Assembly: GCF_022747945.1 (NCBI RefSeq)
Contig: NZ_JALDST010000001.1
Location: 6,076,001-6,140,000, forward strand
DNA from: Micromonospora sp. R77
GTDB taxonomy: Bacteria; Actinomycetota; Actinomycetes; Mycobacteriales; Micromonosporaceae
DNA length: 64,000 nt
Direction of reading: 5' to 3'
Below the pieces are notes generated by a model. It did no database searches. It was given only the letters and a program-made list of their open reading frames with translations, and was not told where the DNA came from. Below are positions 1 to 64,000 of this stretch, piece by piece. The position numbers and the translations under genes were made by a program. The first letter of the stretch is position 1. Each line of letters starts with the position of its first letter.

Positions 1-1321
1 GGTGGTGGGGCAGCAGGACTTTCCGCCAGTGCGACTCGAGCCGGGACAGGTGAAATCGGTAGAAGTTGACGATCAGCATGATGGTGCGCAGTGGGTACCT
101 GTTGAGCGGGAAGTCCAGGCGCAGATAGGCGTAGCCGTTGATCGACCCGGCCATCGGCTCGGGCACCAGCGGACGGGCGAGCCGGTCGGAGCCGGACCAG
201 TTGCGCCGCCACCGGTCCACCAGGCGGGGGTAGAGGGTGGTCTCGAACAGCGGTGAGAGCGGCTCGGGCAGCCACGAGTCGCAGATGCTGATCCGCGCCC
301 AGGTCGCGCCGTCGATCGGGCTGCTCCAGTCGGCCGTGGGCGGCAGGGCCAGGCTGCGGGTGAGCGGCCGGGCCTGCAGGATCCACAGCTGCCCGTCGTG
401 GACGGCCCACTCGATGTCCTGTGGCGCGCCGAAGTGCCGGGTCACGCGCAGACCCAGCCGGGCCAGCTCGGTCACCTGCTCCGTCCTGAGCGAGGCGGTG
501 GAGCGCCGTTCCGGGTCGGTGTCGATCAGGGTGGTCCCGGTCCCGTCGGGGACCACCAGCTGCGACTTGCTCCCGATCTCGGTGCGCTGGACGGTGTCGC
601 CGGTGGGGGACACGACGAACCGGTCGGGGTCGACCTGGCCGCTCACCACGGCCTCGCCCAGTCCCCAGCTCGACTCGATGACGACCGGCCCGGTGGGGTC
701 GCCGGGCGCGGCGGGGTCGGGCGTGACGAACATGACGCCGGCCGCGTCGGCCGGCACCATCGCCTGCACGACGACCGCCATGGCGGCGTCGGCATGGGGT
801 ACGCCGGCCCGCTCGCGGTAGAGGATCGCGGGGATCTCCCACAGCGACGCCCAGCAGGTCCGGACGGCGTCGACGAGCTGGTCGAGCGAGCGTACGCCGA
901 GTTCGGTGTGATATTGACCGGCGAAGCTGGTGTCCGTGGTGTCCTCGGAGGTGCCGGAGGAGCGCACCGCCACGCCGCCGCCGTTCGGGCACACCTGCCG
1001 GTATGCCCGGTCCAGTTCGGTGCGTAGGTCGGCGGGCAGGTCGAGGTTCCGGACGGCCGACCGCAGCGATCCGGCGATCTGCTCCATCGGCTCCCAGGGC
1101 GGCGTCGCCGACCCGGGCTCCGGGGAGGGGGTCGCGGTGAGACGGTCGAGCAGCGGGGCCAGGGTGGGGGTGACGACGGCGTGGTAGGTGGAGATGGGTA
1201 GGCAGAAGCCGGCGGGGACGGGTAGGCCGGCCCCGAGCAGGTCGCCCAGGTTCGCCGCCTTGGCGCCGGCGGTGCCGGCATCGGATGCGCGCAGGTCGTG
1301 GAGCGGGACGAGGTCAGGCAT
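1..1321 (-). CDS. PEP/pyruvate-binding (PPDK-N) phosphotransferase-like protein, partial
   Basis: The C-terminus lies beyond the left edge; 440 codons are visible. The ATG overlaps the end of the upstream Rieske gene by 8 bp, indicating translational coupling. The first ~330 residues form the ATP-grasp domain of PEP synthase and pyruvate phosphate dikinase: GTAGAKAANLGDLLGAGLPV near residue 16, VAVRSSGTSEDTTDTSFAGQ near 120, ADAAGVMFVTPD and SSWGLGEAVVSG in the middle, and the closing block WILQARPLT. A different domain follows (DSWLPEPLSPLFETTLYPRL). That order, ATP-grasp then substrate domain then swivelling His domain, is known for rifampin phosphotransferases as well as PEP synthase. Its place in a terpenoid oxygenase operon favours phosphorylation of a small metabolite, but PEP supply is also possible. 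The catalytic His domain is not in the window. Confidence 0.8.
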   Translation of the reverse strand, partial: MPDLVPLHDLRASDAGTAGAKAANLGDLLGAGLPVPAGFCLPISTYHAVVTPTLAPLLDRLTATPSPEPGSATPPWEPMEQIAGSLRSAVRNLDLPADLRTELDRAYRQVCPNGGGVAVRSSGTSEDTTDTSFAGQYHTELGVRSLDQLVDAVRTCWASLWEIPAILYRERAGVPHADAAMAVVVQAMVPADAAGVMFVTPDPAAPGDPTGPVVIESSWGLGEAVVSGQVDPDRFVVSPTGDTVQRTEIGSKSQLVVPDGTGTTLIDTDPERRSTASLRTEQVTELARLGLRVTRHFGAPQDIEWAVHDGQLWILQARPLTRSLALPPTADWSSPIDGATWARISICDSWLPEPLSPLFETTLYPRLVDRWRRNWSGSDRLARPLVPEPMAGSINGYAYLRLDFPLNRYPLRTIMLIVNFYRFHLSRLESHWRKVLLPHH

Positions 1322-2363
1322 CGTCGGCCACCCGGTCCACCCACTGCTGGTAGTACTTGCGGAAGGCGAGCACTCCGTGGTCGCCGTTGACGTAGATGCC
1401 GTGTCGGTCGCCGCGTTCGATGGTGTTGAACAGCGGGATGTCCTGCTTGGAGGTCAAGGTGATCTCCGGGCGGTGCAGGAGGTAGTTGCGCAGGTCCCGC
1501 CAGCGCGTCCCGGTCGGGGGCAGGGCCACCGCGATGTGCTGGATGGTCCGGTTGGGTCCCAGCGGGGTGGTGGCCAGCAGCATCCGGTACTGCAGGCGCC
1601 CGTCGGCGAAGTAGCTGATCCGCTGGCCGCTGGGCCAGCCGTCGACCCGCAGGACGAACTGCTTGGCGTTGGTGCCCAGGAGACTGGTGATCCGGCCGAG
1701 CCGGCCGCGGTACGACGGCCAGTTCAGTTCCGCGCCGAGCCAGGCCTCGGCGGCGATGGGTGGACCGTGATCCGCGGTGGCCGCGGGGTCGTCGAGCATG
1801 CGCAGGGTCGTCGATCCGTTGACGTCGAGTCCGTGCAGGGCGACGAGGTGGTCGGGGTCGTAGGTGTTCTCCAGGATCCTGCGGACGGTTGCCCGGGTGT
1901 CGTCGGCCATGCGGAAGCCGGTGGGGTAGCTGGTCGCCCCGTCCAGGACGGGAAAGGTGGGCAGCGGGAACATCGGTTCGCGGCTGCCGTACCAGACCCA
2001 GACGTAGCCGTGCCGTTCGGTGGTCGGGTAGCTGCGCAGCCGGTCCCGGCCCGAGACGTCGAGCGCGGGCGGGGCGGCCACGCACCGGCCGGTGTCGTCG
2101 AAGCGCCACCGGTGTGCGGCGCACTGCAGCTCACCGCTGGTGACTTGTCCCTCGGCAAGACTCGCGCCCAGGTGTGGGCAGAATCCCTGGGTCACGACGG
2201 GTTGGCCCGCTCCGTTTCGCCAGGCCACCAGTTTCCGTCCGAACAGGGTCAACGGTTGGGGGCCCTTTTTCAGTTCGCCGGAAGGAAGTGCCACGTACCA
2301 ACTCGCCGGGATGTCGGTACGCTCCGCAGTGATGAGAGTTGCTACGGTCGGCTGCTGGGTCAT
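1314..2363 (-). CDS. Rieske non-heme iron oxygenase A
   Basis: Oxygenase alpha-subunit type protein of 349 residues. The Rieske [2Fe-2S] ligands are CPH (in CPHLGAS) and, 16 residues later, CAAH. The mononuclear-iron motif reads ENTYDPDHLVALHG, giving D-x2-H-x4-H. A later QD in KQDIPLFN is the likely third ligand. The family (KshA/VanA-like) hydroxylates or demethylates small molecules using O2 and electrons from a ferredoxin/reductase, none of which is seen here. I chose ATG 2363 (MTQQPTV) because GGTGGA lies 8 nt upstream; an in-frame ATG at 2417 is possible. It is co-transcribed with the dikinase-like gene and diverges from the phosphatase at 2504. Its role in tailoring a terpenoid is inferred from context. 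Confidence 0.88.
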   Translation of the reverse strand: MTQQPTVATLITAERTDIPASWYVALPSGELKKGPQPLTLFGRKLVAWRNGAGQPVVTQGFCPHLGASLAEGQVTSGELQCAAHRWRFDDTGRCVAAPPALDVSGRDRLRSYPTTERHGYVWVWYGSREPMFPLPTFPVLDGATSYPTGFRMADDTRATVRRILENTYDPDHLVALHGLDVNGSTTLRMLDDPAATADHGPPIAAEAWLGAELNWPSYRGRLGRITSLLGTNAKQFVLRVDGWPSGQRISYFADGRLQYRMLLATTPLGPNRTIQHIAVALPPTGTRWRDLRNYLLHRPEITLTSKQDIPLFNTIERGDRHGIYVNGDHGVLAFRKYYQQWVDRVADDA

Positions 2364-2503
2364 GATGCTGTCCACCTGCCCTGGGAGTTGGATTCGGACG
2401 CCCCAGATATGACGCATGTGCTTGCTGGTGGTCCCTCGTGCCCTGTGGTAAGACTGGTCTCGGTCGCACGAGTAATTCCGACAGGCGGAGGTATCAGCTC
2501 ACG

Positions 2504-2932
2504 ATGACGCAGTCCTGGGATGCCGATACGGCCGGAATCATGCGCCTTCCTTCGGGTGCGCTCGTCCGGGGAAGAGGACTTCGTAGGCCCGTTCCGGTCG
2601 GCCTGGACCCGCAATTCGGGGTGTATCTGCTCGGTAAGCAGCCGCCGCCGGTGGAATGGGACAGCACCTGGATCCGCTGGCGGGATTTCTGGCTGCCGTC
2701 CGATCGTGGCGCATTCCGCAACGCGTTGACCGAATTGTTGGAACGGGCCCGGTCCGAACGTGTGGAGATCGCCTGTTACGGCGGCGTCGGTCGTACCGGC
2801 ACCGCAATGGCGTGCCTTGCTGTCCTGGACGGCGTGTCCGGTGACGAGGCGGTCGACTACGTTCGTACTCACTATTCTCACCGAGCTGTGGAAACGCCGT
2901 GGCAGCGGCGGTTCGTCGTCAATTTCGGCTGA
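2504..2932 (+). CDS. CX5R protein-tyrosine/dual-specificity phosphatase-like protein
   Basis: Cytoplasmic protein of 142 residues with the cysteine phosphatase P-loop CYGGVGRTGTA near residue 97, i.e. C-x5-R followed by T/G. The ATG is chosen because a GGCGGAGG Shine-Dalgarno lies about 12 nt upstream. The family forms a phosphocysteine intermediate on Cys, with Arg binding the phosphate; substrates range from phosphotyrosine to phosphorylated small molecules. It lies on the opposite strand between two Rieske genes and converges on the next one with an 18-bp gap. It may be a housekeeping-like cargo gene or may remove phosphate from a pathway intermediate; the sequence does not decide. Confidence 0.75.
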   Translation: MTQSWDADTAGIMRLPSGALVRGRGLRRPVPVGLDPQFGVYLLGKQPPPVEWDSTWIRWRDFWLPSDRGAFRNALTELLERARSERVEIACYGGVGRTGTAMACLAVLDGVSGDEAVDYVRTHYSHRAVETPWQRRFVVNFG

Positions 2933-2949
2933 CTGGACGGGGGTGCGGC

Positions 2950-4050
2950 TCACGGCGCGGTGTCACCTTCGCCGTCGCGGTTCGCATGCCGCACCCAGTC
3001 GTCGTACCGTTCGCGGAAGTGCGCCAGCGGCGCGTCGTGCTCCGTGGGCCTGCTGTGGCGCTCCTGGCGGAATTCCGCGAAGCCGCGTAGCCCTTCCCGG
3101 AGGTCGCGCCGGCGGAACCTGCGGTAGCCGAGCAGCATCGACGCGTCGTGGGCGGGACTACCCGACCGGCGCACGAAGGACCAGCCCCGCACGATGGAAT
3201 GCCCGTCGCGGACCGGGGTCACGGCGAGCAGTTCCCGGACAGTGTCCTGACCGGCGACGGAGAAGGTGAGTCGCTGGCCGCCCGGCCAGCCGTCCACCAG
3301 CAGTTCGGTAGGGCCGTCGGTGTTGCGGAGCGGGCGCGGCAGCCGTGGCCCGTGGAACTCCAGCCTGGCCCCGGTCCACGCCTGCGCCGGGATCGGCGGG
3401 CCGTTGCGTACCGCCGCCTCGGGGTCGGGCAGCACCGTCGACCCGGCCGGGTCGATCGCCGCCAAGCCGTGGGCGGCCGCGAAGTGGTGGTGGTCGTATG
3501 CCTGCTCCAGGACCCGGCGCGGTGACGCCGAGGTGAGGTGCGCGAACCGGTGGCGTTGGTAGTCGCTCCGGTTCATCACCTCGGCCGGCAGCTGCGGCAG
3601 GGCGAACATTGGCTCGGGGGAGCCGTACCAGACCCAGAGGAAGCCGTAGCGTTCCCGCACCGGGTACGCCCGCTGCCGGGCCATGTGGCTGGGCAGATTG
3701 TCGAGCCTGGGAATGTGCACGCACGCGCCAGTGGCGTCGAAGCGCCAGTGGTGGAACACGCACCGCAACTGCCCTTCGACGACCTTGCCGAGTGCGAGGC
3801 TTGCGCCCAGGTGGGGGCAGTGGCGCGGCAGCACCGACGCGGTGCCGGCGCCGTCGCGCCAGGCCACCAGTTGGCGGCCGAACAGGGTCAGGGGCCGGGG
3901 CTTGGCGCCCACCATCCGCGACGGCAGGGCGACGTACCAGGAGGCGGCCAACCGGGTCATGGGCTGCGGCGCGACGGACGACAGGGGTACGGCGTCCGTC
4001 GCGCCCGGTTGGTCGGCGGCCCGCACCGGCCCGCGGCCCGGCCGGGTCAC
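2950..4050 (-). CDS. Rieske non-heme iron oxygenase B
   Basis: Predicted 366 residues. The GTG start at 4050 overlaps the TGA of the upstream Rieske gene (GTGA), and this start gives the same length as the neighbouring paralogs. The Rieske ligands are CPH (CPHLGAS) and CVFH, 16 residues apart. The mononuclear-iron motif is EQAYDHHHFAAAHG (D-x2-H-x4-H). The C-terminal segment differs from the paralogs: where they show QD-x2-(V/L)(Y/F)N, this one reads RQERHSRPTEHD, so the third iron ligand may be Glu or a different Asp. Probably a tailoring oxygenase of the terpenoid pathway (inference). Confidence 0.88.
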   Translation of the reverse strand: MTRPGRGPVRAADQPGATDAVPLSSVAPQPMTRLAASWYVALPSRMVGAKPRPLTLFGRQLVAWRDGAGTASVLPRHCPHLGASLALGKVVEGQLRCVFHHWRFDATGACVHIPRLDNLPSHMARQRAYPVRERYGFLWVWYGSPEPMFALPQLPAEVMNRSDYQRHRFAHLTSASPRRVLEQAYDHHHFAAAHGLAAIDPAGSTVLPDPEAAVRNGPPIPAQAWTGARLEFHGPRLPRPLRNTDGPTELLVDGWPGGQRLTFSVAGQDTVRELLAVTPVRDGHSIVRGWSFVRRSGSPAHDASMLLGYRRFRRRDLREGLRGFAEFRQERHSRPTEHDAPLAHFRERYDDWVRHANRDGEGDTAP

Positions 4051-5144
4051 GACCGGCCCCCGACGAAGGCCGGGTCCACCCGGTCCACCCAGGACTGGTA
4101 GTACTTGCGGAACCGCAGCAACCCGTTGTCGTGCCAGGCGCGCAGCGTGCCGGCGGCGGGCTCGGTGTTGTTGTAGACGGGCAGGTCCTGGGTGCTGCCG
4201 CCGCGGTACTGGCCGAAGAGTGTGAACATGTTGAACGCGGTGCGGGGGCCGAGGCCGCTGCCGCGAGGGGTCACCATCCAGCCCACCTGGGTGGTCCGCC
4301 GTTCCTCGATCGGGACGATGGCCATCAGCACCTTGTAGAACACCTTCCCGTCGACGTACCCGGTGAAGCGTTGCCCGCCCGGCCAGCCGTCCACCAGGAC
4401 CTGGAAGCTGTCGCCCGCCGCGAACGTCGCCGACTTCGCCACCAGCCACCGGAACGGGTCACGGATCGGATGTCCGGGGGTGGCCACTCCTTCGAACCAC
4501 GAGCCCAGCCAGGCGTCGGTCGGGATGGGTGATCCGTTGTCGGAGGCCTCCGACTGGTCGCGCAGCATCCGGAACTCGGTGCGGTCGAGGGATAGCCCGT
4601 GCAGCGCCTCGAAGTGGAAGTAGTCGAAGGCGTTCTCGAGCAGTTGCCGGGCGGTGCCGACGGTCCGATCGGCGTATTGGAAGCCGATGTAGCGATGCCG
4701 GTCGACGTCGCGGGGTGGGAAGTCCGGTAGCGGGAACAGCGGTGTCGGCGTGCCGTACCACACCCAGACGAAGCCGTAGCGCTCCTGCACGGCGTAGGTC
4801 GCCAGCTTGGCCGTCGAGGGGATCCGGTCGGAGCCGGGGATCTGCACGCACGTTCCCGAGCCGTCGAACCGCCAGCCGTGGAACGGGCAGCGCAGGGCGC
4901 CGTCGGTGAGCGAGCCGAGGGCCAGGCTCGCGCCCTGGTGGGGACAGAACCTGCCGGCGAGGACCGGCTTGCCGGACCCGTCGCGCCAGGCGACCAGGTC
5001 CCGGCCGAACAGCCGCACCGGCACCGGGCGGCGCCCCAACTGCCGCGACGTCAGTCCGACGTACCAGCTGGCGGCCAGACCCGTCGGGACGGCGTCAGGC
5101 CTCGCCGCCTGGGCGGAGAGTCTTCGAGGCAACACACCGGTCAT
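4047..5144 (-). CDS. Rieske non-heme iron oxygenase C
   Basis: 365 residues; the most canonical member of the set. The Rieske ligands are CPH (CPHQGAS) and CPFH in CPFHGWRFDGSGTCVQIPGS. The iron motif is ENAFDYFHFEALHG with D-x2-H-x4-H, and the likely third ligand is Asp in TQDLPVYNN. It sits 15 bp downstream of the prenyl diphosphate synthase and overlaps the next Rieske gene by 4 bp, so the three form one operon. Rieske oxygenases work as trimers in which the [2Fe-2S] of one subunit feeds the iron of its neighbour through the conserved Asp; all these residues are present here. Confidence 0.9.
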   Translation of the reverse strand: MTGVLPRRLSAQAARPDAVPTGLAASWYVGLTSRQLGRRPVPVRLFGRDLVAWRDGSGKPVLAGRFCPHQGASLALGSLTDGALRCPFHGWRFDGSGTCVQIPGSDRIPSTAKLATYAVQERYGFVWVWYGTPTPLFPLPDFPPRDVDRHRYIGFQYADRTVGTARQLLENAFDYFHFEALHGLSLDRTEFRMLRDQSEASDNGSPIPTDAWLGSWFEGVATPGHPIRDPFRWLVAKSATFAAGDSFQVLVDGWPGGQRFTGYVDGKVFYKVLMAIVPIEERRTTQVGWMVTPRGSGLGPRTAFNMFTLFGQYRGGSTQDLPVYNNTEPAAGTLRAWHDNGLLRFRKYYQSWVDRVDPAFVGGRS

Positions 5145-5159
5145 CCGCGTACCTCCTGG

Positions 5160-6050
5160 TCAGTGCGACCGGCTACAGACGTAGTCGGCGATGGCGAACA
5201 GCGGAGTGGCGCCCTTGCCGAGGATCTCGACCTCCTGCTTGGCCGATTCCACGAGCGTGGTGGCCCGCCTGCGTGACTCCTCGAGACCGAGCAGCCGGGG
5301 GAAGGTCGCCTTGTTCGCCCGGTCGTCCTTGTGCGGGGTCTTGCCCAGTTCGTCCAGCGTGGAGGTGACGTCGAGGATGTCGTCGACGATCTGGAACGCC
5401 AGGCCGATCTTCTCGCCGTAGAGGCAGAGCCGCGCGATGATCTCCTCGCTCGCGTCGGCCAGCACGGCGCCGCTGACCAGGGCCGCCACCAGCAGGGCGC
5501 CGGTCTTGCGGGAATCCATCGACTCGAGCGTCGGCAGGTCCACGTCCGCGCGGTTGGTGTTCTGGATGTCGATGACCTGCCCGCCGATGGCGCCGTGCAC
5601 GCCGATGGCATGCAGCAAGGTGCTGACCACCCGCAACAATTGCTGCGGTGGGGCCTCGGTGCGGGTGAGCATGTACTCCAACGAGTACGCCAGGAGCGCG
5701 TCGCCGGTGAGCACCGCCACCCCTTCACCGAATACCTTGTGGTTGGTGGGACGGCCTCGCCGGAAATCGTCGTTGTCCATTGCCGGCAGGTCGTCGTGAA
5801 TCAGTGTGGCGGTGTGGAGCATCTCCAGAGCGACGGCCGTGGGAATAGCGACTTCCGGCCGGCCGTCGTGCGCGGTGCACGCGGCCAGGCACAGGATGGG
5901 ACGTAGCCGTTTTCCGCCGGACATCAGAGAATAGTGGATCGAGGCTCGTAGCGGTTCCGGAATGTCTCCGTCAAGGGCCCGCTCAAGTTCCCGATCGATG
6001 AGGCCCTGCTGTTCGCGCAGGTAGGACGACAACTCGAATTCTTGAAGCAT
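5160..6050 (-). CDS. Polyprenyl diphosphate synthase (GGPP/FPP-synthase type)
   Basis: 296-residue trans-prenyltransferase that condenses IPP with allylic diphosphates. The first Asp-rich motif is DDLPAMD (DDx4D, followed by NDDFRRGRPTNHK), the second is DDILD, and GGKRLRP is the IPP-binding segment near residue 46. The residue five positions before the first motif is Ala (LHTATLIHDD). A small residue there is associated with products longer than C15, so GGPP (C20) is more likely than FPP; this is inference. It heads the minus-strand operon with two Rieske oxygenases and is divergent from the ispG-dxs-ispH operon, which would supply its C5 substrates. Confidence 0.9.
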   Translation of the reverse strand: MLQEFELSSYLREQQGLIDRELERALDGDIPEPLRASIHYSLMSGGKRLRPILCLAACTAHDGRPEVAIPTAVALEMLHTATLIHDDLPAMDNDDFRRGRPTNHKVFGEGVAVLTGDALLAYSLEYMLTRTEAPPQQLLRVVSTLLHAIGVHGAIGGQVIDIQNTNRADVDLPTLESMDSRKTGALLVAALVSGAVLADASEEIIARLCLYGEKIGLAFQIVDDILDVTSTLDELGKTPHKDDRANKATFPRLLGLEESRRRATTLVESAKQEVEILGKGATPLFAIADYVCSRSH

Positions 6051-6296
6051 GAAACCTCGCTTCGACCTGACTGACCTAGGCGAAGGCTAACGCGAAGTCG
6101 GCATCGAAGCCTGTGCATTTGCATGGTGTTCCGGGCAGGGGGGTCGGTTAAGGATTTGGTGATGATGCCGTCGACCATCGGTCCCCATTGGACGGCGGGA
6201 GTCCGCGGCTCCGTGACCGGGCTCGTGGTCGCCGATGCCGGCCCGGTCGCGTGGCGCGGACACAACACGGGCAGCGACCACGGTGAGGGAGCAGCC
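6051..6296. promoter_or_regulatory. Divergent promoter region between prenyl synthase and ispG operons
   Basis: A 246-bp intergenic region between two divergent starts that must carry promoters for both halves of the terpenoid pathway. It includes a relatively AT-rich stretch around 6105-6165. I cannot assign -35/-10 boxes or an operator with confidence. A strong GTGAGGGA ribosome site precedes ispG. Confidence 0.5.
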
Positions 6297-7409
6297 ATGA
6301 CCGATTTGCACATCGCCCGACGTTCCACTCGTCAGCTGAAGGTGGGAAAGGTGGGCGTCGGCAGCGACAGCCCGATCTCCGTGCAGTCCATGACGACCAC
6401 TCCGACCACCGACATCGACGCCACCCTCCAACAGATCGCGGCGCTGACCGCAGCCGGGTGCGACATCGTCCGGGTCGCCGTCCCGTCCCAGGACGACGCC
6501 GACGCCCTGCCCGTGATCGCCAGGAAGTCGCAGATCCCGGTGGTCGCCGACATCCACTTCCAACCCCGCTACGTCTTCGCCGCGATCGAAGCGGGCTGCG
6601 CTGCGGTACGCGTCAACCCCGGCAACATCAAGAAGTTCGACGACCAAGTGGGGGAGATCGCCCGGGCCGCCGCGGCACGCGATGTCCCGATCCGGATCGG
6701 GGTGAACGCCGGCTCGCTCGATCCCCGGCTGCTGGCCAAGCACGGTGGTGTCACCCCGGAGGCGCTGGTCGAATCCGCCCTGTGGGAGGCCGGCCTCTTC
6801 GCCGAACACGACTTCCACGACATCAAGATCTCGGTGAAGCACCACGATCCGCAGGTGATGATCCGCGCGTACGAGCTGCTCGCCGCGGTCTGCGACTATC
6901 CCCTGCACCTCGGCGTCACCGAGGCCGGTCCGCCACCGCAGGGCATCGTCAAGTCCGCCACTGCGTTCGGTGCCCTGCTGCGCCAGGGAATCGGCGACAC
7001 CCTGCGGGTGTCGCTCTCGGCGGATCCGGTCGAGGAGGTGAGGGCCGGCATCGGTATCCTTGAGTCTCTTGGCCTGCGGAAGCGTACCGGCCTGGACATC
7101 GTGTCGTGCCCGTCGTGCGGGCGCGCTCAGGTCGACGTCTACGACCTGGTGGCGGAGGTACAGGCCGCGCTGGACGGGCTGGAGGTGCCACTGCGGGTCG
7201 CGGTGATGGGCTGCGTCGTCAACGGGCCCGGCGAGGCGCGGGAGGCCGATCTCGGGGTCGCCTCCGGCAACGGCAAGGGACAGATCTTCGTGCGGGGCAA
7301 GGTCATCCGGACCGTCCCCGAGTCGCAGATCGCCGAGGTGCTCATCGAGGAGGCGCTGCGGCTGGCCGGCGAATCCGTTCCCGCCGAGGCCACCGCGAGC
7401 AGCCGATGA
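6297..7409 (+). CDS. ispG: 4-hydroxy-3-methylbut-2-enyl diphosphate synthase
   Basis: GcpE/IspG of the MEP pathway: converts MEcPP to HMBPP with a [4Fe-4S] cluster. 370 residues, the usual size for the bacterial two-domain form. The N-terminal TIM barrel contains [17 protein letters not shown] and ADIHFQPRY. The C-terminal cluster ligands are the CPSC pair and the Cys of [10 protein letters not shown], which also carries the catalytic Glu. ATG 6297 is preceded by GTGAGGGA. Its stop overlaps the dxs start (ATGA). The next two genes are also MEP enzymes, so this is probably a cluster-dedicated second copy rather than the housekeeping gene, which in actinobacteria usually lies with dxr; that is inference. 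Confidence 0.95.
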
Positions 7410-9181
7410 TCGGGCAGCCGGCGGCCCCGACCGTCGACCCCGTTGACGACACCTACTCGGGCCTGCGTGGGCTCACTCCCGAGGCGGTGCGCGGGTGGGA
7501 CCCCGGGCAGTGCCTGCACCGGGCCGCCGAGATTCGGCGCTTTCTGGTTGACCGGGTCACTCGCGCCGGCGGCCACCTCGGCCCGAATCTCGGCATGGTG
7601 GAGCTCACCATCGCCCTGCACCGGGTCTTCGACTCCCCGCGCGACGTGCTGCTGTTCGACACCGGCCACCAGTCCTACGTCCATAAGATCCTCACCGGTC
7701 GCGCGACGGAGTTCGACACGTTGCGGCAGGCCGGCGGCATGTCCGGCTATCCCTGCCCGGCGGAGTCCCGGCACGACCTGGTGGAGAATTCCCACGCCTC
7801 CACCGCGCTGTCCTACGCCGAGGGCATGGCCAAGGCGTTCGCGCTGCGCGGTGAGCAGCGGCGGGTGGTGGCCCTCGTCGGTGACGGTGCGCTCACCGGA
7901 GGTATGAGCTGGGAGGCGCTGAACAATCTGGGCGCCGGCTCGCTGCCGGTCGTCGTGGTGCTCAACGACAACGAGCGTTCCTACGCACCCACGGTGGGTG
8001 CCCTGTCCCGTCACCTGGCCGAGTTGCGCGCCGGACGCGGCGGCCCGACCCTGTTCGACCGGCTGGGCCTGGCCTACGTGGGGCCAGTCGACGGACACGA
8101 CGTCGGTGCCACCGAGCGCGCGCTGCGCCGCGCCGCCGAGCTGGGCCGGCCGGTCGTCGTGCACTGCGTCACCCGTAAGGGCGCCGGCCACCCGGCGGCC
8201 GAGGACGACCACGCCGACCGGATGCATGCGGTCGGTCCGGCCGGTGGCGGCGGGGGCCCGTCCTGGACGTCCGTGCTCGGCGAGGAACTCGACCTGATCG
8301 GTGCCGAGCGCTCCGACGTCGTCTGCGTCACCGCGGCCATGGCGCTGCCCACCGGGCTGGGGCCGCTGATGCGACGGACGCCGGAACGGGTGTTCGACGT
8401 CGGGATCGCCGAGCAGCACGCCGTCACTTCGGCGGCCGGGCTGGCGCTGGGCGGCCTGCACCCGGTGGTGGCGATCTACTCCACCTTCCTCACTCGGGCT
8501 CTCGACCAGATCCTGATGGACGTGGCGTTGCACCGGCTGCCGGTGACGTTCGTGCTCGACCGCGCCGGCATCACCGGCCCGGACGGGCCGAGCCACCATG
8601 GCATGTGGGACGCCAGCCTGCTGGCGCTGGTGCCGGGTCTGCGGCTCGCCGCGCCGCGCGACAGTTCCCGGCTGCGGCACCTGCTGCGCGAGGCGGTGGA
8701 CCACGAGGAGGGGCCGACCGCGATTCGCTTCCCGAGGGCCACCAGCGGCGCCGACGTGCCCGCGGTGCACCGTACCGCCGACTACGACGTGCTGCACGCG
8801 GCTCCAGACGCGCCGGTCATGATCGTGTCGGTCGGACCGATGGCCGAGGCGTGCCTCGCCGCGGCCCGGGAACTGGACCGGCAAGGCATTCGAGCGACGG
8901 TGGTCGATCCCCGCTGGATCGCTCCCCTCGCCCCCGAACTGGTCAAGCTCGCCGGCACCCACCAGCTCGTCGTGACTGTCGAGGACGCCACGGCCACCGG
9001 ATCGATGGGCAGCCGCCTGGCGCAGGCCCTGGCGACGGCCGGCTCGTCGGCGCGTGCGGTGCCCCTGGCCCTGCCGGCGGCGTTCGTGGCGCACGGCGGG
9101 CGGGAGGAGATCCTGCGGGCCCACGGCCTCGACGCGGCCGGCATCGCCAGTGCCGTGCGGAAACGCCTGGAACAGTTGTGA
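7406..9181 (+). CDS. dxs: 1-deoxy-D-xylulose-5-phosphate synthase
   Basis: Thiamine-diphosphate enzyme that condenses pyruvate and glyceraldehyde 3-phosphate, the first MEP step and a known flux bottleneck. 591 residues, somewhat shorter than the typical 620-640. Visible features are [15 protein letters not shown], the ThDP/Mg motif [34 protein letters not shown], and the catalytic Glu region [11 protein letters not shown] in the transketolase-pyrimidine domain, then a C-terminal transketolase domain. The ATG overlaps the ispG stop by 4 bp; upstream in-frame codons belong to sequence inside ispG and are not used. IspH follows after 22 bp. Confidence 0.95.
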
Positions 9182-9203
9182 CCGTCGAGGAGAGGGCATC
9201 GGC

Positions 9204-10163
9204 GTGAGACGGAAAGTGCTGCTCGCGGCGCCACGCGGCTTCTGCGCGGGTGTGGACCGGGCCGTGAAGGCCGTGCACACGGCCCTGGCCGAGTACGGCC
9301 CGCCGGTCTACGTACGGCACGAGATCGTGCACAACACCCACGTCATCGCCGAGCTCGAGGCGGCCGGCGCGGTCTTCACCGACGACTTGGACACGGTGCC
9401 GCCGGGTTCGGTCCTGGTGTTCTCCGCCCACGGCGTGTCCCCGCAGGTGCGCCAGCACGCGCGTAGCCGCTCTTTGCGGGTTGTCGACGCGACCTGCCCG
9501 CTGGTGTCCAAGGTGCACGCGGAGGCCCGTCGGTACGCCCGCGACGATCATCAGATCGTCCTGATCGGTCACCACGACCACATCGAGGTCGCCGGCACCC
9601 GTGGTCACGCGCCCCGGCACACGCACGTCGTGGACCCTGATGACCCGGACGCGGTGGCGCGGCTGACCCTGGACGCGGACCGCCCGGTGGTGTGGCTGTC
9701 GCAGACCACCCTCGCCGTCGACGACGTCGACCGGGCCGTGAGCCGGCTGCGTGAACGCTTTCCGCACCTGACGCAGCCACCCACCGATGACATCTGCTAT
9801 GCCTCCACCAACCGGCAGGCCGCGATCGCCGCCATCGCCGCCCGGTGCGACCTCGTGCTGGTCGTCGGGTCGAGCACCTCGTCGAACTCGAAACGGCTGG
9901 TCACCGTGGCTCGGCGGGCCGGCGCCCGCGCCGCCTACCTCGTCGACGACGCCGACCAGGTGGATCCGCGGTGGCTGGTGGGAGTCGAGACCGTCGGAGT
10001 GACCAGTGGAGCCTCCGCACCGGAACGCGTCGTTCGTCAGGTGCTCGGCCGCTTGGCCGCGCGGGGCTGGGACGACGTCGAACAGGTGGTCGGTACGGCG
10101 GAGGACGTCGTCTTCGTCCCACCACCGCTGCACCGGGCCCGCCCGACTCCGGCGGAGGCCTAG
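9204..10163 (+). CDS. ispH: 4-hydroxy-3-methylbut-2-enyl diphosphate reductase
   Basis: LytB/IspH, last MEP step, which makes IPP and DMAPP from HMBPP with a [4Fe-4S] cluster. 319 residues. The three cluster cysteines lie in PRGFCAGVDRA, VDATCPLVSKVH and TDDICYAST; HNTHV and HDH motifs and SSTSSNSKRL (substrate diphosphate binding) are present. The GTG start at 9204 follows GAGGAGAGGG. Third gene of the ispG-dxs-ispH operon. dxr, ispD, ispE and ispF are absent, so the cluster reinforces only selected steps of the pathway. Confidence 0.95.
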   Translation: MRRKVLLAAPRGFCAGVDRAVKAVHTALAEYGPPVYVRHEIVHNTHVIAELEAAGAVFTDDLDTVPPGSVLVFSAHGVSPQVRQHARSRSLRVVDATCPLVSKVHAEARRYARDDHQIVLIGHHDHIEVAGTRGHAPRHTHVVDPDDPDAVARLTLDADRPVVWLSQTTLAVDDVDRAVSRLRERFPHLTQPPTDDICYASTNRQAAIAAIAARCDLVLVVGSSTSSNSKRLVTVARRAGARAAYLVDDADQVDPRWLVGVETVGVTSGASAPERVVRQVLGRLAARGWDDVEQVVGTAEDVVFVPPPLHRARPTPAEA

Positions 10164-10295
10164 CCTGTCGGCGGACCGCATCTGGTGAGAACGGGGGACG
10201 CCGCCCCGGGGTCGGCCGGATGACGACGCGCGGGGCCGCGGCCGGGGCCGAGGTGGACATGGGTGTGTAGGCGCACCGCCAACGAAGGGATGGGA

Positions 10296-10616
10296 ATGGC
10301 CTGGATCCTGCTCGTCGCCGCGATCGTCGCCGAAGTGGTCGGCACCACGGCCCTCAAGCTGAGCAGCGGCCTGACCCGGCTGATGCCGAGCGTGGTCGTC
10401 GCGGTCGCGTACCTGCTGTCGTTCGTGCTGCTCGCTTTCGCCGTCCGGCACCTGCAGGTCAGCGTCGCGTACGCGATCTGGTCGGGGGTGGGCACGGCGA
10501 CGATCACCGTCATTGGCTGGTACGCCTTCGGTGAGTCGCTCACCGTGGCCAAGGTGGCGGCCATGCTGCTGATCATCACCGGTGTGGTGATCCTCAACCT
10601 GGCGGGTGCAGAGTGA
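10296..10616 (+). CDS. SMR-family small multidrug/quaternary-ammonium transporter
   Basis: 106-residue four-helix inner-membrane protein of the EmrE/QacE/SugE type. The essential Glu is in helix 1 (VAEVVGTTALKLS) and the signature YAIWSGVGTATI precedes helix 3. The start is placed at ATG 10296 with AAGGGA 5 nt upstream; ATG 10290 is an alternative. It overlaps the next gene by 4 bp (GTGA). SMR proteins export cationic compounds by proton antiport. Location at the end of the MEP operon suggests export of the cluster product or resistance to it, which is inference. Confidence 0.85.
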   Translation: MAWILLVAAIVAEVVGTTALKLSSGLTRLMPSVVVAVAYLLSFVLLAFAVRHLQVSVAYAIWSGVGTATITVIGWYAFGESLTVAKVAAMLLIITGVVILNLAGAE

Positions 10617-11311
10617 GCGTGGGGCCGGTCGGGGCGACCGTGCGGCAGCGGATACTGACTGCGGCCCTCGTCCTGGCCGCCGGTGCGGGGGCGTTGGTGT
10701 TGCTCGCCCCGGCCGCGGCGGGCCCGCACCGCGTGACGGTGGTCCGTGACGGTCCGTCCGCGGCGCTCTACCGGGAGGTTACTGCGCAGGTTGCCGACGC
10801 GCCGACCTGGGTCGGTGCCGTCGGCGGCTTTCTGCCGGGTGTCGGGTTGCTGGTGCTTCTCGCGCTGGTGCTGTCGGTGTCCTGGACGCGCCGGCACGAC
10901 CGGTGGGTGTCCCGGGTCGGGGTGTTGGTCGCGCTGGCCGGTGCGGCGCTCGCTGACCTGGCGAGCGCGGCAGTGAAGGCGGTTGTCGTGGAGGAGCGAC
11001 CCTGCCGGGCGGTCCTGCACGTCAGCACGTGGCTGGCCTGTCCGCCGGCCGGGCACTGGTCGTTTCCCAGCGACCATGCGGCGATTGCCGGAGCACTGGC
11101 CACGAGTGTGGTGTTCCTGGTCCGTGATCTGGCGGCGGTGGCGGTGTTGATCGGGTTGGTCGTGGCGGCGGCGCGGGTGGTCGCCGGAGTCCACTATCCC
11201 CACGACGTCCTCGCTGGCCTGCTGTTGGGCGCCGCGGTCGCCGCAGCCTGCCAGGTGCTGGCGTCAGCCGGTCCGTCGACTCCCCGTGCCGGCCGCATCC
11301 GTGATAGCTGA
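10613..11311 (+). CDS. PAP2-superfamily integral membrane phosphatase
   Basis: 232 residues with several hydrophobic helices. The three PAP2 signature motifs are present: KAVVVEERP (K-x6-RP), FPSDHAAI (PSDH in place of the usual PSGH), and ARVVAGVHYPHD (R-x5-H-x3-D). The family includes undecaprenyl- and other isoprenyl-diphosphate phosphatases acting at the membrane. GTG start overlapping the SMR stop. As last gene of a MEP operon it could dephosphorylate a prenyl diphosphate or a phosphorylated product, or recycle carrier lipid. The substrate cannot be read from the sequence. Confidence 0.82.
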   Translation: MSVGPVGATVRQRILTAALVLAAGAGALVLLAPAAAGPHRVTVVRDGPSAALYREVTAQVADAPTWVGAVGGFLPGVGLLVLLALVLSVSWTRRHDRWVSRVGVLVALAGAALADLASAAVKAVVVEERPCRAVLHVSTWLACPPAGHWSFPSDHAAIAGALATSVVFLVRDLAAVAVLIGLVVAAARVVAGVHYPHDVLAGLLLGAAVAAACQVLASAGPSTPRAGRIRDS

Positions 11312-11378
11312 GGAAGGTCCGGGACCGCTGTGGGGGAGGCGCCAGAGTTCGGTCCGGCGTACGGCTGCGCAGGACCGC

Positions 11379-11645
11379 CTATCCCTGCGGACAGATGGTC
11401 GGCGGCCAGGTGTCGGCCTGGAGCACTCCCTGGTTGTAGGCGCGGGCGACGATCGAGGCCCGGTTCGACGCGTCGAGTGCGTCGCGCAGCGCCGCGACGT
11501 GGTAGTCGAGCGCGGTTCGGGACAGGTAGAGCGTCTCGCATATCTCCTTGGAGCTGTGCCCCAAGGCGAGTAGTTCGAGGACGCGACCGCGAACGGTTGA
11601 CCAGCGGTTGCGCTGCTGCGCGTCGTTCACCACGCGTACAGACAT
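11379..11645 (-). CDS. Stand-alone LuxR-type HTH protein (88 aa)
   Basis: Consists almost only of a GerE/LuxR helix-turn-helix: LELLALGHSSKEICETLYLS followed by RTALDYHVAALRDAL (residues ~22-57). No receiver or ligand domain. Such small proteins can act as cluster regulators or be modulated by partners. It converges with the MEP operon (68-bp gap) and lies downstream of the large LAL regulator on the same strand but 745 bp away, so it probably has its own promoter. Confidence 0.7.
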   Translation of the reverse strand: MSVRVVNDAQQRNRWSTVRGRVLELLALGHSSKEICETLYLSRTALDYHVAALRDALDASNRASIVARAYNQGVLQADTWPPTICPQG

Positions 11646-12390
11646 GTTCAGTCCACATCCTCTTTCGGCTCGCTGTCCGCCGAGCGGTGATGCGTCGAGC
11701 GGTCATGGGGGAGGGGCATGGGGTGCCTGATCGCCCTTCGTGTGATCCCGGGAGCCACCCGTGTCTGGTCTGGTTGACGTTGTCGAAAGCGGGGGCAAGC
11801 CGCAGGTGGTAGGGGGCGCCGCCGTGGGGTTGGGCCCGTCGACGGCTCGGGCTGATCACGTTGCGCCGGACGGTTGCGCGGGCGGACCGCTGAGCGGGAT
11901 GCGCTCGCGTCAGGTCGCGCGGGTGGCGGTCAGGTGACCTACCGCCGGGGCGCGGGAGAGTTTCGCCGAGCCGTCGCGCGTGGCGCCGGGGCGGCCTCTG
12001 CGCCGCTCAAGGGGTGTCATTTCGTGAGTGGTTGTCGCACCGATGTGGACATTCATATCTCCCCGCAGATACGAAGGTGGGCACAGCCAGCCGCAGTGGT
12101 CGTCATGCCTCGAAGGCACCGAGGAGTTGCCAGCACACGGATCCCGTCACCGCTGGTATTCATCGGTGAAAATCACGTTAACAGTAGGTGCTGCACCCCG
12201 TACCGAAATATTTACCACACAAGGATGGCGGCGGATGCGGATGACTGCAGGGCATGCAATTCCCACGAGTGGATGAGTCGACGAGAAATTACCGACGATC
12301 GTGTCCGACAGGACGACTGGCATGCCGAGGGGCACCCTGGTCGCCGAGCCGATGCTAAGAAAGCACACCCCGACTACGGCGGGACGGTGG
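11646..12390. other. Intergenic region of 745 bp
   Basis: Upstream of the small LuxR gene and downstream of the LAL gene. Short open frames exist on both strands but none shows a recognisable domain or a good ribosome site. An AT-richer patch at about 12150-12300 may hold a promoter. Nothing else identified. Confidence 0.5.
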
Positions 12391-15264
12391 TCACTGCCCG
12401 AGCGCATCCCGCAGCTGCGACCGCCCGGTGACGCCGAGCTTGCGGTAGACGCGGGTGAGGTGGATCTCGACGGTTCGCAAGGTCACGAAATGCGCCTCGG
12501 CGATCTCCCGGTTGGTGGCACCCGCGGCGGCCATCGAGGCGATCCGGCGCTCGCCCGGAGTGAGCAGTTGCTCGTCGGACTCCGGCACGGAACGCGGCCG
12601 TCCACCGGCGGCCAGCAACTCCGTCTGCGCGGTACGCACCAGCGCCGGCGCCCCGCACCGGACGGCCAGGGCGATCGCCTCACGCAGTGAGCCACGCGCC
12701 TCCGCGCGGCGGCCCACCTCACGCAGCCTGCGTCCGAGCGCCAAGCGGGCCTCGACGAGACCGAGCCGGCACTGCGCCGGAGTGAGCACGGTGACGGCCT
12801 GCTGCAACGCCGGCAGACCAGCTTCGCCCTCGGTCACCGTACCGAGCACCCGTAACGCCAGGCCGACGGATCCCGCGCCGCCCCACCGGCGAGCCAGTGC
12901 GACGTCCTCGGCCGCCAACCGTCGTGCCTCGACTTCCGCGCCAGTGGCGGCCATCGCGAGGGCGGCGTAGCTGCGCCACGGGCAGGCCGACGGATTGGTG
13001 TGCCGCCAGGCGCGCAGCCGCCGCTCGCACTCGCGCAGGTCCTCCAGCGCGGCCTCGATGCCCTGCTGCGCCAGGTGCAACCGGGCCCGCGCGATGAGCA
13101 GCGGATTGCTCGGCCACGTCGCCGGCAGTTCCCCGGCCAGCGCGTGGCGGTGCAACAGGTCGTTGGCCTCGCCGGTCTTGTCCTGATCCAGCAGCACTTC
13201 GAGCCATGTGGTGAGTGGTCGTGACAGCATTCGTCCCCACTGGGCCGGCTCGGTGAGCTCGAACACCTCACGCATGTCCGCCGCTGCCTCGGCCAGCGCG
13301 CCACGCCGGTGGTACACCGTGGCCCGTACGTGCAGGGCGGTGGCGTAGAACATGACCCAGCCGCGACTTCGCGCCACCCCGATCGCCTGCTCGCAGTACC
13401 GTTCGGCCAGGGTGAACTCCTCCGCCTGTATCAGCGCCCCGACGCTGAACAGGCGGATCAGGTCGCCGTCGTCCTGACGGGTCAGGCCGCCGGCCAGTGC
13501 CTGTCGGGCCAGCCGAACGGCCTCCTCCCGGCTGTCGCAGGACCACGTGGCGGCGACTGCGGCCAGCGCCGCCGTGGTCGAGTGGGTTTTCGGGTGGGTG
13601 GCGCCTTTGCGGGCGAACCGGTCCAGTCGGTCACGTGCCCAGGGCAGGGTCCGTTCGTCGACCATCGCGATCGCGACCATGTCGACCTCCAGGAGCGCGG
13701 CGAACTCCTCGTCCTTTTCCGCCACCTGCCCGACGACCTCCTCGAGTACTTTCAAGGCGTCGCCCGGCTGTCGGCCGATCATCAGGGCGTGGATCAGCAG
13801 GCGCGCCGCCCGGCCGCGATGACGCGGATCCTGCGCGGTCCGCAGCACCGTGCTCAGGCGGTCGATGGCCGACGTCGGATTGAGCATCAGTTCGAGACCA
13901 CCCAGGTCGAGCAGGAGCTGGGTCCGGTCGACGGAGGTCATCGCGACCGGCAGCAGCCGGCACAGGTAACGCGTGGCCAGCTCCGGAGCGCCGCGGACGA
14001 CGGCCACCCCAGACGCCTGCCGCAGCACCTCGACACCCCACGGCGGTAACTGGTCGGCGTGTAGAAGATGGGCCGCGACTTGGTCGACGGGGGCACCCTC
14101 GGCGTGCAGCAGCTCGGCGGTGCGTTCATGGCAGCGGCTGCGTTCGCCCGCCGACGCGCTCTGACGGACTGCGCTGCGCAGGATCGGCTGGGTGAAGGTC
14201 AGTGGGTTGCCGTCCTGCAAGATTGCGGCCTGTACCAGGCGGTCCACCACGGCTCTCGCCAGGCTTGGGTGGAGGTCGGTGACGGTGGCCACCAGCGGCA
14301 GGTCCGCTCGGGCGCCGAGGACCACCACCGCCAGCGCCACCTGCAGGGCGTGCGGTCCGGCAGCGGTCAATCGGCGCCGCACGGACCGGGCGACACTGGC
14401 CGGGCTGACGGTGCGGATCTCTTCCGCTGCGGCCTGCGTCGGCGGGACCCCTCGCGCCCGCAGATCCTGCAGGAGAGCCGTCAGTAACTGCGGGTTGCCG
14501 CACGTGGCGCGGTGGCAGGCCGCGGCGAATTCGGCATGTGTGTCGTCGCCGTACGTCGAGTGCACCAGGCGCCGGCTGCCGTCCGCGCTCAACGGTGTCA
14601 GCAGCACCGACGACGTGTCGCAGCCTGCTGCGGCGACGATTGCCTGCACGTCGGTGGCGCCCGTCTCGTTGTCGCGCACGGTCAGCACGACACCGATGGG
14701 CAGGCCGGTGATCCGCCGGACGAGGAACTCGAGCCACTGCCGTGACGGTTCGTCCAGCCAGTGCGCGTCGTCGATGACCAGCAGCAGCGCGGTCGTGGCG
14801 GCTAGGTTCACCGCGAGCCAGTACAGGCCGTGCATGAGGGCGAAGAGGCTGTCCGGTCGTTGCAGGTCGTGTGCCCCAGGGTTTGCCGTGAAGACGGGCA
14901 GGGCCAGGGCCGCCGCCCCGGTCGGTGCGAGGGGGGCGCCGATGTCACCGCTGATCAGGCGTTCAAACATTTGGCGTACGGCGCCGAAGGCGAACTCGTT
15001 CTCGCCCTCGGCGCAGTGCGCTGTGCAGACCAGCATGCCGTGGTGTGCAGCAGTGGCGGCAATCGCGTCGACCAGGGCGGTGCGTCCGGTGCCCGGCTCC
15101 CCGTGTAGTACGGCAACTCCGGGCTGACCGGCTTGCATGCCGGCGAGCATCCGGTGCAGAGAGCGGCTTGCTGCCTCGCGCTCGAGCAGCTGCTGGAAGT
15201 GCCCGAGCCGCTCACCGTGGTGTCCCGCGTTTGTCTGGGGTCCGAGCCGTGCCACCGAGCACAT
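12391..15264 (-). CDS. LAL-family LuxR transcriptional regulator (AAA ATPase + HTH)
   Basis: 957 residues. N-terminal ATPase: Walker A GEPGTGRTALVD near residue 55 (Arg in place of the usual Lys in GxGK) and Walker B LLLVIDDAHWLDE near 165. The middle is a long helical/TPR-like region rich in Ala and Leu. The C-terminal HTH (last ~60 residues) reads LTPGERRIASMAAAGATNRE then IAEAHFVTLRTVEIHLTRVYRKL. This is the usual architecture of large ATP-binding LuxR activators of antibiotic and terpenoid clusters. An alternative GTG start at 15255 has GAAGGA at better spacing. It sits between the Rieske pair (282 bp upstream, same strand) and the small LuxR gene; likely the cluster activator. Confidence 0.9.
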   Translation of the reverse strand: MCSVARLGPQTNAGHHGERLGHFQQLLEREAASRSLHRMLAGMQAGQPGVAVLHGEPGTGRTALVDAIAATAAHHGMLVCTAHCAEGENEFAFGAVRQMFERLISGDIGAPLAPTGAAALALPVFTANPGAHDLQRPDSLFALMHGLYWLAVNLAATTALLLVIDDAHWLDEPSRQWLEFLVRRITGLPIGVVLTVRDNETGATDVQAIVAAAGCDTSSVLLTPLSADGSRRLVHSTYGDDTHAEFAAACHRATCGNPQLLTALLQDLRARGVPPTQAAAEEIRTVSPASVARSVRRRLTAAGPHALQVALAVVVLGARADLPLVATVTDLHPSLARAVVDRLVQAAILQDGNPLTFTQPILRSAVRQSASAGERSRCHERTAELLHAEGAPVDQVAAHLLHADQLPPWGVEVLRQASGVAVVRGAPELATRYLCRLLPVAMTSVDRTQLLLDLGGLELMLNPTSAIDRLSTVLRTAQDPRHRGRAARLLIHALMIGRQPGDALKVLEEVVGQVAEKDEEFAALLEVDMVAIAMVDERTLPWARDRLDRFARKGATHPKTHSTTAALAAVAATWSCDSREEAVRLARQALAGGLTRQDDGDLIRLFSVGALIQAEEFTLAERYCEQAIGVARSRGWVMFYATALHVRATVYHRRGALAEAAADMREVFELTEPAQWGRMLSRPLTTWLEVLLDQDKTGEANDLLHRHALAGELPATWPSNPLLIARARLHLAQQGIEAALEDLRECERRLRAWRHTNPSACPWRSYAALAMAATGAEVEARRLAAEDVALARRWGGAGSVGLALRVLGTVTEGEAGLPALQQAVTVLTPAQCRLGLVEARLALGRRLREVGRRAEARGSLREAIALAVRCGAPALVRTAQTELLAAGGRPRSVPESDEQLLTPGERRIASMAAAGATNREIAEAHFVTLRTVEIHLTRVYRKLGVTGRSQLRDALGQ

Positions 15265-15546
15265 TCCTTCAATCAGAGTGGACGGTGAGTTGTCGACCGA
15301 GCCGCGCCGTCGACCGGGCCGAAGAACGCGTCAGCCCGTGCCGTCACAATGGCCAGAGCCCACTTTCTGTGATGCGGCCGCCACGCACTGAGGTCGACGT
15401 TACCGTTCTCGAATGCTGATTCCTAGACCGGCGAGGGTCGCGGAGGAGGGTCGGCGTCGGCGTCTCCCGTCGCCACATGCGGGAACGGCGGCGCGCCGGA
15501 TGATGGTCGGTGCGTGATACTCGACCGGCGGGATCTGCGCCGGTGG

Positions 15547-16584
15547 TCAGGTGTCGTCGAGCACCCGGTCCACCCAGGACTGGTAGTACTGCCGGAATAG
15601 CCGGACGCCGTCGGCGTAAGTGCCCGGTGGGTCGCCGGGCTGCATGGTGCGCAGAAGGGACGGGTCCCGCCTGGAGGCCGGGGTCATCCTGATGAGGTTG
15701 GTCAGGAAGCATGGCAGATCCGTCCAGATCCGTCCGGTCTTCTCGACGGTCATCGCGATGTGCCTGACTGTGTGCTCAGGCGCGACGGGCGTGGTGGCCA
15801 GGAGCAGCCGGTACTGCGCGACGCCGTCGGTGAAGACCGAGACGCGCTGGCCCGCCGGCCAGCCGTCGACCCTCAGAGTGATCTCGTGGGTGCCGCCACC
15901 CGTCAGTGCGGAGGTCAGGCGTGGCGCTGCGGTGTGACGCGACCATCGCAGTTCGGCGCCGAAGCAGGCGTCCGCTGGAATCGGCGGACCATGGTCGCTG
16001 GTGAGATCCGCTGGGGTGAGCATGCGCGACCCGAGCGGCCGTTCGACGCGTGCCCCGGGCAGTCCGGCCAGACAGCCGGGTCCGTAGGTGTTTTCCAGGA
16101 CGCGGCGGACCGAGGTCGTGGTGGTGTCGGCGCGGCGGAGGCGACGGTAGGGCGGGGCACTGTCTAGCGCTGGTAGTTCCGGGAGGGCGAACATTGGCTC
16201 AGGGCTGCCGTACCAGACCCAGATGTAGCCGTGCCGCTCGATTGTCGGGTAGGGCTGTCGGTTCGCCGCGGCGGGAATGCGGTCGGAGCCGGTGATCTGG
16301 ACGCATGCACCCGAGTCGTCGAAGCGCCAACCGTGGAACGGGCATTCCAGCAGACCGTCGACGATCCTGCCGTGGGCGAGGCTGGCGCCCATGTGCGGGC
16401 ACGCGCGTGGCAGTAGTACCGGGTGGCCGGCAGCGGCACGCCAGGCCACTAGTTTCCGTCCGAACAGGGTCAGCGGTACCGGGCGTCGCGTCAGGTCCCG
16501 CGACGGCAGGGCCACGTACCAGCTCGCTGCAAGGTCGAGTGCGACCCGTACGTCCGCGTCGGCGCGTGTGGGATGGCGTCTCAT
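15547..16584 (-). CDS. Rieske protein D: Rieske cluster intact, mononuclear iron motif lost
   Basis: 345 residues, clearly homologous over its full length to Rieske genes A-C. The [2Fe-2S] ligands are intact (CPHMGAS, then CPFHGW 16 residues on, with DDSGACVQITGSDR). The iron motif is destroyed: where paralogs have ENTYDPDHLVALHG this protein has ENTYGPGCLAGLPG, so Asp, His and His became Gly, Cys and Pro. The late Asp in RRDPSLLRTM remains. It therefore should carry electrons but not activate O2 by itself. ATG 16584 follows the stop of the upstream paralog by 4 bp, so translation is coupled. The open frame is undamaged and conserved elsewhere, which argues against a simple pseudogene. Proposed partner: the protein encoded at 16589-17596. 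Confidence 0.88.
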   Translation of the reverse strand: MRRHPTRADADVRVALDLAASWYVALPSRDLTRRPVPLTLFGRKLVAWRAAAGHPVLLPRACPHMGASLAHGRIVDGLLECPFHGWRFDDSGACVQITGSDRIPAAANRQPYPTIERHGYIWVWYGSPEPMFALPELPALDSAPPYRRLRRADTTTTSVRRVLENTYGPGCLAGLPGARVERPLGSRMLTPADLTSDHGPPIPADACFGAELRWSRHTAAPRLTSALTGGGTHEITLRVDGWPAGQRVSVFTDGVAQYRLLLATTPVAPEHTVRHIAMTVEKTGRIWTDLPCFLTNLIRMTPASRRDPSLLRTMQPGDPPGTYADGVRLFRQYYQSWVDRVLDDT

Positions 16585-16588
16585 CGCT

Positions 16589-17596
16589 TCATCCCGCTTC
16601 CGTCTCGGCCCGGGCGGCGTGCTCGGCCCAGCCGGCATGGAACTTGCGGAACCTGAGCACGCCGTGGTCGTACTTCACCGGGACAACGGCCCCGGACTCG
16701 CTGGCGTGCCGGTAGATGACGAGGTCCTCGCGGGTGCCCTGCCGGTGCTGGGCGCGGTATCCCAGGTAGGTCAGGACGTCCCGCAACGGGCGTCCGGTGC
16801 GGGCCACCAACGTCCAGCCCTGCATGATGGTCTGGTCGGCGGCCACCGGCGTGACGCCGAGGAGTTCCTTGGCCACCACTTTGCCGTCCAGCAGAAAGGT
16901 CAGCCGCTGCCCGGTCGGCCAGCTGTCCACCAGCACATCGGATCGTTCGGTGCGGAAGCCGAAGGCCCGGAATGGCTGAGGTATGTGTAGGCCGCGGGCG
17001 GTCAACTGGGCGCCGAACCAGGCCTCGCGAGGGATCGGTGGCCCGTTCTCGGCCGCGGCCTGCTGATCCGACAGCAGCGTCATGTCCATCGGTACCTGGG
17101 ACTTCACGCCGTGCAGGAACATGAAGTGGTAGAAGTCGAACGCGTTTTCCAGGATGCGGCGAGGCGGGGCCGGGGTGGTGTGGGAGAAGCGATAGGTCAG
17201 GTAGCCACTGCGGTCGCCGTCGAGCGCCGGTACCCGGGGTAGCTCGTACGCCGGTTCGCTGCCGCCGTACCAGGCCCAGACGTAGCCATAGCGCTCCACG
17301 ACCGGATAGCTGCGCAACCGCCGACGGGACAGTCCGTCCACGACGTCGTGCTCAGTGGGGCTGGCACCCCGTGGTACGCGGTGCCGCTGCATGATCAGGG
17401 CGCTGCCGTGGCTGTCACGCCAGGCGACCAGGCGCCGCCCGAACAGGTCCAGCGCCCGCGGCTTCGAGGCCAGCGCATCCGAGCGCAGAGCGATGTACCA
17501 GCCGGCCGCGAGACGGAGTCCAGTCTCCGTCGCGGTGCCCTCGTGCCGCGCTGCCGTCACGGCCGACCGCCGCTGTCCACGGCCGACGCCGGCCAC
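16589..17596 (-). CDS. Rieske-oxygenase paralog E: iron site intact, Rieske cluster lost
   Basis: 335 residues, homologous to the other four. The catalytic half is canonical: ENAFDFYHFMFLHG keeps D-x2-H-x4-H, and RQGTREDLVIYRH supplies the likely third ligand. The N-terminal Rieske half has lost all ligands. The CPHxGAS segment reads HRVPRGAS, and about 26 residues holding the second C-x2-H and the CVxIPGSDR loop are deleted, with the frame joining DVVDGL to SRRRLRSYPVVERYG. The reading frame is otherwise clean. It needs an external [2Fe-2S] donor, and the directly downstream, coupled gene encodes exactly that. GTG 17596 is used as start; a GTG at 17560 is also possible. Confidence 0.88.
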   Translation of the reverse strand: MAGVGRGQRRSAVTAARHEGTATETGLRLAAGWYIALRSDALASKPRALDLFGRRLVAWRDSHGSALIMQRHRVPRGASPTEHDVVDGLSRRRLRSYPVVERYGYVWAWYGGSEPAYELPRVPALDGDRSGYLTYRFSHTTPAPPRRILENAFDFYHFMFLHGVKSQVPMDMTLLSDQQAAAENGPPIPREAWFGAQLTARGLHIPQPFRAFGFRTERSDVLVDSWPTGQRLTFLLDGKVVAKELLGVTPVAADQTIMQGWTLVARTGRPLRDVLTYLGYRAQHRQGTREDLVIYRHASESGAVVPVKYDHGVLRFRKFHAGWAEHAARAETEAG

Positions 17597-18583
17597 GCCG
17601 CTGCCGATACGCGTGGATGCGGCATCCGATCGTCGAGATGCCCGGGGCGGACCGACATGACGGTTCGTCTGGCTTTCGGATGCACGCGGTCCTGTCGAAG
17701 GCGAAGGCAGGACAACGATTCAATACGCGCCGGACAATTCATGGTCACTTTACCGAATGCGCCCACGGCAGCCAAGTTAGCACCAGGGAGATTTATGGTC
17801 AACCATGAACAAGAAGAGGAAGTGCAAGATGCGGCTAATCGCCTGAGAAAGGTTTGTGCATCGGCCGCCTTGTATGCTTTAGGCTGGTCATGATATTTTC
17901 CCCGACCGACTCGGCCCAGGTGTTATCTGTCGTCCGGCGCGGGCTGTACGCAGGTCGGCCTCGGTCTGTTTCGGTGGCCGCGGCCAGTGACCGGGCGGCT
18001 TCGGACCGGCCGTGCCACGCGAACTCCCGCGGGGAGCCGACGTCGAAATATTCGGCCACGATCCGGCCGTGACCCGCCACCGGCTCGAAGAAGTCGAACT
18101 GCGAGCGCCGCGACGACGCTGCATCCTGGCATTCCTCGCTGCATACCCGGTCGCAAGAAGGAACACCCGACACCCGACCTGTGGAAGGCGGACCGCAACC
18201 GGCCTCGACCACTGGCCGCAGAGGCGGACCCTGCGGCCGCGTGGCGGCCCACGAGGCAGTACGAGAGTTATCTGCGGGCGGCGTGTGCTGCTTCCTGGCG
18301 GGCGGTCACCAGGCCGGAGTCATCGAGGTCGAGACGCTGGACCTGACCGGCACACAGCGCTCCGATGAGTTGCTTCGTCAGGGGGCGCTGCTGGTGGAAC
18401 TGTTCGTGTCCAGGATTGGCAGCACGAGCCGGGCCGGGGATCTGGTGCCCCCACGACCCTCGATGGCCCTCGCCGTGATCGGCTACCTCACCACGACCTG
18501 TGATGGTTGATCGTTGACGACCCGCCGGTGGTACGTCGCGGTGACCTGACCGAGTGGGGCGACTCGTCGACGGTGTAGGAGGG
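17597..18583. other. Intergenic region of ~990 bp with promoter-like AT-rich part and a gene remnant
   Basis: The left part (about 17690-17910) is markedly lower in GC than its surroundings and lies just upstream of the coupled Rieske pair, so it probably carries that promoter. Small open frames on both strands in 17835-18370 show no recognisable domain. The 3' part resembles the end of a TetR protein (see 18319-18510). Confidence 0.45.
18319..18510 (+). pseudogene. Possible TetR-family C-terminal remnant
   Basis: Translation in this frame gives RSDELLRQGALLVELFVSRI, then a short AGDLVPPRPSMALAVIGYLT block, which resembles the ligand-domain end of TetR regulators (helix, then 'G.L.P..P...A.A..G'). 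No matching HTH is present upstream in this frame, so if real it is a truncated relic. Weak evidence, pattern only. Confidence 0.25.
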
Positions 18584-18976
18584 TCACGGTGTGTGCAGCC
18601 GGTCGACCCTGACGCGGAGGAGGACGCGTTGCTCCGGGCCGCCGCCGAACCCGGGATACGGGCGGCCGAGGTACTTCTGAGACAGCTCGTCGATGTGCTC
18701 CCGGGCGCCGTCCGTGGTGACGGACACGACGCTGCCGCGCAGAGCCCAGTACCGGGACGGTGCGGCGGGGTCGGCGATGCCGATGGCGACGCGGGGGTCG
18801 CGGCGGACGTTGCGGGTCTTCTGGTGCGTGTCCACCGTGTTGATGAGCACGTGTTCGCCGTCCAAGCCCGCCCAGGTCTGGGAGATCTGCGGCGATCCGT
18901 CGGGCATCAGCGTGGTCACGAAGCAGATCGCCCGGTCGTGGAGGACCGCGATCAGGTCGGCGGGTAGAGCCGTCAT
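18584..18976 (-). CDS. PPOX-class (F420/FMN) split-barrel oxidoreductase
   Basis: 130 residues from ATG 18976 (MTALPADLIAVLHD); an upstream ATG at 18991 is in frame. The fold signature of the pyridoxamine-5'-phosphate-oxidase-like F420-binding family is visible: ICFVTTLMPDGSPQISQTWA, HVLINTVDTHQKTRNVRRDP then RVAIGIADP, and a C-terminal barrel strand RVLLRVRVDRLHT. Members bind F420 or FMN and reduce small substrates, typical of Micromonosporaceae and other F420-rich actinobacteria. Lies on its own between a non-coding stretch and the TetR gene; substrate unknown. Confidence 0.85.
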   Translation of the reverse strand: MTALPADLIAVLHDRAICFVTTLMPDGSPQISQTWAGLDGEHVLINTVDTHQKTRNVRRDPRVAIGIADPAAPSRYWALRGSVVSVTTDGAREHIDELSQKYLGRPYPGFGGGPEQRVLLRVRVDRLHTP

Positions 18977-19095
18977 GGGATCAGCCTTCATGTCGTCTGG
19001 TCGTGGTAGAGGCGGTCGATGACCGTCTCGTCCGGCGGATCGCCGGACAGGTCGGCATGGCGGAGGCCCGCCAGGGCGAGCCGCAGGGCACGACG

Positions 19096-19593
19096 CTACA
19101 GCTGGGGAGCGAAGGTACGGGAGGCGTCCATGACGCTGCCCACCATCCGGTGCACCGCGGCGAAGTCGGCGAGGGTCGCTCCGGCCGGTAGCAGACCCGC
19201 CCGGACGGCCCGGTCCACGAGGCCGGCCACCACCGGGGTCATCCGCTCGTGCGCCCGCTGCAGCAGTGCGGTGGCCTGGCTGCGGCTGCGGAGCAGCTCG
19301 CCCAGCCCTCTGCTCTGCGCCTCGATCTCGAGTTGCTGCTCGAGGAACCAGGTGAGGCCGGCCCAGGTGTCGTCGTGCTGCGCGGCCTGCTCGACGAGGC
19401 CGACCACCGTGTCGGTGTGCTCGCTGAACAAGGCGTCGAGCAGGTCCTGTCGCTGCGGGAAGCGGCGGTACACCGTGCCCATCCCGGTGCCGGCGGCTCG
19501 CGCGATGTCCTCGTACGAGACGGCGGCGACTGGGGCGCCGCCGTCGTCGAGCAGATCACCCGCACGGCGCCCGAGCGGACCAGGGGCGTGCAC
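19096..19593 (-). CDS. TetR-family transcriptional regulator, N-terminus doubtful
   Basis: The HTH is clear: VSYEDIARAAGTGMGTVYRRFPQRQDLLDAL, followed by a helical C-terminal domain of the SbtR-like type (LEIEAQSRGLGELLRS through FAAVHRMVGSVMDASRTF). Upstream of the HTH, helix 1 looks wrong (HAPGPLGRRAGDLLDDGG) and no start with a good ribosome site is found. GTG 19593 is a provisional start; the frame stays open to 19701. Helix 1 may be eroded or a frameshift may lie near 19560-19600. A functional repressor is possible but unproven. Confidence 0.6.
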   Translation of the reverse strand: MHAPGPLGRRAGDLLDDGGAPVAAVSYEDIARAAGTGMGTVYRRFPQRQDLLDALFSEHTDTVVGLVEQAAQHDDTWAGLTWFLEQQLEIEAQSRGLGELLRSRSQATALLQRAHERMTPVVAGLVDRAVRAGLLPAGATLADFAAVHRMVGSVMDASRTFAPQL

Positions 19594-19963
19594 TTCAACA
19601 TGTCGCTGGTGTTCCCACCCCGTAGCCGCCGCACTCGCCTGGGCGGAGGGCGAACATCTCTCCATCGACTTCGAGCATGAGCGACGTAACGTCGCCAGCA
19701 TCTCCGGCTTCGGGACGCACGCCGGGTACGGCCTTCGGGTCCCTGTCGCCGTTGTCCGGGTAGATCGCCTTCACCCAGCCATTTTGGCCCGGGTCACGAG
19801 CGGCGGCGCGGCCGGACGCCGGACCGTGTCACCGAACGAGCGGGATGTCCTCACCCGGGATGAGCATGCCGAATGGAAGCGGCAGGCTCAGGAGCGGCGA
19901 CGAGGTGGTTCTCGCGAGGCTGAGGACCTGGTCGCGCGAGCGCCACGCGCTACGCTTCCGGCC

Positions 19964-20512
19964 ATGCACGTCACCGACGACAGTGAGCGGCTCGCCGCGT
20001 CACTCGTCAGTCGGCTGGACGCGCTGACCTTCCGGGACGCCACGACCGACCAGGTGACCGCGATGATCATCGACTCGGTGGTCGGCTGGGCCCGTGAGGC
20101 GGGCTGGCGGGTCTATCGCCGGGCGTCCAGCGTCCTGCCGCTGCCCCCACCGCTGTCCGGGCAGTACTCCGTGCTCGACGTCGCGTGTGCGCGACCGGCC
20201 GGCCCGCCCGTCGTCATCGAGGTCGACCACACCGACCGGCGTCGCACCGTGGAGAAGTTGCTGGCGGAGGGGGCGGCAGGCCGTATCCCGATCTGGGTGC
20301 GCTGGGGTCCGGGTCCGTTCGTCGCGCCACCCTCGCCGGTTCAGCTGGTCACCTGCGCGGTGACCCGGCAGCCGGGCCCGGCAGGTCAGGGGCGTCGCTA
20401 TTCCCGGGTACCGGTCGACGACCGGCCGCCACCGGCACACTCCGGCACTGCGATCGGCGGTGCGGACCCCGTGGCGCTGCCGATCCCACTGGATCACGTT
20501 TCTCCGCGCTGA
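19964..20512 (+). CDS. Conserved hypothetical protein (182 aa)
   Basis: I do not recognise the family. ATG 19964 starts MHVTDDSERLAASLVSRLDA; a TACGCT hexamer 8 nt upstream and no Shine-Dalgarno suggest a leaderless transcript. The central part (QYSVLDVACARPAGPPVVIE, then EVDHTDRRRTVEKLLAEG, then RIPIWVRWG) alternates strands and helices and looks like a nuclease-like alpha/beta core with an E-x-D pair, but this is only a visual impression. The C-terminus is Pro/Arg rich. Isolated gene, no operon partner. Confidence 0.6.
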   Translation: MHVTDDSERLAASLVSRLDALTFRDATTDQVTAMIIDSVVGWAREAGWRVYRRASSVLPLPPPLSGQYSVLDVACARPAGPPVVIEVDHTDRRRTVEKLLAEGAAGRIPIWVRWGPGPFVAPPSPVQLVTCAVTRQPGPAGQGRRYSRVPVDDRPPPAHSGTAIGGADPVALPIPLDHVSPR

Positions 20513-20784
20513 ACGCCGGTACGGCGCGCACCGCAGTCGGCTGCCGGGTCGACGCAAGACCACCGACGAGGCCGACGCGGTGCTGGAGGGCAAGTCGGTC
20601 AGCCACCCGTTCCGCTGGTACTGGGCCTGGCAGTATCTCGGGGCCCCCTGCCAACCGCGCCGCGATGATCGGCGTGCGGGTCCGAATTCGGTGGCGACGC
20701 TGTAGTGGCCGTGCCAATCTGGGTACTGCTCGTCGCCGCACGGTGGCAGGGCGCCCGGCTACGACGACACCACGAGGAGTGACA

Positions 20785-20877
20785 ATGCGAGCAGCTTCCA
20801 CGTTCCGGACCCTTGACCGTCCTACCGTGGAGTTCTGCCTTGGCATTGTTGAACCTCGGAATCGTCGCCCATGTTGA
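20785..20877 (+). CDS. Putative 30-aa leader peptide before the ribosomal-protection gene
   Basis: Short frame with the best ribosome site in the area (GAGGAG, 6 nt before ATG) and ending out of frame inside the downstream gene, whose TTG start at 20840 lies within it. Leader peptides with attenuation control are known for tet(M), so a ribosome-sensing role is plausible. No stalling motif is recognised. Confidence 0.45.
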   Translation: MRAASTFRTLDRPTVEFCLGIVEPRNRRPC

Positions 20878-22795
20878 TGCCGGAAAGACCAGTCTGACCG
20901 AGCGCCTGCTCTATGAGGCCGGGGCCGTGTCCCGGCCGGGCAGCGTCGACGCCGGCACGACGCGGACCGACTCGATGGAGTTGGAGCGTCGTCGCGGCAT
21001 CACCATCCGCGCCGCGGTCACGTCCATCGCGATCGGTGAGCTGAGCATCAACCTGCTCGACACCCCGGGCCACCCCGATTTTATCGCGGAGGTCGAGCGT
21101 TCGCTGGCCGTGCTGGACGCCGCCGTGCTCGTGGTGTCGAGTGTGGAGGGCGTGCAGCCGCAGACCGTCGCGATCTGGCGGGCGCTGCGCCGGATCGCCG
21201 TACCGACGGTGATCTTCGTCAACAAGGTGGACCGCCGCGGTGCCGACGTCGACCAGGTGGTGGCCCAGGTGCGTCAGCGGCTCGGGGCGCGTCCGGTCAT
21301 GCTCACCCGGGTCATCGGCCAGGGCGGGCGCGATGCCCGGGTACGGGCCGTGGGCCTCGACGCCGACTCGGTGGTGGAGGCGGTGGCGGAGGCCGACGAC
21401 GCGGTGGCGGCGCGGTGGCTGACCGACCAGCCGGTGCGCGTCCGCGACGTCCGGCGGGCGATCCGGCACGCGGTGCGTCGCGCCGAGCTCACCCCGGTGT
21501 CGTGCGGGTCGGCGATCACCGGAGCCGGGGTACGGCAGCTGTGTCGCCTCCTCGCCGACCTGCTGCCACGCGGCGAGGAGCGGAACGGTCCGCTGGCGGG
21601 TACGGTCTTCGCCGTCGATCGGGACGGGCACGGCCGGCGGGTCTGGCTGCGGTTGTGGTCGGGGCGTCTGCACGTACGGGATCGGGTGCGGCTGGCGGGA
21701 GCCCGCCCCCAGACGGTGACTCAGATCGCCGTCACCGAGCCCGAGGGTGTACTGGTGCGTCCCGCGGTGTCCGCCGGGCAGATCGCCGCGGTGCGCGGCG
21801 TGTCGGCCCGGATCGGTCAGCACATCGGGGACCCGCCGCGGCGGCACGTCTACCGGTTCCCGCCGCCGACCAGGCAGGCGGTCGTCGAGCCCGTCGAGCC
21901 GGACCAGCGCCTGGCGATGTTCGCCGGGCTGACCGAGCTGGCCGAGGAGGACCCGCTGGTGGACCTGCGGCTCGACGCGCAGCAGGCGGAGGCGGTGATC
22001 CGGTTGCACGGCGAGGTCCAGAAAGAGGTGCTGGCCGCGCTACTGGAGGATCGGTACGGCGTCCGGGTGCGGTTCTCCGGCACGTTGACGGCCTGTATCG
22101 AACGGGTCGCCGGCACCGGAGTCGCCGAGGAGCGGGTGCGCGAGCGCGGCAACCCGTACCTCGCCGGGCTCGGGCTGCGCATCGAGGCCGCCCCGGTCGG
22201 GCACGGCATCGAGTTCTGTCCCGGCGTCGAGCCCGGCCGGCTGCCGCCCGCGTTCGTCGCCGCCACGGAGGAGGGCGTACGGGCCGCGCTCCGGCAGGGC
22301 CGGCACGGCTGGCCGGTCACCGACTGCACGGTCACCATGACGGCCTCCCGGTACTGGCCGCGACAGAGCAAGCCGCATCAGAAGTTCGACAAGTCGGTGT
22401 CGACCGTGGCGGCGGACTTCCGCAACCTCGCCCCGATCGTGGTCGCCGCGGCGCTGCGCCAGGCCGGTACCCGGGTGTGCCAACCGATCGAGCGGTTCGA
22501 CGTCAACCTTCCGCAGCGTGCGGTGGAAACGGTGCTGCCGTTGCTCGGCCGGTTGGGAGCGGTCGTCCACGACACCGCCGTCGCCGGCGGATACCTCGAG
22601 GTGGGTGGCACCCTGCCGTCCTCACGGGTGCCGGAGGTCGTCGCCTCCCTTCCCGACCTCACCGGCGGTGAGGCCGTCCTGACCACCTCCTTCGACCACT
22701 ACGCGCCGGTCACCGGTGAGGATCCGCCGACGTTGCCCCGGCGCGGGCCCGACCCGGACGACCGGGAGGGGTGGTTCCGCGCCGTACCGCGGTAG
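20840..22795 (+). CDS. Ribosomal-protection GTPase, TetM/Otr(A)-like
   Basis: 651 residues, the usual length for tetracycline ribosomal-protection proteins, which are EF-G paralogs that dislodge tetracycline from the ribosome. GTPase motifs: G1 AHVDAGKTS, switch region RRRGITIRAA, G3 DTPGH, G4 NKVD. EF-G-like domains II-V follow, with domain IV around VTDCTVTMTASRYWPRQ. The TTG at 20840 is chosen because GGAG lies 8 nt upstream and the protein then begins LALLNLGIVAHVDAG as in the family; a TTG at 20813 is possible. In an antibiotic producer the gene may serve self-protection or general stress; tetracycline specificity is not shown. It stands alone. Confidence 0.88.
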   Translation: MALLNLGIVAHVDAGKTSLTERLLYEAGAVSRPGSVDAGTTRTDSMELERRRGITIRAAVTSIAIGELSINLLDTPGHPDFIAEVERSLAVLDAAVLVVSSVEGVQPQTVAIWRALRRIAVPTVIFVNKVDRRGADVDQVVAQVRQRLGARPVMLTRVIGQGGRDARVRAVGLDADSVVEAVAEADDAVAARWLTDQPVRVRDVRRAIRHAVRRAELTPVSCGSAITGAGVRQLCRLLADLLPRGEERNGPLAGTVFAVDRDGHGRRVWLRLWSGRLHVRDRVRLAGARPQTVTQIAVTEPEGVLVRPAVSAGQIAAVRGVSARIGQHIGDPPRRHVYRFPPPTRQAVVEPVEPDQRLAMFAGLTELAEEDPLVDLRLDAQQAEAVIRLHGEVQKEVLAALLEDRYGVRVRFSGTLTACIERVAGTGVAEERVRERGNPYLAGLGLRIEAAPVGHGIEFCPGVEPGRLPPAFVAATEEGVRAALRQGRHGWPVTDCTVTMTASRYWPRQSKPHQKFDKSVSTVAADFRNLAPIVVAAALRQAGTRVCQPIERFDVNLPQRAVETVLPLLGRLGAVVHDTAVAGGYLEVGGTLPSSRVPEVVASLPDLTGGEAVLTTSFDHYAPVTGEDPPTLPRRGPDPDDREGWFRAVPR

Positions 22796-22898
22796 GCCGT
22801 CCGGAACGTACGCCGGGCATACCGATCCGGCCGCCGGCGGGGGAGGCCGTTGCCCGGACGCCGGGTGCTGGTGGTCAGACGGGACCGGCCGGATTCCG

Positions 22899-23687
22899 TC
22901 AGGTGTCGTCGGTGCCCGCCCAGGCGGTCGCGACGAGGGTGGGGAGGACCTGTGCCGCGGTGCCGTGCAGGTTGACGGCGGCGATCCGGTCGAGCGGGGT
23001 CGGTTCGGGGTTGACCTGGATCACGGTGGCGCCGGAGCGTGCCGCGATGCGGGGGATCTCGGCGGCCGGGTACACGGTGCCGGAGGTGCCGACGGTCAGG
23101 AGCAGATCGCATGCGGTGGCGGCCTCGACCGCTGCGGTCAACGCCGCCTCGGGCAGCGGCTCACCGAACCACACCACGCCCGGGCGGACGAGTGCGCCGC
23201 ACGACGCGCATCGCGGCGGCGGAATACGGCCGCCCTCGTCCGGCGGCGCGGCGTGGTCGTCCGGGCTCGGGAGGGTCGCCGGGTGGGCGGCTGCCGCCAC
23301 ACAGCGGGGTGTGAAGAGGCTGCCGTGCAGGTGGATCGCCGCCGGGGTGCCGGATCTCTCGTGCAGGTCGTCGACGTTCTGGGTGATGACGGTGGTGTCC
23401 GGGATCCGGGCCTGGATGGTGGCGATGGCGACGTGGCCCGGATTCGGTTCCGCTCGGCCCACCGTGGTGCGCCGCCACTCGTACCAGCCCCAGACGAGGT
23501 CCGGGTCGGCGTGGAACGCCTCCGCGGTGGCGAGTCGCTGGGCGTCGAAACGCGCCCACAGGCCGGTGAGAGCGTCACGAAAGGTGGGCACGCCGCTCTC
23601 GGCGGAGATCCCCGCGCCGGTGAGGACGACGACCCGGTGGGCTTCGCGGAGGAGTTGGGCCGCTCGATGCGGCAGCGCACCCTTCAT
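22899..23687 (-). CDS. SIR2-family NAD-dependent protein deacylase
   Basis: 262 residues. NAD-binding motifs are GAGISAESGVPTFRD near residue 22 and TQNVDDLHERSG, with catalytic His in HLHGS, and RPGVVWFGEPLP after the zinc module. The zinc site is unusual: the second pair CASC is present, but the first is CVAAAAH, lacking the second Cys, so His may substitute or zinc may be absent. ATG 23687 is preceded by AGGAT at 9 nt. Sirtuins remove acyl groups from lysines in the cytoplasm. No operon context. Confidence 0.85.
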   Translation of the reverse strand: MKGALPHRAAQLLREAHRVVVLTGAGISAESGVPTFRDALTGLWARFDAQRLATAEAFHADPDLVWGWYEWRRTTVGRAEPNPGHVAIATIQARIPDTTVITQNVDDLHERSGTPAAIHLHGSLFTPRCVAAAAHPATLPSPDDHAAPPDEGGRIPPPRCASCGALVRPGVVWFGEPLPEAALTAAVEAATACDLLLTVGTSGTVYPAAEIPRIAARSGATVIQVNPEPTPLDRIAAVNLHGTAAQVLPTLVATAWAGTDDT

Positions 23688-23888
23688 ACGCGGAGATCCT
23701 GCCATCAGGCGACAGGCGGGCAATAGCTCGGCGTGAGAAGCCCTGCCGCCGACAACCCGAGAAACATGATCGCGGCCGTCGTCGACGACCGCTCGGGCAG
23801 CCGGCGACTGAAGCGGGCGGCCGTCGATGGTCTGAACAACGGGGTACGAGTGCGGCCCGGGGACACGTGGGGGCACTATCGTTCAGGC

Positions 23889-24386
23889 GTGCACATCCGT
23901 TTCGACGTCCCCGCCGATCCGGCCTATCCCGGCCGGGTGGCCGCTGCGCTCAGCGCTGTCCGGCTGCGCAGGTTCAGTTACATCGGTGCCGTGCTGGCAG
24001 CGGTCGGTGTGCTTGTCTTCGCCGCGTCGAGGGTGTTCGGGTGGAGCGACCGGGTCTCGTCGCTGTGCACGGCGATGGTGGTGGCGGGTCTGCTGTCGAT
24101 GCTGTATCCGCCGTGGGTGCGGTGGCGGGCCCGGCGCCGTTCCAGTGGCTACGCGGTCGAGGGTGGGTACGAGATCACCGACGACAACATCCTGATGCGC
24201 AGCGGCTCGGAGTCCGGCGGTATCGCCTGGGACGGGGTCACCCAGGTTAGGGATACGCCGGAGTTCTGGATCGTGTTCGTCGGCCGGATGCCGGCGACGG
24301 TGATCCCACGCCGGTTGATGTCCGCCGAGGACGCCGAGACGCTGCGCGCCTACCTGGCGAAACGTGGGCTGCTCGAGGGTCGGTGA
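23889..24386 (+). CDS. YcxB-like membrane protein
   Basis: 165 residues from GTG 23889. Two adjacent transmembrane helices (about residues 28-50 and 58-76: SYIGAVLAAVGVLVFAAS and LCTAMVVAGLLSMLYPPWV) are followed by a soluble C-terminal domain (YEITDDNILMRSGSESGGIA then WDGVTQVRDTPEFWIVFVG, ending VIPRRLMSAEDAETLRAYL). This matches the YcxB C-terminal domain pattern. Function unknown; no coupled neighbours. Confidence 0.7.
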   Translation: MHIRFDVPADPAYPGRVAAALSAVRLRRFSYIGAVLAAVGVLVFAASRVFGWSDRVSSLCTAMVVAGLLSMLYPPWVRWRARRRSSGYAVEGGYEITDDNILMRSGSESGGIAWDGVTQVRDTPEFWIVFVGRMPATVIPRRLMSAEDAETLRAYLAKRGLLEGR

Positions 24387-24587
24387 CAGCGCTGCCTACG
24401 GCCGAGAGTCGACTGCCGCGTCGGGCTTCCGTGTCCGATCGTGCCTCGCCCCCGTGGGCGTTGGCGGCCGGATCGTCGCGTCGGTAGGCTGCGTGGGCGG
24501 CCTCAGGCAGCCCCTGCGGCGTGCGGATACGGTCACCAGCCGGCGCACCATCCATCATTCCGCATCCGCACCGAGAGGCGGACCACC

Positions 24588-25880
24588 ATGACGACGGTTT
24601 CAGGTCACCGGCCGACTGCTGCGGATCCGGCGGCCGCCCGGGAAGCGGCAGAGGACGATCTGCGGGCACTGTTCGGGCAGTCCACCGCCGTCTTCGCGTC
24701 GCTCTCGGGCCCGATGCACCTGCTGGAGACGGCAAACCCGGCATTCCGCGCCACCATCGGTGAAGAACGGGCTCGCACCGGCGTCCCGCTCGTGGGCCTG
24801 ATGCCCGAACTGGCCGGCCAAGGCTTCGTCACCCTGCTCGACCAGGTCTACGAGAAGGGAGAGCCCTACACCGGCCGTGACGTCCGGGTGCTGCTGGGCA
24901 GCGGCCCGCGCACGCGGGAGGCGTTCTTCGACTTCACCTACGAGCCGCGCCGGGACGCCGACGGCAACGTCACCGGCGTCCGGGTCATCGGCGTGGAGAC
25001 CACGCAGGTCAAGCACGCTCAGCGACTGATGACCGAACATCGCGCCCTGCTGGAGCAGATCGCCCGTCAGGCACCCCTGACCGAGGTGCTCGACGGGATG
25101 GCCCGCTGTATCGAGAACCTTGCACCGCAGGAGGTGCTCGTCTCCGTTCTGCTCGCCGATCCCGACGGCCGGCACCTGCGCCACGGAGCCGCGCCCAGCC
25201 TCCCGGACTTCTACAACGAGGCCATCGACGGGATCGCCACCGGTGAGGGCGTCGGGTCCTGCGGCACCGCCGCGCACCGGCGGGAACCGGTCATCGTCAC
25301 CGACATCACCACCGATCCGTTCTGGGACGAGTTCCGGACCCTGGCCGAACGGGCCGGCGTGGCCGCCTGCTGGTCCACGCCGATCCTGGCCCGCGACGGC
25401 AGCCTGCTGGGCACCTTTGCCATGTACCACCGCACCCCCCGCGTCCCGCAGGACCACGACCTCGCTCTCACTCGCGTCTTCGCCGACACCGCCGCCCTGG
25501 CCATCGAACGTCACCACATCGAGCAGGAGAAGGCAGCCGCCGAAGCCCGCGCCAGAGCAGCCCACGACGAGCTGGCCAAGGCGGTACGCGCCGAGCAGAA
25601 GCTCCGCGCCGAGGCCGAGCAGCGCGCCGCCGCCGCGGCGGAACTGACCGCCCGAGTACGTGCCGCGGCGGCCGCGCAGGCGACCACGCCGCGTCCCGAG
25701 CGCTGCCAACTCGGCGGCGAACCCGGGTGCACCGCGGCGGCCGAGATCAAGGTTGCCGACTCGTGGGGCGACGCAGCGTGGGGCTGCCCGGCCCATGTCG
25801 AAGAAGCCATCCTCAACGTGCGGTCGGTGTTCATCGCCAGCGAGGAACTCGGCGGCCTGATCGCCTACCTCAACCGCTAG
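24588..25880 (+). CDS. PAS-GAF sensor protein with coiled coil and C-terminal Cys/His motif
   Basis: 430 residues from ATG 24588, with GAGAGGCGG upstream. A PAS-like domain (~25-140) is followed by a GAF domain (~155-310; IATGEGVGSCGTAAHRREPV, VIVTDITTDPFWDEF, ACWSTPILARDGSLLGTFAM), then a charged coiled coil (~315-375, repeated A-E-A-R). The last ~60 residues hold C-x7-C-x18-C-x2-H (CQLGGEPGC ... WGCPAH), a possible metal site. There is no kinase, phosphatase or GGDEF output domain, so it may signal through a partner. It converges on a strong hairpin terminator. Confidence 0.75.
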   Translation: MTTVSGHRPTAADPAAAREAAEDDLRALFGQSTAVFASLSGPMHLLETANPAFRATIGEERARTGVPLVGLMPELAGQGFVTLLDQVYEKGEPYTGRDVRVLLGSGPRTREAFFDFTYEPRRDADGNVTGVRVIGVETTQVKHAQRLMTEHRALLEQIARQAPLTEVLDGMARCIENLAPQEVLVSVLLADPDGRHLRHGAAPSLPDFYNEAIDGIATGEGVGSCGTAAHRREPVIVTDITTDPFWDEFRTLAERAGVAACWSTPILARDGSLLGTFAMYHRTPRVPQDHDLALTRVFADTAALAIERHHIEQEKAAAEARARAAHDELAKAVRAEQKLRAEAEQRAAAAAELTARVRAAAAAQATTPRPERCQLGGEPGCTAAAEIKVADSWGDAAWGCPAHVEEAILNVRSVFIASEELGGLIAYLNR

Positions 25881-25952
25881 GGTCCGGCACCCGGTGGCGG
25901 CAGGCCGGGCAGGTCGAGGAGGTGCCGCGTTCGTCGAGCGGACCGGCCCTGG

Positions 25953-26006
25953 CCGACGGCCGCACGGCTGGCGATCCGAGGATCGGCCGGCCCGTGCGGC
26001 CGTCGG
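25953..26006. terminator. Bidirectional hairpin terminator
   Basis: A 15-bp perfect stem, CCGACGGCCGCACGG paired with CCGTGCGGCCGTCGG, encloses an inner CGATCC/GGATCG hairpin. It lies between the convergent PAS-GAF and GH5 genes. Confidence 0.75.
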
Positions 26007-26027
26007 CTCCGTCGTGGGGACGGTGGT

Positions 26028-28241
26028 TCAGAACTTGGTCCTCATGAAAAGTCCGGCCGGCGACAGGTCGCTATCGGTCCACGGGCCGCTCAGCGACGAG
26101 GTCGGCTTGAGGAAGGCGGATCCTTCGTTCTTGGTGGTGAGGGACCAGTTGGCCCAGCTGATCTTGTTGGTGGTCATGAAGTCGAGCCACTTCTGCGCCT
26201 CGGTGGGGTACGGGCCGCCGTCGCCGGTGTAGTCGGAGGTGCCCCATTCGGTGACGAAGACCGGCATCCCCTTGGCGATGAGCCCGGCGACGTTCCCGCG
26301 CTGGCCGTCGCCGTTCTGCCCGCAGTAGAAGTGCAGGCTGTACATCACGTTGCCGATGGTCAGCGGGTTGGTCCAGGCGTCCTGCGGTGCCGAGTCGTAG
26401 TTCGGAGTGCCGACCACGACGACGCTGTTCGGGGCGTTGGCCCGGATGACGGGGATGACCTGGTTGGCGTAGTCGCGGATGCTGCCCCAGTCGGAGGTCG
26501 GCTCGTTGTAGATCTCGTAGATGACGTTCGGCGTGGAGCGGTACGTCACAGAGATGTCCTGGAAGAAGGCCTTGGCCTGGGCGGTCCAGTTCAACGGGTT
26601 GCCGCCCACCAGGTGCCAGTCGACGATCACGTAGACGTCGTTGGCGATCGCGGCGTCGACGATGGTCCTCACCTTGGCCTTCATGCCGGCCGGGTCGGTG
26701 GCGTACCCGCCCTCCTCCACGTACATGGCTGCCCGGACCAGGCTGTTGTGGTACTGGGTGACGAGGTTGTCGACCGTGGCAGTCGTCCACGGGTAGAACT
26801 GCAGCTGGTGCGCGCTCATCCCCTTGAGCTGGACGGGCGTCCCGGACTTGTCGACGAGCTTGGCGCCGGCCACCCGGAGCTGCCCGTACTGGGTGACCAC
26901 CCCGACCCGGTGGGCGCCGGTCGCGGTGGTGGCGGACGCCTCGTTGGAGGCGGCCGATTCGCTCGTGCCGTTGACGGCGGTGACGACGTAGTAGTACTTC
27001 GTCGCGGCGCGGACCGTGTCGTCGACGCAACCGGTCGCGGCGGTCGTCGTGCAGGTGACGAGGTTCGCGGCGCTCGCCGTGACGCCGGGGCTGGTCGACC
27101 GGTACACCCGGTAGATGACCCCGGCGGTGCTCGACGCGGTCCAGTTCAGCGCCACCGAGGCGGCGGTGGCCGACGCGGTGGCGGTGAGTCCACCCGGCGC
27201 GGTCGGCGCCGGGGGCGGGGCGCCGCCGCCGGTGATCTCGATGCCGTTGAGCAGCGGGGTCTGGGCCACCGCGGTGAAGCCGATGTCGAGCCGTCCGTCG
27301 GCGACGGTGACCGTCGCGGTACGGGTCAGGGCGGCGTCGGGGCCGACGGCGGCGTAGATGTCGATGTTGTTCATAGCGGTGCCCTCGACGTCGACGTTGA
27401 ACACCCGCTGACCGGCGCCGGTGATGCCGGCGTAGGTCTCGGCGAACAGCAGCTTGACCGTGTACGTGCCGTTGGGCACCGCGAACGTGTAAGCGCTCAT
27501 GCCGTACCGCTCGGTCTGGAAGATCCGCGGGTTGGTGGTGTTCGCGATGGCGACGGCACCTCGGTCCACTGTCGCGCCGCCGGTGAATCCGTTGTCCGCC
27601 GCCCACACGTCGCCGTTCGTGTCGGTGAACGCGGAGGTGCCGCCCGCCTCGACCCGCACCACCGTCGGCGGCGGCGTGCCCGCCGGGACCACCTCGATGC
27701 CGTCCACCTTCGCGTTGTTGGCCGCGCCGTTGGTGAAGGCGACCACGATCTGACCGCCACCGGTCGCGGTCGCCGGGAAATCCCGTACCAGTGCCTTGTT
27801 CGCCCCGCCGGCCGCACCGACGATGTCGAAGTTCGTCAGCACCTGCTGGCCGTTGACCGACGTGTTGAACTGCCGCTGGCCAGCGGTGGTGAAGTACGTC
27901 TCGGCGAAGTGCAGCCGCAGCGTGTACGCCCCGCCCGCCGCCAGCCCGGGAAGCGTGTAGCTGAACGCCCCGTAGCGCTCGGTCTGGTACACCGCCGTCG
28001 GGGCCGGAGTGTTGACCCCCGACACGTCGATGGGATTGGCGTGTGTGGCGGCCGTGCCGCCGGTGAAGTAGGCGTCGGCGACGAACGCTCCCGATGCCGC
28101 ACCGCCGGCGTTCACACTCAACACCGCTTGACCGGCCGCGGCGGCGGTCGCGCGTGGCGTGACCAGACCCGTCACCGTCAGGGCCAGCGCGAGGAGAGCC
28201 GCGCCGAGGCTTCTTGTCCGTAGCCCGTACTTACGCCGCAC
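26028..28241 (-). CDS. Secreted GH5 glycoside hydrolase (cellulase-type) with two malectin-like modules and FN3
   Basis: 737 residues from GTG 28241, chosen for GGAGGT 5 nt upstream. Signal peptide: RRKYGLRTRS then a hydrophobic run LGAALLALALTVTGLV and AxA before ~residue 37. Modules in order: malectin-like 1 (~38-185), malectin-like 2 (~190-335), fibronectin III (~345-435), GH5 catalytic domain (~440-737). Catalytic acid/base is Glu in EIYNEPTSDW and nucleophile is Glu in VTEWGTSD; VDWH and SLHFYC are typical strands. It would cut beta-1,4-glucans or related polymers outside the cell. It lies downstream of the related hydrolase gene, separated by a terminator hairpin. Confidence 0.92.
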   Translation of the reverse strand: MRRKYGLRTRSLGAALLALALTVTGLVTPRATAAAAGQAVLSVNAGGAASGAFVADAYFTGGTAATHANPIDVSGVNTPAPTAVYQTERYGAFSYTLPGLAAGGAYTLRLHFAETYFTTAGQRQFNTSVNGQQVLTNFDIVGAAGGANKALVRDFPATATGGGQIVVAFTNGAANNAKVDGIEVVPAGTPPPTVVRVEAGGTSAFTDTNGDVWAADNGFTGGATVDRGAVAIANTTNPRIFQTERYGMSAYTFAVPNGTYTVKLLFAETYAGITGAGQRVFNVDVEGTAMNNIDIYAAVGPDAALTRTATVTVADGRLDIGFTAVAQTPLLNGIEITGGGAPPPAPTAPGGLTATASATAASVALNWTASSTAGVIYRVYRSTSPGVTASAANLVTCTTTAATGCVDDTVRAATKYYYVVTAVNGTSESAASNEASATTATGAHRVGVVTQYGQLRVAGAKLVDKSGTPVQLKGMSAHQLQFYPWTTATVDNLVTQYHNSLVRAAMYVEEGGYATDPAGMKAKVRTIVDAAIANDVYVIVDWHLVGGNPLNWTAQAKAFFQDISVTYRSTPNVIYEIYNEPTSDWGSIRDYANQVIPVIRANAPNSVVVVGTPNYDSAPQDAWTNPLTIGNVMYSLHFYCGQNGDGQRGNVAGLIAKGMPVFVTEWGTSDYTGDGGPYPTEAQKWLDFMTTNKISWANWSLTTKNEGSAFLKPTSSLSGPWTDSDLSPAGLFMRTKF

Positions 28242-28302
28242 GGCGTACCTCCATTGGTTCGACCGGATGAAACGTCGTGACGGACTCGCGGTCCGTGGGG
28301 GT

Positions 28303-28341
28303 GTTCCTGGGGGTGCCGAGGGCAGCGGCACCCCCAGGAAC
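28303..28341. terminator. Hairpin terminator after the clan GH-A hydrolase gene
   Basis: 15-bp perfect stem, GTTCCTGGGGGTGCC and GGCACCCCCAGGAAC, with a 9-nt loop, 30 bp downstream of the stop at 28371. Confidence 0.8.
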
Positions 28342-28370
28342 GTTCAGGTGAGGGCTGTCGATCGGCGGGT

Positions 28371-30650
28371 TCAGGAGGTCTGCGGCGCGCCCATGCCGTT
28401 GCCGTAGGTGATCCGCTTGACGAACTGGCCCTGTCGGTTGAAGACCAGGACCATCGAGGTCTGCGCGCCGATCGCCTGGGTGAAGGTGATTGGCGTGTTC
28501 GCCCCGATGTTCACCGTGCAGCCGCCGCTCACGGCGTCGTTGTTGAGCCGCACGGTGCAGGTCTGGGCCCCGCCGACGTTGATTAGCATGACCGCGATCT
28601 TGTCCGTGTCGACCGCGCCGTAGGTGCGCAGCGCGCTGACGTTGGACGTGCCGTCGACGTATGTTCCGGAGAAGTTCTTCGACACCATTTGCATGTGGTA
28701 GTAGCTGGACCGCGGCGTCAGGTTCCCGCTGACGAAGCCGAAGTCGGTGCCGCCGCAGGCGCCGCCGCCCTCCTGCATGGACCAGGTGGTGGCGTAGGTG
28801 CCGCCGTACTTCATGACGTAGCCGTAGATCTGGGCGAACATCTGGCCGTTGGCGAACTGGCAGACGCCGCTGCCGTCCGAGGCGTTGAACTCACCGATGC
28901 CCCACTGCAGCGCGGCGGCACCGGTACGTCCGTGCAGCTGGTTGGCGTAGTCGACCCGCGCACGGGCCTTCTTGGCCCGGTCGAGGAAGTCGTTGGCGCC
29001 GGTCGTGGCGAGGTCGCCGCCGACGTAGCGGTGCCAGGAGACGCCGTCGATGTAGTAGTTGCCGTTAGCGTCCTTGCCGGTGATGTCGGCGGCCCCGCCG
29101 AGCAGGCTGTTGTACTCGGTGTCCAGCCAGTCGCACTCGTCCGGGCCGAAGATCTTGATGGTCGGGTCGACGGCCTTCATCGCCGAGGAGATGGGCTTGA
29201 TGTAGTTGGCGATGGTGACGGCGACGGCGCTCTGGTCGGGGCGGCCCCGCTCGAGCCACGGCTCGTTGCCGATGTTCCAGTACTTGACCTTGTTGCCGGT
29301 CTGCTGGTTGAAGTACCTGACCACGTTGGCGGCGTCGGTCGCGCTCTTGTAGGAGGAGACCTGGATCATGGGCTCGGCGCCCATTGCCTTGATCTTGTTG
29401 ACCCAGGTGGTGAGTTGTGCGGTGGAGGGGAAGTTCTGGTCGTACTCGATCCCGCCGATCCGGATGATCTTCAGGCCGGCGCCGCCGCTGACGTTCCAGA
29501 CCGCGTCGCTGGGGTTGTACCAGACGTTGTTGCCGACCAGCAGCGGGCTGATGGCCGGGCCCTGCGGTCCAGGGCCGGTGGGGTTCGGGCTGGGCGACGT
29601 GGTGGTCGGTGACGGGTTCGCGCCGCCGCCGATGATCTCGATGCCGTTGACCAGGGCGCTCTGTGCGACGGCGGTGAAGCCGATGTTGAGCTGCCCGTCG
29701 GTCACCGTGACGGTGGCGGTACGGGTGAGTGCCGCGTTGCGGCCGACGGCGGCGAAGATGTCGATGTTGTTGATCGCGGTGCCCTCGACGTCGACGTTGA
29801 ACACCCGTTGCCCGGCGGCGGTGATGCCGGTGTATGTCTCGGCGAAGAGAAGGTTGACCGTGTAGGCGCCGTTGGGTACGCCGACCGCGTAGCCGCTCAT
29901 GCCGTACCGCTCGGTCTGGAAGATGCGCGGGTTGCTGGTTCCGGCGATGGCGATGTTGCCCCGGTCGGCGATCGCGCCGCCGGTGAACCCGCTGTCCGCG
30001 GCCCACACGTTGCCGGCGGTGTCGGTGTAGGCGGCCGTGCCACCCGCCTCGACCCGCACGGTGGCCGGCGCGGCGGGCACGACCTCGATGCCGTCGATCG
30101 TCGCGTTGTTCGCCGCGCCGTTGGTGAAGGCGACGACGATCTGACCGGCGGCGGACGCGGTGGCAGGGAACTCCCGGACCACCGCCTTGTTCGCGGCGCC
30201 GGCCGCGCCGACGATGTCGAAGTTCGTCAGTACCTGCTGGCCGTTGACGGCCGCGTTGAACTGCCGCTGACCGGCCGCGGTGAAGTATGTCTCGGCGAAG
30301 TGCAGGCGGACCGTGTACGCCGCCTGCGAGGTCAACCCGGGAAGCGTGTAGGTGGACGGCCCGTACCGTTCGGTCTGGTACACCGCCGTCGGTGCGGCAC
30401 CCGGCACACCGGACACGTCGATCACGTTGGGGTGGGTGGCCACGGTTCCGCTGGTGAAGTAGGCGTCGGTGGCGAACGTTCCCGACGCCGGGCCGCCGGC
30501 GTTCACGCTCAACACCGCTTGGCCTGCCGCGGCGTTGGCGTCGGACAGGCGGTAGCCGCCGAGGAGGGCGAGGACGGTCGTCAGGGCGGCAATGACCGCG
30601 ACGACCTTCCCGGTGCGTTGTCGTACGTCCACCAGGGACATGCAACCCAT
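28371..30650 (-). CDS. Secreted clan GH-A glycoside hydrolase with two malectin-like modules
   Basis: 759 residues from ATG 30650, with GGAGGT 6 nt upstream. Signal/anchor segment VVAVIAALTTVLALLGGY near residue 20. Two malectin-like modules (~40-190 and ~195-335) are closely similar to those of the GH5 neighbour (shared blocks such as AVLSVNAGG, TERYG, FAETYFT, QQVLTNFDIVGAAG). A Ser/Pro/Thr linker leads to a TIM-barrel catalytic domain with acid/base Glu in YWNIGNEPWLE and nucleophile Glu in WGIGEFNASD, then a beta-sandwich tail. The family looks like GH44/GH39, which I cannot settle. Two CebR-like boxes lie upstream, and the LacI gene lies immediately upstream on the same strand. Confidence 0.88.
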   Translation of the reverse strand: MGCMSLVDVRQRTGKVVAVIAALTTVLALLGGYRLSDANAAAGQAVLSVNAGGPASGTFATDAYFTSGTVATHPNVIDVSGVPGAAPTAVYQTERYGPSTYTLPGLTSQAAYTVRLHFAETYFTAAGQRQFNAAVNGQQVLTNFDIVGAAGAANKAVVREFPATASAAGQIVVAFTNGAANNATIDGIEVVPAAPATVRVEAGGTAAYTDTAGNVWAADSGFTGGAIADRGNIAIAGTSNPRIFQTERYGMSGYAVGVPNGAYTVNLLFAETYTGITAAGQRVFNVDVEGTAINNIDIFAAVGRNAALTRTATVTVTDGQLNIGFTAVAQSALVNGIEIIGGGANPSPTTTSPSPNPTGPGPQGPAISPLLVGNNVWYNPSDAVWNVSGGAGLKIIRIGGIEYDQNFPSTAQLTTWVNKIKAMGAEPMIQVSSYKSATDAANVVRYFNQQTGNKVKYWNIGNEPWLERGRPDQSAVAVTIANYIKPISSAMKAVDPTIKIFGPDECDWLDTEYNSLLGGAADITGKDANGNYYIDGVSWHRYVGGDLATTGANDFLDRAKKARARVDYANQLHGRTGAAALQWGIGEFNASDGSGVCQFANGQMFAQIYGYVMKYGGTYATTWSMQEGGGACGGTDFGFVSGNLTPRSSYYHMQMVSKNFSGTYVDGTSNVSALRTYGAVDTDKIAVMLINVGGAQTCTVRLNNDAVSGGCTVNIGANTPITFTQAIGAQTSMVLVFNRQGQFVKRITYGNGMGAPQTS

Positions 30651-30796
30651 GGCGGGACCTCCGATCACTGAGGAAGACAGGGTGGTGTCGGTTGATCCCG
30701 CTGCCGTTGGACCGGCCTGAGTGGAGTGCCGCCGAGAGCGTGAGCATCGGGACGCGTAAAGACTCTTCGATGTGTGCGGGTCAAGTCAAGGAAAAC

Positions 30797-30812
30797 CTGG
30801 GAGCGCTTCCAG
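30797..30812. promoter_or_regulatory. CebR-type operator 1
   Basis: CTGGGAGCGCTTCCAG, a near-perfect 16-bp palindrome almost identical to the CebR box TGGGAGCGCTCCCA, 147 bp before the hydrolase start. Likely binding site of the LacI regulator at 30999-32024. Confidence 0.7.
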
Positions 30813-30930
30813 ATTTTTCTGAACGGCGAACCCAGGTGGCTCGTCCCCACTGATAGCTGCCCAGCGCGCGCGGTACTGCCGCAGCTGGCGTGCCGACGAT
30901 GCTTCGAGCTGGGTACTCCGGGTGAGAAAA

Positions 30931-30946
30931 CTGGGACCGCTTCCAG
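30931..30946. promoter_or_regulatory. CebR-type operator 2
   Basis: CTGGGACCGCTTCCAG, a second, less symmetric copy of the same box 134 bp away from the first. The spacing would allow looping or cooperative binding (inference). Confidence 0.6.
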
Positions 30947-30998
30947 ACGTGGCGTGCCGAGGGGACGTAAGGCGTCCGGGGCGTCGCGGTACGGCCGG

Positions 30999-32024
30999 TC
31001 AGTCCACGATGGCTGGCGCGGAGCCGCGGACCACCAGACGCGTGGGCAGGATGAGCGGGCTGGGATCCTCACCGTCGATGATGCCGAGCAGCATCCTGGC
31101 CATCTCGTGGCCCAGCTGCCGGATCGGCTGGTGGACGGTGGTCAGCGCGGGATCGGTGTGCCGAGCGATCATCAGGTCGTCGAACCCGACGATCGCCACG
31201 TCTGCGGGGACCGACCGGCCGTGTGCCTTGAGGGCGCGCAGCGCTCCGGCGGCCATGTTGTCCGAGGCGGCGAAGACCCCGTCGAGGTGCGGGTACCTGG
31301 CGAGCAACCGGGTCATCGCCGCGGCGCCGCTCTCCTCGCTGAAGTCGCCCGCCTCCGCCATGCCGGGGTCCATCCCGGCGACCGCCATGGCCTCCCGGAA
31401 CCCGCTGTGGCGTACGACGGCCACCTCGGTGTCGGACGGTCCGGTGATGGTGGCGACGTGACGGCGGCCCGCCTTGATCAGGTGCTCGGTGGCCAGGCGG
31501 GCGCCACCCCGGTTGTCGGCGTCCACGTACCAGCGCGGCTCGGTGCCGAGCGGCCGGCCACAGTAGACGACCGGGACGTCGGTGTGCCCACCGAGTCGGC
31601 TGAGCAGGTCGTCGCCCCGTACCGCCACGATCATGACGCCGTCCGTCCGGCCCGAGCGCAGCACCCGCTGCAGCCGCTTCTGCCCCTGCTGTGAGTCGGC
31701 GAGCACGAGCATGAGCTCTACCTCGGACTTCTCCAGGGCGCCACTGACCCCCACCATGACCTGCACGTAGAAGGGATCGGCGAGGGCTGCCGGATCGTCG
31801 TGGGACACCGCGAGGACGACTGCGCCGACCTTGCGGGTGGCCAGCGCGCGGGCGGTCGGGTTGGGCACGTACCCCAGCTCGCGGACGGCGCGCTCGACGG
31901 CCTTGCGCTTGGCGCCGCTCACGTACTGGGCGTTGTTGATGACCCGGGACGCCGCGGAACGGGACACGCCGGCCCGCTCGGCGACCTCGGCGAGCGTCGG
32001 CCGTCTCGGCGGGGGCGTCTCCAT
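30999..32024 (-). CDS. LacI-family repressor, CebR-like
   Basis: 341 residues. N-terminal HTH and hinge: PTLAEVAERAGVSRSAASRV followed by INNAQYVSGAKRKAV and YVPNPTARALATRK. A periplasmic-binding-like sugar domain follows (VVLAVSHDDPAALADPFYVQ, DGVFAASDNMAAGALRAL, ALTTVHQPIRQLG). It lies directly upstream of the malectin-hydrolase gene, whose promoter carries two CebR-like boxes. CebR homologs are released by cello-oligosaccharides, so the effector is probably such a sugar (inference). Confidence 0.9.
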   Translation of the reverse strand: METPPPRRPTLAEVAERAGVSRSAASRVINNAQYVSGAKRKAVERAVRELGYVPNPTARALATRKVGAVVLAVSHDDPAALADPFYVQVMVGVSGALEKSEVELMLVLADSQQGQKRLQRVLRSGRTDGVMIVAVRGDDLLSRLGGHTDVPVVYCGRPLGTEPRWYVDADNRGGARLATEHLIKAGRRHVATITGPSDTEVAVVRHSGFREAMAVAGMDPGMAEAGDFSEESGAAAMTRLLARYPHLDGVFAASDNMAAGALRALKAHGRSVPADVAIVGFDDLMIARHTDPALTTVHQPIRQLGHEMARMLLGIIDGEDPSPLILPTRLVVRGSAPAIVD

Positions 32025-32181
32025 GAACCGTTGGTACCTCTCTGCGGCTCCGCGCCGGGCTGCTCATCGCTTAAGGTAGCGCTCCGTAGCTGCGAAACAG
32101 CTTAGCCCGGACGCGACGCGGGTGGCCGTCCACCTGCCGCCGTGCCTCGTCCCGTCCAGCCTGGCCCGGCCCCGGCTGGCG

Positions 32182-33315
32182 TCAGCGCCTGATCGGTGCC
32201 GGACCGGTGCTGTGCCGGATCACCACCTCCGGGGTGAACTGGACGTCCGGCGACGGCTCCTCGCCCGCGAGGTGCGACCACAGTCGGTTCCAGGCCTGCC
32301 GCCCCAGCTCATCGAGCGGGATGGCGACCGTCGTGAGCGGCGGGTTCGCGTACCGGGCGAAGGGGATGTCGTCGAAGCCCGTGACGCTGACCTCCTCCGG
32401 CACCGAGATGCCGAGTTCGGCCATGCGCGCCAGGGCGCCATACGCGACCAGGTCGTTGTAGCCTACGACAGCGGTGGCGCCGGTGGCGAGGAGGTGTTCC
32501 ACGGCGGCGTGGCCGTCTTCGAAGTGCGCGCCGCCGGCGACCCGATGCAGGTCGAAGCGGCCGGTGCCGGCGGCCCGTAGGGTCTCGAGCCGCACCCGGT
32601 TCGCCGCGCTGTTCGCCGGCCCGCTCAGGTAGGCGACCTGACGGTGGCCGAGCCCGGCGAGGTGCGCGGCGATCGCGCGCATGCCGTGCGCGTGGTCGAC
32701 CGACACGGTGGGGACGTCGAGGCCGTCGAGCCGTCGATTGAGCAGCACGACCGGAGTGCGTGCGGCGGCGACCTGCCGGAGCACCTCGTCGGGCATCCGG
32801 GGGGCGCAGAGCACCAGGCCGTCCGAGCGACGCCGGATTTCCCGGGCGAGGATTGGCTCCTCCTCGGCCTGTTCGTGGCTGTCGGCGATGAGCACCCGGT
32901 AGTCGCGCTCGCCCGCCGCCGAACTCAGGCCGCGCAGTACCGCTTGGAACACCGGGTTGCCGAGGTCGGGCACGATGATCCCGACCACGCCGGTGCGGCC
33001 TAGCGCGAGGCTCTGGGCGGTTCCGTCGGGTTCGTACCCGAGTGCGGCGGCCGCGACCCGGACCCGTTCCGCCAGCTCCGGGTCGACCGTGGGTAGCCCG
33101 TTCATCACCCGGGAGACGGTGGCGCGGGAGACGCCCGCCTCCTTCGCCACCGCGCCGATCGTCGCCCGACCGCTGTGGCGTCGGCGTGACGGCGGCCCAC
33201 GGTGGCCCGACGGGCTGGGCGCCGTGGGTGCGTGGGAGGCGTCGATGGCATCTCCTCGGACGGGTGAGCCGGGGGTCGCGGGACGCGTTCGGCGTCCTCC
33301 ATCGTAGTGGCGCAC
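32182..33315 (-). CDS. LacI-family repressor, start codon uncertain
   Basis: HTH: ATIGAVAKEAGVSRATVSRV then MNGLPTVDPELAERV, followed by the ligand domain (GIIVPDLGNPVFQAVLRGL, AVVGYNDLVAYGALARMAEL, TGFDDIPFARYANPPLTTVA). There is no ATG/GTG/TTG near the HTH in this frame. The nearest is GTG 33315, ~45 codons upstream with no clear ribosome site, while a strong GAGGAG at ~33258 leads into an out-of-frame ATG or an in-frame ATC. A frameshift or a rare start codon is possible. It is downstream of the xylanase gene and is the likely regulator of the operator at 35075. Confidence 0.82.
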   Translation of the reverse strand: MRHYDGGRRTRPATPGSPVRGDAIDASHAPTAPSPSGHRGPPSRRRHSGRATIGAVAKEAGVSRATVSRVMNGLPTVDPELAERVRVAAAALGYEPDGTAQSLALGRTGVVGIIVPDLGNPVFQAVLRGLSSAAGERDYRVLIADSHEQAEEEPILAREIRRRSDGLVLCAPRMPDEVLRQVAAARTPVVLLNRRLDGLDVPTVSVDHAHGMRAIAAHLAGLGHRQVAYLSGPANSAANRVRLETLRAAGTGRFDLHRVAGGAHFEDGHAAVEHLLATGATAVVGYNDLVAYGALARMAELGISVPEEVSVTGFDDIPFARYANPPLTTVAIPLDELGRQAWNRLWSHLAGEEPSPDVQFTPEVVIRHSTGPAPIRR

Positions 33316-33332
33316 CCGTCCACGGGGACGAG

Positions 33333-33366
33333 CCGGCCGCCGGGAAGCCAGCTTCCCGGCGGCCGG
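33333..33366. terminator. Hairpin terminator after the xylanase gene
   Basis: 15-bp perfect stem, CCGGCCGCCGGGAAG and CTTCCCGGCGGCCGG, with a 4-nt loop, 20 bp past the stop at 33387. It separates the xylanase from the LacI gene. Confidence 0.85.
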
Positions 33367-33386
33367 TCCGTCACCACGTACGCGGG

Positions 33387-35060
33387 TCAGCGCGGTGCGT
33401 TCGCCGCCACGCACTCGCCCTCGTTGGTGTACTTCTCGACGAAGTACACCCAGCCGCCGTTCTTGCACTGGTCCCAGAGTTTGATCTTGGGCTCCTTGGC
33501 GAGCCGGGTGGGATCGACGACGCCCCAGTACGCCGGCTTGGCCTGCAGGTTGTCGTCGAAGAACAGCGGTGCCTCGGCCCGCTTCATCGGCCAGTTGCGC
33601 AACCAGGTCTGGGTGTCGTAGATGCCCCACGTCGTGACCGACACCAGGTCGTCGGCGTGCGCGGAGAAGACCTCGAACAGCCTCTTGTAGTAGTAGCCCT
33701 GCTGGACGAGCAGCTCGTTGCTCACCGAAGGCAGTGCCAGGTCACGGGAGCTCACGCCGACGTCGAGTTCGGTGATGGCCTGGTCGATGCCCAGGTCGGA
33801 GAACCGGTTGAGGCTGTCGTCGACCTCCTCGATGGTGGGGTTGAACATGGTCAGGTGCATCTGGTGGCCGATGCCGCTCACCGGGACCCCGCGGGCGATG
33901 AGGTCCTTGAGCATGTCGTGGACGGGGCCGGCCTTGAAGGCGAACTCGGTCTCGTAGTCGTTGTAGTAGAGCTTCGCCGTGGGTACGGCGGCATGGGCGT
34001 ACTCGAATGCCTTCGCGATGTAGTCGGGGCCGAGGATCTCGTACCAGCGGGAGTGCCGGTAGCCGTCGGCCTGCTTCGTGTCGATGGCTTCGTTGACGAT
34101 GTCCCAGATCGGGATGTCGTCGCCATAGCGCTGCATGACCGTCGTGATGTGGGTCTTCATCCGGTTCAGGAGGATCTGCTGGTCGGCCGGGCTGTTGGTG
34201 AGCGGCGCGCCGGTCACGGGGTGGTTGAAGAGCCAGCCGGGCACGCCCTGGTGCCAGACGAAGGTGTGGCCACGCACCGTCATGCCGTTGGCCTTGGCGT
34301 ACGCGACCAGGCGGTCGGAGTCGGCCCAGGTGAAGTGACCCTCGGTGGGTTGGATGTTGGCCCACTTCATCTGGTACTCGGCGGTGATCGAGTTGAAGTG
34401 CTTGCCGAGCACCTCGGAGACCTGACCGGTGAGGTGGGGGGTCTTCACCGCCGCGCCGATGAGGAACTGGCCCTGGTAGACGTCCTTGAGGCTCGGGATG
34501 TCCTGCTGCACGGGAGGCGGCGGCGGGAGCTGGGTCACCGTCACGTCGTCGACGTAGAAGTCGAGCCCCGCGTCGCCCTCAATCTTGAACCGGTAGCTCG
34601 TGAAGGACGGCGGAAGGGCGACCGTCGCGGCGACCTCGGTCCAGCCGGCGTCGTTCACCAACGCCGAGCCGAGGCTGGCGTACTGGCTGCCGTCGGTGAT
34701 CGAGGTCGTGTTGAGGCGGCCGGAACCCTCGCCGGCGGCCAGCCGCAGCCAGACCGAGACGCGGTAGCGCTCGCCGGGCTTGACGGTGCCGGTGAGGGTG
34801 CGACCGGCACCCATGTACGTGGCGGTGCGGCCGGTGACCAGCAGGCTCTTCGTGCCGGTGCGCGCCTGGGCGGTGCTGACCGCGATGGTCTCGACGCCCG
34901 CGGCGGAGGCCCAACCCGTTGCGGTGCCGTCCTCGAACGTGTCGTTGACGACGACGTTGTCGGCGGTTGTCTCGGCATGGGCCACGACTGAGGGTGCCGC
35001 CAGCGCCATCGCCAGAACGAGGACCCCTACTGCGGGGATTCTTCGCCGAACTAAAGACAT
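33387..35060 (-). CDS. Secreted GH10 endo-beta-1,4-xylanase with N-terminal CBM
   Basis: 557 residues. Signal peptide RRRIPAVGVLVLAMALAAPS ending near AHA. A carbohydrate-binding module of the CBM4/9 type spans ~35-175 (VVVNDTFEDGTATGWAS, FYVDDVTVTQ), then a Pro-rich linker, then the GH10 barrel (~185-515). The catalytic acid/base Glu is in WDIVNEAID and the nucleophile Glu in AITELDVGVSS; WHQG and HGHTFVWHQ-type strands are present (RGHTFVWHQGVPGWL). The C-terminal tail has two Cys (WDQCKNGGWVYFV and GECVAAN), a common tail of secreted actinobacterial proteins. ATG 35060 follows GGAGGAAT. Controlled by the palindrome at 35075. Confidence 0.95.
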   Translation of the reverse strand: MSLVRRRIPAVGVLVLAMALAAPSVVAHAETTADNVVVNDTFEDGTATGWASAAGVETIAVSTAQARTGTKSLLVTGRTATYMGAGRTLTGTVKPGERYRVSVWLRLAAGEGSGRLNTTSITDGSQYASLGSALVNDAGWTEVAATVALPPSFTSYRFKIEGDAGLDFYVDDVTVTQLPPPPPVQQDIPSLKDVYQGQFLIGAAVKTPHLTGQVSEVLGKHFNSITAEYQMKWANIQPTEGHFTWADSDRLVAYAKANGMTVRGHTFVWHQGVPGWLFNHPVTGAPLTNSPADQQILLNRMKTHITTVMQRYGDDIPIWDIVNEAIDTKQADGYRHSRWYEILGPDYIAKAFEYAHAAVPTAKLYYNDYETEFAFKAGPVHDMLKDLIARGVPVSGIGHQMHLTMFNPTIEEVDDSLNRFSDLGIDQAITELDVGVSSRDLALPSVSNELLVQQGYYYKRLFEVFSAHADDLVSVTTWGIYDTQTWLRNWPMKRAEAPLFFDDNLQAKPAYWGVVDPTRLAKEPKIKLWDQCKNGGWVYFVEKYTNEGECVAANAPR

Positions 35061-35074
35061 TGATTCCTCCGATT

Positions 35075-35092
35075 CCAGAAACCGGTTTCTGG
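35075..35092. promoter_or_regulatory. Perfect 18-bp palindromic operator before the xylanase
   Basis: CCAGAAACCGGTTTCTGG, 14 bp upstream of the xylanase start. It has the CG-centred symmetry of LacI-family operators. The LacI gene at 32182-33315 is the nearest candidate regulator. Confidence 0.7.
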
Positions 35093-35212
35093 GGCGCTAG
35101 TCAAGCACCAGCCACCTGGCCGGGCAAGGGAGTGCACGGGTTTGCCGCGCGTTTGCCACGGATCCCGCCGCGGACCCGGTGGCCGGTTCTTCGCCGGCCG
35201 ACGGCAAACAAT

Positions 35213-35226
35213 GGCAAACGGTTGCC
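35213..35226. promoter_or_regulatory. LacI-type operator before the uronate operon
   Basis: GGCAAACGGTTGCC, near-palindromic, 62 bp before uxaC. It shares the pattern GGCAAnCGnTTGCC with the site at 40434, linking the two units to one regulator. Confidence 0.65.
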
Positions 35227-35288
35227 TCAGCCCTGGCGGGCTCACTAGCTTCGCCTGAGTGACACACCCCTGCGGGAGGAACCTCGCT

Positions 35289-36749
35289 GTGACGACGCAC
35301 CACGACCTGCCCGCGGTTGCCGACCCGGATCGGCTGTTCCCGGCTGATCCGACCACCCGAGCCGTTGCCCGGGAGCTGTTCGCGCTGGTGGAGAAGGCGC
35401 CGATCCTGTCGCCACACGGCCATGTGGAGCCACGGCTGCTGGCCGACGACGTCTCCTTCACCGACGCCGCGACGTTGCTCGTCACGCCAGACCACTACGT
35501 CACCCGACTGTTGCACGCAAACGGCGTCGGACTGGACCGGCTGCGGCCGTCGGAGGACACTTCCCCACGGGACGTCTGGCGGGCCTTCTGCGCCGGGTGG
35601 CCGGCCTTCGCCGGCACCGCCTCCGGCTACTGGATCGCCAGCGAGCTGCACCACGTCCTCGGCGTCGGCCAGCCGTCGGAGAAGCACGCCGACGCACTCT
35701 TCGACGACATCGGCGCGGTGTTGGCGCGCCCGGACCACCGGCCCCGCAGCCTGTTCCGTCGCTTCGGCATCGAGGTGCTGGCGACGACGGACGACCCCCT
35801 CGACCCACTCGACACCCACGCCCGGCTCGCCGCGGCCGAGGACCGGTCCGGCGGGCCCGACGCGCCGCTCGGCGGTCGGGTGATCCCCACCTTCCGGCCG
35901 GACCGCTACCTGGCCGCCGGCGCCCCCGCCTGGTCCGCGGCCGTTGACGAGCTGATCGCCGTCGCCGGCGACGGGCACACCGGGTACGTCGGCTACCTCA
36001 CCGCGCTGGCCAACCGACGGGCACACTTCGTCGCGCACGGCGCGGTCTCCGCCGACCACGGTGTCGCCACACCCGAGACGCTGGACCTGGATCCGGTGCC
36101 GGCGCGGGAGCTCTTCGACCGGCTCCGGGCCACCCCGGTCGCCGAACGTGACCCGGCCGACGTGGCGGCGTTCGAGCAGCACATGCTCGTGGAGATGGCC
36201 CGGATGTCGGTCGACGACGGGCTGGTGATGACCCTCCACCCCGGCATCCACCGCAACCACCACCCGGAGACCTTCGCCCGGTACGGGCCGGACACCGGCC
36301 ACGACATCCCAGTCCGTACCGACTTCACCGCGGCACTGCGGCCCCTGCTGTCCCGGTTCGGCACCGAACCCGGGTTCCACCTGGTGCTGTTCACCACCGA
36401 CGAGACGACGTTCTCCCGGGAGTTGGCGCCGCTCGCCGGCTTCTACCCGTCGGTGTACCTCGGCGCGCCCTGGTGGTTCCTGGACAGCCCGTACGCGATC
36501 CGCAGGTTCCGTGAGGCGGTCACCGAGACGGCCGGTTTCAGTCGCTCGTCGGGGTTCGTCGACGACACCCGGGCGTTCCTGTCCATCCCGGTGCGCCACG
36601 ACGCGGCCCGGCGGGTGGAGGCGGGAGTCCTCGCCCGGCTGGTCACCGAGCATCGCATCACGCAGTCGCAGGCCGCCGGGATCATCGTCGACCTGGTCGA
36701 CGCCACCCCGCGCCGCGTCTTCAAGCTGCCCAGCCGGCCCGGCGCATGA
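35289..36749 (+). CDS. uxaC: Uronate (glucuronate) isomerase
   Basis: 486 residues from GTG 35289 with GGGAGGA 9 nt upstream. Amidohydrolase-like enzyme that isomerises D-glucuronate to D-fructuronate (or D-galacturonate to D-tagaturonate). The metal-binding HGH of SPHGHVEP lies near residue 40; other family marks are MTLHPGIHRNHHPE, YLGAPWWFLDSPYA near the C-terminus and FSRSSGFVDDTRAFLSIP. First gene of an operon with a fructuronate reductase-like gene (ATGA overlap) and mannonate dehydratase. Next to a GH10 xylanase, the natural substrate is probably glucuronate released from glucuronoxylan. Confidence 0.94.
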   Translation: MTTHHDLPAVADPDRLFPADPTTRAVARELFALVEKAPILSPHGHVEPRLLADDVSFTDAATLLVTPDHYVTRLLHANGVGLDRLRPSEDTSPRDVWRAFCAGWPAFAGTASGYWIASELHHVLGVGQPSEKHADALFDDIGAVLARPDHRPRSLFRRFGIEVLATTDDPLDPLDTHARLAAAEDRSGGPDAPLGGRVIPTFRPDRYLAAGAPAWSAAVDELIAVAGDGHTGYVGYLTALANRRAHFVAHGAVSADHGVATPETLDLDPVPARELFDRLRATPVAERDPADVAAFEQHMLVEMARMSVDDGLVMTLHPGIHRNHHPETFARYGPDTGHDIPVRTDFTAALRPLLSRFGTEPGFHLVLFTTDETTFSRELAPLAGFYPSVYLGAPWWFLDSPYAIRRFREAVTETAGFSRSSGFVDDTRAFLSIPVRHDAARRVEAGVLARLVTEHRITQSQAAGIIVDLVDATPRRVFKLPSRPGA

Positions 36750-38068
36750 CCGCACGGCGGGTCGTCCATCTCGGACTGGGCAACTTCCATCGCGCCCATC
36801 AGTGCTGGTGGACCGGGGCGGTCGCGGGCCGGGAGGACGCGGAACAGTGGTCCGTCACCGCGTTCACCGGACGACGCCCGGACGCGGCCGAGCTGCTGCG
36901 GGCGCAGGACTGCCGCTACACGCTCGTCGAGCGGAGCGATCGCGGCGACCACTACACCCTGGTCACCGCGATGACCGGGGCGTACGACGGCGCGGACCTC
37001 GACGCCCTCCGGTCGGCCATGTCCGATCCGCACACCGGCATCGTCACGCTGACCGTGACCGAGGCGGGATACCACCTGGGCGCCGGCGGCGTGCTCGACC
37101 TGGACCGGCCGGCGGTCGCCGCCGACCGGGCAGCCCTCACCGCACCGGACGGCGGGTGCGGCCCCGCCACCGCCCCGGGTCGCCTGCTGCTCGGCCTGCG
37201 GGAGCGGCTCCACGCGGACGCCGGCCCGCTCGCGGTCGTCCCGTGCGACAACGTCACCGGCAACGGCCAGGTGCTGCGCCGCGCGCTCCTGACGCTATCC
37301 GCGTCGCTGCCGGGTACGGAGTACGCCCGGCTGACGGAGTGGATCGAGTCCTCGGTCACCTTCGTAGACACCAGCGTCGACCGCATCACGCCACGCACCA
37401 CCGAGGCGGACCGGGCGGCCGTCCGCGACGCGACCGGGTTCGCCGACCGCGCGCCGGTGGTCACCGAACCGTTCCGCGACTGGGTGCTCGCCGGCGACTT
37501 TCCGGCCGGCCGCCCCGCCTGGGAACGCGCGGGGGCGCGCTTCGTCACCACGCTCGCACCGTGGGAGCGCCGGAAACTCTGGCTGCTCAACGGCGCTCAC
37601 TCGCTGCTGGCATACACCGGGATCGCGGCCGGACACCGGACGGTGGCCCAGGCGATCGCGGACCCTCGCCTGGCGGAGCTGACGCGGTGCTGGTGGGACG
37701 AGGTGGAGCCGCTGCTCGACGGCGCCGCGGGTGACGTGGCGGGCTACCGGCGCGACCTGATGAGCCGGTTCGGCAACACAGCGATCGCCCACCAGCTGAC
37801 CCAGATCGCCGAGGACGGCCTGCACAAGCTGCGACTGCGGGTGGCCGAGCCGGCGCTGCTGCGTCGTCGGGCCGGGCTGTCGGCGGAGGTCGCCGCCCGG
37901 ATCGTCGCGGCCTGGATCGACTTCACCCGTACTCCGGGCGCACGGCTCGGCGCTGCGCCGCCGGGCACCGGCCGGGACACCGCAGCGCAGGTCGCCGTGC
38001 TCTCGCCGGCGCTCGCCGACGACCGGGCCTTCGTTGACGCCGTACGCCATCACCGCCGCCACCGATAG
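36746..38068 (+). CDS. uxuB: Mannitol dehydrogenase-family oxidoreductase (D-fructuronate reductase/mannonate oxidoreductase)
   Basis: 440 residues. The N-terminal nucleotide-binding loop [14 protein letters not shown] and the C-terminal catalytic block [16 protein letters not shown] (Lys/Asn/His of polyol dehydrogenases) are clear. Also TVTEAGYHL and [14 protein letters not shown]. It starts in the uxaC stop (ATGA). In this setting the reaction is NAD(P)H-dependent reduction of fructuronate to mannonate, the step between UxaC and mannonate dehydratase. The family also includes tagaturonate and mannitol enzymes, so the symbol rests on context. Confidence 0.88.
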
Positions 38069-38078
38069 GACGACCATC

Positions 38079-39323
38079 ATGACCATCGCCTTCGCCGAGG
38101 TACTCGTCACCAGCCCCGGCCGGAACTTCGTGACTTTGCGGATCACCACCTCCGACGGCGTCACCGGGCTCGGCGACGCCACCGTCAACGGCCGGGAACT
38201 CGCCGTCGCCGCGTACCTGACCGAGCATGTCGTCCCGCTGCTGATCGGCCGGGACGAGCAGCAGGTCGAGGACACCTGGCAATACCTGTACCGGGGGGCC
38301 TACTGGCGCCGCGGACCGATCACCATGGCGGCCATCGCCGCGGTCGACACCGCGCTGTGGGACATCAAGGCGAAGATCGCAGGTCTGCCGCTCTACCAGC
38401 TGCTCGGCGGCCGGAGCCGGGCCGGGTGCCTGGCCTACGGTCACGCCTCGGGCAAGGAGTTGCCGGAGCTGTTCGACTCGGTCCGCGCCCATCTGGCCGA
38501 GGGCTACCGGGCGATCCGGATCCAGACCGGCATCCCCGGCCTCGATTCCGTCTACGGTGTCGCCTCCAGCGCCAATGCGGCCAGGGGTGCGGGGGAGTCG
38601 ACCCGGTACGACCACGAGCCGGCCCGACGCGGCGCGCTGCCCGTCGAGGAACAGTGGGACACCCGGGCCTACCTGCGACATGCTCCCGCAGTCTTCGAGG
38701 CGGTCCGCAACGAGTTCGGCCCGGAGCTGCCGCTGCTGCACGACGCACACCACCGGCTCACCCCGATACAGGCGGCGAAGCTCGGCAGGTCCCTCGAACC
38801 GTACGACCTGTTCTGGCTGGAGGATGTGACCCCGGCGGAGAACCAGGACGCGCTGCGTCTGGTCCGCCAGCACACCACCACACCGTTGGCGATCGGCGAG
38901 GTGTTCAACACCATTTGGGATTACCGGAAACTGATCGAGAACCAGCTCATCGACTACGTCCGTTCTCCGATCACCCACGCCGGGGGAGTGACCGGGCTGC
39001 GCCGGATCATGGACTACGCGGCGGTCTACCAGATCAAGTCGGGCGTCCACGGGCCGACCGACGTCTCCCCGGTCGGGCTCGCCGCCGCACTGCATCTGGG
39101 CATCGCGTTGCACAATTTCGGCATCCAGGAGTACATGAAGCACGACCGCCGCACCGACGAGGTGTTCCGGCCGACGTACCGGTTCACCGACGGCCTGCTG
39201 ATTCCGGGCGACGAGCCGGGACTCGGGGTGGGCTACGACGACGAGGTCGCCGGCGCCCACCCGTACGAGCAGGCGTACCTACCGGTCAACCGGCTGCTGG
39301 ACGGTTCGCTGCACGACTGGTGA
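38079..39323 (+). CDS. manD: D-mannonate dehydratase, enolase superfamily (ManD/RspA type)
   Basis: 414 residues from ATG 38079. A capping domain is followed by a barrel with enolase-superfamily ligands: [12 protein letters not shown] (Asp), [11 protein letters not shown] (Glu), [10 protein letters not shown] (Glu). A catalytic His is in [12 protein letters not shown], and [22 protein letters not shown] sits at the domain junction. It dehydrates D-mannonate to 2-keto-3-deoxygluconate, completing the glucuronate branch; it is unrelated in sequence to UxuA. Its last 45 bp overlap tail-to-tail with the LacI gene on the other strand. No KDG kinase or aldolase is seen nearby. Confidence 0.92.
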
Positions 39324-40403
39324 GACCGGCTGCGGGGCGGCCGGGCGGCGGTGCGTCGCCCGGCCGCTGGACTGCCGGACGGTCAGGTGGGTCGGCAGGA
39401 TGACGGCGGGGCGGGCGCCTTTGCGTGCCGGGCTGTCCAGGTGCTCCAGCAGCATCGACACGGCGACCCGGCCGGCCCGCTCGATCGGTGCCGTGAGGGT
39501 GGTCAGCGGCGGGTTGCAGAAGTCGGCGCCGAAGATGTCGTCGCAGCCCACCACGCTGATTTCCCCTGGGACGTCGACGCCGCGTTCGGCCAGCCGGTCG
39601 AGGATGCCGATCGCGATCAGGTCGTTGAACGCGATGCATCCGGTCGCGCCGGTGTTTAGCAGCGCGTCCGCGGCCGCCGTGCCGGATGCGCGGGCCGACC
39701 CGAACGGGCCGATCCGGACCGCCGTCAGGCCGTGCCGGGCCATCGCGTTGCGCATCGCCCGCCAGCGCGCCTCGTTGGCCCACGAGTTCGGCGGCCCGCC
39801 GACGTAGACGATCTGCTGGTGGCCCAGCGAGACCAGGTGTTCGGTGGCCTGGGCGACGCCGTCGGGACTGTCGATGACGACGCTGCGTACCCCGGGGACG
39901 TTGCGGTTGATGGTGATGACCGGCATCTCGGCGGCGATGACGCTGAGCGTCTCCTCGGGCAGGCGGGAGGCGGCCAGGACCACGCCGTCGACCGACCGGC
40001 GCACCTTGCCCAGCAGGTGGCTCTCCAGTTCCGGCGACTCCTCGGTGTCGACGAGCAGTTGGGCGTAGCCGGCCGCGCGTAGCTGGTGCTGCGTGCCGCG
40101 GATGATTCCGAAGTAGAACGGGTTCGTCACGTCGGAGACGAGGACGGCGACGGTTCCGGTCCGGCCTGAGGAGAGCGCCCGTGCCTGGGTGTTGGGCACG
40201 TAGTTCATCTGGCGGGCGGCGGCCTGGATGCGTTCCCGGGTGACCCGGCTGACCCGTTCCGGGCGGCTCAGCGCCCGCGACACCGTGGAGGCGGCGACGC
40301 CGGTCAGCGCCGCGATGTCGTTGATCGTCACGCGGCTGTCCCCGCGGGGCGACGGCGGGTCGACGCCATTGTCGGCGGTGTCGGCCGGGCGATCGGTGGT
40401 CAT
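39279..40403 (-). CDS. LacI-family repressor of the uronate loci
   Basis: 374 residues from ATG 40403. [23 protein letters not shown] then [15 protein letters not shown], hinge [15 protein letters not shown]; ligand domain includes [35 protein letters not shown] and [19 protein letters not shown] Pro/Arg-rich tail of about 25 residues goes beyond the family end and overlaps the last 45 bp of manD. The gene is divergent from the ABC transporter operon, with the operator GGCAAGCGATTGCC in between and a matching site before uxaC. It most likely controls both units and itself. Confidence 0.9.
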
Positions 40404-40433
40404 GCGGCAAGCAGACCACCGTTGGCAACATAT

Positions 40434-40447
40434 GGCAAGCGATTGCC
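40434..40447. promoter_or_regulatory. LacI-type operator between the repressor and ABC operon
   Basis: GGCAAGCGATTGCC, 31 bp from the repressor ATG and 95 bp before the transporter operon; same pattern as 35213-35226. A half-site-like TTGGCAAC lies just to the left (40422-40429). Confidence 0.7.
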
Positions 40448-40541
40448 GCCGGGTTTTGCGGTTGTTACGTTCCCTCCCACGCTGCACCTTCCGCATCGCC
40501 TAGGCCTTTCCACCAGCGCCCCCACCACGTAAGGAACGCAG

Positions 40542-41864
40542 ATGAGAGCCCTCCGCACCATCGTCGCGGCAACACTGGTTGCCGCCGTCGGCATCCCCCT
40601 CACCGCCTGCGGCTCCGATTCCGCCGGAGACGGCCCCAAGGCAATCAACATGCTCGTCGGAGCCAACGCCATCTACGCCACCGAGCAGCAGGCGTGGTTC
40701 GCCGACGTCTCGGCGAAGTTCGAGAAGCTGACCGGGGCGAAGGTGAACTTCGAGACCTTCGCCAGCCCCACCGACGAACTCACCAAGATCCAGACGTCCA
40801 TGCTGTCCGGTCAGGGACCCGACATCTACTCGCTGGGCACCACCTTCACGCCGACCGCCTACTCGACCGGCGCCTTCGTCAACCTCACCGCCGACGAATG
40901 GAGCAAGATCGGCGGTCGGGACCGATTCCTGCCCTCGACCCTGGGCATCTCCGGACCCGACGCCGAGCACGAGGTCGGGATCCCGTTCACCAGCCGGCCG
41001 TTCGTCATGGCCTACAACAAGGAGATGCTCGCCGCCGCGGGCATCGACAAGCCCGCCGACAGCTGGGACGGGCTGCTCCAGCAGGCCAAGAAGCTGACCA
41101 AGCCCGGCCGGTACGGCATGGCGATCGGCTACGGGGACACCTTCGACCCATGGAAGTTCGTCTGGGCGATGAGCGTGCAGGCCGGCAACCCGCTCGTCAA
41201 GGACGGCAAGGCGCAGTTGACCGATCCCGCCACGGTCAAGGCGTACCAGACCTACCTCGGCTGGCTGGCCACCGACAAGGTCGTCGACCCGGCCGCGACC
41301 GGCTGGAAGAACGCCCAAGCGCTCGCCGCGTTCGGCGCCGGCAAGGCCGCCTTCATGCCGATGGTCTCCGCGACGTCGCGGGTCAGCCTCGACAAGTCCG
41401 CAGTCGCCGGGAAGTACGGCTACGCGCTCATGCCGACGATCCCGCCGGGCGCCACCACCCTGCCGACCGGCGGGGTAGGTGCCACCAGCATCCTCTCCGG
41501 GGACAACCTGGTGATCGCCAAGTACAGCAAGAACAAGGACCTGGCGCTGCGCCTGGTGAACATGCTGACCAGCGCCGAGTCGCAGGAGATCTACTACAAG
41601 ACCTTCGGTGAGCTGCCCACGAACGCCGAACTGGCGACGAAGCTCGCCACCGACCCCACGCTGGCGGCCTCCGTGGAATCCGCGTCCAAGGCACACGGCA
41701 CACCGTTCCACGGCGGCTGGAGCCAGGTGCAGCTCGCCATGGTCAACGTCGTCGTCCAGTCGGTGCCGAACCTCGCCGCCGGCAAGGTCGACGCCAAGGC
41801 CCTCGATGCCCTGCTCGCCAAGGCCCAGTCCGACGCGCAGGCCGCACTCGACAAGGCGAAGTAG
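40542..41864 (+). CDS. ABC transporter sugar-binding lipoprotein
   Basis: 440 residues. Lipoprotein signal: RALRTIVAATLVAAVGIPLT with lipobox LTAC, Cys at residue 23. Family-1 extracellular solute-binding fold: VNFETFASPTDELTKIQTSM, GQGPDIYSLG, IPFTSRPFVMAYNKEML, AFGAGKAAFMPMVS. The first gene of a seven-gene operon with 1-bp or 4-bp spacing throughout. It binds an oligosaccharide or sugar acid outside the membrane; the shared operator with the uronate genes suggests a uronic acid or xylan-derived oligomer (inference). Confidence 0.92.
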   Translation: MRALRTIVAATLVAAVGIPLTACGSDSAGDGPKAINMLVGANAIYATEQQAWFADVSAKFEKLTGAKVNFETFASPTDELTKIQTSMLSGQGPDIYSLGTTFTPTAYSTGAFVNLTADEWSKIGGRDRFLPSTLGISGPDAEHEVGIPFTSRPFVMAYNKEMLAAAGIDKPADSWDGLLQQAKKLTKPGRYGMAIGYGDTFDPWKFVWAMSVQAGNPLVKDGKAQLTDPATVKAYQTYLGWLATDKVVDPAATGWKNAQALAAFGAGKAAFMPMVSATSRVSLDKSAVAGKYGYALMPTIPPGATTLPTGGVGATSILSGDNLVIAKYSKNKDLALRLVNMLTSAESQEIYYKTFGELPTNAELATKLATDPTLAASVESASKAHGTPFHGGWSQVQLAMVNVVVQSVPNLAAGKVDAKALDALLAKAQSDAQAALDKAK

Positions 41865-42842
41865 ATGACGGTCACTGATCCCGTCACCACGGGCGCCCCG
41901 GGCACCGGCGATCTCCGCCGGCCCGGGGTGGCCCCCCGGGCACCGCGCCGCCGTCCCCGCTCCACCGCCGGTGCCGCTGGCGCCCTGTGGCTGCTCGCGC
42001 CGGGTGGCCTGCTCACCGTGGCCGTCATCGTGGTGCCGTTCACCGTTGCGATCATCATGTCGCTGCTCGACCTGGACCAGTACTCGTTCCGGCAGTGGCT
42101 CTCCGCGCCGTTCATCGGCCTGGGCAACTACGCCCAGGCGCTGGCCGGTACGAGCCTGCTGCACGCGGTGTGGGTGAGCGGCTCCGCGGCGGTCGTCGCG
42201 ACGCTCCTCGCGCTGCCGCTGGGGGTGGCCGCCGCGCTCACCACGCACCTGCCCTACCGTGGCCGGGCCGTCGTCCGGTCGCTGTACCTCATCCCGTACG
42301 TGCTGCCCGCCTTCGTCGTCGGCATCATCTGGCGGATCATCCTGCAACCCGACGGCGTCGCCAACCACGGCCTCGCCCAACTCGGCATCGATGGCGGGCT
42401 CTGGCTCAACGGGCCGAAGAGCTACCTCGCCCTGATCCTCGTCCAGACCTGGTCGTCCTGGCCACTGATCTACCTGCTCGCGCTCTCCGGGCTGCAGGGC
42501 ATCGACGGCAGCCTGCACGAGGCCGCCGCGCTCGACGGCGCGGAGTGGGCGGCGAAACTGCGGTACGTCGTCCTCCCGCTGCTGCGCGGCCCGATCTCGC
42601 TCGCCCTGATCATCTCGCTGCTGCACATGTTCAACAGCTTCACGCTGCCGTTCGTGATGTTCGGCGTGCCGGCTCCGCAGGACGTGGAGGTGCTGCCCGT
42701 GCTGACCTACGTGGAGAGTTTCCAGAACCTGCGATTCGGCCTGAGCGCGGCGATGGCCGTGATCTCGCTGGTGCTGATCCTGGTCCCGCTGCTGGTCTAC
42801 CTGCGTACGGTCAAACTCGACACCGAGGAGGCTTCGGCATGA
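41865..42842 (+). CDS. ABC sugar transporter permease 1
   Basis: 325 residues with a cytoplasmic N-terminal tail of ~40 residues, then six hydrophobic helices. The EAA loop that contacts the ATPase reads EAAALDGAEWAAKLRYVVLP. The ATG follows the binding-protein stop directly. MalF-like partner of the next gene. No ATPase is encoded in the operon, so a shared MsiK-type ATPase elsewhere is expected. Confidence 0.92.
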   Translation: MTVTDPVTTGAPGTGDLRRPGVAPRAPRRRPRSTAGAAGALWLLAPGGLLTVAVIVVPFTVAIIMSLLDLDQYSFRQWLSAPFIGLGNYAQALAGTSLLHAVWVSGSAAVVATLLALPLGVAAALTTHLPYRGRAVVRSLYLIPYVLPAFVVGIIWRIILQPDGVANHGLAQLGIDGGLWLNGPKSYLALILVQTWSSWPLIYLLALSGLQGIDGSLHEAAALDGAEWAAKLRYVVLPLLRGPISLALIISLLHMFNSFTLPFVMFGVPAPQDVEVLPVLTYVESFQNLRFGLSAAMAVISLVLILVPLLVYLRTVKLDTEEASA

Positions 42843-43693
42843 CCACGGTGCAGCGGCTGCTGCCGCGCCCGCTCCACGTCGCACTGACAGTGATCCTGCT
42901 GGCCAGCATCGCCGCCCCGGTCAGCTACGTCTTCCTGGCCTCAGTCAACTCCGACCTGGCCGTCGCCGCCGGCGGTTTCTGGCCGGAGCAGGTCACCTTC
43001 ACCAACTACGACCGGATCTGGTCGACGGTTCCGCTCGCCAGAGGGCTGGCCAACAGCCTGATCGTCGCCGGCTCGGTCGCCGTGGCCTGCGCGGTGGTCG
43101 CGGTCTTCTCGGCGTACGTGCTGGTGCGGTACACCTTCCGGGGTCGGCGTACGATCCTGCGCGCACTGCTCGGCATGCAGTCGATTCCCGGGACCCTGCT
43201 GCTCCTGCCCGTCTTCGTGCTCTTCGCGACCATCGGCAACACGCTGGGTGTGGCGACCATCGGCACCCGCTGGTCGCTGTTCGTCACCTACCTCACCTTC
43301 GGGCTGCCGTTCTCGACCTGGATCATGGTCACCTACCTGCGGGGGCTGCCCGGCGAACTCATGGAGGCGGCGCGGATCGACGGCGCCGGTACCTGGCAGA
43401 TCCTGACCCGGATCGTCATCCCGCTGAGCTGGCCTGGCCTGGTCGTCGCCGCCATCTTCGCCTTCCTGCTCGGCTGGAACGACGTGCTGTTCGCCTCCGT
43501 CATGACCAACGTCGACACCCGGACAGCGGCCGTAGTGCTCCAGGTCTTCGGCTCGGCGCAGGAGGGCGGCGCCGTCCCGCCGTACGGGCAGGCGATGGCG
43601 GCCGCGCTCATCTGCGCGCTTCCCGTCGTCACCCTCTACCTCGGATTCCAGCGCTACATCGTCGGCGGCCTCACCGCGGGAGGCGTCAAGTGA
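42839..43693 (+). CDS. ABC sugar transporter permease 2
   Basis: 284 residues, six transmembrane helices, MalG-like. EAA loop: EAARIDGAGTWQILTRIVIP. The ATG overlaps the upstream stop (ATGA) and its own stop overlaps the next start (GTGA). Forms the heterodimeric channel with permease 1. Confidence 0.92.
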   Translation: MTTVQRLLPRPLHVALTVILLASIAAPVSYVFLASVNSDLAVAAGGFWPEQVTFTNYDRIWSTVPLARGLANSLIVAGSVAVACAVVAVFSAYVLVRYTFRGRRTILRALLGMQSIPGTLLLLPVFVLFATIGNTLGVATIGTRWSLFVTYLTFGLPFSTWIMVTYLRGLPGELMEAARIDGAGTWQILTRIVIPLSWPGLVVAAIFAFLLGWNDVLFASVMTNVDTRTAAVVLQVFGSAQEGGAVPPYGQAMAAALICALPVVTLYLGFQRYIVGGLTAGGVK

Positions 43694-44523
43694 CGGCATG
43701 GACCCTGACCGGATTCGGGGACGAGATCGATCCGGACCCGGCCGTGCAGCTCGCGGTGCTCAGCGCCCTCGGCGCCCGCCACATCGAGGTACGCAGCGCG
43801 TGGCGTACCAACGTCGTGGACCTGAGCGACGAGCAACTCGACGCTCTGGCCGGCGCGATCAACGGGCGTGACATGGCGGTCTCGGCGATCGCCTCGCCGG
43901 TCGGCAAGGTCGACGTGACGACCGAGGACGGTGGGGAACTGGTGCGGCTACGCGCCGCCGTGGCCGCCGCGCACCGGTTGGGCTGCCGGTACATCCGGAT
44001 CTTTTCGTTCTACCGGCCGGCGGAGGTGACCGCGGCCGAGATCCGCGACGCTGTGTTGACCCGGATGCGCGCCTTCGCGGACCTCGCCGAGAGCGCCGAC
44101 GTCGTGCTGGTGCACGAGAACGAGAAGGACATCTACGGGGACGTGCCGCAGCGGGTCGCCGACATCGTCGAGTCGGTCGGCTCGCCGGCACTGCGCGTCG
44201 CCTGGGACAACGCCAACTTCGTGCAGGTCGGCGTGCGGCCGTACGACGACGGCTACGCCCTGCTGCGCCCGCATCTGGAATACCTCCAGGTCAAGGACGC
44301 GGTCATGGCGACCGGTGAGGTCGTGCCCGCCGGCCACGGCGACGGTCAGCTGGTCCGGACGCTTACGGCGCTGCGCGACGACGGCTACACCGGCTTCGCC
44401 TCCCTCGAACCACACCTCGCCAGCCAGCACGAACTCGGCGGGTTCTCCGGACCGGCGGAGTTCGGCCGGGCGGCACGTGCCTTCGCGAACCTCACCACCT
44501 CGATAGGAGTACGACTGCAATGA
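43690..44523 (+). CDS. Sugar phosphate isomerase/epimerase-like TIM barrel protein 1
   Basis: 277 residues, xylose-isomerase-like (AP endonuclease 2) barrel: FGDEIDPDPAVQLAVLSALG, HIEVRSAW, LVHENEKDIYGDVPQRVADI, RVAWDNANFVQ, YLQVKDAV and ASLEPHL. The conserved Glu/Asp/His residues of a divalent-metal site are visible (HEN, WDNANF, SLEPHL). Members include hydroxypyruvate isomerase, tagaturonate and myo-inosose enzymes; the substrate is undecided. GTG start in the permease stop and ATGA overlap to the next gene. Confidence 0.82.
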   Translation: MTAWTLTGFGDEIDPDPAVQLAVLSALGARHIEVRSAWRTNVVDLSDEQLDALAGAINGRDMAVSAIASPVGKVDVTTEDGGELVRLRAAVAAAHRLGCRYIRIFSFYRPAEVTAAEIRDAVLTRMRAFADLAESADVVLVHENEKDIYGDVPQRVADIVESVGSPALRVAWDNANFVQVGVRPYDDGYALLRPHLEYLQVKDAVMATGEVVPAGHGDGQLVRTLTALRDDGYTGFASLEPHLASQHELGGFSGPAEFGRAARAFANLTTSIGVRLQ

Positions 44524-45695
44524 CCGGACTTAGCGTCGTCATCGCGGGCAGTGGCGTCATCGCCCGCACCCACGCGGACGCGATCCTGCGCCACCCCGGT
44601 CTGCGGATCGCCGCGCTCGCCGACCCGGACCAGCGGGCCAACGACGAGCTCGCCGGCTGGATCACCGACCAGGGCGCCCCGACGCCGGAACGCTTCGGGT
44701 CGCTGGGCGATGCGCTCGGCGCCGTGGCGGCGGACCTCGTCGCGATCTGCACGCCCAGCGGATCGCACGCCGATCTCGCCGCGGAGGCGCTGGCGGCGGG
44801 CGCGCACGTGCTCATTGAGAAGCCGCTCGACGCCTCCCTGCCGGCCGCGCGCCGGATCGCCGACGTCGCCGCCCGCGCCGAGGCGGCCGGTCAGCTCTGC
44901 GCGGTGGTCTGCCAGCACCGGTTCGACCCGGCGAGCGTCGCGGTCGCCACCAGGGTGCGGGCCGGTGACTTCGGCCGGATCACCTCTGCGGTCGCCAGCG
45001 TCCCCTGGTGGCGAGGCCAGCGGTACTACGACTCGGCGGGCTGGCGCGGAACCTGGGAACAGGACGGCGGCGGCGCCACCATGAACCAGGGCGTGCACAC
45101 CGTCGACCTGCTGCTCTGGCTGCTCGGCGAGCCCGAGGAGGTGTTCGCCTACGCCGGGGCGCTCGCCCACGACGGCATCGAGGTCGAGGATGTGGCCGCG
45201 GCGACGGTCCGGTTCACCAACGGCGCACTGGCCGTGCTGCACGCCACGACCGCGGCGTACCCGAGCCTCGGTGTGCGGCTGCAGGTGCACGGCTCGCAGG
45301 GCTCTGCGGTGCTCCACGACGACCAGCTGGAATACCTGCACGTGGCCGACGGCCCGGACGCCTCGGCCTACGCCCACGCGGCCGACCAGTCCGCCGACGC
45401 CGTTGCGCCGTCGGAGCTGCGCGGCGCGGTCAAGCCGGACGACGCGTTCGTCATCGGGCATCTGAGGCAGTACCAGGACACGGTCGACGCGATTACCGCC
45501 GGCCGGCGTCCCGGCGTCACCGCGGCCGACGCGCTGCTCGACGTCGCCGTGGTGAAGGCGGTCTACCTCTCCGCCCACCTGCACCGGCCGGTGCGCATCC
45601 GGGCGGTGCTCGACGGTGACTTCGACGATGTCCTCGTCGAGCTGGAGAAGTCGGCCACCGTGGCGGCCCTCGTTCCGGCGCGGGCAGCGCGATGA
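44520..45695 (+). CDS. Gfo/Idh/MocA-family NAD(P)-dependent oxidoreductase
   Basis: 391 residues. N-terminal Rossmann loop VIAGSGVIARTHADAILRHP, then VAICTPSGSHADLAAEALAA and the catalytic-Lys motif LIEKPLDASLPAARRI. The substrate domain carries GGGATMNQGVHTVDLLLWLL, with the conserved His. Such enzymes oxidise or epimerise sugars and inositols. Flanked by two TIM-barrel isomerases with 4-bp overlaps, so the three proteins probably carry out consecutive steps on the imported sugar. Confidence 0.9.
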   Translation: MTGLSVVIAGSGVIARTHADAILRHPGLRIAALADPDQRANDELAGWITDQGAPTPERFGSLGDALGAVAADLVAICTPSGSHADLAAEALAAGAHVLIEKPLDASLPAARRIADVAARAEAAGQLCAVVCQHRFDPASVAVATRVRAGDFGRITSAVASVPWWRGQRYYDSAGWRGTWEQDGGGATMNQGVHTVDLLLWLLGEPEEVFAYAGALAHDGIEVEDVAAATVRFTNGALAVLHATTAAYPSLGVRLQVHGSQGSAVLHDDQLEYLHVADGPDASAYAHAADQSADAVAPSELRGAVKPDDAFVIGHLRQYQDTVDAITAGRRPGVTAADALLDVAVVKAVYLSAHLHRPVRIRAVLDGDFDDVLVELEKSATVAALVPARAAR

Positions 45696-46552
45696 GGTAC
45701 TCGGTCTTCACCGCCTCCACCCCGGACTGGACCCCCGAGGAGACGGTCGCGCAGCTCGCGGCGCAGGGCTGGGACGGCGTCGAATGGCGGATCACCGACC
45801 AGCAGACGGCCGAGCCGCCCGGCTTCTGGGCCGGCAACCGGGCCACCTTCCCCCTCACCGGCCTGGAGTACGAGCTGCTCCGGATCGCGGAGATCACCCG
45901 CACCGCCGGGCTGGCGATGTCCGGGCTCGGCGGGTACGTGCCGGCGTCGGACCATGCCAACGTCGAACGCATGCTCGCCGCGACCGCCACGCTCGGCGCC
46001 GAACGGGTACGGGTCACCATGCCGGCCCTGGCCAGCGGCGACTACCGGGAACTGATGGACGCCACCCGTCGGGACCTGGCCCGGGTCGCCGACCGGGCCG
46101 CCGAGTACGGGGTAACCGCCCTGGTCGAGCTGCACCACGGGACCATCGCCGCGTCCGCATCGGCGGCCATGCGGCTGCTCGACGGGCTCGACCCGCAACA
46201 TGTCGGCGTCATCCACGACATCGGCAACCTCACGATCGAGGGCTTCGAGGATCCGCTGGCAGCCTTCCAACTGCTCGGCCCGTACCTCGCCCACGTCCAC
46301 GTCAAGAACGTCGCCTGGATGGTGACCGGCACCCGGCCGGACGGCGGCCCGCGCTGGTCGGCCGAGTGGGTGCCGCTGCGCGAGGGGCAGGCGGACATCG
46401 AGGCGTACCTGGTTGCGCTGCGCCGGTTCGGGTACGACGGATGGGTGACCGTGGAGGACTTCTCCACCGTGACGCCGCTCGCCGAGCGAACCCGGGACAA
46501 CCTGTCCTACCTGCGAGAACTCGATCGGCGGAGCAGCGGGCGCGGGGCGTGA
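45692..46552 (+). CDS. Sugar phosphate isomerase/epimerase-like TIM barrel protein 2
   Basis: 286 residues. Same superfamily as the gene at 43690 but not a close duplicate: RYSVFTASTPDWTPEETVAQ, GWDGVEWRITDQQ, VELHHGTIAASASAAMRL, GVIHDIGNLTIEG, HVHVKNVAWM, DGWVTVEDFS. Metal ligands Glu, Asp and His are at the expected strand ends. Overlaps both neighbours by 4 bp. Substrate unknown. Confidence 0.84.
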   Translation: MRYSVFTASTPDWTPEETVAQLAAQGWDGVEWRITDQQTAEPPGFWAGNRATFPLTGLEYELLRIAEITRTAGLAMSGLGGYVPASDHANVERMLAATATLGAERVRVTMPALASGDYRELMDATRRDLARVADRAAEYGVTALVELHHGTIAASASAAMRLLDGLDPQHVGVIHDIGNLTIEGFEDPLAAFQLLGPYLAHVHVKNVAWMVTGTRPDGGPRWSAEWVPLREGQADIEAYLVALRRFGYDGWVTVEDFSTVTPLAERTRDNLSYLRELDRRSSGRGA

Positions 46553-47163
46553 GGACCGGGCCGGTGGGTCCGCGACCCGCTGCCACTGCCCGTGTGGACC
46601 GGGCCGGACTCGACCCGGTCCACGCCAGGCCCCGGGTCGTGATCCTTACGGGCGTCTCCGGCAGCGGCAAGTCGGTCGTCGGCACGGCGGTCGCGGAGGC
46701 TCTCGGTCTGCCGTTCGCGGACGGGGACGCCTTCCATCCGCAGGAGAACGTGGCGAAGATGTCGGCCGGCCGGCCACTGACCGACGCCGACCGGTGGCCG
46801 TGGCTGGACGCGATCGGCACGCTGATCGACCAGTGGCGGGCCGCCGGTCAAGGCGGCGTGATCGCCTGCTCGGCACTGCGGCGGGTCTACCGGGGTCGGC
46901 TTGCGGCCGGGCGCCCCGAAGTGGTGTTCGCGTTCCTGGACGTGCCGCAGGCCGTCCTGGCGTACCGGGTCGCGAACCGGCCCGGCCACTTCATGCCCGC
47001 GTCGCTGCTGGCGAGCCAGCTTGCCGCCCTCGAGCCACCGCACCCCGGTGAGCCGACCGTACGGGTGCTGGTCGGCGAGCGGACCACGGTGCAGGAGCAG
47101 GTGCTGGCGATCGTCGCGGCCGTCGCCCCCAGTCCGCCCGGTGCCGGCGGTGCGGTGGTGTGA
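46549..47163 (+). CDS. Gluconokinase-type carbohydrate kinase
   Basis: 204 residues from GTG 46549, overlapping the upstream stop. P-loop ILTGVSGSGKSVVGTAVAEA, then LPFADGDAFHPQENVAKM, MSAGRPLTDADRWPWLDAI and IACSALRRVYRGRL, all typical of GntK. About 25 residues precede the P-loop, longer than usual, so a later start is possible. It phosphorylates gluconate or a related aldonate. As last gene it probably makes the phosphorylated end product; action on 2-keto-3-deoxygluconate from the divergent operon is a possibility, not shown. Confidence 0.88.
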   Translation: MRTGPVGPRPAATARVDRAGLDPVHARPRVVILTGVSGSGKSVVGTAVAEALGLPFADGDAFHPQENVAKMSAGRPLTDADRWPWLDAIGTLIDQWRAAGQGGVIACSALRRVYRGRLAAGRPEVVFAFLDVPQAVLAYRVANRPGHFMPASLLASQLAALEPPHPGEPTVRVLVGERTTVQEQVLAIVAAVAPSPPGAGGAVV

Positions 47164-47267
47164 CGCTCCCGGTTCGGCTGCAAACAGGGAGTACGCCTCT
47201 GCGGTGTGCCGGCGCGAGGCCGGGTCTTGACCTCCACGGGGCAGGGTCTCCGGGTTGGGTGGTTCGG

Positions 47268-48161
47268 CTAGGTGGTTGTTCCGTTCGCTCTGTGTGCCTT
47301 GTCCGGATCGGTTGTCCAGCTGGCCAGCATGGGCAGCAGCCGCGCCGTGGGGGAGTCGGGTTCGACGGTGTAGACGATCAGGCGTTGCTCCGGATCGTGC
47401 GGCCCGACGACGAACTCGATGCCGAAGCTGAGCGGTCCGGCCGTCGGGTGGGCCAGGTGCTTGGTCACCGAGGTCCGGAAGGTGACCCTCTGGTCGTCCC
47501 ACCACCGCGCGACGTCGGGATCGCTGCGGCGCAGCTCCCGCACCAGGTCGGCGAGTCGACGGTCGTCCGGGTGGCGTCCCGTCTCGTAGCGCAGCGCCCC
47601 CACCGCGGCGGCGGCGAAATCTGCCCAGTTCACGATCCGCACCCGCGCGTCGGCATCAAGGAACAGCCACCGCGCGAGCGACGACCCCGGCTCCAGAGCA
47701 GTCCCCAGCACCGCGCTCAACAGCCCGTTACGCGCCAGCACCTCCGAGCGGCGCCCCAGCAGCAGCACCGGCACGTGGTCGAGCACCCCCATCAGGCGCA
47801 GCATCCCCGGGTCGGGCCGCTGAGCGACCTCCGGTCCCGCCCACCGCCGGCGCGAGGTCGGAGCAGCCAGATCCCGCAGGTGGGCGCGTTCGATCTCGTC
47901 CAACTGCAGCGCCCGCGACAACGCCTGCACCACCTCATCGGTGACGGTGTGCTGGCGTCCCTGCTCCAGACGGCTGTAGTGGTCCGGGCTCAACCCGGCG
48001 AGCACGGCGAGTTCCTCCTTGCGCAGACCCGGCACCCGCCGCGGGCCGGGGAAGGCCTCGATTCCCGCCTGGGCAGGGGTCAGGCGGTCACGCCGAGACC
48101 GCAGGAACGCCCCCAGGGCAGCACGGTCAGCAGGCACCCGCCCAGTGTAGGAGCACCCCAC
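47268..48161 (-). CDS. XRE-family regulator with MmyB-like ligand domain
   Basis: 297 residues. HTH: GLRKEELAVLAGLSPDHYSR then LEQGRQHTVTDEVVQALSRAL (residues ~47-90), preceded by LGAFLRSRRDRLTP. The C-terminal MmyB-like (PAS-fold) region covers ~110-290 (WLFLDADARVRIVNWADFAA, LRRSDPDVARWWDDQRV, KHLAHPTAGPLSFG). These regulators commonly sit divergent from one SDR gene, as here. A GTG start at 48137 is an alternative. Probable operator at 48170. Confidence 0.9.
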   Translation of the reverse strand: MGCSYTGRVPADRAALGAFLRSRRDRLTPAQAGIEAFPGPRRVPGLRKEELAVLAGLSPDHYSRLEQGRQHTVTDEVVQALSRALQLDEIERAHLRDLAAPTSRRRWAGPEVAQRPDPGMLRLMGVLDHVPVLLLGRRSEVLARNGLLSAVLGTALEPGSSLARWLFLDADARVRIVNWADFAAAAVGALRYETGRHPDDRRLADLVRELRRSDPDVARWWDDQRVTFRTSVTKHLAHPTAGPLSFGIEFVVGPHDPEQRLIVYTVEPDSPTARLLPMLASWTTDPDKAHRANGTTT

Positions 48162-48169
48162 AGCGCGAA

Positions 48170-48190
48170 CCTGGTCATGGCGTGACCAGG
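48170..48190. promoter_or_regulatory. Inverted repeat between XRE regulator and SDR
   Basis: Perfect 8-bp arms CCTGGTCA and TGACCAGG with a 5-nt spacer, 9 bp from the regulator start and 49 bp before the SDR start. Probable operator of the XRE protein. Confidence 0.65.
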
Positions 48191-48238
48191 CACGACGGGC
48201 CCTGGTGCGTGCTGCGCGTCCACGGTGAGGTGGGAACC

Positions 48239-49000
48239 ATGACCTCCTCCGAGCAGACCCGCACCGTCCTGATCACCGGCTCCACCAGCGGCATCGGCGC
48301 CGCCACCGCCCGGACCCTGGCCGCTCAGGGATGGCGCGTCGTCGTCACCGGCCGCGATCAGCACCGCGGCACCGCCGTCGTCGCCGACATCGAGGACAAC
48401 GGCGGACACGCGGTGTTCGTCCCGTCCGACCTGACCAGCCCATCGGAGGTGCTGCGGGACTTCGCCCGCGCCGCCACCGAGGCCGCCGGTGGGCGACTGG
48501 ACGCGGTGGTCCACAACGCCGCTCTGTGCCCAGCCGTCGACACGGTGAGCCTCACCGACACCGATCTGGAGGCCACCCTCGCGGTGAACGTCCGCGCCCC
48601 TCATGTGCTGACTGCCGCGCTGGCCCCGATGATGGCCGCACGCGGCCACGGCGCGATCGTCGTCATCGGCTCCTGGATGGCCCACGTCGGGCACCCCTTC
48701 GTCGGGCTGTACTCCGCGACCAAGGCCGCCGAGATTCAGCTCGCCCGCAGCTGGGCCGCGGAGTTCGGTCCCCGCGGCGTGCGGGTCAACACCGTCTCCC
48801 CGGGGGCAACGCGTACCCCGATCAACGCAGCCGACGGCGACGTCATCGCTCAGATGACCGCCGGCACCCCCGCCGGACGCCCCGGAACCCCCGAGGAAAT
48901 CGCCGACGCGGTGGCCTGGTTGCTCTCGGACCACGCCGGCTACCTCCACGGCGCGGAGATCGCCGTCGACGGAGGCATCACGGCGACCCGTACCGGTTGA
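48239..49000 (+). CDS. Short-chain dehydrogenase/reductase
   Basis: 253 residues from ATG 48239, with GGTGAGGTGGGA upstream. Classical SDR: cofactor loop VLITGSTSGIGAATARTLA, VVHNAALCP (NNAG variant NAA), catalytic Ser in VVIGSWMAHV, YxxxK as YSATK, and RVNTVSPGATRTP. Target of the divergent XRE regulator; such pairs are typical but the substrate is unknown. Confidence 0.92.
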   Translation: MTSSEQTRTVLITGSTSGIGAATARTLAAQGWRVVVTGRDQHRGTAVVADIEDNGGHAVFVPSDLTSPSEVLRDFARAATEAAGGRLDAVVHNAALCPAVDTVSLTDTDLEATLAVNVRAPHVLTAALAPMMAARGHGAIVVIGSWMAHVGHPFVGLYSATKAAEIQLARSWAAEFGPRGVRVNTVSPGATRTPINAADGDVIAQMTAGTPAGRPGTPEEIADAVAWLLSDHAGYLHGAEIAVDGGITATRTG

Positions 49001-49079
49001 GCCCAGCCGCACGGGCCCACAGACGACAACGCTGATGACCTCGCGCGAACTCGAACCGGGTTTGGCGGTACTGACCGCT

Positions 49080-49766
49080 CTACTCGGCCGGCGCCATGAC
49101 CTTGGACGCCTCTCGGAGTATGGCGGCCAGGTCGCCCAGGGTAGCGAAAGCTGGCCCGCCCCAACCAGGATCGGTGTCGTTGTGTTCCATGGTCCGGAAG
49201 ACGGTCATACCGACCGCTGCCGCCCCGGCCAGCTCACCGTCTGCGCCGTCGCCGACAAAGACGCATTCCGCCGCCTCGACCCCCAGGCGCTCGGCAGCAA
49301 GGTGGTAGATCGCCGGGTCGGGCTTGGCCAGCCCGACATCGCAGGAGAGGATCGCGACATCGAACCGTCGGGCGAGCGGACTCTGCGGCCATGCTTCGGC
49401 AGTGTCCGAGGTGGCATTGCTGATGAGGGCCAGCGGATGCCCGTCGGCGCGTAGCGCGTCGAGCACGTCCAGGGTGGCGGTCGAGACGTTGTTCAGCACC
49501 CGGCGCCCGAGAGCTCGCCGATGCTCACCGGCGCGGGTCACCTGTTCGTTGGTTGGTGTGCCGCCGAGGCGTCCGGCGAGGATGCGGACGGTCTCCTCCA
49601 CGTCCCACCGGACCAGCCGGTCCCGCCAGGTGGCGTGGTACGCGGCGACCAGCTCGACAGGAGCCACCCCCACCATGACCGCCATCTCGCCGACCACCCG
49701 GTCACGCTCCTCGTCGGCCCCCTGGATCAAGGTGTGGAAGAGGTCGAAGATCACCGGTTGGGACAT
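49080..49766 (-). CDS. HAD-superfamily hydrolase
   Basis: 228 residues. Motif I FDLFHTL (nucleophile Asp; Phe at the usual acid position, as in haloacid-dehalogenase-like members), motif II LALISNATSDT, motif III Lys in GLAKPDPAIYHLAAERLG, motif IV VFVGDGADGEL. Small cap domain of helices between motifs I and II. Phosphatase or dehalogenase; substrate unknown. Convergent to the SDR gene. The border of the decayed mobile region lies just upstream. Confidence 0.9.
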   Translation of the reverse strand: MSQPVIFDLFHTLIQGADEERDRVVGEMAVMVGVAPVELVAAYHATWRDRLVRWDVEETVRILAGRLGGTPTNEQVTRAGEHRRALGRRVLNNVSTATLDVLDALRADGHPLALISNATSDTAEAWPQSPLARRFDVAILSCDVGLAKPDPAIYHLAAERLGVEAAECVFVGDGADGELAGAAAVGMTVFRTMEHNDTDPGWGGPAFATLGDLAAILREASKVMAPAE

Positions 49767-49812
49767 CTCGGCATCCTACTGAGATCGTCACCCTGGCCAC
49801 GGTCTGTTCGGA

Positions 49813-49986
49813 CAGCCTGCGCCGATGGCTGGCGGGATGGCATCCCACCGCCGAGGAACGGCTCGCCGGCGGAGAGGTGGGTCGGATCTCGGCCTGGACC
49901 GGCTGCACCTGCAGGGGCACAGCGTCACCGCTTGGCGGTACGCAGACCTGAGATCACCGGTGGAAATTCTGGTGGAGCCCAGTTGA
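49813..49986 (+). pseudogene. Frameshifted gene-end remnant
   Basis: One frame reads SLRRWLAGWHPTAEERLAGG then EVGRISAWTG. After a shift near 49900 another frame continues LHLQGHSVTAWRYADLRSPV to EILVEPS and a stop. The two fit as one protein end. The family is not recognised. The 3' part overlaps the ~60-bp repeat that also occurs at the tRNA scar at 51.4 kb. Confidence 0.35.
49922..49982 (+). repeat. ~60-bp imperfect direct repeat, copy 1
   Basis: Similar to 51364-51425. Both start GCGT(C/G)ACCGCTTGGC and end in a 27-bp block differing at only two positions, closing with TTCTGGTGGAGCCCAG. The end of the block equals the 3' end of a tRNA (CCA plus acceptor strand). Confidence 0.6.
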
Positions 49987-50025
49987 CCCGAACAGCCGCA
50001 CTTCTGCTACGACGGGCAGCGGTGA

Positions 50026-50515
50026 TGGCCAACACCCGACCTCTCCCTCGACACCGTCGAGCAACTCAGGCAGGCTGCGCCGGTGGCGATCGACCGAAGC
50101 GGCGAGTTCTGGCGCGGCGAGGACTTCGCAGACCTTGCCGACCACCTCCGTGAGTTCCCGCCCGGCGGCTATCTGGTGGCGCGGGTAAAGGAGGGTGGTC
50201 TGCCTCCGGTGTGAAGGCAAAGCGTTCACTGTCCTCGCTGACGATGCGGAGGGCTGCGCGCAAGTCTGCTGCGTGGCCTGTGGTGAGCGTGCCTTCATCG
50301 CGGACAGCGCGGATTACTGGCCGGACGCCGAGCCTGACGAATGTGCGTGCCCATGCGGCGGTGAAGTCTTCCAAGCTGCCCCCGGCTTCGCCCTACGCAC
50401 GGACGGTGAGGTCCGATGGATCAGCGTTGGACTGCGTTGCACTGGCGACGGCACGGTGGGCGTCTACGCCGACTGGAAGATCGACTACGTCACTTGGCTT
50501 CGGCGTTGGACGTAG
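50026..50515 (+). pseudogene. Frameshifted Cys-rich conserved hypothetical gene
   Basis: The first frame gives LDTVEQLRQAAPVAIDRSGE, RGEDFADLADHLREFPPGGY and LVARVKEGG, then runs to a stop at 50212. The next frame from ~50197 continues VCLRCEGKAFTVLADD, CAQVCCVACGERAFIADSAD, ECACPCGGEVF and GLRCTGDGTVGVYADWKIDY. One extra G in the run near 50195 explains the break. Four C-x2-C-type pairs suggest zinc ribbons. No start codon exists in the upstream frame after a stop at 50023, so the 5' end is also lost. The 3' end enters the 25-bp repeat at 50489. Confidence 0.55.
50489..50513 (+). repeat. 25-bp direct repeat, copy A
   Basis: GTCACTTGGCTTCGGCGTTG plus GACGT; matches copy B at 50789 at 22 of 25 positions. 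The copies are exactly 300 bp apart and flank the HhH gene. Confidence 0.6.
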
Positions 50516-50542
50516 CTGAGGCAGATCGCGGCGCGCTACGGG

Positions 50543-50779
50543 ATGACGGTGCAGTTGTGGATCGGACCCGACATTATGAGGAGCGTGGACTCTTCCCTCG
50601 GCACTCTGCCGAAGATCGGTGCGCCAGCGACGCGGGCCTTGAACAACGCTGGTTACACGGCTCTGAGTGAGCTTGCCGGGGTGCCGCGTACTGAGCTGGC
50701 CAAGCTACACGGCATGGGCCCGAAAGCGCTCGAGATCATCCAGAGCACGCTTGAGGAGCACAACCTGAGTCTGGGCTAG
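50543..50779 (+). CDS. Helix-hairpin-helix protein (78 aa)
   Basis: Small protein whose C-terminal 60 residues form a tandem HhH-like fold: LPKIGAPATRALNNAGYTAL, SELAGVPRTELAKLHGMGPK then ALEIIQSTLEE. The GxGPKA hairpin is the typical non-specific DNA-binding turn. ATG 50543 has no convincing ribosome site; ATG 50576 would remove 11 residues. It is framed by two 25-bp repeats inside a decayed region, so it may be cargo of a small insertion. Confidence 0.6.
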   Translation: MTVQLWIGPDIMRSVDSSLGTLPKIGAPATRALNNAGYTALSELAGVPRTELAKLHGMGPKALEIIQSTLEEHNLSLG

Positions 50780-50788
50780 CACTCCACC

Positions 50789-50813
50789 GTCACTTGGCTT
50801 CGACGTCGGGCGT
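50789..50813 (+). repeat. 25-bp direct repeat, copy B
   Basis: Counterpart of copy A at 50489-50513 with three mismatches; leads directly into the truncated transposase frame. Confidence 0.6.
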
Positions 50814-50815
50814 GG

Positions 50816-51286
50816 CGTGGGCACCACAACCGCACCACCGGCGAGTTGGCCTTCTACCTGTGCTGGTCACCCCGCCCGGTGCCGCTGCACACCCTCGTCA
50901 CCGTCGCCGGCTCCCGCTGGAGCATCGAAGAGCTGTTCCAGACCGGCAAAGGCCAGGTCGGCCTGGACCACTACCAGGTCCGCGGCTGGACCGGCTGGCA
51001 CCGCTTCATCACCCTGGCCATGCTCGCCCTGGCCGTCCTGAGCATCCTCGCCGCCACCGCGCAGCAGCCCGACGCTGATCCGGAGATCATCGCGCTGACC
51101 GTCGCCGAGATCCGCCGACTCCTCAACGCCTTCATCCTCGCCACACCGCTACCGTCAGCACACACCCTGCACTGGTCGATCTGGCGACGAACATCCCAAG
51201 CCCGAGCCCGACGATCCCACTACCAGCGCAGACAGGCCAAGTGGCGTTGGAGTATTAGAAGAAGAATCGCGCGTGGATCCGGATGA
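50816..51286 (+). pseudogene. Truncated IS701-type transposase, C-terminal part
   Basis: The frame gives RTTGELAFYLCWSPRPVPLH, TLVTVAGSRWSIEELFQTGK and GLDHYQVRGWTGWHRFITLA, i.e. the final catalytic Glu region (RWSIEE) and helical tail of actinobacterial IS701/DDE transposases. About two thirds of a normal ~400-residue protein, including the two catalytic Asp, is missing at the 5' end. Non-functional relic. Confidence 0.75.
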
Positions 51287-51363
51287 CGGCCGCACACGGG
51301 CACCTCCGGCGCGGGCTCGTCAGGCTGCCTCGGCCAGCGACCGTGGCTGGGCGGGGAGGGACG

Positions 51364-51425
51364 GCGTGACCGCTTGGCTCTACTCGGGACCGAGGTCAAC
51401 CGATGGAAGTTCTGGTGGAGCCCAG
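51364..51425 (+). repeat. ~60-bp imperfect direct repeat, copy 2
   Basis: Counterpart of 49922-49982. Its right end runs into the tRNA-Ala 3' segment. Confidence 0.6.
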
Positions 51426-51458
51426 GGGACTTGAACCCCTAACCCCTGCCTTGCAAAG
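51413..51458 (-). tRNA. tRNA-Ala(UGC) 3' half, attachment-site scar
   Basis: On the minus strand: anticodon loop TTTGCAA (anticodon TGC), 3' anticodon strand GGCAG, T-arm AGGGGTTCAAGTCCCCT, acceptor strand GGGCTCC, discriminator A and CCA. U70 of the G3:U70 alanine identity pair is in place. The match stops at the 5' edge of the anticodon loop; the expected CTGCC strand, D-arm and 5' acceptor strand are absent. An anticodon-loop-to-3'-end segment is the usual core of tyrosine-integrase att sites, so this is probably an attL/attR left by an integrative element, not a working tRNA. Confidence 0.7.
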
Positions 51459-52161
51459 ATCAAGACGGCTGTCTGCCGGCGTCGGTCAGTACCGCTCAGC
51501 AGCACGCCATTTCGCCCGTGGTCTGTCCCGGGCTGTGTCCGTCGGCGGGCTTGGCTGTACCGATGGCTGTACAGCCACCTGCTAATCCGCAGGTTTTGTT
51601 GATGGCTCCCTTCAGCGGAGCGTGCGCTCGGACGTCTCGGAATGGTGTTCGTAGTCGTGGACCAAACGGCGGTGTCTTACGCTAAACCCACCGCATCGTC
51701 ATCGCGGCGACCGCCGCCGGACCGGAGGACACCAAATTATGCGTAAGGTCGTGGTCTATGAGCTGCTGTCTTTAGACGGAGTTGCCGAAGAGCCGGGAAA
51801 CTGGATGTTCGACGTCGATCAGCAGGTCTTCGAGAACCTTTCCAGCGTCATCAGCACGCAGGATATCGTGCTGCTGGGACGCGGTACGTACGACTACTGG
51901 GTGGATTACTGGCCCAGCTCGGACGTCGAACCGTTCGCCACCTTCATCAACCGCACAGCCAAGCACGTCATCACGTCCAGTAAGCCCGCCACGGAGTGGG
52001 CTGGGACGGTCTTGGTGGATGTTCCGGTCGCCGACTATGTTGCGTCTCTCAAGCGTCAGGAGGGCGGTGACATCGGAGTGCACGGCAGCATCAGCTTGGC
52101 CCAGTCTCTCCTCAAAGCGGGATTGGTCGACGAGCTGCGACTGGTCATCACTCCGGCGCTA

Positions 52162-53357
52162 GTGCCTCGTCTTTGGACGTTGGCCGTGTAATCCGTCGGT
52201 TCGGAGGCCGTCTCGGGCAGGCTGTCCCTCTCGCTGTTGTGTGGGAGGTGATGCCGGGTGGGACGACGCCCGGAGGTGTTCGTGCGGGCGCTGTCGATGG
52301 CCGAGGGCCAGCGGCTGCAGAAGATCACGCGGACCGCGAAGAACCCGGTCAAGCTGCGCCGGGCGATCGTGGTTCTGATGTCTGGCCAGGGCCAGCCGGC
52401 GCCCGACATCGCGTACCTGCTCAAGGCCACCGAGGACTACGTCCGCGACGTGATCCACGCGTTCAACGAGCGGGGGTTCGACGCGCTGGACCCAAAATGG
52501 AGAGGGGGCACACCGAACAAGATCAATGAGCAGACCCGCGACTGGATCTGTGTGATCGCCCGGTGTGACCCCCGCTTCCTCGGCCAGCCGTTCTCGACCT
52601 GGTCGCTGTCCAAGCTGCGTGACTACCTGATCGCCACTGGCCAGGTGGACACGATCAGCATCGAGACCGTCCGGCGGATCCTGCACGAACGCGGCGTCAC
52701 CTGGCAGACGTCGAAGACGTGGAAAGCCAGCAACGACCCGGACTTCACCGCCAAGATGCGTCGGGTCCTCGACCTCTACGACCATCCACCGGCCGGCGGC
52801 CGGGTCATCTGCGTCGACGAGTTCGGGCCGCTGAACCTGCAGCCCCGGCCGGGCAAAGCCTGGAAACCGCAGGGCAACCCGGTCCGACTCCGGGCGACTT
52901 ACCACCGTGACCACGGTGTCCGGCACATGATCGCCAGCCTCGACCTGGCCACCGGACGAATCCACTACCGGATCCGGGACCGGAAACGATCGAGCGAGTT
53001 CCTCGACTTCCTCAAGACCCTGCGGCGCCGCTGGCCAGGACAGACGCTGCATCTGATCCTGGACAACTTCTCCCCGCACAAGCACCCCACCGTCCGGGCC
53101 TGGTGCCAGGCCAACGACGTTGAGCTGGTCTTCCTGCCGACCTACAGCTCCTGGCTGAACTGGATCGAAGCCGAGTTCGCCGCTTTGCGCTACTTCGCCC
53201 TCAACGGCACCGACCACCGCACCCACGCCGAGCAGGACACCGTCATCGGCGACTACATCCGCTGGCACAACCAGCGCGCCCGTCCGAAAACGGGATACGC
53301 GACCAAGTCCAAGATCCGCCACCCAGATTACCCCTTCAAGGCCGCGTGACGAGGCAC
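52162..53357 (+). mobile_element. Intact IS630-family insertion sequence, 1196 bp
   Basis: Terminal inverted repeats GTGCCTCGTC and GACGAGGCAC, perfect over 10 bp, flanked by TA on both sides (52160-52161 and 53358-53359), which is the target duplication typical of IS630/Tc1-type elements. A single full-length transposase gene lies inside. The ends and the host gene reading frame are undamaged, so the insertion is recent. Confidence 0.92.
52258..53349 (+). CDS. IS630-family DDE transposase
   Basis: 363 residues from GTG 52258 with GGGAGGTG upstream. N-terminal winged HTH region (ITRTAKNPVKLRRAIVVLMS, APDIAYLLKATEDYVRDVI). The DDE triad: Asp in VICVDEFGPLN, Asp in HLILDNFSPHKHP, Glu in SSWLNWIEAEF. 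Ends 8 bp before the right terminal repeat boundary. Full length and apparently active. Confidence 0.93.
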   Translation: MGRRPEVFVRALSMAEGQRLQKITRTAKNPVKLRRAIVVLMSGQGQPAPDIAYLLKATEDYVRDVIHAFNERGFDALDPKWRGGTPNKINEQTRDWICVIARCDPRFLGQPFSTWSLSKLRDYLIATGQVDTISIETVRRILHERGVTWQTSKTWKASNDPDFTAKMRRVLDLYDHPPAGGRVICVDEFGPLNLQPRPGKAWKPQGNPVRLRATYHRDHGVRHMIASLDLATGRIHYRIRDRKRSSEFLDFLKTLRRRWPGQTLHLILDNFSPHKHPTVRAWCQANDVELVFLPTYSSWLNWIEAEFAALRYFALNGTDHRTHAEQDTVIGDYIRWHNQRARPKTGYATKSKIRHPDYPFKAA

Positions 53358-53479
53358 TAGCCCACGACGGGCGAAAGCTGTTCGACCACGACGACACGCT
53401 GCGCCGGCTGACGCTGCTTGACGCGCAGTCCACACCTTCCGGACACCTGCTCTTGGGGTACCGCGCTCTTCCGGCCTGA

Positions 53480-54171
53480 GCGCCGATCGAGATATGCCGC
53501 TCACCCTGACCGTTACACGAGGTACAAGCGGGACTCGTGAGGGAGATCGAGCGGCGAGGCGCCAGTCTGCCCCCATCCCGCGGATAGATGCCAAGGACTG
53601 CGGCGCCCGATCGGGGTCAAGGGTGGCCGTAGGCCATCGGCATGCCGACGCGCAGCGCCCTTGACGCCGGCCGTAGAGGATTGGGCATCCGGGGGAAGGA
53701 CCATGCCCTGGCTCTCGTCGTCGAACCGCGAACAGTGCCCGCATGGCTCGGAGGCAAGCAGCTCTGCTGCGCGGCAGCGATCGCCCCGCCCTCGATGGAG
53801 AGCAACCGCGATGGCGATCGTCCCGCCTCAACCCTTCATGCTCCAGGTGCTCCGGAGCGTGGCCGGCCGGCCCGGCCGATGCCGGCCGGAGGTCGCCAGC
53901 AGGCCGGGGCCGGGCCGGCGCGGCCCGCTTGCGGGCCGCCTTGATCTGTAGAGCGGAATTCGGCAACCAACTGCTACCGCGTCAAGCATGTGGTGGGACT
54001 AGACAACTGCTACCGCGTCTCGGCTGACCGCTTCGAGATCGTGGTCCGGTCGATGACCGACCCGGGGCGGCGGTTGACGCCGGCGCGGCGAGTGTCGACG
54101 CGGCCGGGTGTTTCATGGAGGTGGCGCGTGGGTGGTTCCTGCTGTGTCCGGGCTGCGGGGGTGCTCGCCGG
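53480..54171. other. Intergenic region of ~690 bp
   Basis: No convincing gene. Small open frames on both strands are Arg/Pro/Gly rich and featureless. CAACTGCTACCGCGTC occurs twice (53967-53982 and 54004-54019), a 16-bp direct repeat 37 bp apart. A GC hairpin is listed separately. Confidence 0.5.
53920..53939. terminator. Possible hairpin terminator
   Basis: 8-bp perfect stem GCGGCCCG/CGGGCCGC with a 4-nt loop in the gap downstream of the adenylate-kinase-like gene (which ends at 54172). In DNA this GC rich the structure may be coincidental. Confidence 0.35.
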
Positions 54172-54804
54172 TTATGCGAGTGCTCCGGTGGTGATCTCGA
54201 CCGGGGTGAGGGTGGCGTCGATGGAGATCAGCTTGCCTGATGCGCGGTAATGGTTGAGCGTGACCGCTGCGGCTGGTCGGTAGGACTGCAGGCCTGCGGT
54301 GATGCTGTGGGAGCTGTCGTCGGGGCGTTGGAACAGTTCGCCTCCACAGCGATCGCAGACGCCTTGGTGTGCGGGGGCGGCGAGCTCCGTATGCCAGGTT
54401 CTGCCGCAGCCGCGGCAGGTGCGACGGCCGGTCAGGCGGCGTAGGACCTCGGTGTCGGGTAGGACGAGGTCGATTGCCCGGTCGAGGGGTGTGCCGAGGT
54501 AGGACAGCAGGGCGTCGAGCGCGACCGCGGTGACGACGTGGTTGGGGAAACCGTCGAGGACGAAGCCCTCGGCGACGTCTGGTTGCGTGAGCCGGTTGCG
54601 GATCATGGACAGGAGGACATGATCTGGTACGAGTCGACCAGCGTTCATATACTTCACGGCTTGGAGCGCCGCCGGCGTCCTGGCGGAAATGTCGGCTTGG
54701 ACAACGTTGGCGAGGCTGATGCAGGGAACGCCGAGACGTTCGGCGATGGCGCTGGCGACGGTGTCACGGCCGGAGCCGGGTGGTCCGAGAACGGCCATGC
54801 GCAC
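54172..54804 (-). CDS. Divergent adenylate-kinase-like protein with zinc-type lid
   Basis: 210 residues. The fold is clear: P-loop VLGPPGSGRDTVASAIAERL, AGRLVPDHVLLSMIRNRL, GFVLDGFPNHV, GRRTCRGCGRTWH and VCDRCGGELFQRPDD (four lid cysteines), and the C-terminal LNHYRASGKLISIDAT. Several catalytic residues differ from true Adk: P-loop Lys is Arg (GSGRDT), the AMP-contact Arg of TGDMLR is replaced (SLANVVQ), DGFPR is DGFPN, and the Arg before the final helix is missing. It may be a kinase for another nucleotide or metabolite, or a non-catalytic relative. ATG 54798 is an alternative start. No operon partner. Confidence 0.82.
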   Translation of the reverse strand: MRMAVLGPPGSGRDTVASAIAERLGVPCISLANVVQADISARTPAALQAVKYMNAGRLVPDHVLLSMIRNRLTQPDVAEGFVLDGFPNHVVTAVALDALLSYLGTPLDRAIDLVLPDTEVLRRLTGRRTCRGCGRTWHTELAAPAHQGVCDRCGGELFQRPDDSSHSITAGLQSYRPAAAVTLNHYRASGKLISIDATLTPVEITTGALA

Positions 54805-55215
54805 CCGCGCAGCCTATCCGTGCGGCAGCGGGACAGGGGCGGGGCGTCGAGACGGTCATCGCTGGGTGCGGCTGCGGTCGGCTCGTGGGCTGGCCTGCCG
54901 GCCGCCCGGAGGGAACGTGCAAGTGAGGAGAAGTAGTTCCTCGCCGCGTCGCCGCCTCAGAGTGCCTTGGATTGCCGGCAGAAGGGCTGCGATCGGGGAG
55001 CAGGTGGGAGCGGCAGGGGGGTACAGAACGACCTTCAACTGCGGTGCTGCGCCTGGTGCGAGGGAGTGGCTCGGTGCGGCGGTTGAGGTGGGCGGCCACC
55101 GTGGACGATGCCATCGGTGCTCCGCCTTTGCTGAGTGATCTCTTGCGACGCAGCAGGGAGAATTATGCGTGGCGCGCATCTTTGCGTCTTGCGCAAGAAT
55201 TGATAGCGTGGTGGC
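54805..55215. other. Intergenic region of ~410 bp
   Basis: Lies between divergent genes and should contain both promoters. No gene recognised. The right end holds the palindrome described at 55187-55198 and the AT-richer sequence GAATTGATAGCG before the TetR start. Confidence 0.5.
55187..55198. promoter_or_regulatory. Palindromic TetR-type operator
   Basis: TCTTGCGCAAGA, a perfect 12-bp palindrome 17 bp before the TetR start, where it would overlap the promoter and allow autoregulation. A weaker inverted pair ATGCG...CGCAT lies just to the left. Confidence 0.55.
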
Positions 55216-55836
55216 ATGACGGGGCTGCGGGAGCGCAAGAAGGCCGAGACGAGGGCGGCGCTCGGCTGGGCCGCGATCCACCTCACCGCCGAGCGCGGCT
55301 ACGACAACGTCCGCGTCGAGGACATCGCCGAGGCGGCCGGTGTCTCCCCGCGTACCTTCAACAACTACTTCTCCAGCAAGGCGGAGGCGATCGCCTCCCG
55401 CCACCTGGACCGCAGTCTGCGCACCGCCGCCGCGCTGCGCGAACGGCCCGGCGACGAGCCGCTCTGGGTGGCGCTCACCCAGGCCGCGCTGGAGCAGTTC
55501 ACGCGCGGCCCCGAGGTCGAGGCGATGCCATCGCCCGCACACCCCCAGTGGGCGGCCGGCGTACGCGCCATGCTGGCCGAACCCGCGTTGCAGGCCGAAG
55601 GGCTGCGGGCGGCTGCGATCGCCGAGGCCGAGTTGGCCGCCGCGGTCGCCGAGCGTACCGGCACCGACCTTGCCGCCGACATGTATCCGAGGCTCGTCGC
55701 GGCCGCCGCGAGCGCGGCCGTCGGCGTCGCCATGCGGCACTATCTCGACAGCGGCGACCCGCCCACCCCGATCGATCGCCTCATCATCGACGCCTTCACC
55801 CAGATCGCCGCCGGACTCCCGGTGCCGTCCCGCTGA
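55216..55836 (+). CDS. TetR-family transcriptional regulator
   Basis: 206 residues. N-terminal HTH: TRAALGWAAIHLTAERGYDN, VRVEDIAEAAGVSPRTFNNY, FSSKAEAIASRHLD. The C-terminal ligand domain is helical and Ala rich (QWAAGVRAMLAEPALQAEGL ... AFTQIAAGLPV). It lies 122 bp upstream of the FAD monooxygenase on the same strand, and such pairs usually mean the regulator controls the oxygenase in response to an aromatic compound (inference). Confidence 0.9.
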   Translation: MTGLRERKKAETRAALGWAAIHLTAERGYDNVRVEDIAEAAGVSPRTFNNYFSSKAEAIASRHLDRSLRTAAALRERPGDEPLWVALTQAALEQFTRGPEVEAMPSPAHPQWAAGVRAMLAEPALQAEGLRAAAIAEAELAAAVAERTGTDLAADMYPRLVAAAASAAVGVAMRHYLDSGDPPTPIDRLIIDAFTQIAAGLPVPSR

Positions 55837-55958
55837 CGCCCAGGTTCGCGCAGGACACCAGCTCACCCACACCTCCAGCCGCGTCACACCCCGCGGCGGG
55901 CCCGGCCGCGTGCCGCGCCCGCCGGGGCAATGCCGCACGCCCCGAAAGGATCACGATC

Positions 55959-57458
55959 ATGATCGATGTCGTCATCGTCGGAGCCGGCCCCAACGGGCTC
56001 ATGCTCGCCTGTGAACTGGCCCTCGCCGGCGTACACCCGGTCGTCCTCGAACGCCACGCCGCGCCCACCGGCGAGCCCCGCGCCAACGGCCTCGTCGGTC
56101 AGGTCGTCCGCCTGCTCGACCGGCGCGGCCTCTACGCGCGGCTCAGCGGCGAGAACGCCCCGCCGTCCCCCCTGCCGGCCTTCACCTTCGGCGCGTTCCC
56201 GCTGGACCTCACGATGCTCGCCGAGAACCCGCACTACGCGCTCGGTGTGCCCCAGGCCCAACTGGAGGCCACTCTCGCCGCCCGCGCGACCGAGCTCGGA
56301 GTGCACCTGCGCCGCGGTCATGAGGTCGTCGACCTCCGGCAACGCTCCGACGCGGTCGAGGTCCAGCTTGCCGACGGTACGCGGCTCACCTGCCGGTTCC
56401 TCGTCGGCGCCGACGGAGGCCGCAGCGCGGTGCGCCGACTGGCTGGTATCGACTTCCCCGGCGTCACCAACGACCGGTCGGTCTCCCGCACCGCCACCGT
56501 GACCGTCCCCGCGTCCTGCCTCGACCCCGGGACCGGCGGCCTGGTCGCCCTCGGCTACGGGGTGGTCCCGCCGTTCCAGCACACCCGCACCGCGCGCGGC
56601 CTGATCGCCTGGGCCCCGTTCCCCGGCCGCCCGGCGATCCTCAGCACGACGGAGTGGCCGGACACGCCGACGAGCGACGGGACCCCGATGAGCCTGGCGG
56701 AGCTACGCGCCAGCGTCGCCCGGGTGCTCGGCGTCGACATCCCCCTCGGTGCTGCTGACGGCCCCGGCCTGCTGCGGCGGCTGGCCGGCGGCAACACCCG
56801 CATCGCCGCCCGGTATCGCGCCGGGCGGGTGCTGCTGCTGGGCGACGCCGCGCACGTGCACTCCGCGATCGGTGGCCCCGGTCTCAACCTGGGTCTGCAG
56901 GACGCGGTCAACCTCGGTTGGAAGCTCGCCGCCACGGTGCGGGGCTGGGCGCCGTCGGGCCTGCTCGACACGTACGAGACCGAGCGCCGACCCGTCGCGG
57001 AACGGGTCGTCATGTCGTCCCAGGCGCAGTCGGCACTGATCGGGCCCGGCGACGAGATCACCGGCCTGCGGGAACTCTTCGCCGAACTGCTGCGCAAGCC
57101 GGAGGTGACCGGGCACATCGCGGCGCTGATGTCCGGCGCGGACATCCACTACCCGGCTGACCCCGCCGACCCGTTGGCTGGCCGCTGCGCCCCCGACGTG
57201 GTCGTGCACGACGCCCACGGCCCGATCCGCCTCGCCGAGCTGACCCGCACCGCCCGGCCGCTGCTGCTGGACGCCACCGGTGCCTACGCCGAGGTCGCCG
57301 CGCCGTGGCGGGACCGGGTGGACGTGGTCACCGGCACCTTGCAGGGCACGGCCGCGACCGCGTTGCTCGTACGCCCCGACTGCTTCGTCGCCTGGTCCGC
57401 GGGGGACGCCGGCACGCTGCGCGCCGCACTCACCCGACACTTCGGCCTTCCCCTCTGA
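55959..57458 (+). CDS. FAD-dependent aromatic monooxygenase (PheA/TetX/Rox type)
   Basis: 499 residues from ATG 55959, with GAAAGGA upstream. FAD-binding GxGxxG as IVGAGPNGLMLACELALAG, the NAD(P)H/FAD DG motif FLVGADGGRSAVRRLAGIDF, and the GD motif RVLLLGDAAHVHSAIGGPGL followed by NLGLQDAVNLGWKLAA. The C-terminal thioredoxin-like domain is as in polyketide hydroxylases and rifampicin monooxygenases. It could hydroxylate an aromatic antibiotic or another phenolic substrate. Preceded by the TetR regulator. Confidence 0.9.
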   Translation: MIDVVIVGAGPNGLMLACELALAGVHPVVLERHAAPTGEPRANGLVGQVVRLLDRRGLYARLSGENAPPSPLPAFTFGAFPLDLTMLAENPHYALGVPQAQLEATLAARATELGVHLRRGHEVVDLRQRSDAVEVQLADGTRLTCRFLVGADGGRSAVRRLAGIDFPGVTNDRSVSRTATVTVPASCLDPGTGGLVALGYGVVPPFQHTRTARGLIAWAPFPGRPAILSTTEWPDTPTSDGTPMSLAELRASVARVLGVDIPLGAADGPGLLRRLAGGNTRIAARYRAGRVLLLGDAAHVHSAIGGPGLNLGLQDAVNLGWKLAATVRGWAPSGLLDTYETERRPVAERVVMSSQAQSALIGPGDEITGLRELFAELLRKPEVTGHIAALMSGADIHYPADPADPLAGRCAPDVVVHDAHGPIRLAELTRTARPLLLDATGAYAEVAAPWRDRVDVVTGTLQGTAATALLVRPDCFVAWSAGDAGTLRAALTRHFGLPL

Positions 57459-57550
57459 CCGAGAGTCAGATCCTGAATCGCCGGCGGGTGTCGGCGAGAT
57501 CTCGGGAGCCTGTTCGCCCTCCGTGTGAGCGCGTGTCTGCAGACGGAGCT

Positions 57551-58078
57551 TCAGCGGGTCACGTCATGCACGTGATGCTCGATGTCATGCAGGAAGTAGA
57601 TCGCGAAGGTCTTCACCGTGAACAACGACCCGTTACTCCGCCGACCCGGACGGTCCCACTGATCCGACTTCACCCCGTCAAACGCTGCCGCCGTCGCCTC
57701 AGCCTCCGCAGCCAGTTGGTCGGCCACCTCCGTCGGAACCTGATGGAAGTAATCCGCTTTGACAGCGGTAACGTCCTGGTCCCAATTCGCGAAAGTCGGA
57801 TCGTCCTCCCTCAGCATCAACTCCAGCCGCTCACGGAAGATCCGACAGGTGTCGCGTACGTGGCACGCGTACTCCACGGGAGACCACACCGTCGGTTCCG
57901 GCCGCTGAGAGGCGTCCTCCCGGGACAGCGACTCCCGCCAGAAGGGGATCGTGGCCCGCAGCCGGTCACCCGTGGACTCGACGTCCTGCGCCGAGAACCC
58001 GCACTGCTGGCACCCCATGCCGATGACGAAGGTCCAGTCGGCTGTCTCAGCCGGAACGGCTGGTGGTTGCTGCGTCAT
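57551..58078 (-). CDS. DinB/YfiT-family metalloprotein
   Basis: 175 residues from ATG 58078. Four-helix DinB fold with the metal His triad in VEYACHVRDTCRIF and YFLHDIEHHVHDV. N-terminal GMGCQQCGFS carries a CxxC pair. Family members act as mycothiol-dependent transferases in actinobacteria, which is the likely role; the substrate is unknown. Stands alone, convergent to the FAD monooxygenase. Confidence 0.85.
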   Translation of the reverse strand: MTQQPPAVPAETADWTFVIGMGCQQCGFSAQDVESTGDRLRATIPFWRESLSREDASQRPEPTVWSPVEYACHVRDTCRIFRERLELMLREDDPTFANWDQDVTAVKADYFHQVPTEVADQLAAEAEATAAAFDGVKSDQWDRPGRRSNGSLFTVKTFAIYFLHDIEHHVHDVTR

Positions 58079-58397
58079 GCTACGCAGCCTGCCCAAGTAG
58101 CGATCTTCCGTCAACGTACGCTCCCGCCGCTGAGCATGCTCGCCGCCGCCGCCCACCACGTCGCCATCGGGCGCGACCTCTGATCGGACTCGAAGGTGGT
58201 CGCGGTGCGGGAAGCAGCGACGTCCAAGGGCGTGGCTGATGGCCATGGCGCTGTCAATTGCCTGGGAGTTCTCGCTACCGCCCCCGTCGGCATCGTTCCG
58301 GCCTGACGGTCGCGCGATCTGCTGTTCCAGGGATTGGAGGAAATAGCGCCGCGATGGGGGTCGGTGCGAGCGTGGTCAGGAACTGAGGGTTCAGGGG
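58079..58397. other. Intergenic region of ~320 bp
   Basis: Divergent promoter space between the DinB and NTF2-like genes. No gene, repeat or operator recognised. Confidence 0.4.
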
Positions 58398-58823
58398 ATG
58401 AGGTGGGTCGCGATGGACCGGGACGGGGTGCGGCGGGGCCTGCGGATCGATGCAGCGCTGGCGGCGGCCGTGGACCACGTCCGGCTCTGCTACGTCTACC
58501 TGGACACCGGAGATCTTGACGGGTACGCCTCGCTGTTCGAGGCGGGGACACCACCGATGGGGTCCGGCGGCGGGGCAGCCGTACCCGAGATGCTCGCCTG
58601 GTTGCTCCGGTCGGGGTCCAGCGTGCACCACGCGGTGATCGACGTGTTCGGGTCGGACCGGCGGCTCGCTGCCGTGTATCGGTTGACGGTCGGCGGCGAG
58701 ACATACGACTTGGTGGACATCTTTCGCGTATCCGACCATGCTCTTTTCGTCGACCGGCAGTGCTTCGCCACGTCTTGGACACCCTGGTCGCCACCTCCTG
58801 CCCACGGGGACGCATCCAGCTGA
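58398..58823 (+). CDS. SnoaL/NTF2-like protein
   Basis: 141 residues (136 if ATG 58413 is used, which has GAGGTGGG upstream). The cone-fold signature: LRIDAALAAAVDHVRLCYVY, LDTGDLDGYASLFEAG, SGSSVHHAVIDVFGSDRR, LAAVYRLTVGGETYDLVDIF, RVSDHALFVDRQCF. The family covers small cyclases, isomerases and ligand-binding proteins, including polyketide cyclases. Possibly part of the cluster that begins at the right, but its function cannot be assigned. Confidence 0.72.
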   Translation: MRWVAMDRDGVRRGLRIDAALAAAVDHVRLCYVYLDTGDLDGYASLFEAGTPPMGSGGGAAVPEMLAWLLRSGSSVHHAVIDVFGSDRRLAAVYRLTVGGETYDLVDIFRVSDHALFVDRQCFATSWTPWSPPPAHGDASS

Positions 58824-58988
58824 TTCGCACGTGGTGCCGCGGACCCGACTCGACGACCGACCGTGGTCCGGCCGGTGGTCCGACCACTGCAGTTGTCACT
58901 CCGCCATCACCCGGATACGGTCTGTGTGAGACCGCTGCGGCAGGCGGGTACCTGTTGTCGCAGGCAGCGTGGAGAAGAAAAGACGGGG

Positions 58989-61976
58989 ATGGACGCCGGA
59001 CTTCCGGGTAACGCCGTGGCCGATGTGGTTTTCCGGATGCTCGGGCCCATGGAAATCGGTCCCGATGACGCGCCGGTACGCATCCCCCCGGGCCGTCAGC
59101 AGGTGATCCTGGCCGCGCTGCTGCTCGACGTCAACCGGGTCGTCAGCGTGAACTCCCTGATCGACGCGGTATGGGCCGATCGGCCACCGGTGACCGCGCG
59201 CAGCCAGGTCCAGATCTGCGTGTCGGCCCTGCGCGCCACGCTGGCCACGATCGGTCTGACGGACGTCATCGTCACCCAGCCCCCGGGCTACCTCCTGCGA
59301 GTTCCCGAGGACAGCGTCGACATCTGCGTATTCCGTGGTCTGGTGGCCCAGGCCGTCGACGCCAAGCGCTCCGGCCTGCTCACCGAGGCTGCGGAACTGC
59401 TGCGCCGCGCGTTGGCGTTGTGGCGCGGGCCGGCGCTCGGCGGGGACGTCAGCGAGTCGCTACCCGCCCGGGCGGTGCCCCTCGGCGAGGAACGCCTCAG
59501 CGCCATGGAGGAATGCATCGACGTCGAGCTCCAGCTCGGCCGTCATCACCGGTTGGCCGCGGAGCTCGGAGGTCTGGTAGCTGCTCATCCGCTACGGGAA
59601 CGGCTGCGCGGTCAGCTCATGGTCGCCCTGTACCGGTCCGGTCGGTCGGCCGAGGCCCTGGAGGCATATCGCGCCGGGCGGCGGATCACCGTCGACGAGT
59701 TGGGTATCGAGCCGGGTGAGCAGCTACGCCGGTTGGAGACCGCGATCCTGGCCGAGGACCCGTCGCTGCGCCTGACGCCTGCGGAGGCGGGCCCGCCCCG
59801 GACCGTCCCGCATCAACTCCCAGCGGACATCGCGGACTTCACCGGTCGAGACGCGCAGGTCGCCCAGATCATCTCGGTCATGGCCGAGCCGGACGACCGC
59901 GCGGTGCCGGTGGTGGTGATGGCGGGCAAGGCCGGGGTGGGCAAGACCGCGCTGGCGGTACACGCGGCCCACCGGCTCGCCCGCGACCGGTTCCCGGACG
60001 GGCAGCTGTACTGCAGCCTGGCCGGGATGCAGCAGACCCCGGCGGACCCCGCGGAGGTGCTGGCCCGGTTCCTCCGGGCGTTGGGCCTGCCCGGTCCCAG
60101 CATCCCCGACGACCCCGGCGAACGGGCCGACCTCTACCGCACCCTGCTGGCGGACAAGCGCGTCCTGGTGGTGCTGGACGACGCCGCGACCGGTAACCAG
60201 ATCACCCCGCTGTTGCCGGGCAGCGACACGTGCGCGGTCCTCGTGACCAGCCGGGCCCGGCTCACCGACATCTCCGGGGCACAACTGGTCGATGTGGATG
60301 TGCTCAGCGCCGAGCCGGCGCTGACCCTGCTCACCCGCGTGGTCGGTGCCGAGCGTGTGGCGCGGGAGCCGACCGCGGCGCTCGCCCTGGTGCAGGTGGT
60401 CGGCGGCCTGCCGCTGGCGCTGCGCATCGTGTCCGCCCGGCTGGCCGCGCGGACCCACTGGTCGCTGGCGTCGATGGTGGGCCGGCTCGCCGATGAACGA
60501 CACCGTCTCGACGAGCTGGCGTACGGGGAGATGATGGTGCGCGCCAGCCTGACCCTCACCTACGACGGACTGGAGCAGCGGACCGCCCGCCTGTTCCGGC
60601 TGCTGGCGTTGGCGTCCCGGGACAGCGTGCCCCCGTGGGTCGCTGCCGCGCTGCTGGACGACGATCTGCGCCGGGCCAACGCGGAGCTGGACCTGCTGGT
60701 CGACACCCAGATGCTCGACGTGCGGGCGGTGGGTCTGGAGGCCGAGGGGCGGTACGCCTTCCACGACATCATCCGGCTCTACGCCCACGACCGGTTGGCC
60801 TCCGACGAGGATCCGGCCTCGGTCGCCGCCGCACGGATCCGCCTGCTCGGCGGGTGGCTGGCCCTCGCCGAGCAGGCGCACACGAGGCTCTACGGGGGTG
60901 ACTACACCGTCCTGCGGGGGACCGCTCCACGCTGGTGTCCACCGGGTGGCTTCCCGCCGGGGACGCTCGACGACCCGCTGCGCTGGCTCGACGACGAACG
61001 GCTGAACCTGTGCGCCGCGGTCGACGCCGCTGCCGCCGCGGGCATGGACGAGCTGAGCTGGGAGCTGGCGGTGAGCCTGGTGACCCTGTTCGAGGCGAAC
61101 CGGTACACCGAGGACTGGGAACGGACGCACGAGACGGCTCTGACGGCGGTACGCGCCGCGGGCAATCGGCGCGGTGAGGCGGCGCTGCTGTGCTCCCTCG
61201 GATCGCTGCACCTGAGCCGGGCCCGCTTCGGTGCCGCGCGGGCCGTGCTCACCCCCGCCCTGGACATGTTCACCGATCTCGGTGACACCCACGGTCTCGC
61301 GATGGTCTGGCGGAATCTGGCCTCGGTGGACTACCACGAGGGCGCTCAGGACCAGGCCGCGGCCGGATACGCCCGGGCGATCGCCGCCTTCCGCGAGGTC
61401 GGCGACAGCATCGGCCAGGCCCACGCGCTCAACCAGCTCGCCCGCATCGACCTGGACGTGGGTGAGTACGGACGAGCCATTGACAACCTGAACGCGGCGC
61501 TGGCGATCTGCCAGGATGTCGGCGGAACCCGGGTGGAGGCGCAGGTGCTGCACCGGCTGGGTACGGCGATGCGCCTGCAGGGGCGGGACACCGAGGCCGA
61601 GCTGGTCACCGAGACGGTCCTGGAAATGGTCCGCGGCAACCGGGACGTGTACGGAGAGGTCTACGCGCTGCACGCGCTCGGGGTGATCAAAGCCCGGCTG
61701 GGCAGGCAGGACGAGGCGGAGCAACTGCTGCGGGCGGCCATGGCGAGCGGGCGGAAGATCCTCCACCAGGTCGGCGTCGCCCGGGCCGGCTTGGACCTGG
61801 CGTTACTGGTCTCGGAGAAGGAACCGGACCACGCGATCGCGCTGGCGACCGAGGCGCTGCGTACCTTTGTCGATCGTGGCCTGCCGGCCTGGGAGGTCAA
61901 GGCCCGCGAGGCGCTGCGGTCACTGTCGGGGGAGCCGCCCGCCCCGCAGTCCGACCCTGAGGCGGGTCGCGCATAG
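58989..61976 (+). CDS. AfsR/SARP-family regulator (BTAD, NB-ARC, TPR)
   Basis: 995 residues from ATG 58989 (GGAGAAGAAAAGACGGGG upstream). Order: OmpR-type winged HTH (~14-100; FRMLGPMEIGPDDAPVRIPP, LIDAVWADRPPVTARSQVQI), bacterial transcriptional activation domain (~105-255; LRERLRGQLMVALYRSGRSA, TVDELGIEPGEQLRRLE), NB-ARC ATPase (~275-560; Walker A MAGKAGVGKTALAV, Walker B VLVVLDDAA, GGLPLALR), winged helix, then TPR repeats (~690-980; ALNQLARIDLDVGEYGRAID, ALHALGVIKARLGRQDEAEQ). Activators of this kind switch on antibiotic clusters; the glutamate mutase genes to the right are likely targets. A 51-residue exported peptide gene converges on its 3' end. Confidence 0.93.
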   Translation: MDAGLPGNAVADVVFRMLGPMEIGPDDAPVRIPPGRQQVILAALLLDVNRVVSVNSLIDAVWADRPPVTARSQVQICVSALRATLATIGLTDVIVTQPPGYLLRVPEDSVDICVFRGLVAQAVDAKRSGLLTEAAELLRRALALWRGPALGGDVSESLPARAVPLGEERLSAMEECIDVELQLGRHHRLAAELGGLVAAHPLRERLRGQLMVALYRSGRSAEALEAYRAGRRITVDELGIEPGEQLRRLETAILAEDPSLRLTPAEAGPPRTVPHQLPADIADFTGRDAQVAQIISVMAEPDDRAVPVVVMAGKAGVGKTALAVHAAHRLARDRFPDGQLYCSLAGMQQTPADPAEVLARFLRALGLPGPSIPDDPGERADLYRTLLADKRVLVVLDDAATGNQITPLLPGSDTCAVLVTSRARLTDISGAQLVDVDVLSAEPALTLLTRVVGAERVAREPTAALALVQVVGGLPLALRIVSARLAARTHWSLASMVGRLADERHRLDELAYGEMMVRASLTLTYDGLEQRTARLFRLLALASRDSVPPWVAAALLDDDLRRANAELDLLVDTQMLDVRAVGLEAEGRYAFHDIIRLYAHDRLASDEDPASVAAARIRLLGGWLALAEQAHTRLYGGDYTVLRGTAPRWCPPGGFPPGTLDDPLRWLDDERLNLCAAVDAAAAAGMDELSWELAVSLVTLFEANRYTEDWERTHETALTAVRAAGNRRGEAALLCSLGSLHLSRARFGAARAVLTPALDMFTDLGDTHGLAMVWRNLASVDYHEGAQDQAAAGYARAIAAFREVGDSIGQAHALNQLARIDLDVGEYGRAIDNLNAALAICQDVGGTRVEAQVLHRLGTAMRLQGRDTEAELVTETVLEMVRGNRDVYGEVYALHALGVIKARLGRQDEAEQLLRAAMASGRKILHQVGVARAGLDLALLVSEKEPDHAIALATEALRTFVDRGLPAWEVKAREALRSLSGEPPAPQSDPEAGRA

Positions 61977-61995
61977 CGTGTCCGGCCGGGTCGGG

Positions 61996-62151
61996 CTACT
62001 CCCACGGAGTGTCGATCATGACGACGGTGGTCGAGGTGCCCTGATCGGCCGAGGCGTGGCCGTCCGTGCCGTGGCCGGCTGCCGTCACCAGCCCGGTGAC
62101 GATGCCGGCGGCGAGCGTTGCGATAGCGATGGCCCGGCGGATGCTGCCCAT
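61996..62151 (-). CDS. Small exported-looking peptide (51 aa)
   Basis: ATG 62151 has AAGGAG 8 nt upstream, one of the better ribosome sites in the window. The peptide has a basic start (GSIRR), a hydrophobic stretch AIAIATLAAGIVTGLVTAAG, and a short polar tail ending TTVVMIDTPWE, i.e. a signal peptide plus about 25 residues. It faces the TPR regulator tail-to-tail (19-bp gap). Family unknown. It could be a secreted signal or a small membrane protein. Confidence 0.55.
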   Translation of the reverse strand: MGSIRRAIAIATLAAGIVTGLVTAAGHGTDGHASADQGTSTTVVMIDTPWE

Positions 62152-62332
62152 TTCTGACTCCTTCGACGGTTTTCCGGACCTGATCCCGATGTGGTCCGGG
62201 TTGACGCGATTGACGCTAGGGACCGGTGCTATCGGCCCCATATTGTCGGGCCGGGTGCCGGCGATGTTCGCCGGTGAACGGTGAGGACGTGGCAATAACC
62301 TGCCGATAGAACCTCCACCGACGATTGCCGGC

Positions 62333-62830
62333 ATGGGAAACCACGACGCCACGGCGGCCCCGGTCACGGCACGGCTCAACATCGTCATCAGTGGCGTGTC
62401 CTCCGACGCGCACACCTGGAACCTGGTGTTCCTCCAGCTCCTCCTCCAGGAGTGGGGCCACCGGGTGACCAACCTCGGCCCCTGCGTACCGGAGGCACTG
62501 CTCCTCGACGAGTGCGCACGTGCCACCCCCGACCTGGTGGTGGTCAGCAGCGTCAACGGACACGGATTCCACGACGGCCTGCGGCTGATCGGCGCGCTGC
62601 GGCAGCGTGCCGACACCGCGCGGCTGCCGGTGGTCATCGGCGGCAAGCTCGGCGTGACCGGTGAGCAGGGCGCCGCCGACCGGGTCGCCACACTCATCGC
62701 CGCCGGCTACGACGCGGTCTTCGGCGACGACATGGTCGGCGTTGCCGGTGAGGACGTGGACCCGTTCGCGGAAACCCTGCGGCTGTTCCGTTCCTTCGTC
62801 GATTCGCTGCCCGCGGCCGTGACATGCTGA
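62333..62830 (+). CDS. Glutamate/methylaspartate mutase small (cobalamin-binding) subunit-like
   Basis: 165 residues. B12-binding Rossmann fold: LNIVISGVSSDAHTWNLVFL holds the D-x-H of the DxHxxG motif (DAHTWN, Gly replaced by Asn), DLVVVSSVNGHGF gives the SxL-like turn, and LPVVIGGKLGV the GG motif. The next gene overlaps by 7 bp and encodes the large subunit, so both form the adenosylcobalamin-dependent mutase that converts glutamate to 3-methylaspartate. In actinomycete clusters this supplies beta-methylaspartate units. The start has no clear Shine-Dalgarno. Confidence 0.88.
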   Translation: MGNHDATAAPVTARLNIVISGVSSDAHTWNLVFLQLLLQEWGHRVTNLGPCVPEALLLDECARATPDLVVVSSVNGHGFHDGLRLIGALRQRADTARLPVVIGGKLGVTGEQGAADRVATLIAAGYDAVFGDDMVGVAGEDVDPFAETLRLFRSFVDSLPAAVTC

Positions 62831-64000
62831 CCGGTCCGACACCCGCTGCCGTCACCGACGTCGCCTTCGGGGACTTCGTCAGCCAGGCCGCCGCGTCCGG
62901 ACACCTGGTGGTGCAACCGCGCATGGGGTTCAGCGACCCGGAGCGGATGCGCGCCGGGCTGCACGCGGTACGTTCGGCGCCGGCTGTCACGGTCGGCACG
63001 CTGACCCTGGACAGCTACACCCGCGTCGGAGACCACCGGGCCGCCCGCGACGCCCTCGCCGCCGGCACCGACCTCAACGGCTACCCGCTGGTGGCGCACG
63101 ACCCGGCGACCACCCGTGCGGTGCTGCGTGACGTGCACGGACCCGAGTTTCCCGTCCAGGTACGGCACGGCTCAGCCGACCCCCGCCGGATCTTCACCGC
63201 CCTGCTCGACGTCGGCCTCCACAGCACCGAGGGCGGCCCGGTCTCCTACTGCCTGCCCTACGGCCGAACCCCGCTGCGCGAGTCGGTACGCAACTGGACC
63301 GAGTCGTGCCAGACGCTGGCCGCAGCCGCCGGTCGGGGCCCCGAACCGCACCTGGAGACATTCGGTGGCTGCCTGATGGGCCAGTTGTGCCCGCCGGGGC
63401 TGCTGGTCGCCATGAGCGTGCTCGAAGCGCTCTTCTTCCGCGCCCACGGACTGCGCAGCGTGTCGCTCAGCTACGCCCAGCAGACCGACACCGACCAGGA
63501 CGTCGCCGCGGTGCGGGCACTGCGCCGGCTCGCCGGGGAGTACCTGCCCGACCTGCAGTGGCACGTCGTCGTCTACACCTACATGGGCGTGTACCCGCGC
63601 AGCGTGCCCGGCGCGACCCGACTGCTGGAACTCGCGGCGGAGATGGCCGTACGTGCCGGCGCCGCCCGCCTGATCGTGAAGACCGCCGCCGAGGCGCACC
63701 GGATCCCGACGGTCCAGGAGAACGTGACCGCGCTGCGGGCTGCGGCCGCCGCCGCGGACCGGACGCGCCCCGACGTCGGCGCCGGTGGTTCTGCGAATGT
63801 GCTGCCCGGCGGCGGCGGTCCGGACGACCTCGTCGGCCAGGTGTACCGGGAGGCGAGCACCCTGATCGAGGCGACTCTGGCATTGCACGCCGACATCGGT
63901 CGGGCGCTGCTGTCGGCGTTCGCCCGTGGGCACCTGGACGTCCCCTACTGCCTGCACCCCGACAACGCCGGCCGCAGCGCCACCTTCATCGACGAGTGGG
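62824..64000 (+). CDS. Glutamate/methylaspartate mutase large (epsilon) subunit-like, partial
   Basis: The frame opens at ATG 62824, inside the end of the small-subunit gene, and runs off the right edge after 392 codons. Recognised by LVVQPRMGFSDPERMRAGL, VTVGTLTLDSYTRVGD, NGYPLVAHDP, VQVRHGSADPRRIFTALLDV, TEGGPVSYCLPYGRTPL, ETFGGCLMGQLCPPGLLVA and RLIVKTAAEAHRIPT, the TIM-barrel substrate-binding blocks of the GlmE/MutE family. Length in the family is about 480 residues, so roughly 80% is present. A Gly-rich loop near residue 320 (GAGGSANVLPGGGG) looks like a lineage-specific insertion. Paired with the small subunit and an upstream SARP regulator. Confidence 0.88.
   Translation, partial: MLTGPTPAAVTDVAFGDFVSQAAASGHLVVQPRMGFSDPERMRAGLHAVRSAPAVTVGTLTLDSYTRVGDHRAARDALAAGTDLNGYPLVAHDPATTRAVLRDVHGPEFPVQVRHGSADPRRIFTALLDVGLHSTEGGPVSYCLPYGRTPLRESVRNWTESCQTLAAAAGRGPEPHLETFGGCLMGQLCPPGLLVAMSVLEALFFRAHGLRSVSLSYAQQTDTDQDVAAVRALRRLAGEYLPDLQWHVVVYTYMGVYPRSVPGATRLLELAAEMAVRAGAARLIVKTAAEAHRIPTVQENVTALRAAAAAADRTRPDVGAGGSANVLPGGGGPDDLVGQVYREASTLIEATLALHADIGRALLSAFARGHLDVPYCLHPDNAGRSATFIDEW

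Follow-up and report, generated by a model that had tools for sequence, protein, structure and literature searches.

Two adjacent Rieske oxygenase paralogs as putative donor and catalytic halves of one enzyme in a gromomycin-like gene cluster of Micromonospora

Introduction

Can the two metal sites of a Rieske oxygenase be divided between two proteins, one carrying the [2Fe-2S] cluster and the other the catalytic iron? In this family electron transfer between subunits is the accepted rule, and both metals are normally present on every subunit, so that donor and acceptor are normally inseparable without mutation. The question is raised by two neighboring genes in a stretch of 64,000 nucleotides (the window) from the 7.1 Mb genome of Micromonospora sp. 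R77, which encodes the Rieske oxygenase paralogs RA, RB, RC, RD, and RE. An earlier note, made from the window alone, had suggested that RE and RD assemble as alternating subunits, each supplying one metal. Based on their sequences and those of their relatives, we now propose, with a probability of about 70%, that one Rieske oxygenase is divided between RE and RD, RD being the electron donor and RE the catalytic half, within a gromomycin-like gene cluster. Gromomycin clusters carry three Rieske genes, groA, groB, and groC, according to the available parts of two reports (PMC12105684, PMC13010261).

Results

Metal sites of RE and RD

All features described here lie on the minus strand, and across the coordinates of RE and RD plus-strand frame 1 is interrupted by stops. 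The groB-type paralog RE (16589..17596; 335 aa, GTG start) lies upstream of the groA-type paralog RD (15547..16584; 345 aa, ATG start), separated by the 4 bp gap that the earlier note had given, and downstream of RD, between the two Rieske sets, is an AAA/LuxR-family regulator (12391..15264). In RE, at positions counted from the frame, the first Rieske motif, expected as CPHxGAS, is reduced to the remnant HRVPRGAS (17360..17383), and the C-x2-H stretch of the second is missing at 17324..17335, a deletion of about 27 columns. The element ENAFDFYHFMFLHG (17108..17149) carries the bridging Asp and the two iron His residues, all three of which are kept in five of five orthologous proteins. The claim that RE lacks the four [2Fe-2S] ligands and keeps D-x2-H-x4-H therefore holds, as does the retention of the bridging Asp in the upstream protein. 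The reading of D, H, and H as the iron site stands for the two His ligands but not for the D of D-x2-H, which we take to be the bridging residue and no iron ligand, the ligands presumably being the two His and a later Asp or Glu. In RE the latter is the Asp of REDLVIY (16724..16726, counted from the frame), which aligns with the KshA motif QDVEIW, whose Asp we take to be an iron ligand of KshA. Pfam gives a KshA_C match for RE and no Rieske domain.

In RD the motifs CPHMGAS (16381..16401) and CPFHGW (16327..16344) are intact, both being kept in 5/5 orthologs, and the destroyed iron site ENTYGPGCLAGLPG (16054..16095) stands in place of D-x2-H-x4-H, with C and P at the two iron His positions and G at the bridging Asp. 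An Asp is still aligned at the third-ligand position of the window protein, in a segment that is modeled with low confidence. The claimed replacement of D, H, and H is thus borne out by the sequence, and damage to the iron site is shared by its orthologs: all five RD proteins have lost at least one iron ligand, by differing substitutions, and kept the four cluster ligands. Specifically, the second iron His is replaced by P in P0086; in P0080 the His positions are occupied by R and P and the third-ligand position by E; P0079 has lost the first His to Y and the third ligand to G; and P0087 has lost the second His to S and the third ligand to R. Pfam recognizes a Rieske domain in RD and no catalytic domain, a missing match that by itself means little as RA, RB, and RC likewise give only the Rieske domain. 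Hence the complete Rieske alpha-subunit motifs, C-x-H...C-x2-H, are lacking in five of five RE proteins and present in five of five RD proteins, and the 2-His-1-carboxylate site is complete in every one of the former and short of at least one ligand in every one of the latter.

The overall fold of a Rieske oxygenase alpha subunit is matched by the single-chain models of both proteins. The AlphaFold2 model of RE (mean pLDDT 88.0, pTM 0.86) has its low-confidence parts mainly at the N terminus, within the remnant loop (residues 71–90), and at 301–310; from residue 101 on its blocks reach at least 84 except 301–310 (68), and the Rieske fold retains its base strands. That of RD (mean pLDDT 81.7, pTM 0.85) reaches at least 89 over residues 21–130 and falls below 50 around the former third ligand (307–310 and 312–320). 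In Foldseek searches SxtT, GxtA, KshA, and dicamba monooxygenase top both PDB lists, with TM-scores by query length of 0.57–0.70 for RD and 0.48–0.66 for RE (best 50 rows each).

Orthologous pairs

The earlier note had suggested a search for the same reciprocal losses elsewhere, and this gave four further pairs. Among the matches listed in a protein search were four other RE proteins (76–83% identity, 310–340 aa), none with a Rieske domain, and RD partners were found in Micromonospora NPDC051141 (contig 208459), Actinoplanes HUAS TT8 (11596698), Actinoplanes NPDC051851 (118603), and a JGI contig (121187), RE and RD being assigned to the same contig in these four by equal contig size only. Reciprocal metal-site loss is found in all five pairs, including that of the window. 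All four [2Fe-2S] ligands are absent from every RE protein and the bridging Asp and iron triad are kept in every one, the extent of the loss of the cluster-binding loops differing among them; the strands on either side of these loops are conserved, with 68% and 80% mean identity. RB-type proteins were seen for all five sources and RC-type proteins for at least three, among the matches listed, and the RA, RB, and RC proteins from JGI are on another contig (140315) that may or may not belong to the genome carrying JGI RE and RD. Automatic annotation names RD a Rieske domain protein and the RE orthologs hypothetical proteins, names that would conceal paired enzymes.

Against 160 genomes of the genus at E up to 1e-3, RE matched in 47, mostly by short and weak matches, long matches being confined to its own genome and G089; at 1e-30 it matched in three of 354 family genomes and two of 394 class genomes, its own genome included each time. 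G089, G232, and G441 have three complete Rieske genes each, and a second split pair was not found in these 160, 354, and 394 whole genomes. The four other pairs are protein records only, and since the protein searches scored only candidates sharing most words, one of them giving the best 120 of 397, the counts are no census.

Domain-specific constraint

Constraint was gauged on those columns that 95% or more of the intact relatives share (36 groA-type rows without RC, and 33 groB-type rows). By this measure RE has kept 80 of 145 near-invariant cells in the Rieske domain (55%) and 244 of 255 in the catalytic domain (96%), and RD shows the opposite pattern, with 183/185 (99%) in the Rieske domain and 187/295 (63%) in the catalytic domain, compared with fractions of 0.96–1.00 in both domains for six random fives of intact rows. 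For RB the counts are 138/145 (Rieske) and 207/255 (catalytic), and for RC 103/111 and 171/177. The ratio of catalytic to Rieske distance, calculated for chosen groups only, is 0.39 (0.26–0.58) for RE, 2.52 (1.86–3.56) for RD, 2.82 (1.88–4.63) for RB, and 0.50 (0.32–0.78) for RC, against 0.70–1.33 in six intact groups of at least three rows. Intact groA-type rows have a ratio of 0.70 (0.52–0.96), overlapping that of RC, and the sister group of RC has 1.11; two-row groups, namely D3V (2.40) and the pair of complete groC rows from the window lineage (0.46; 0.18–1.14), are too small to lean on. To judge by these patterns, RE is maintained for catalysis, and RD and RB for carrying the cluster. RC, with all its cluster ligands still present, may lean weakly to catalysis, weakly because its ratio overlaps that of intact groA-type rows, its cells are kept in both domains, and the groC rows of its lineage behave similarly.

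These patterns also bear on whether RE and RD are simply the decaying leftovers of a second groAB set, neither of them working. The eroded catalytic domain of RD, with only 63% of its near-invariant cells kept, and the differences in the lesions between genomes would suit such decay, but decay would strike both domains of both genes, whereas the constraint observed is domain-specific and opposite in RE and RD. Moreover, the pair is found as ten protein records from five genomes or contigs, the mean identity between orthologs is 86% in the RE catalytic domain and 81% in the RD Rieske domain, and the iron-site residues of RE and the cluster ligands of RD are kept in 5/5, and we consider decay highly improbable. 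What the earlier note had called a pair of paralogs is accordingly real, co-inherited, and constrained in the reciprocal manner that a donor and an acceptor predict, although strict alternation of the two, discussed below, does not stand.

A different reading keeps RE as an iron oxygenase but has it fed by RA, RB, RC, or a soluble ferredoxin, with RD as a structural partner. There is a precedent in NdmC, a catalytic protein without a Rieske cluster that is reduced in trans, as the available part of its report describes (PMC4408171), and RA, RB, and RC have intact Rieske motifs in the same cluster. Yet the near-unchanged Rieske domain of RD would be unneeded in a structural role, and the RD and RE subtrees branch alike, so that we see this alternative as quite unlikely.

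The gene cluster and its other Rieske paralogs

From its gene content, the region around RE and RD appears to be a gromomycin-like terpenoid cluster. Its main Rieske set consists of the groC-type RA (4047..5144), the groB-type RB (2950..4050), and the groA-type RC (1314..2363). The set adjoins a groD-like polyprenyl synthase (5160..6050) and is flanked by this gene together with ispG (GcpE), dxs-like and ispH-like genes, and PAP2; ispH was assigned by sequence reading, as was dxs, which is also 55% identical to the Actinoplanes xinjiangensis gene. On the other side are a PEP-utilising enzyme, a Coq4-like protein, a GroH-like protein, a Pyr4-like transmembrane terpene cyclase, and a P450, as well as two membrane proteins related to an A. 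xinjiangensis gene that its paper names lysylphosphatidylglycerol-synthase-like. Blast against the A. xinjiangensis locus gave identities of 62% for groD, 60% for groF, and 58% for groH, and, against the Rieske counterparts, 58% for RA, 56% for RC and RE, 53% for RD, and 48% for RB, where the groD, groF, groH, groA, and groC labels of that locus were assigned by gene order from the table of the paper.

RA and RC have all their ligands, but RB does not, and of the three paralogs that the earlier note had taken to be fully equipped only two are so. In RB the Rieske motifs are intact and the expected third iron ligand is Gly (codon at 3091..3093, in REGLRGF; counted from the frame), an Asp to Gly change found in the window RB and in four orthologs, 5/5, with the Rieske site kept. 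An iron His is additionally lost in three of these five proteins (R in P0137 and in P0138, Q and Y in P0133), both being retained in the window RB and that of NPDC051141. There is accordingly a hint in these sequences that RB, which is donor-like, and RC, which is complete and leans to catalysis, could form a second and opposite split in the same cluster.

Trees and order of losses

A tree of 163 rows, made from the catalytic region after five trait columns had been taken out, contains a groA-type clade (50 rows), a groB-type clade (43), and a groC-type clade (46); RD and RC fall in the first, RB and RE in the second, and RA in the third. Complete rows number 39/50 in the groA-type clade, 33/43 in the groB-type clade, 46/46 in the groC-type clade, and 24/24 outside the three, and no incomplete row (21 in all) shows lesions in both metal sites as far as these can be read, the first Rieske motif being unreadable in P0109 and P0111, which are without their N-terminal part. 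Left out beforehand, from the tree and from these counts, were duplicates of the window proteins (P0006, P0002, P0105, and P0132), fragments or frameshifted sequences (P0139, P0042, P0051, P0135, P0081, P0121, P0192, P0183, and P0178), and distant sequences (P0082–P0084 and P0140–P0152). Some of these had been candidates for further proteins without a Rieske domain: P0139, as an RC-type protein of the kind that one ring model predicts, is out of frame at both ends, and P0042, P0051, and P0135 start inside the protein and hence are fragments.

In a more careful tree of 97 rows, from which P0130, P0114, P0118, and P0104 were also omitted and in which eight of the 46 groC-type rows served as outgroup, the RE clade (100/100) joins Dactylosporangium groB and its kin at 99/93, and the RD clade (100/100) joins Dactylosporangium groA and its kin at 92/97, a node that is not starred. 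RC belongs to a Micromonospora-type groA group, with the groA of contig 191608 and of Micromonospora NPDC020750 (100/99). The RE/RD pair and RC thus appear to stem from different gro lineages that are now in one cluster; the duplication that the earlier note had suggested, if taken as a simple local one, does not agree with these groupings, and an origin of RE/RD by tandem duplication of RB/RC likewise finds no support in the careful tree. The placement of RB conflicts between the two trees: in that of 163 rows its neighbor is a groB group of 33 rows, RE among them, and in that of 97 rows it joins P0019 and P0022 (88/65), its branch measuring 1.06. Across the five sources, the RE subtree branches in the same order as the RD subtree.

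Since the five RE proteins form one clade, the loss of the cluster from groB counts as one event and not five. The iron site of groA-type proteins changed at least three times on the tree, and we would assign these losses to P0112 and to the groups of RD and of P0093. The groA iron loss does not force the loss of the groB cluster, because P0012, the single matchable partner of the P0093 group (assigned by equal contig size), keeps its Rieske site.

Discussion

A hypothetical mechanism for the RE/RD pair

With its cluster-binding loops lost, the iron of RE would have to be reduced in trans, and most simply this would occur across an interface by RD. According to the available text of a review, the cluster-to-iron distance in Rieske oxygenases is about 12 Å between subunits and 45 Å within one (PMC12445004), so that RE would have depended on the cluster of a neighbor even before losing its own, and the cluster of RD would be useful only to a neighbor. 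We propose that RD, with its [2Fe-2S] site kept and a dead catalytic domain that would serve only as a scaffold, is the electron-donor subunit, and that RE, with the bridging Asp and iron triad kept and the cluster-binding loops lost, is the catalytic subunit. Electrons would pass from the RD cluster to the RE iron inside a mixed oligomer, and the substrate may be a polyprenyl-guanidine-type intermediate. A ring of three cannot be built from strictly alternating subunits, as in the earlier note, and the available part of the review describes Rieske oxygenases as C3 assemblies (PMC12445004). A mixed RD/RE trimer of either composition would contain only one RD-to-RE junction.

The main rival to such a trimer is a ring in which GroC is the third member. 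In a ring of three different subunits, GroA, GroB, and GroC, the RA cluster may feed the RE iron and the RD cluster may feed RA, and the lost cluster of RE and the lost iron of RD would together amount to the loss of one junction. Several observations fit: nine contigs, matched by equal size, each carry a single row of the groA, the groB, and the groC type (80827, 4455, 44018, 191608, 8657633, 8744, 6910, 80559, and 17759); groC-type proteins have never lost a ligand (46/46 complete); and the three genes are contiguous in A. xinjiangensis and Streptomyces MspMP-M5 and nearly so in G089, where one small gene precedes groA, all three types being complete in these genomes and in G441. In addition, inactivation of groA, groB, or groC in Streptomyces, apparently singly, led to the same linear precursor, linear hexaprenylguanidine, according to the available part of the report (PMC12105684). 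This is what a joint complex would give, but it also fits sequential steps. On the other side, the Rieske domain of RC is, if anything, relaxed (0.50 compared with 1.11 in its sister group), which a ring running from groB to groA does not predict, and the assemblies described in the available part of the review are C3-symmetric only (PMC12445004). We regard the ring of three different subunits as unlikely.

The RE/RD pair itself offers an explanation for the identical intermediate upon inactivation of groA, groB, and groC. If RB and RC do form a second split, each groAB pair would specialize on one of two ancestral active sites, RC presumably being the catalytic member. We can extend this, tentatively and at less than even odds, to a history in which GroA and GroB, perhaps with GroC, ancestrally formed one mixed-subunit ring and two groAB pairs met in one cluster, each then being stripped to one site, the groA-type site in RB/RC and the groB-type site in RD/RE, with the other subunit as electron donor. 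Were this the case, the loss of iron from groA-type proteins, at least three times and never together with a readable loss of cluster ligands, would be a recurrent simplification of mixed Rieske rings. The odds of this history are lowered by the control groC rows of the window lineage, which show a ratio like that of RC, and against a strict pair model it should be noted that RC has kept its Rieske ligands although the model makes them dispensable.

Comparison with known systems

The groA-, groB-, and groC-type clades are common to the window and to the gromomycin clusters of Streptomyces sp. Je 1-332 and Actinoplanes xinjiangensis, and the region has groD, groF, groH, PAP2, and further genes in common with the locus of A. 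xinjiangensis. However, the two gromomycin clusters described in detail have, in the available text, one groA, one groB, and one groC each, whereas the window has two groAB pairs, and three of its four groAB proteins lack part of a metal site. In the N7-demethylase NdmC/NdmD/NdmE the extra cluster is on the reductase NdmD, whereas in RE/RD it is on an oxygenase paralog. Indeed, a reductase-fused Rieske supply of the NdmD type was not found in RD, in which Pfam recognizes the Rieske domain only and which has a single oxygenase-like fold.

The earlier note knew of no description of this exact arrangement. For a split between bacterial Rieske paralogs this agrees with our search, as none of the titles or abstract openings listed from the open-access literature on split or inactive-subunit Rieske oxygenases reported one; the principle, on the other hand, has precedents in NdmC and in the chlorophyllide a oxygenase of Micromonas. 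Within the scope of that search, what appears to be new is a pair of this kind among bacterial paralogs, the conservation of both members in five sources, the loss of the iron site in RB, and the presence of complete relatives, which allow the metal-site losses to be ordered. If our reading is correct, evolution has in RE/RD separated the donor from the acceptor while intact relatives exist, and this permits a direct test of electron transfer in trans. In the Micromonas chlorophyllide a oxygenase the cluster motif is reportedly on one chain and the iron motif on the other (Kunugi et al. 2013). The available part of a report on Micromonas pusilla describes that enzyme as one Rieske oxygenase on two cooperating chains (PMC9615114). 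The likeness to RE/RD, complementary metal sites on two co-inherited chains, is one of principle. Micromonas is a green alga and the substrate is chlorophyll, whereas RE/RD is bacterial, belongs to a putative terpenoid cluster, and has intact relatives that show the steps.

Iron-site losses in groA-type proteins

Outside the lineage of the window, six groA-type Rieske oxygenase paralogs from metagenomes (P0093, P0094, P0109, P0110, P0111, and P0112, numbered as protein rows of the searches) carry Val or Ile in place of the third iron ligand, the later carboxylate, and part of this set has additionally lost a His or the bridging Asp. In the tree, the set adds two independent losses. The Rieske ligands are retained wherever they are readable, and the sole partner assignable to the set, by equal contig size (5769), is P0012, a complete groB-type protein. 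RC (1314-2363, minus strand) is the complete groA-type paralog of the window; as their second Rieske motif, the three RC orthologs have CAAHRW, CPAHRW, and CASHRW rather than CPFHxW.

A long-branch groB-type group

The branch leading to the groB-type group of P0041, P0179, P0181, P0182, and P0188 is long (0.79), and all five proteins have complete ligands. Since P0041, P0181, and P0182 lie on contigs equal in size to those of groC-type proteins, with no groA-type partner among the matches listed, two-protein sets may exist.

Cluster neighbors

The presence within the cluster of GcpE (ispG), dxs-like, and ispH-like genes (window 6123-10163) suggests a dedicated isoprenoid precursor supply, and a dxs-like gene is also present in the gromomycin locus of Actinoplanes xinjiangensis. 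Two related membrane proteins encoded close together (L010:14200-15174 and L010:15696-16691) match the same single A. xinjiangensis gene.

A candidate Rieske-less oxygenase

P0084, a 353-residue protein from a Polaromonas metagenome-assembled genome, has VanA_C at its catalytic end and retains D-x2-H-x4-H (the bridging Asp and two iron His), and Pfam returned no Rieske match. It is possibly another Rieske-less oxygenase of the kind represented by NdmC, a catalytic protein that lacks the cluster and is reduced in trans.
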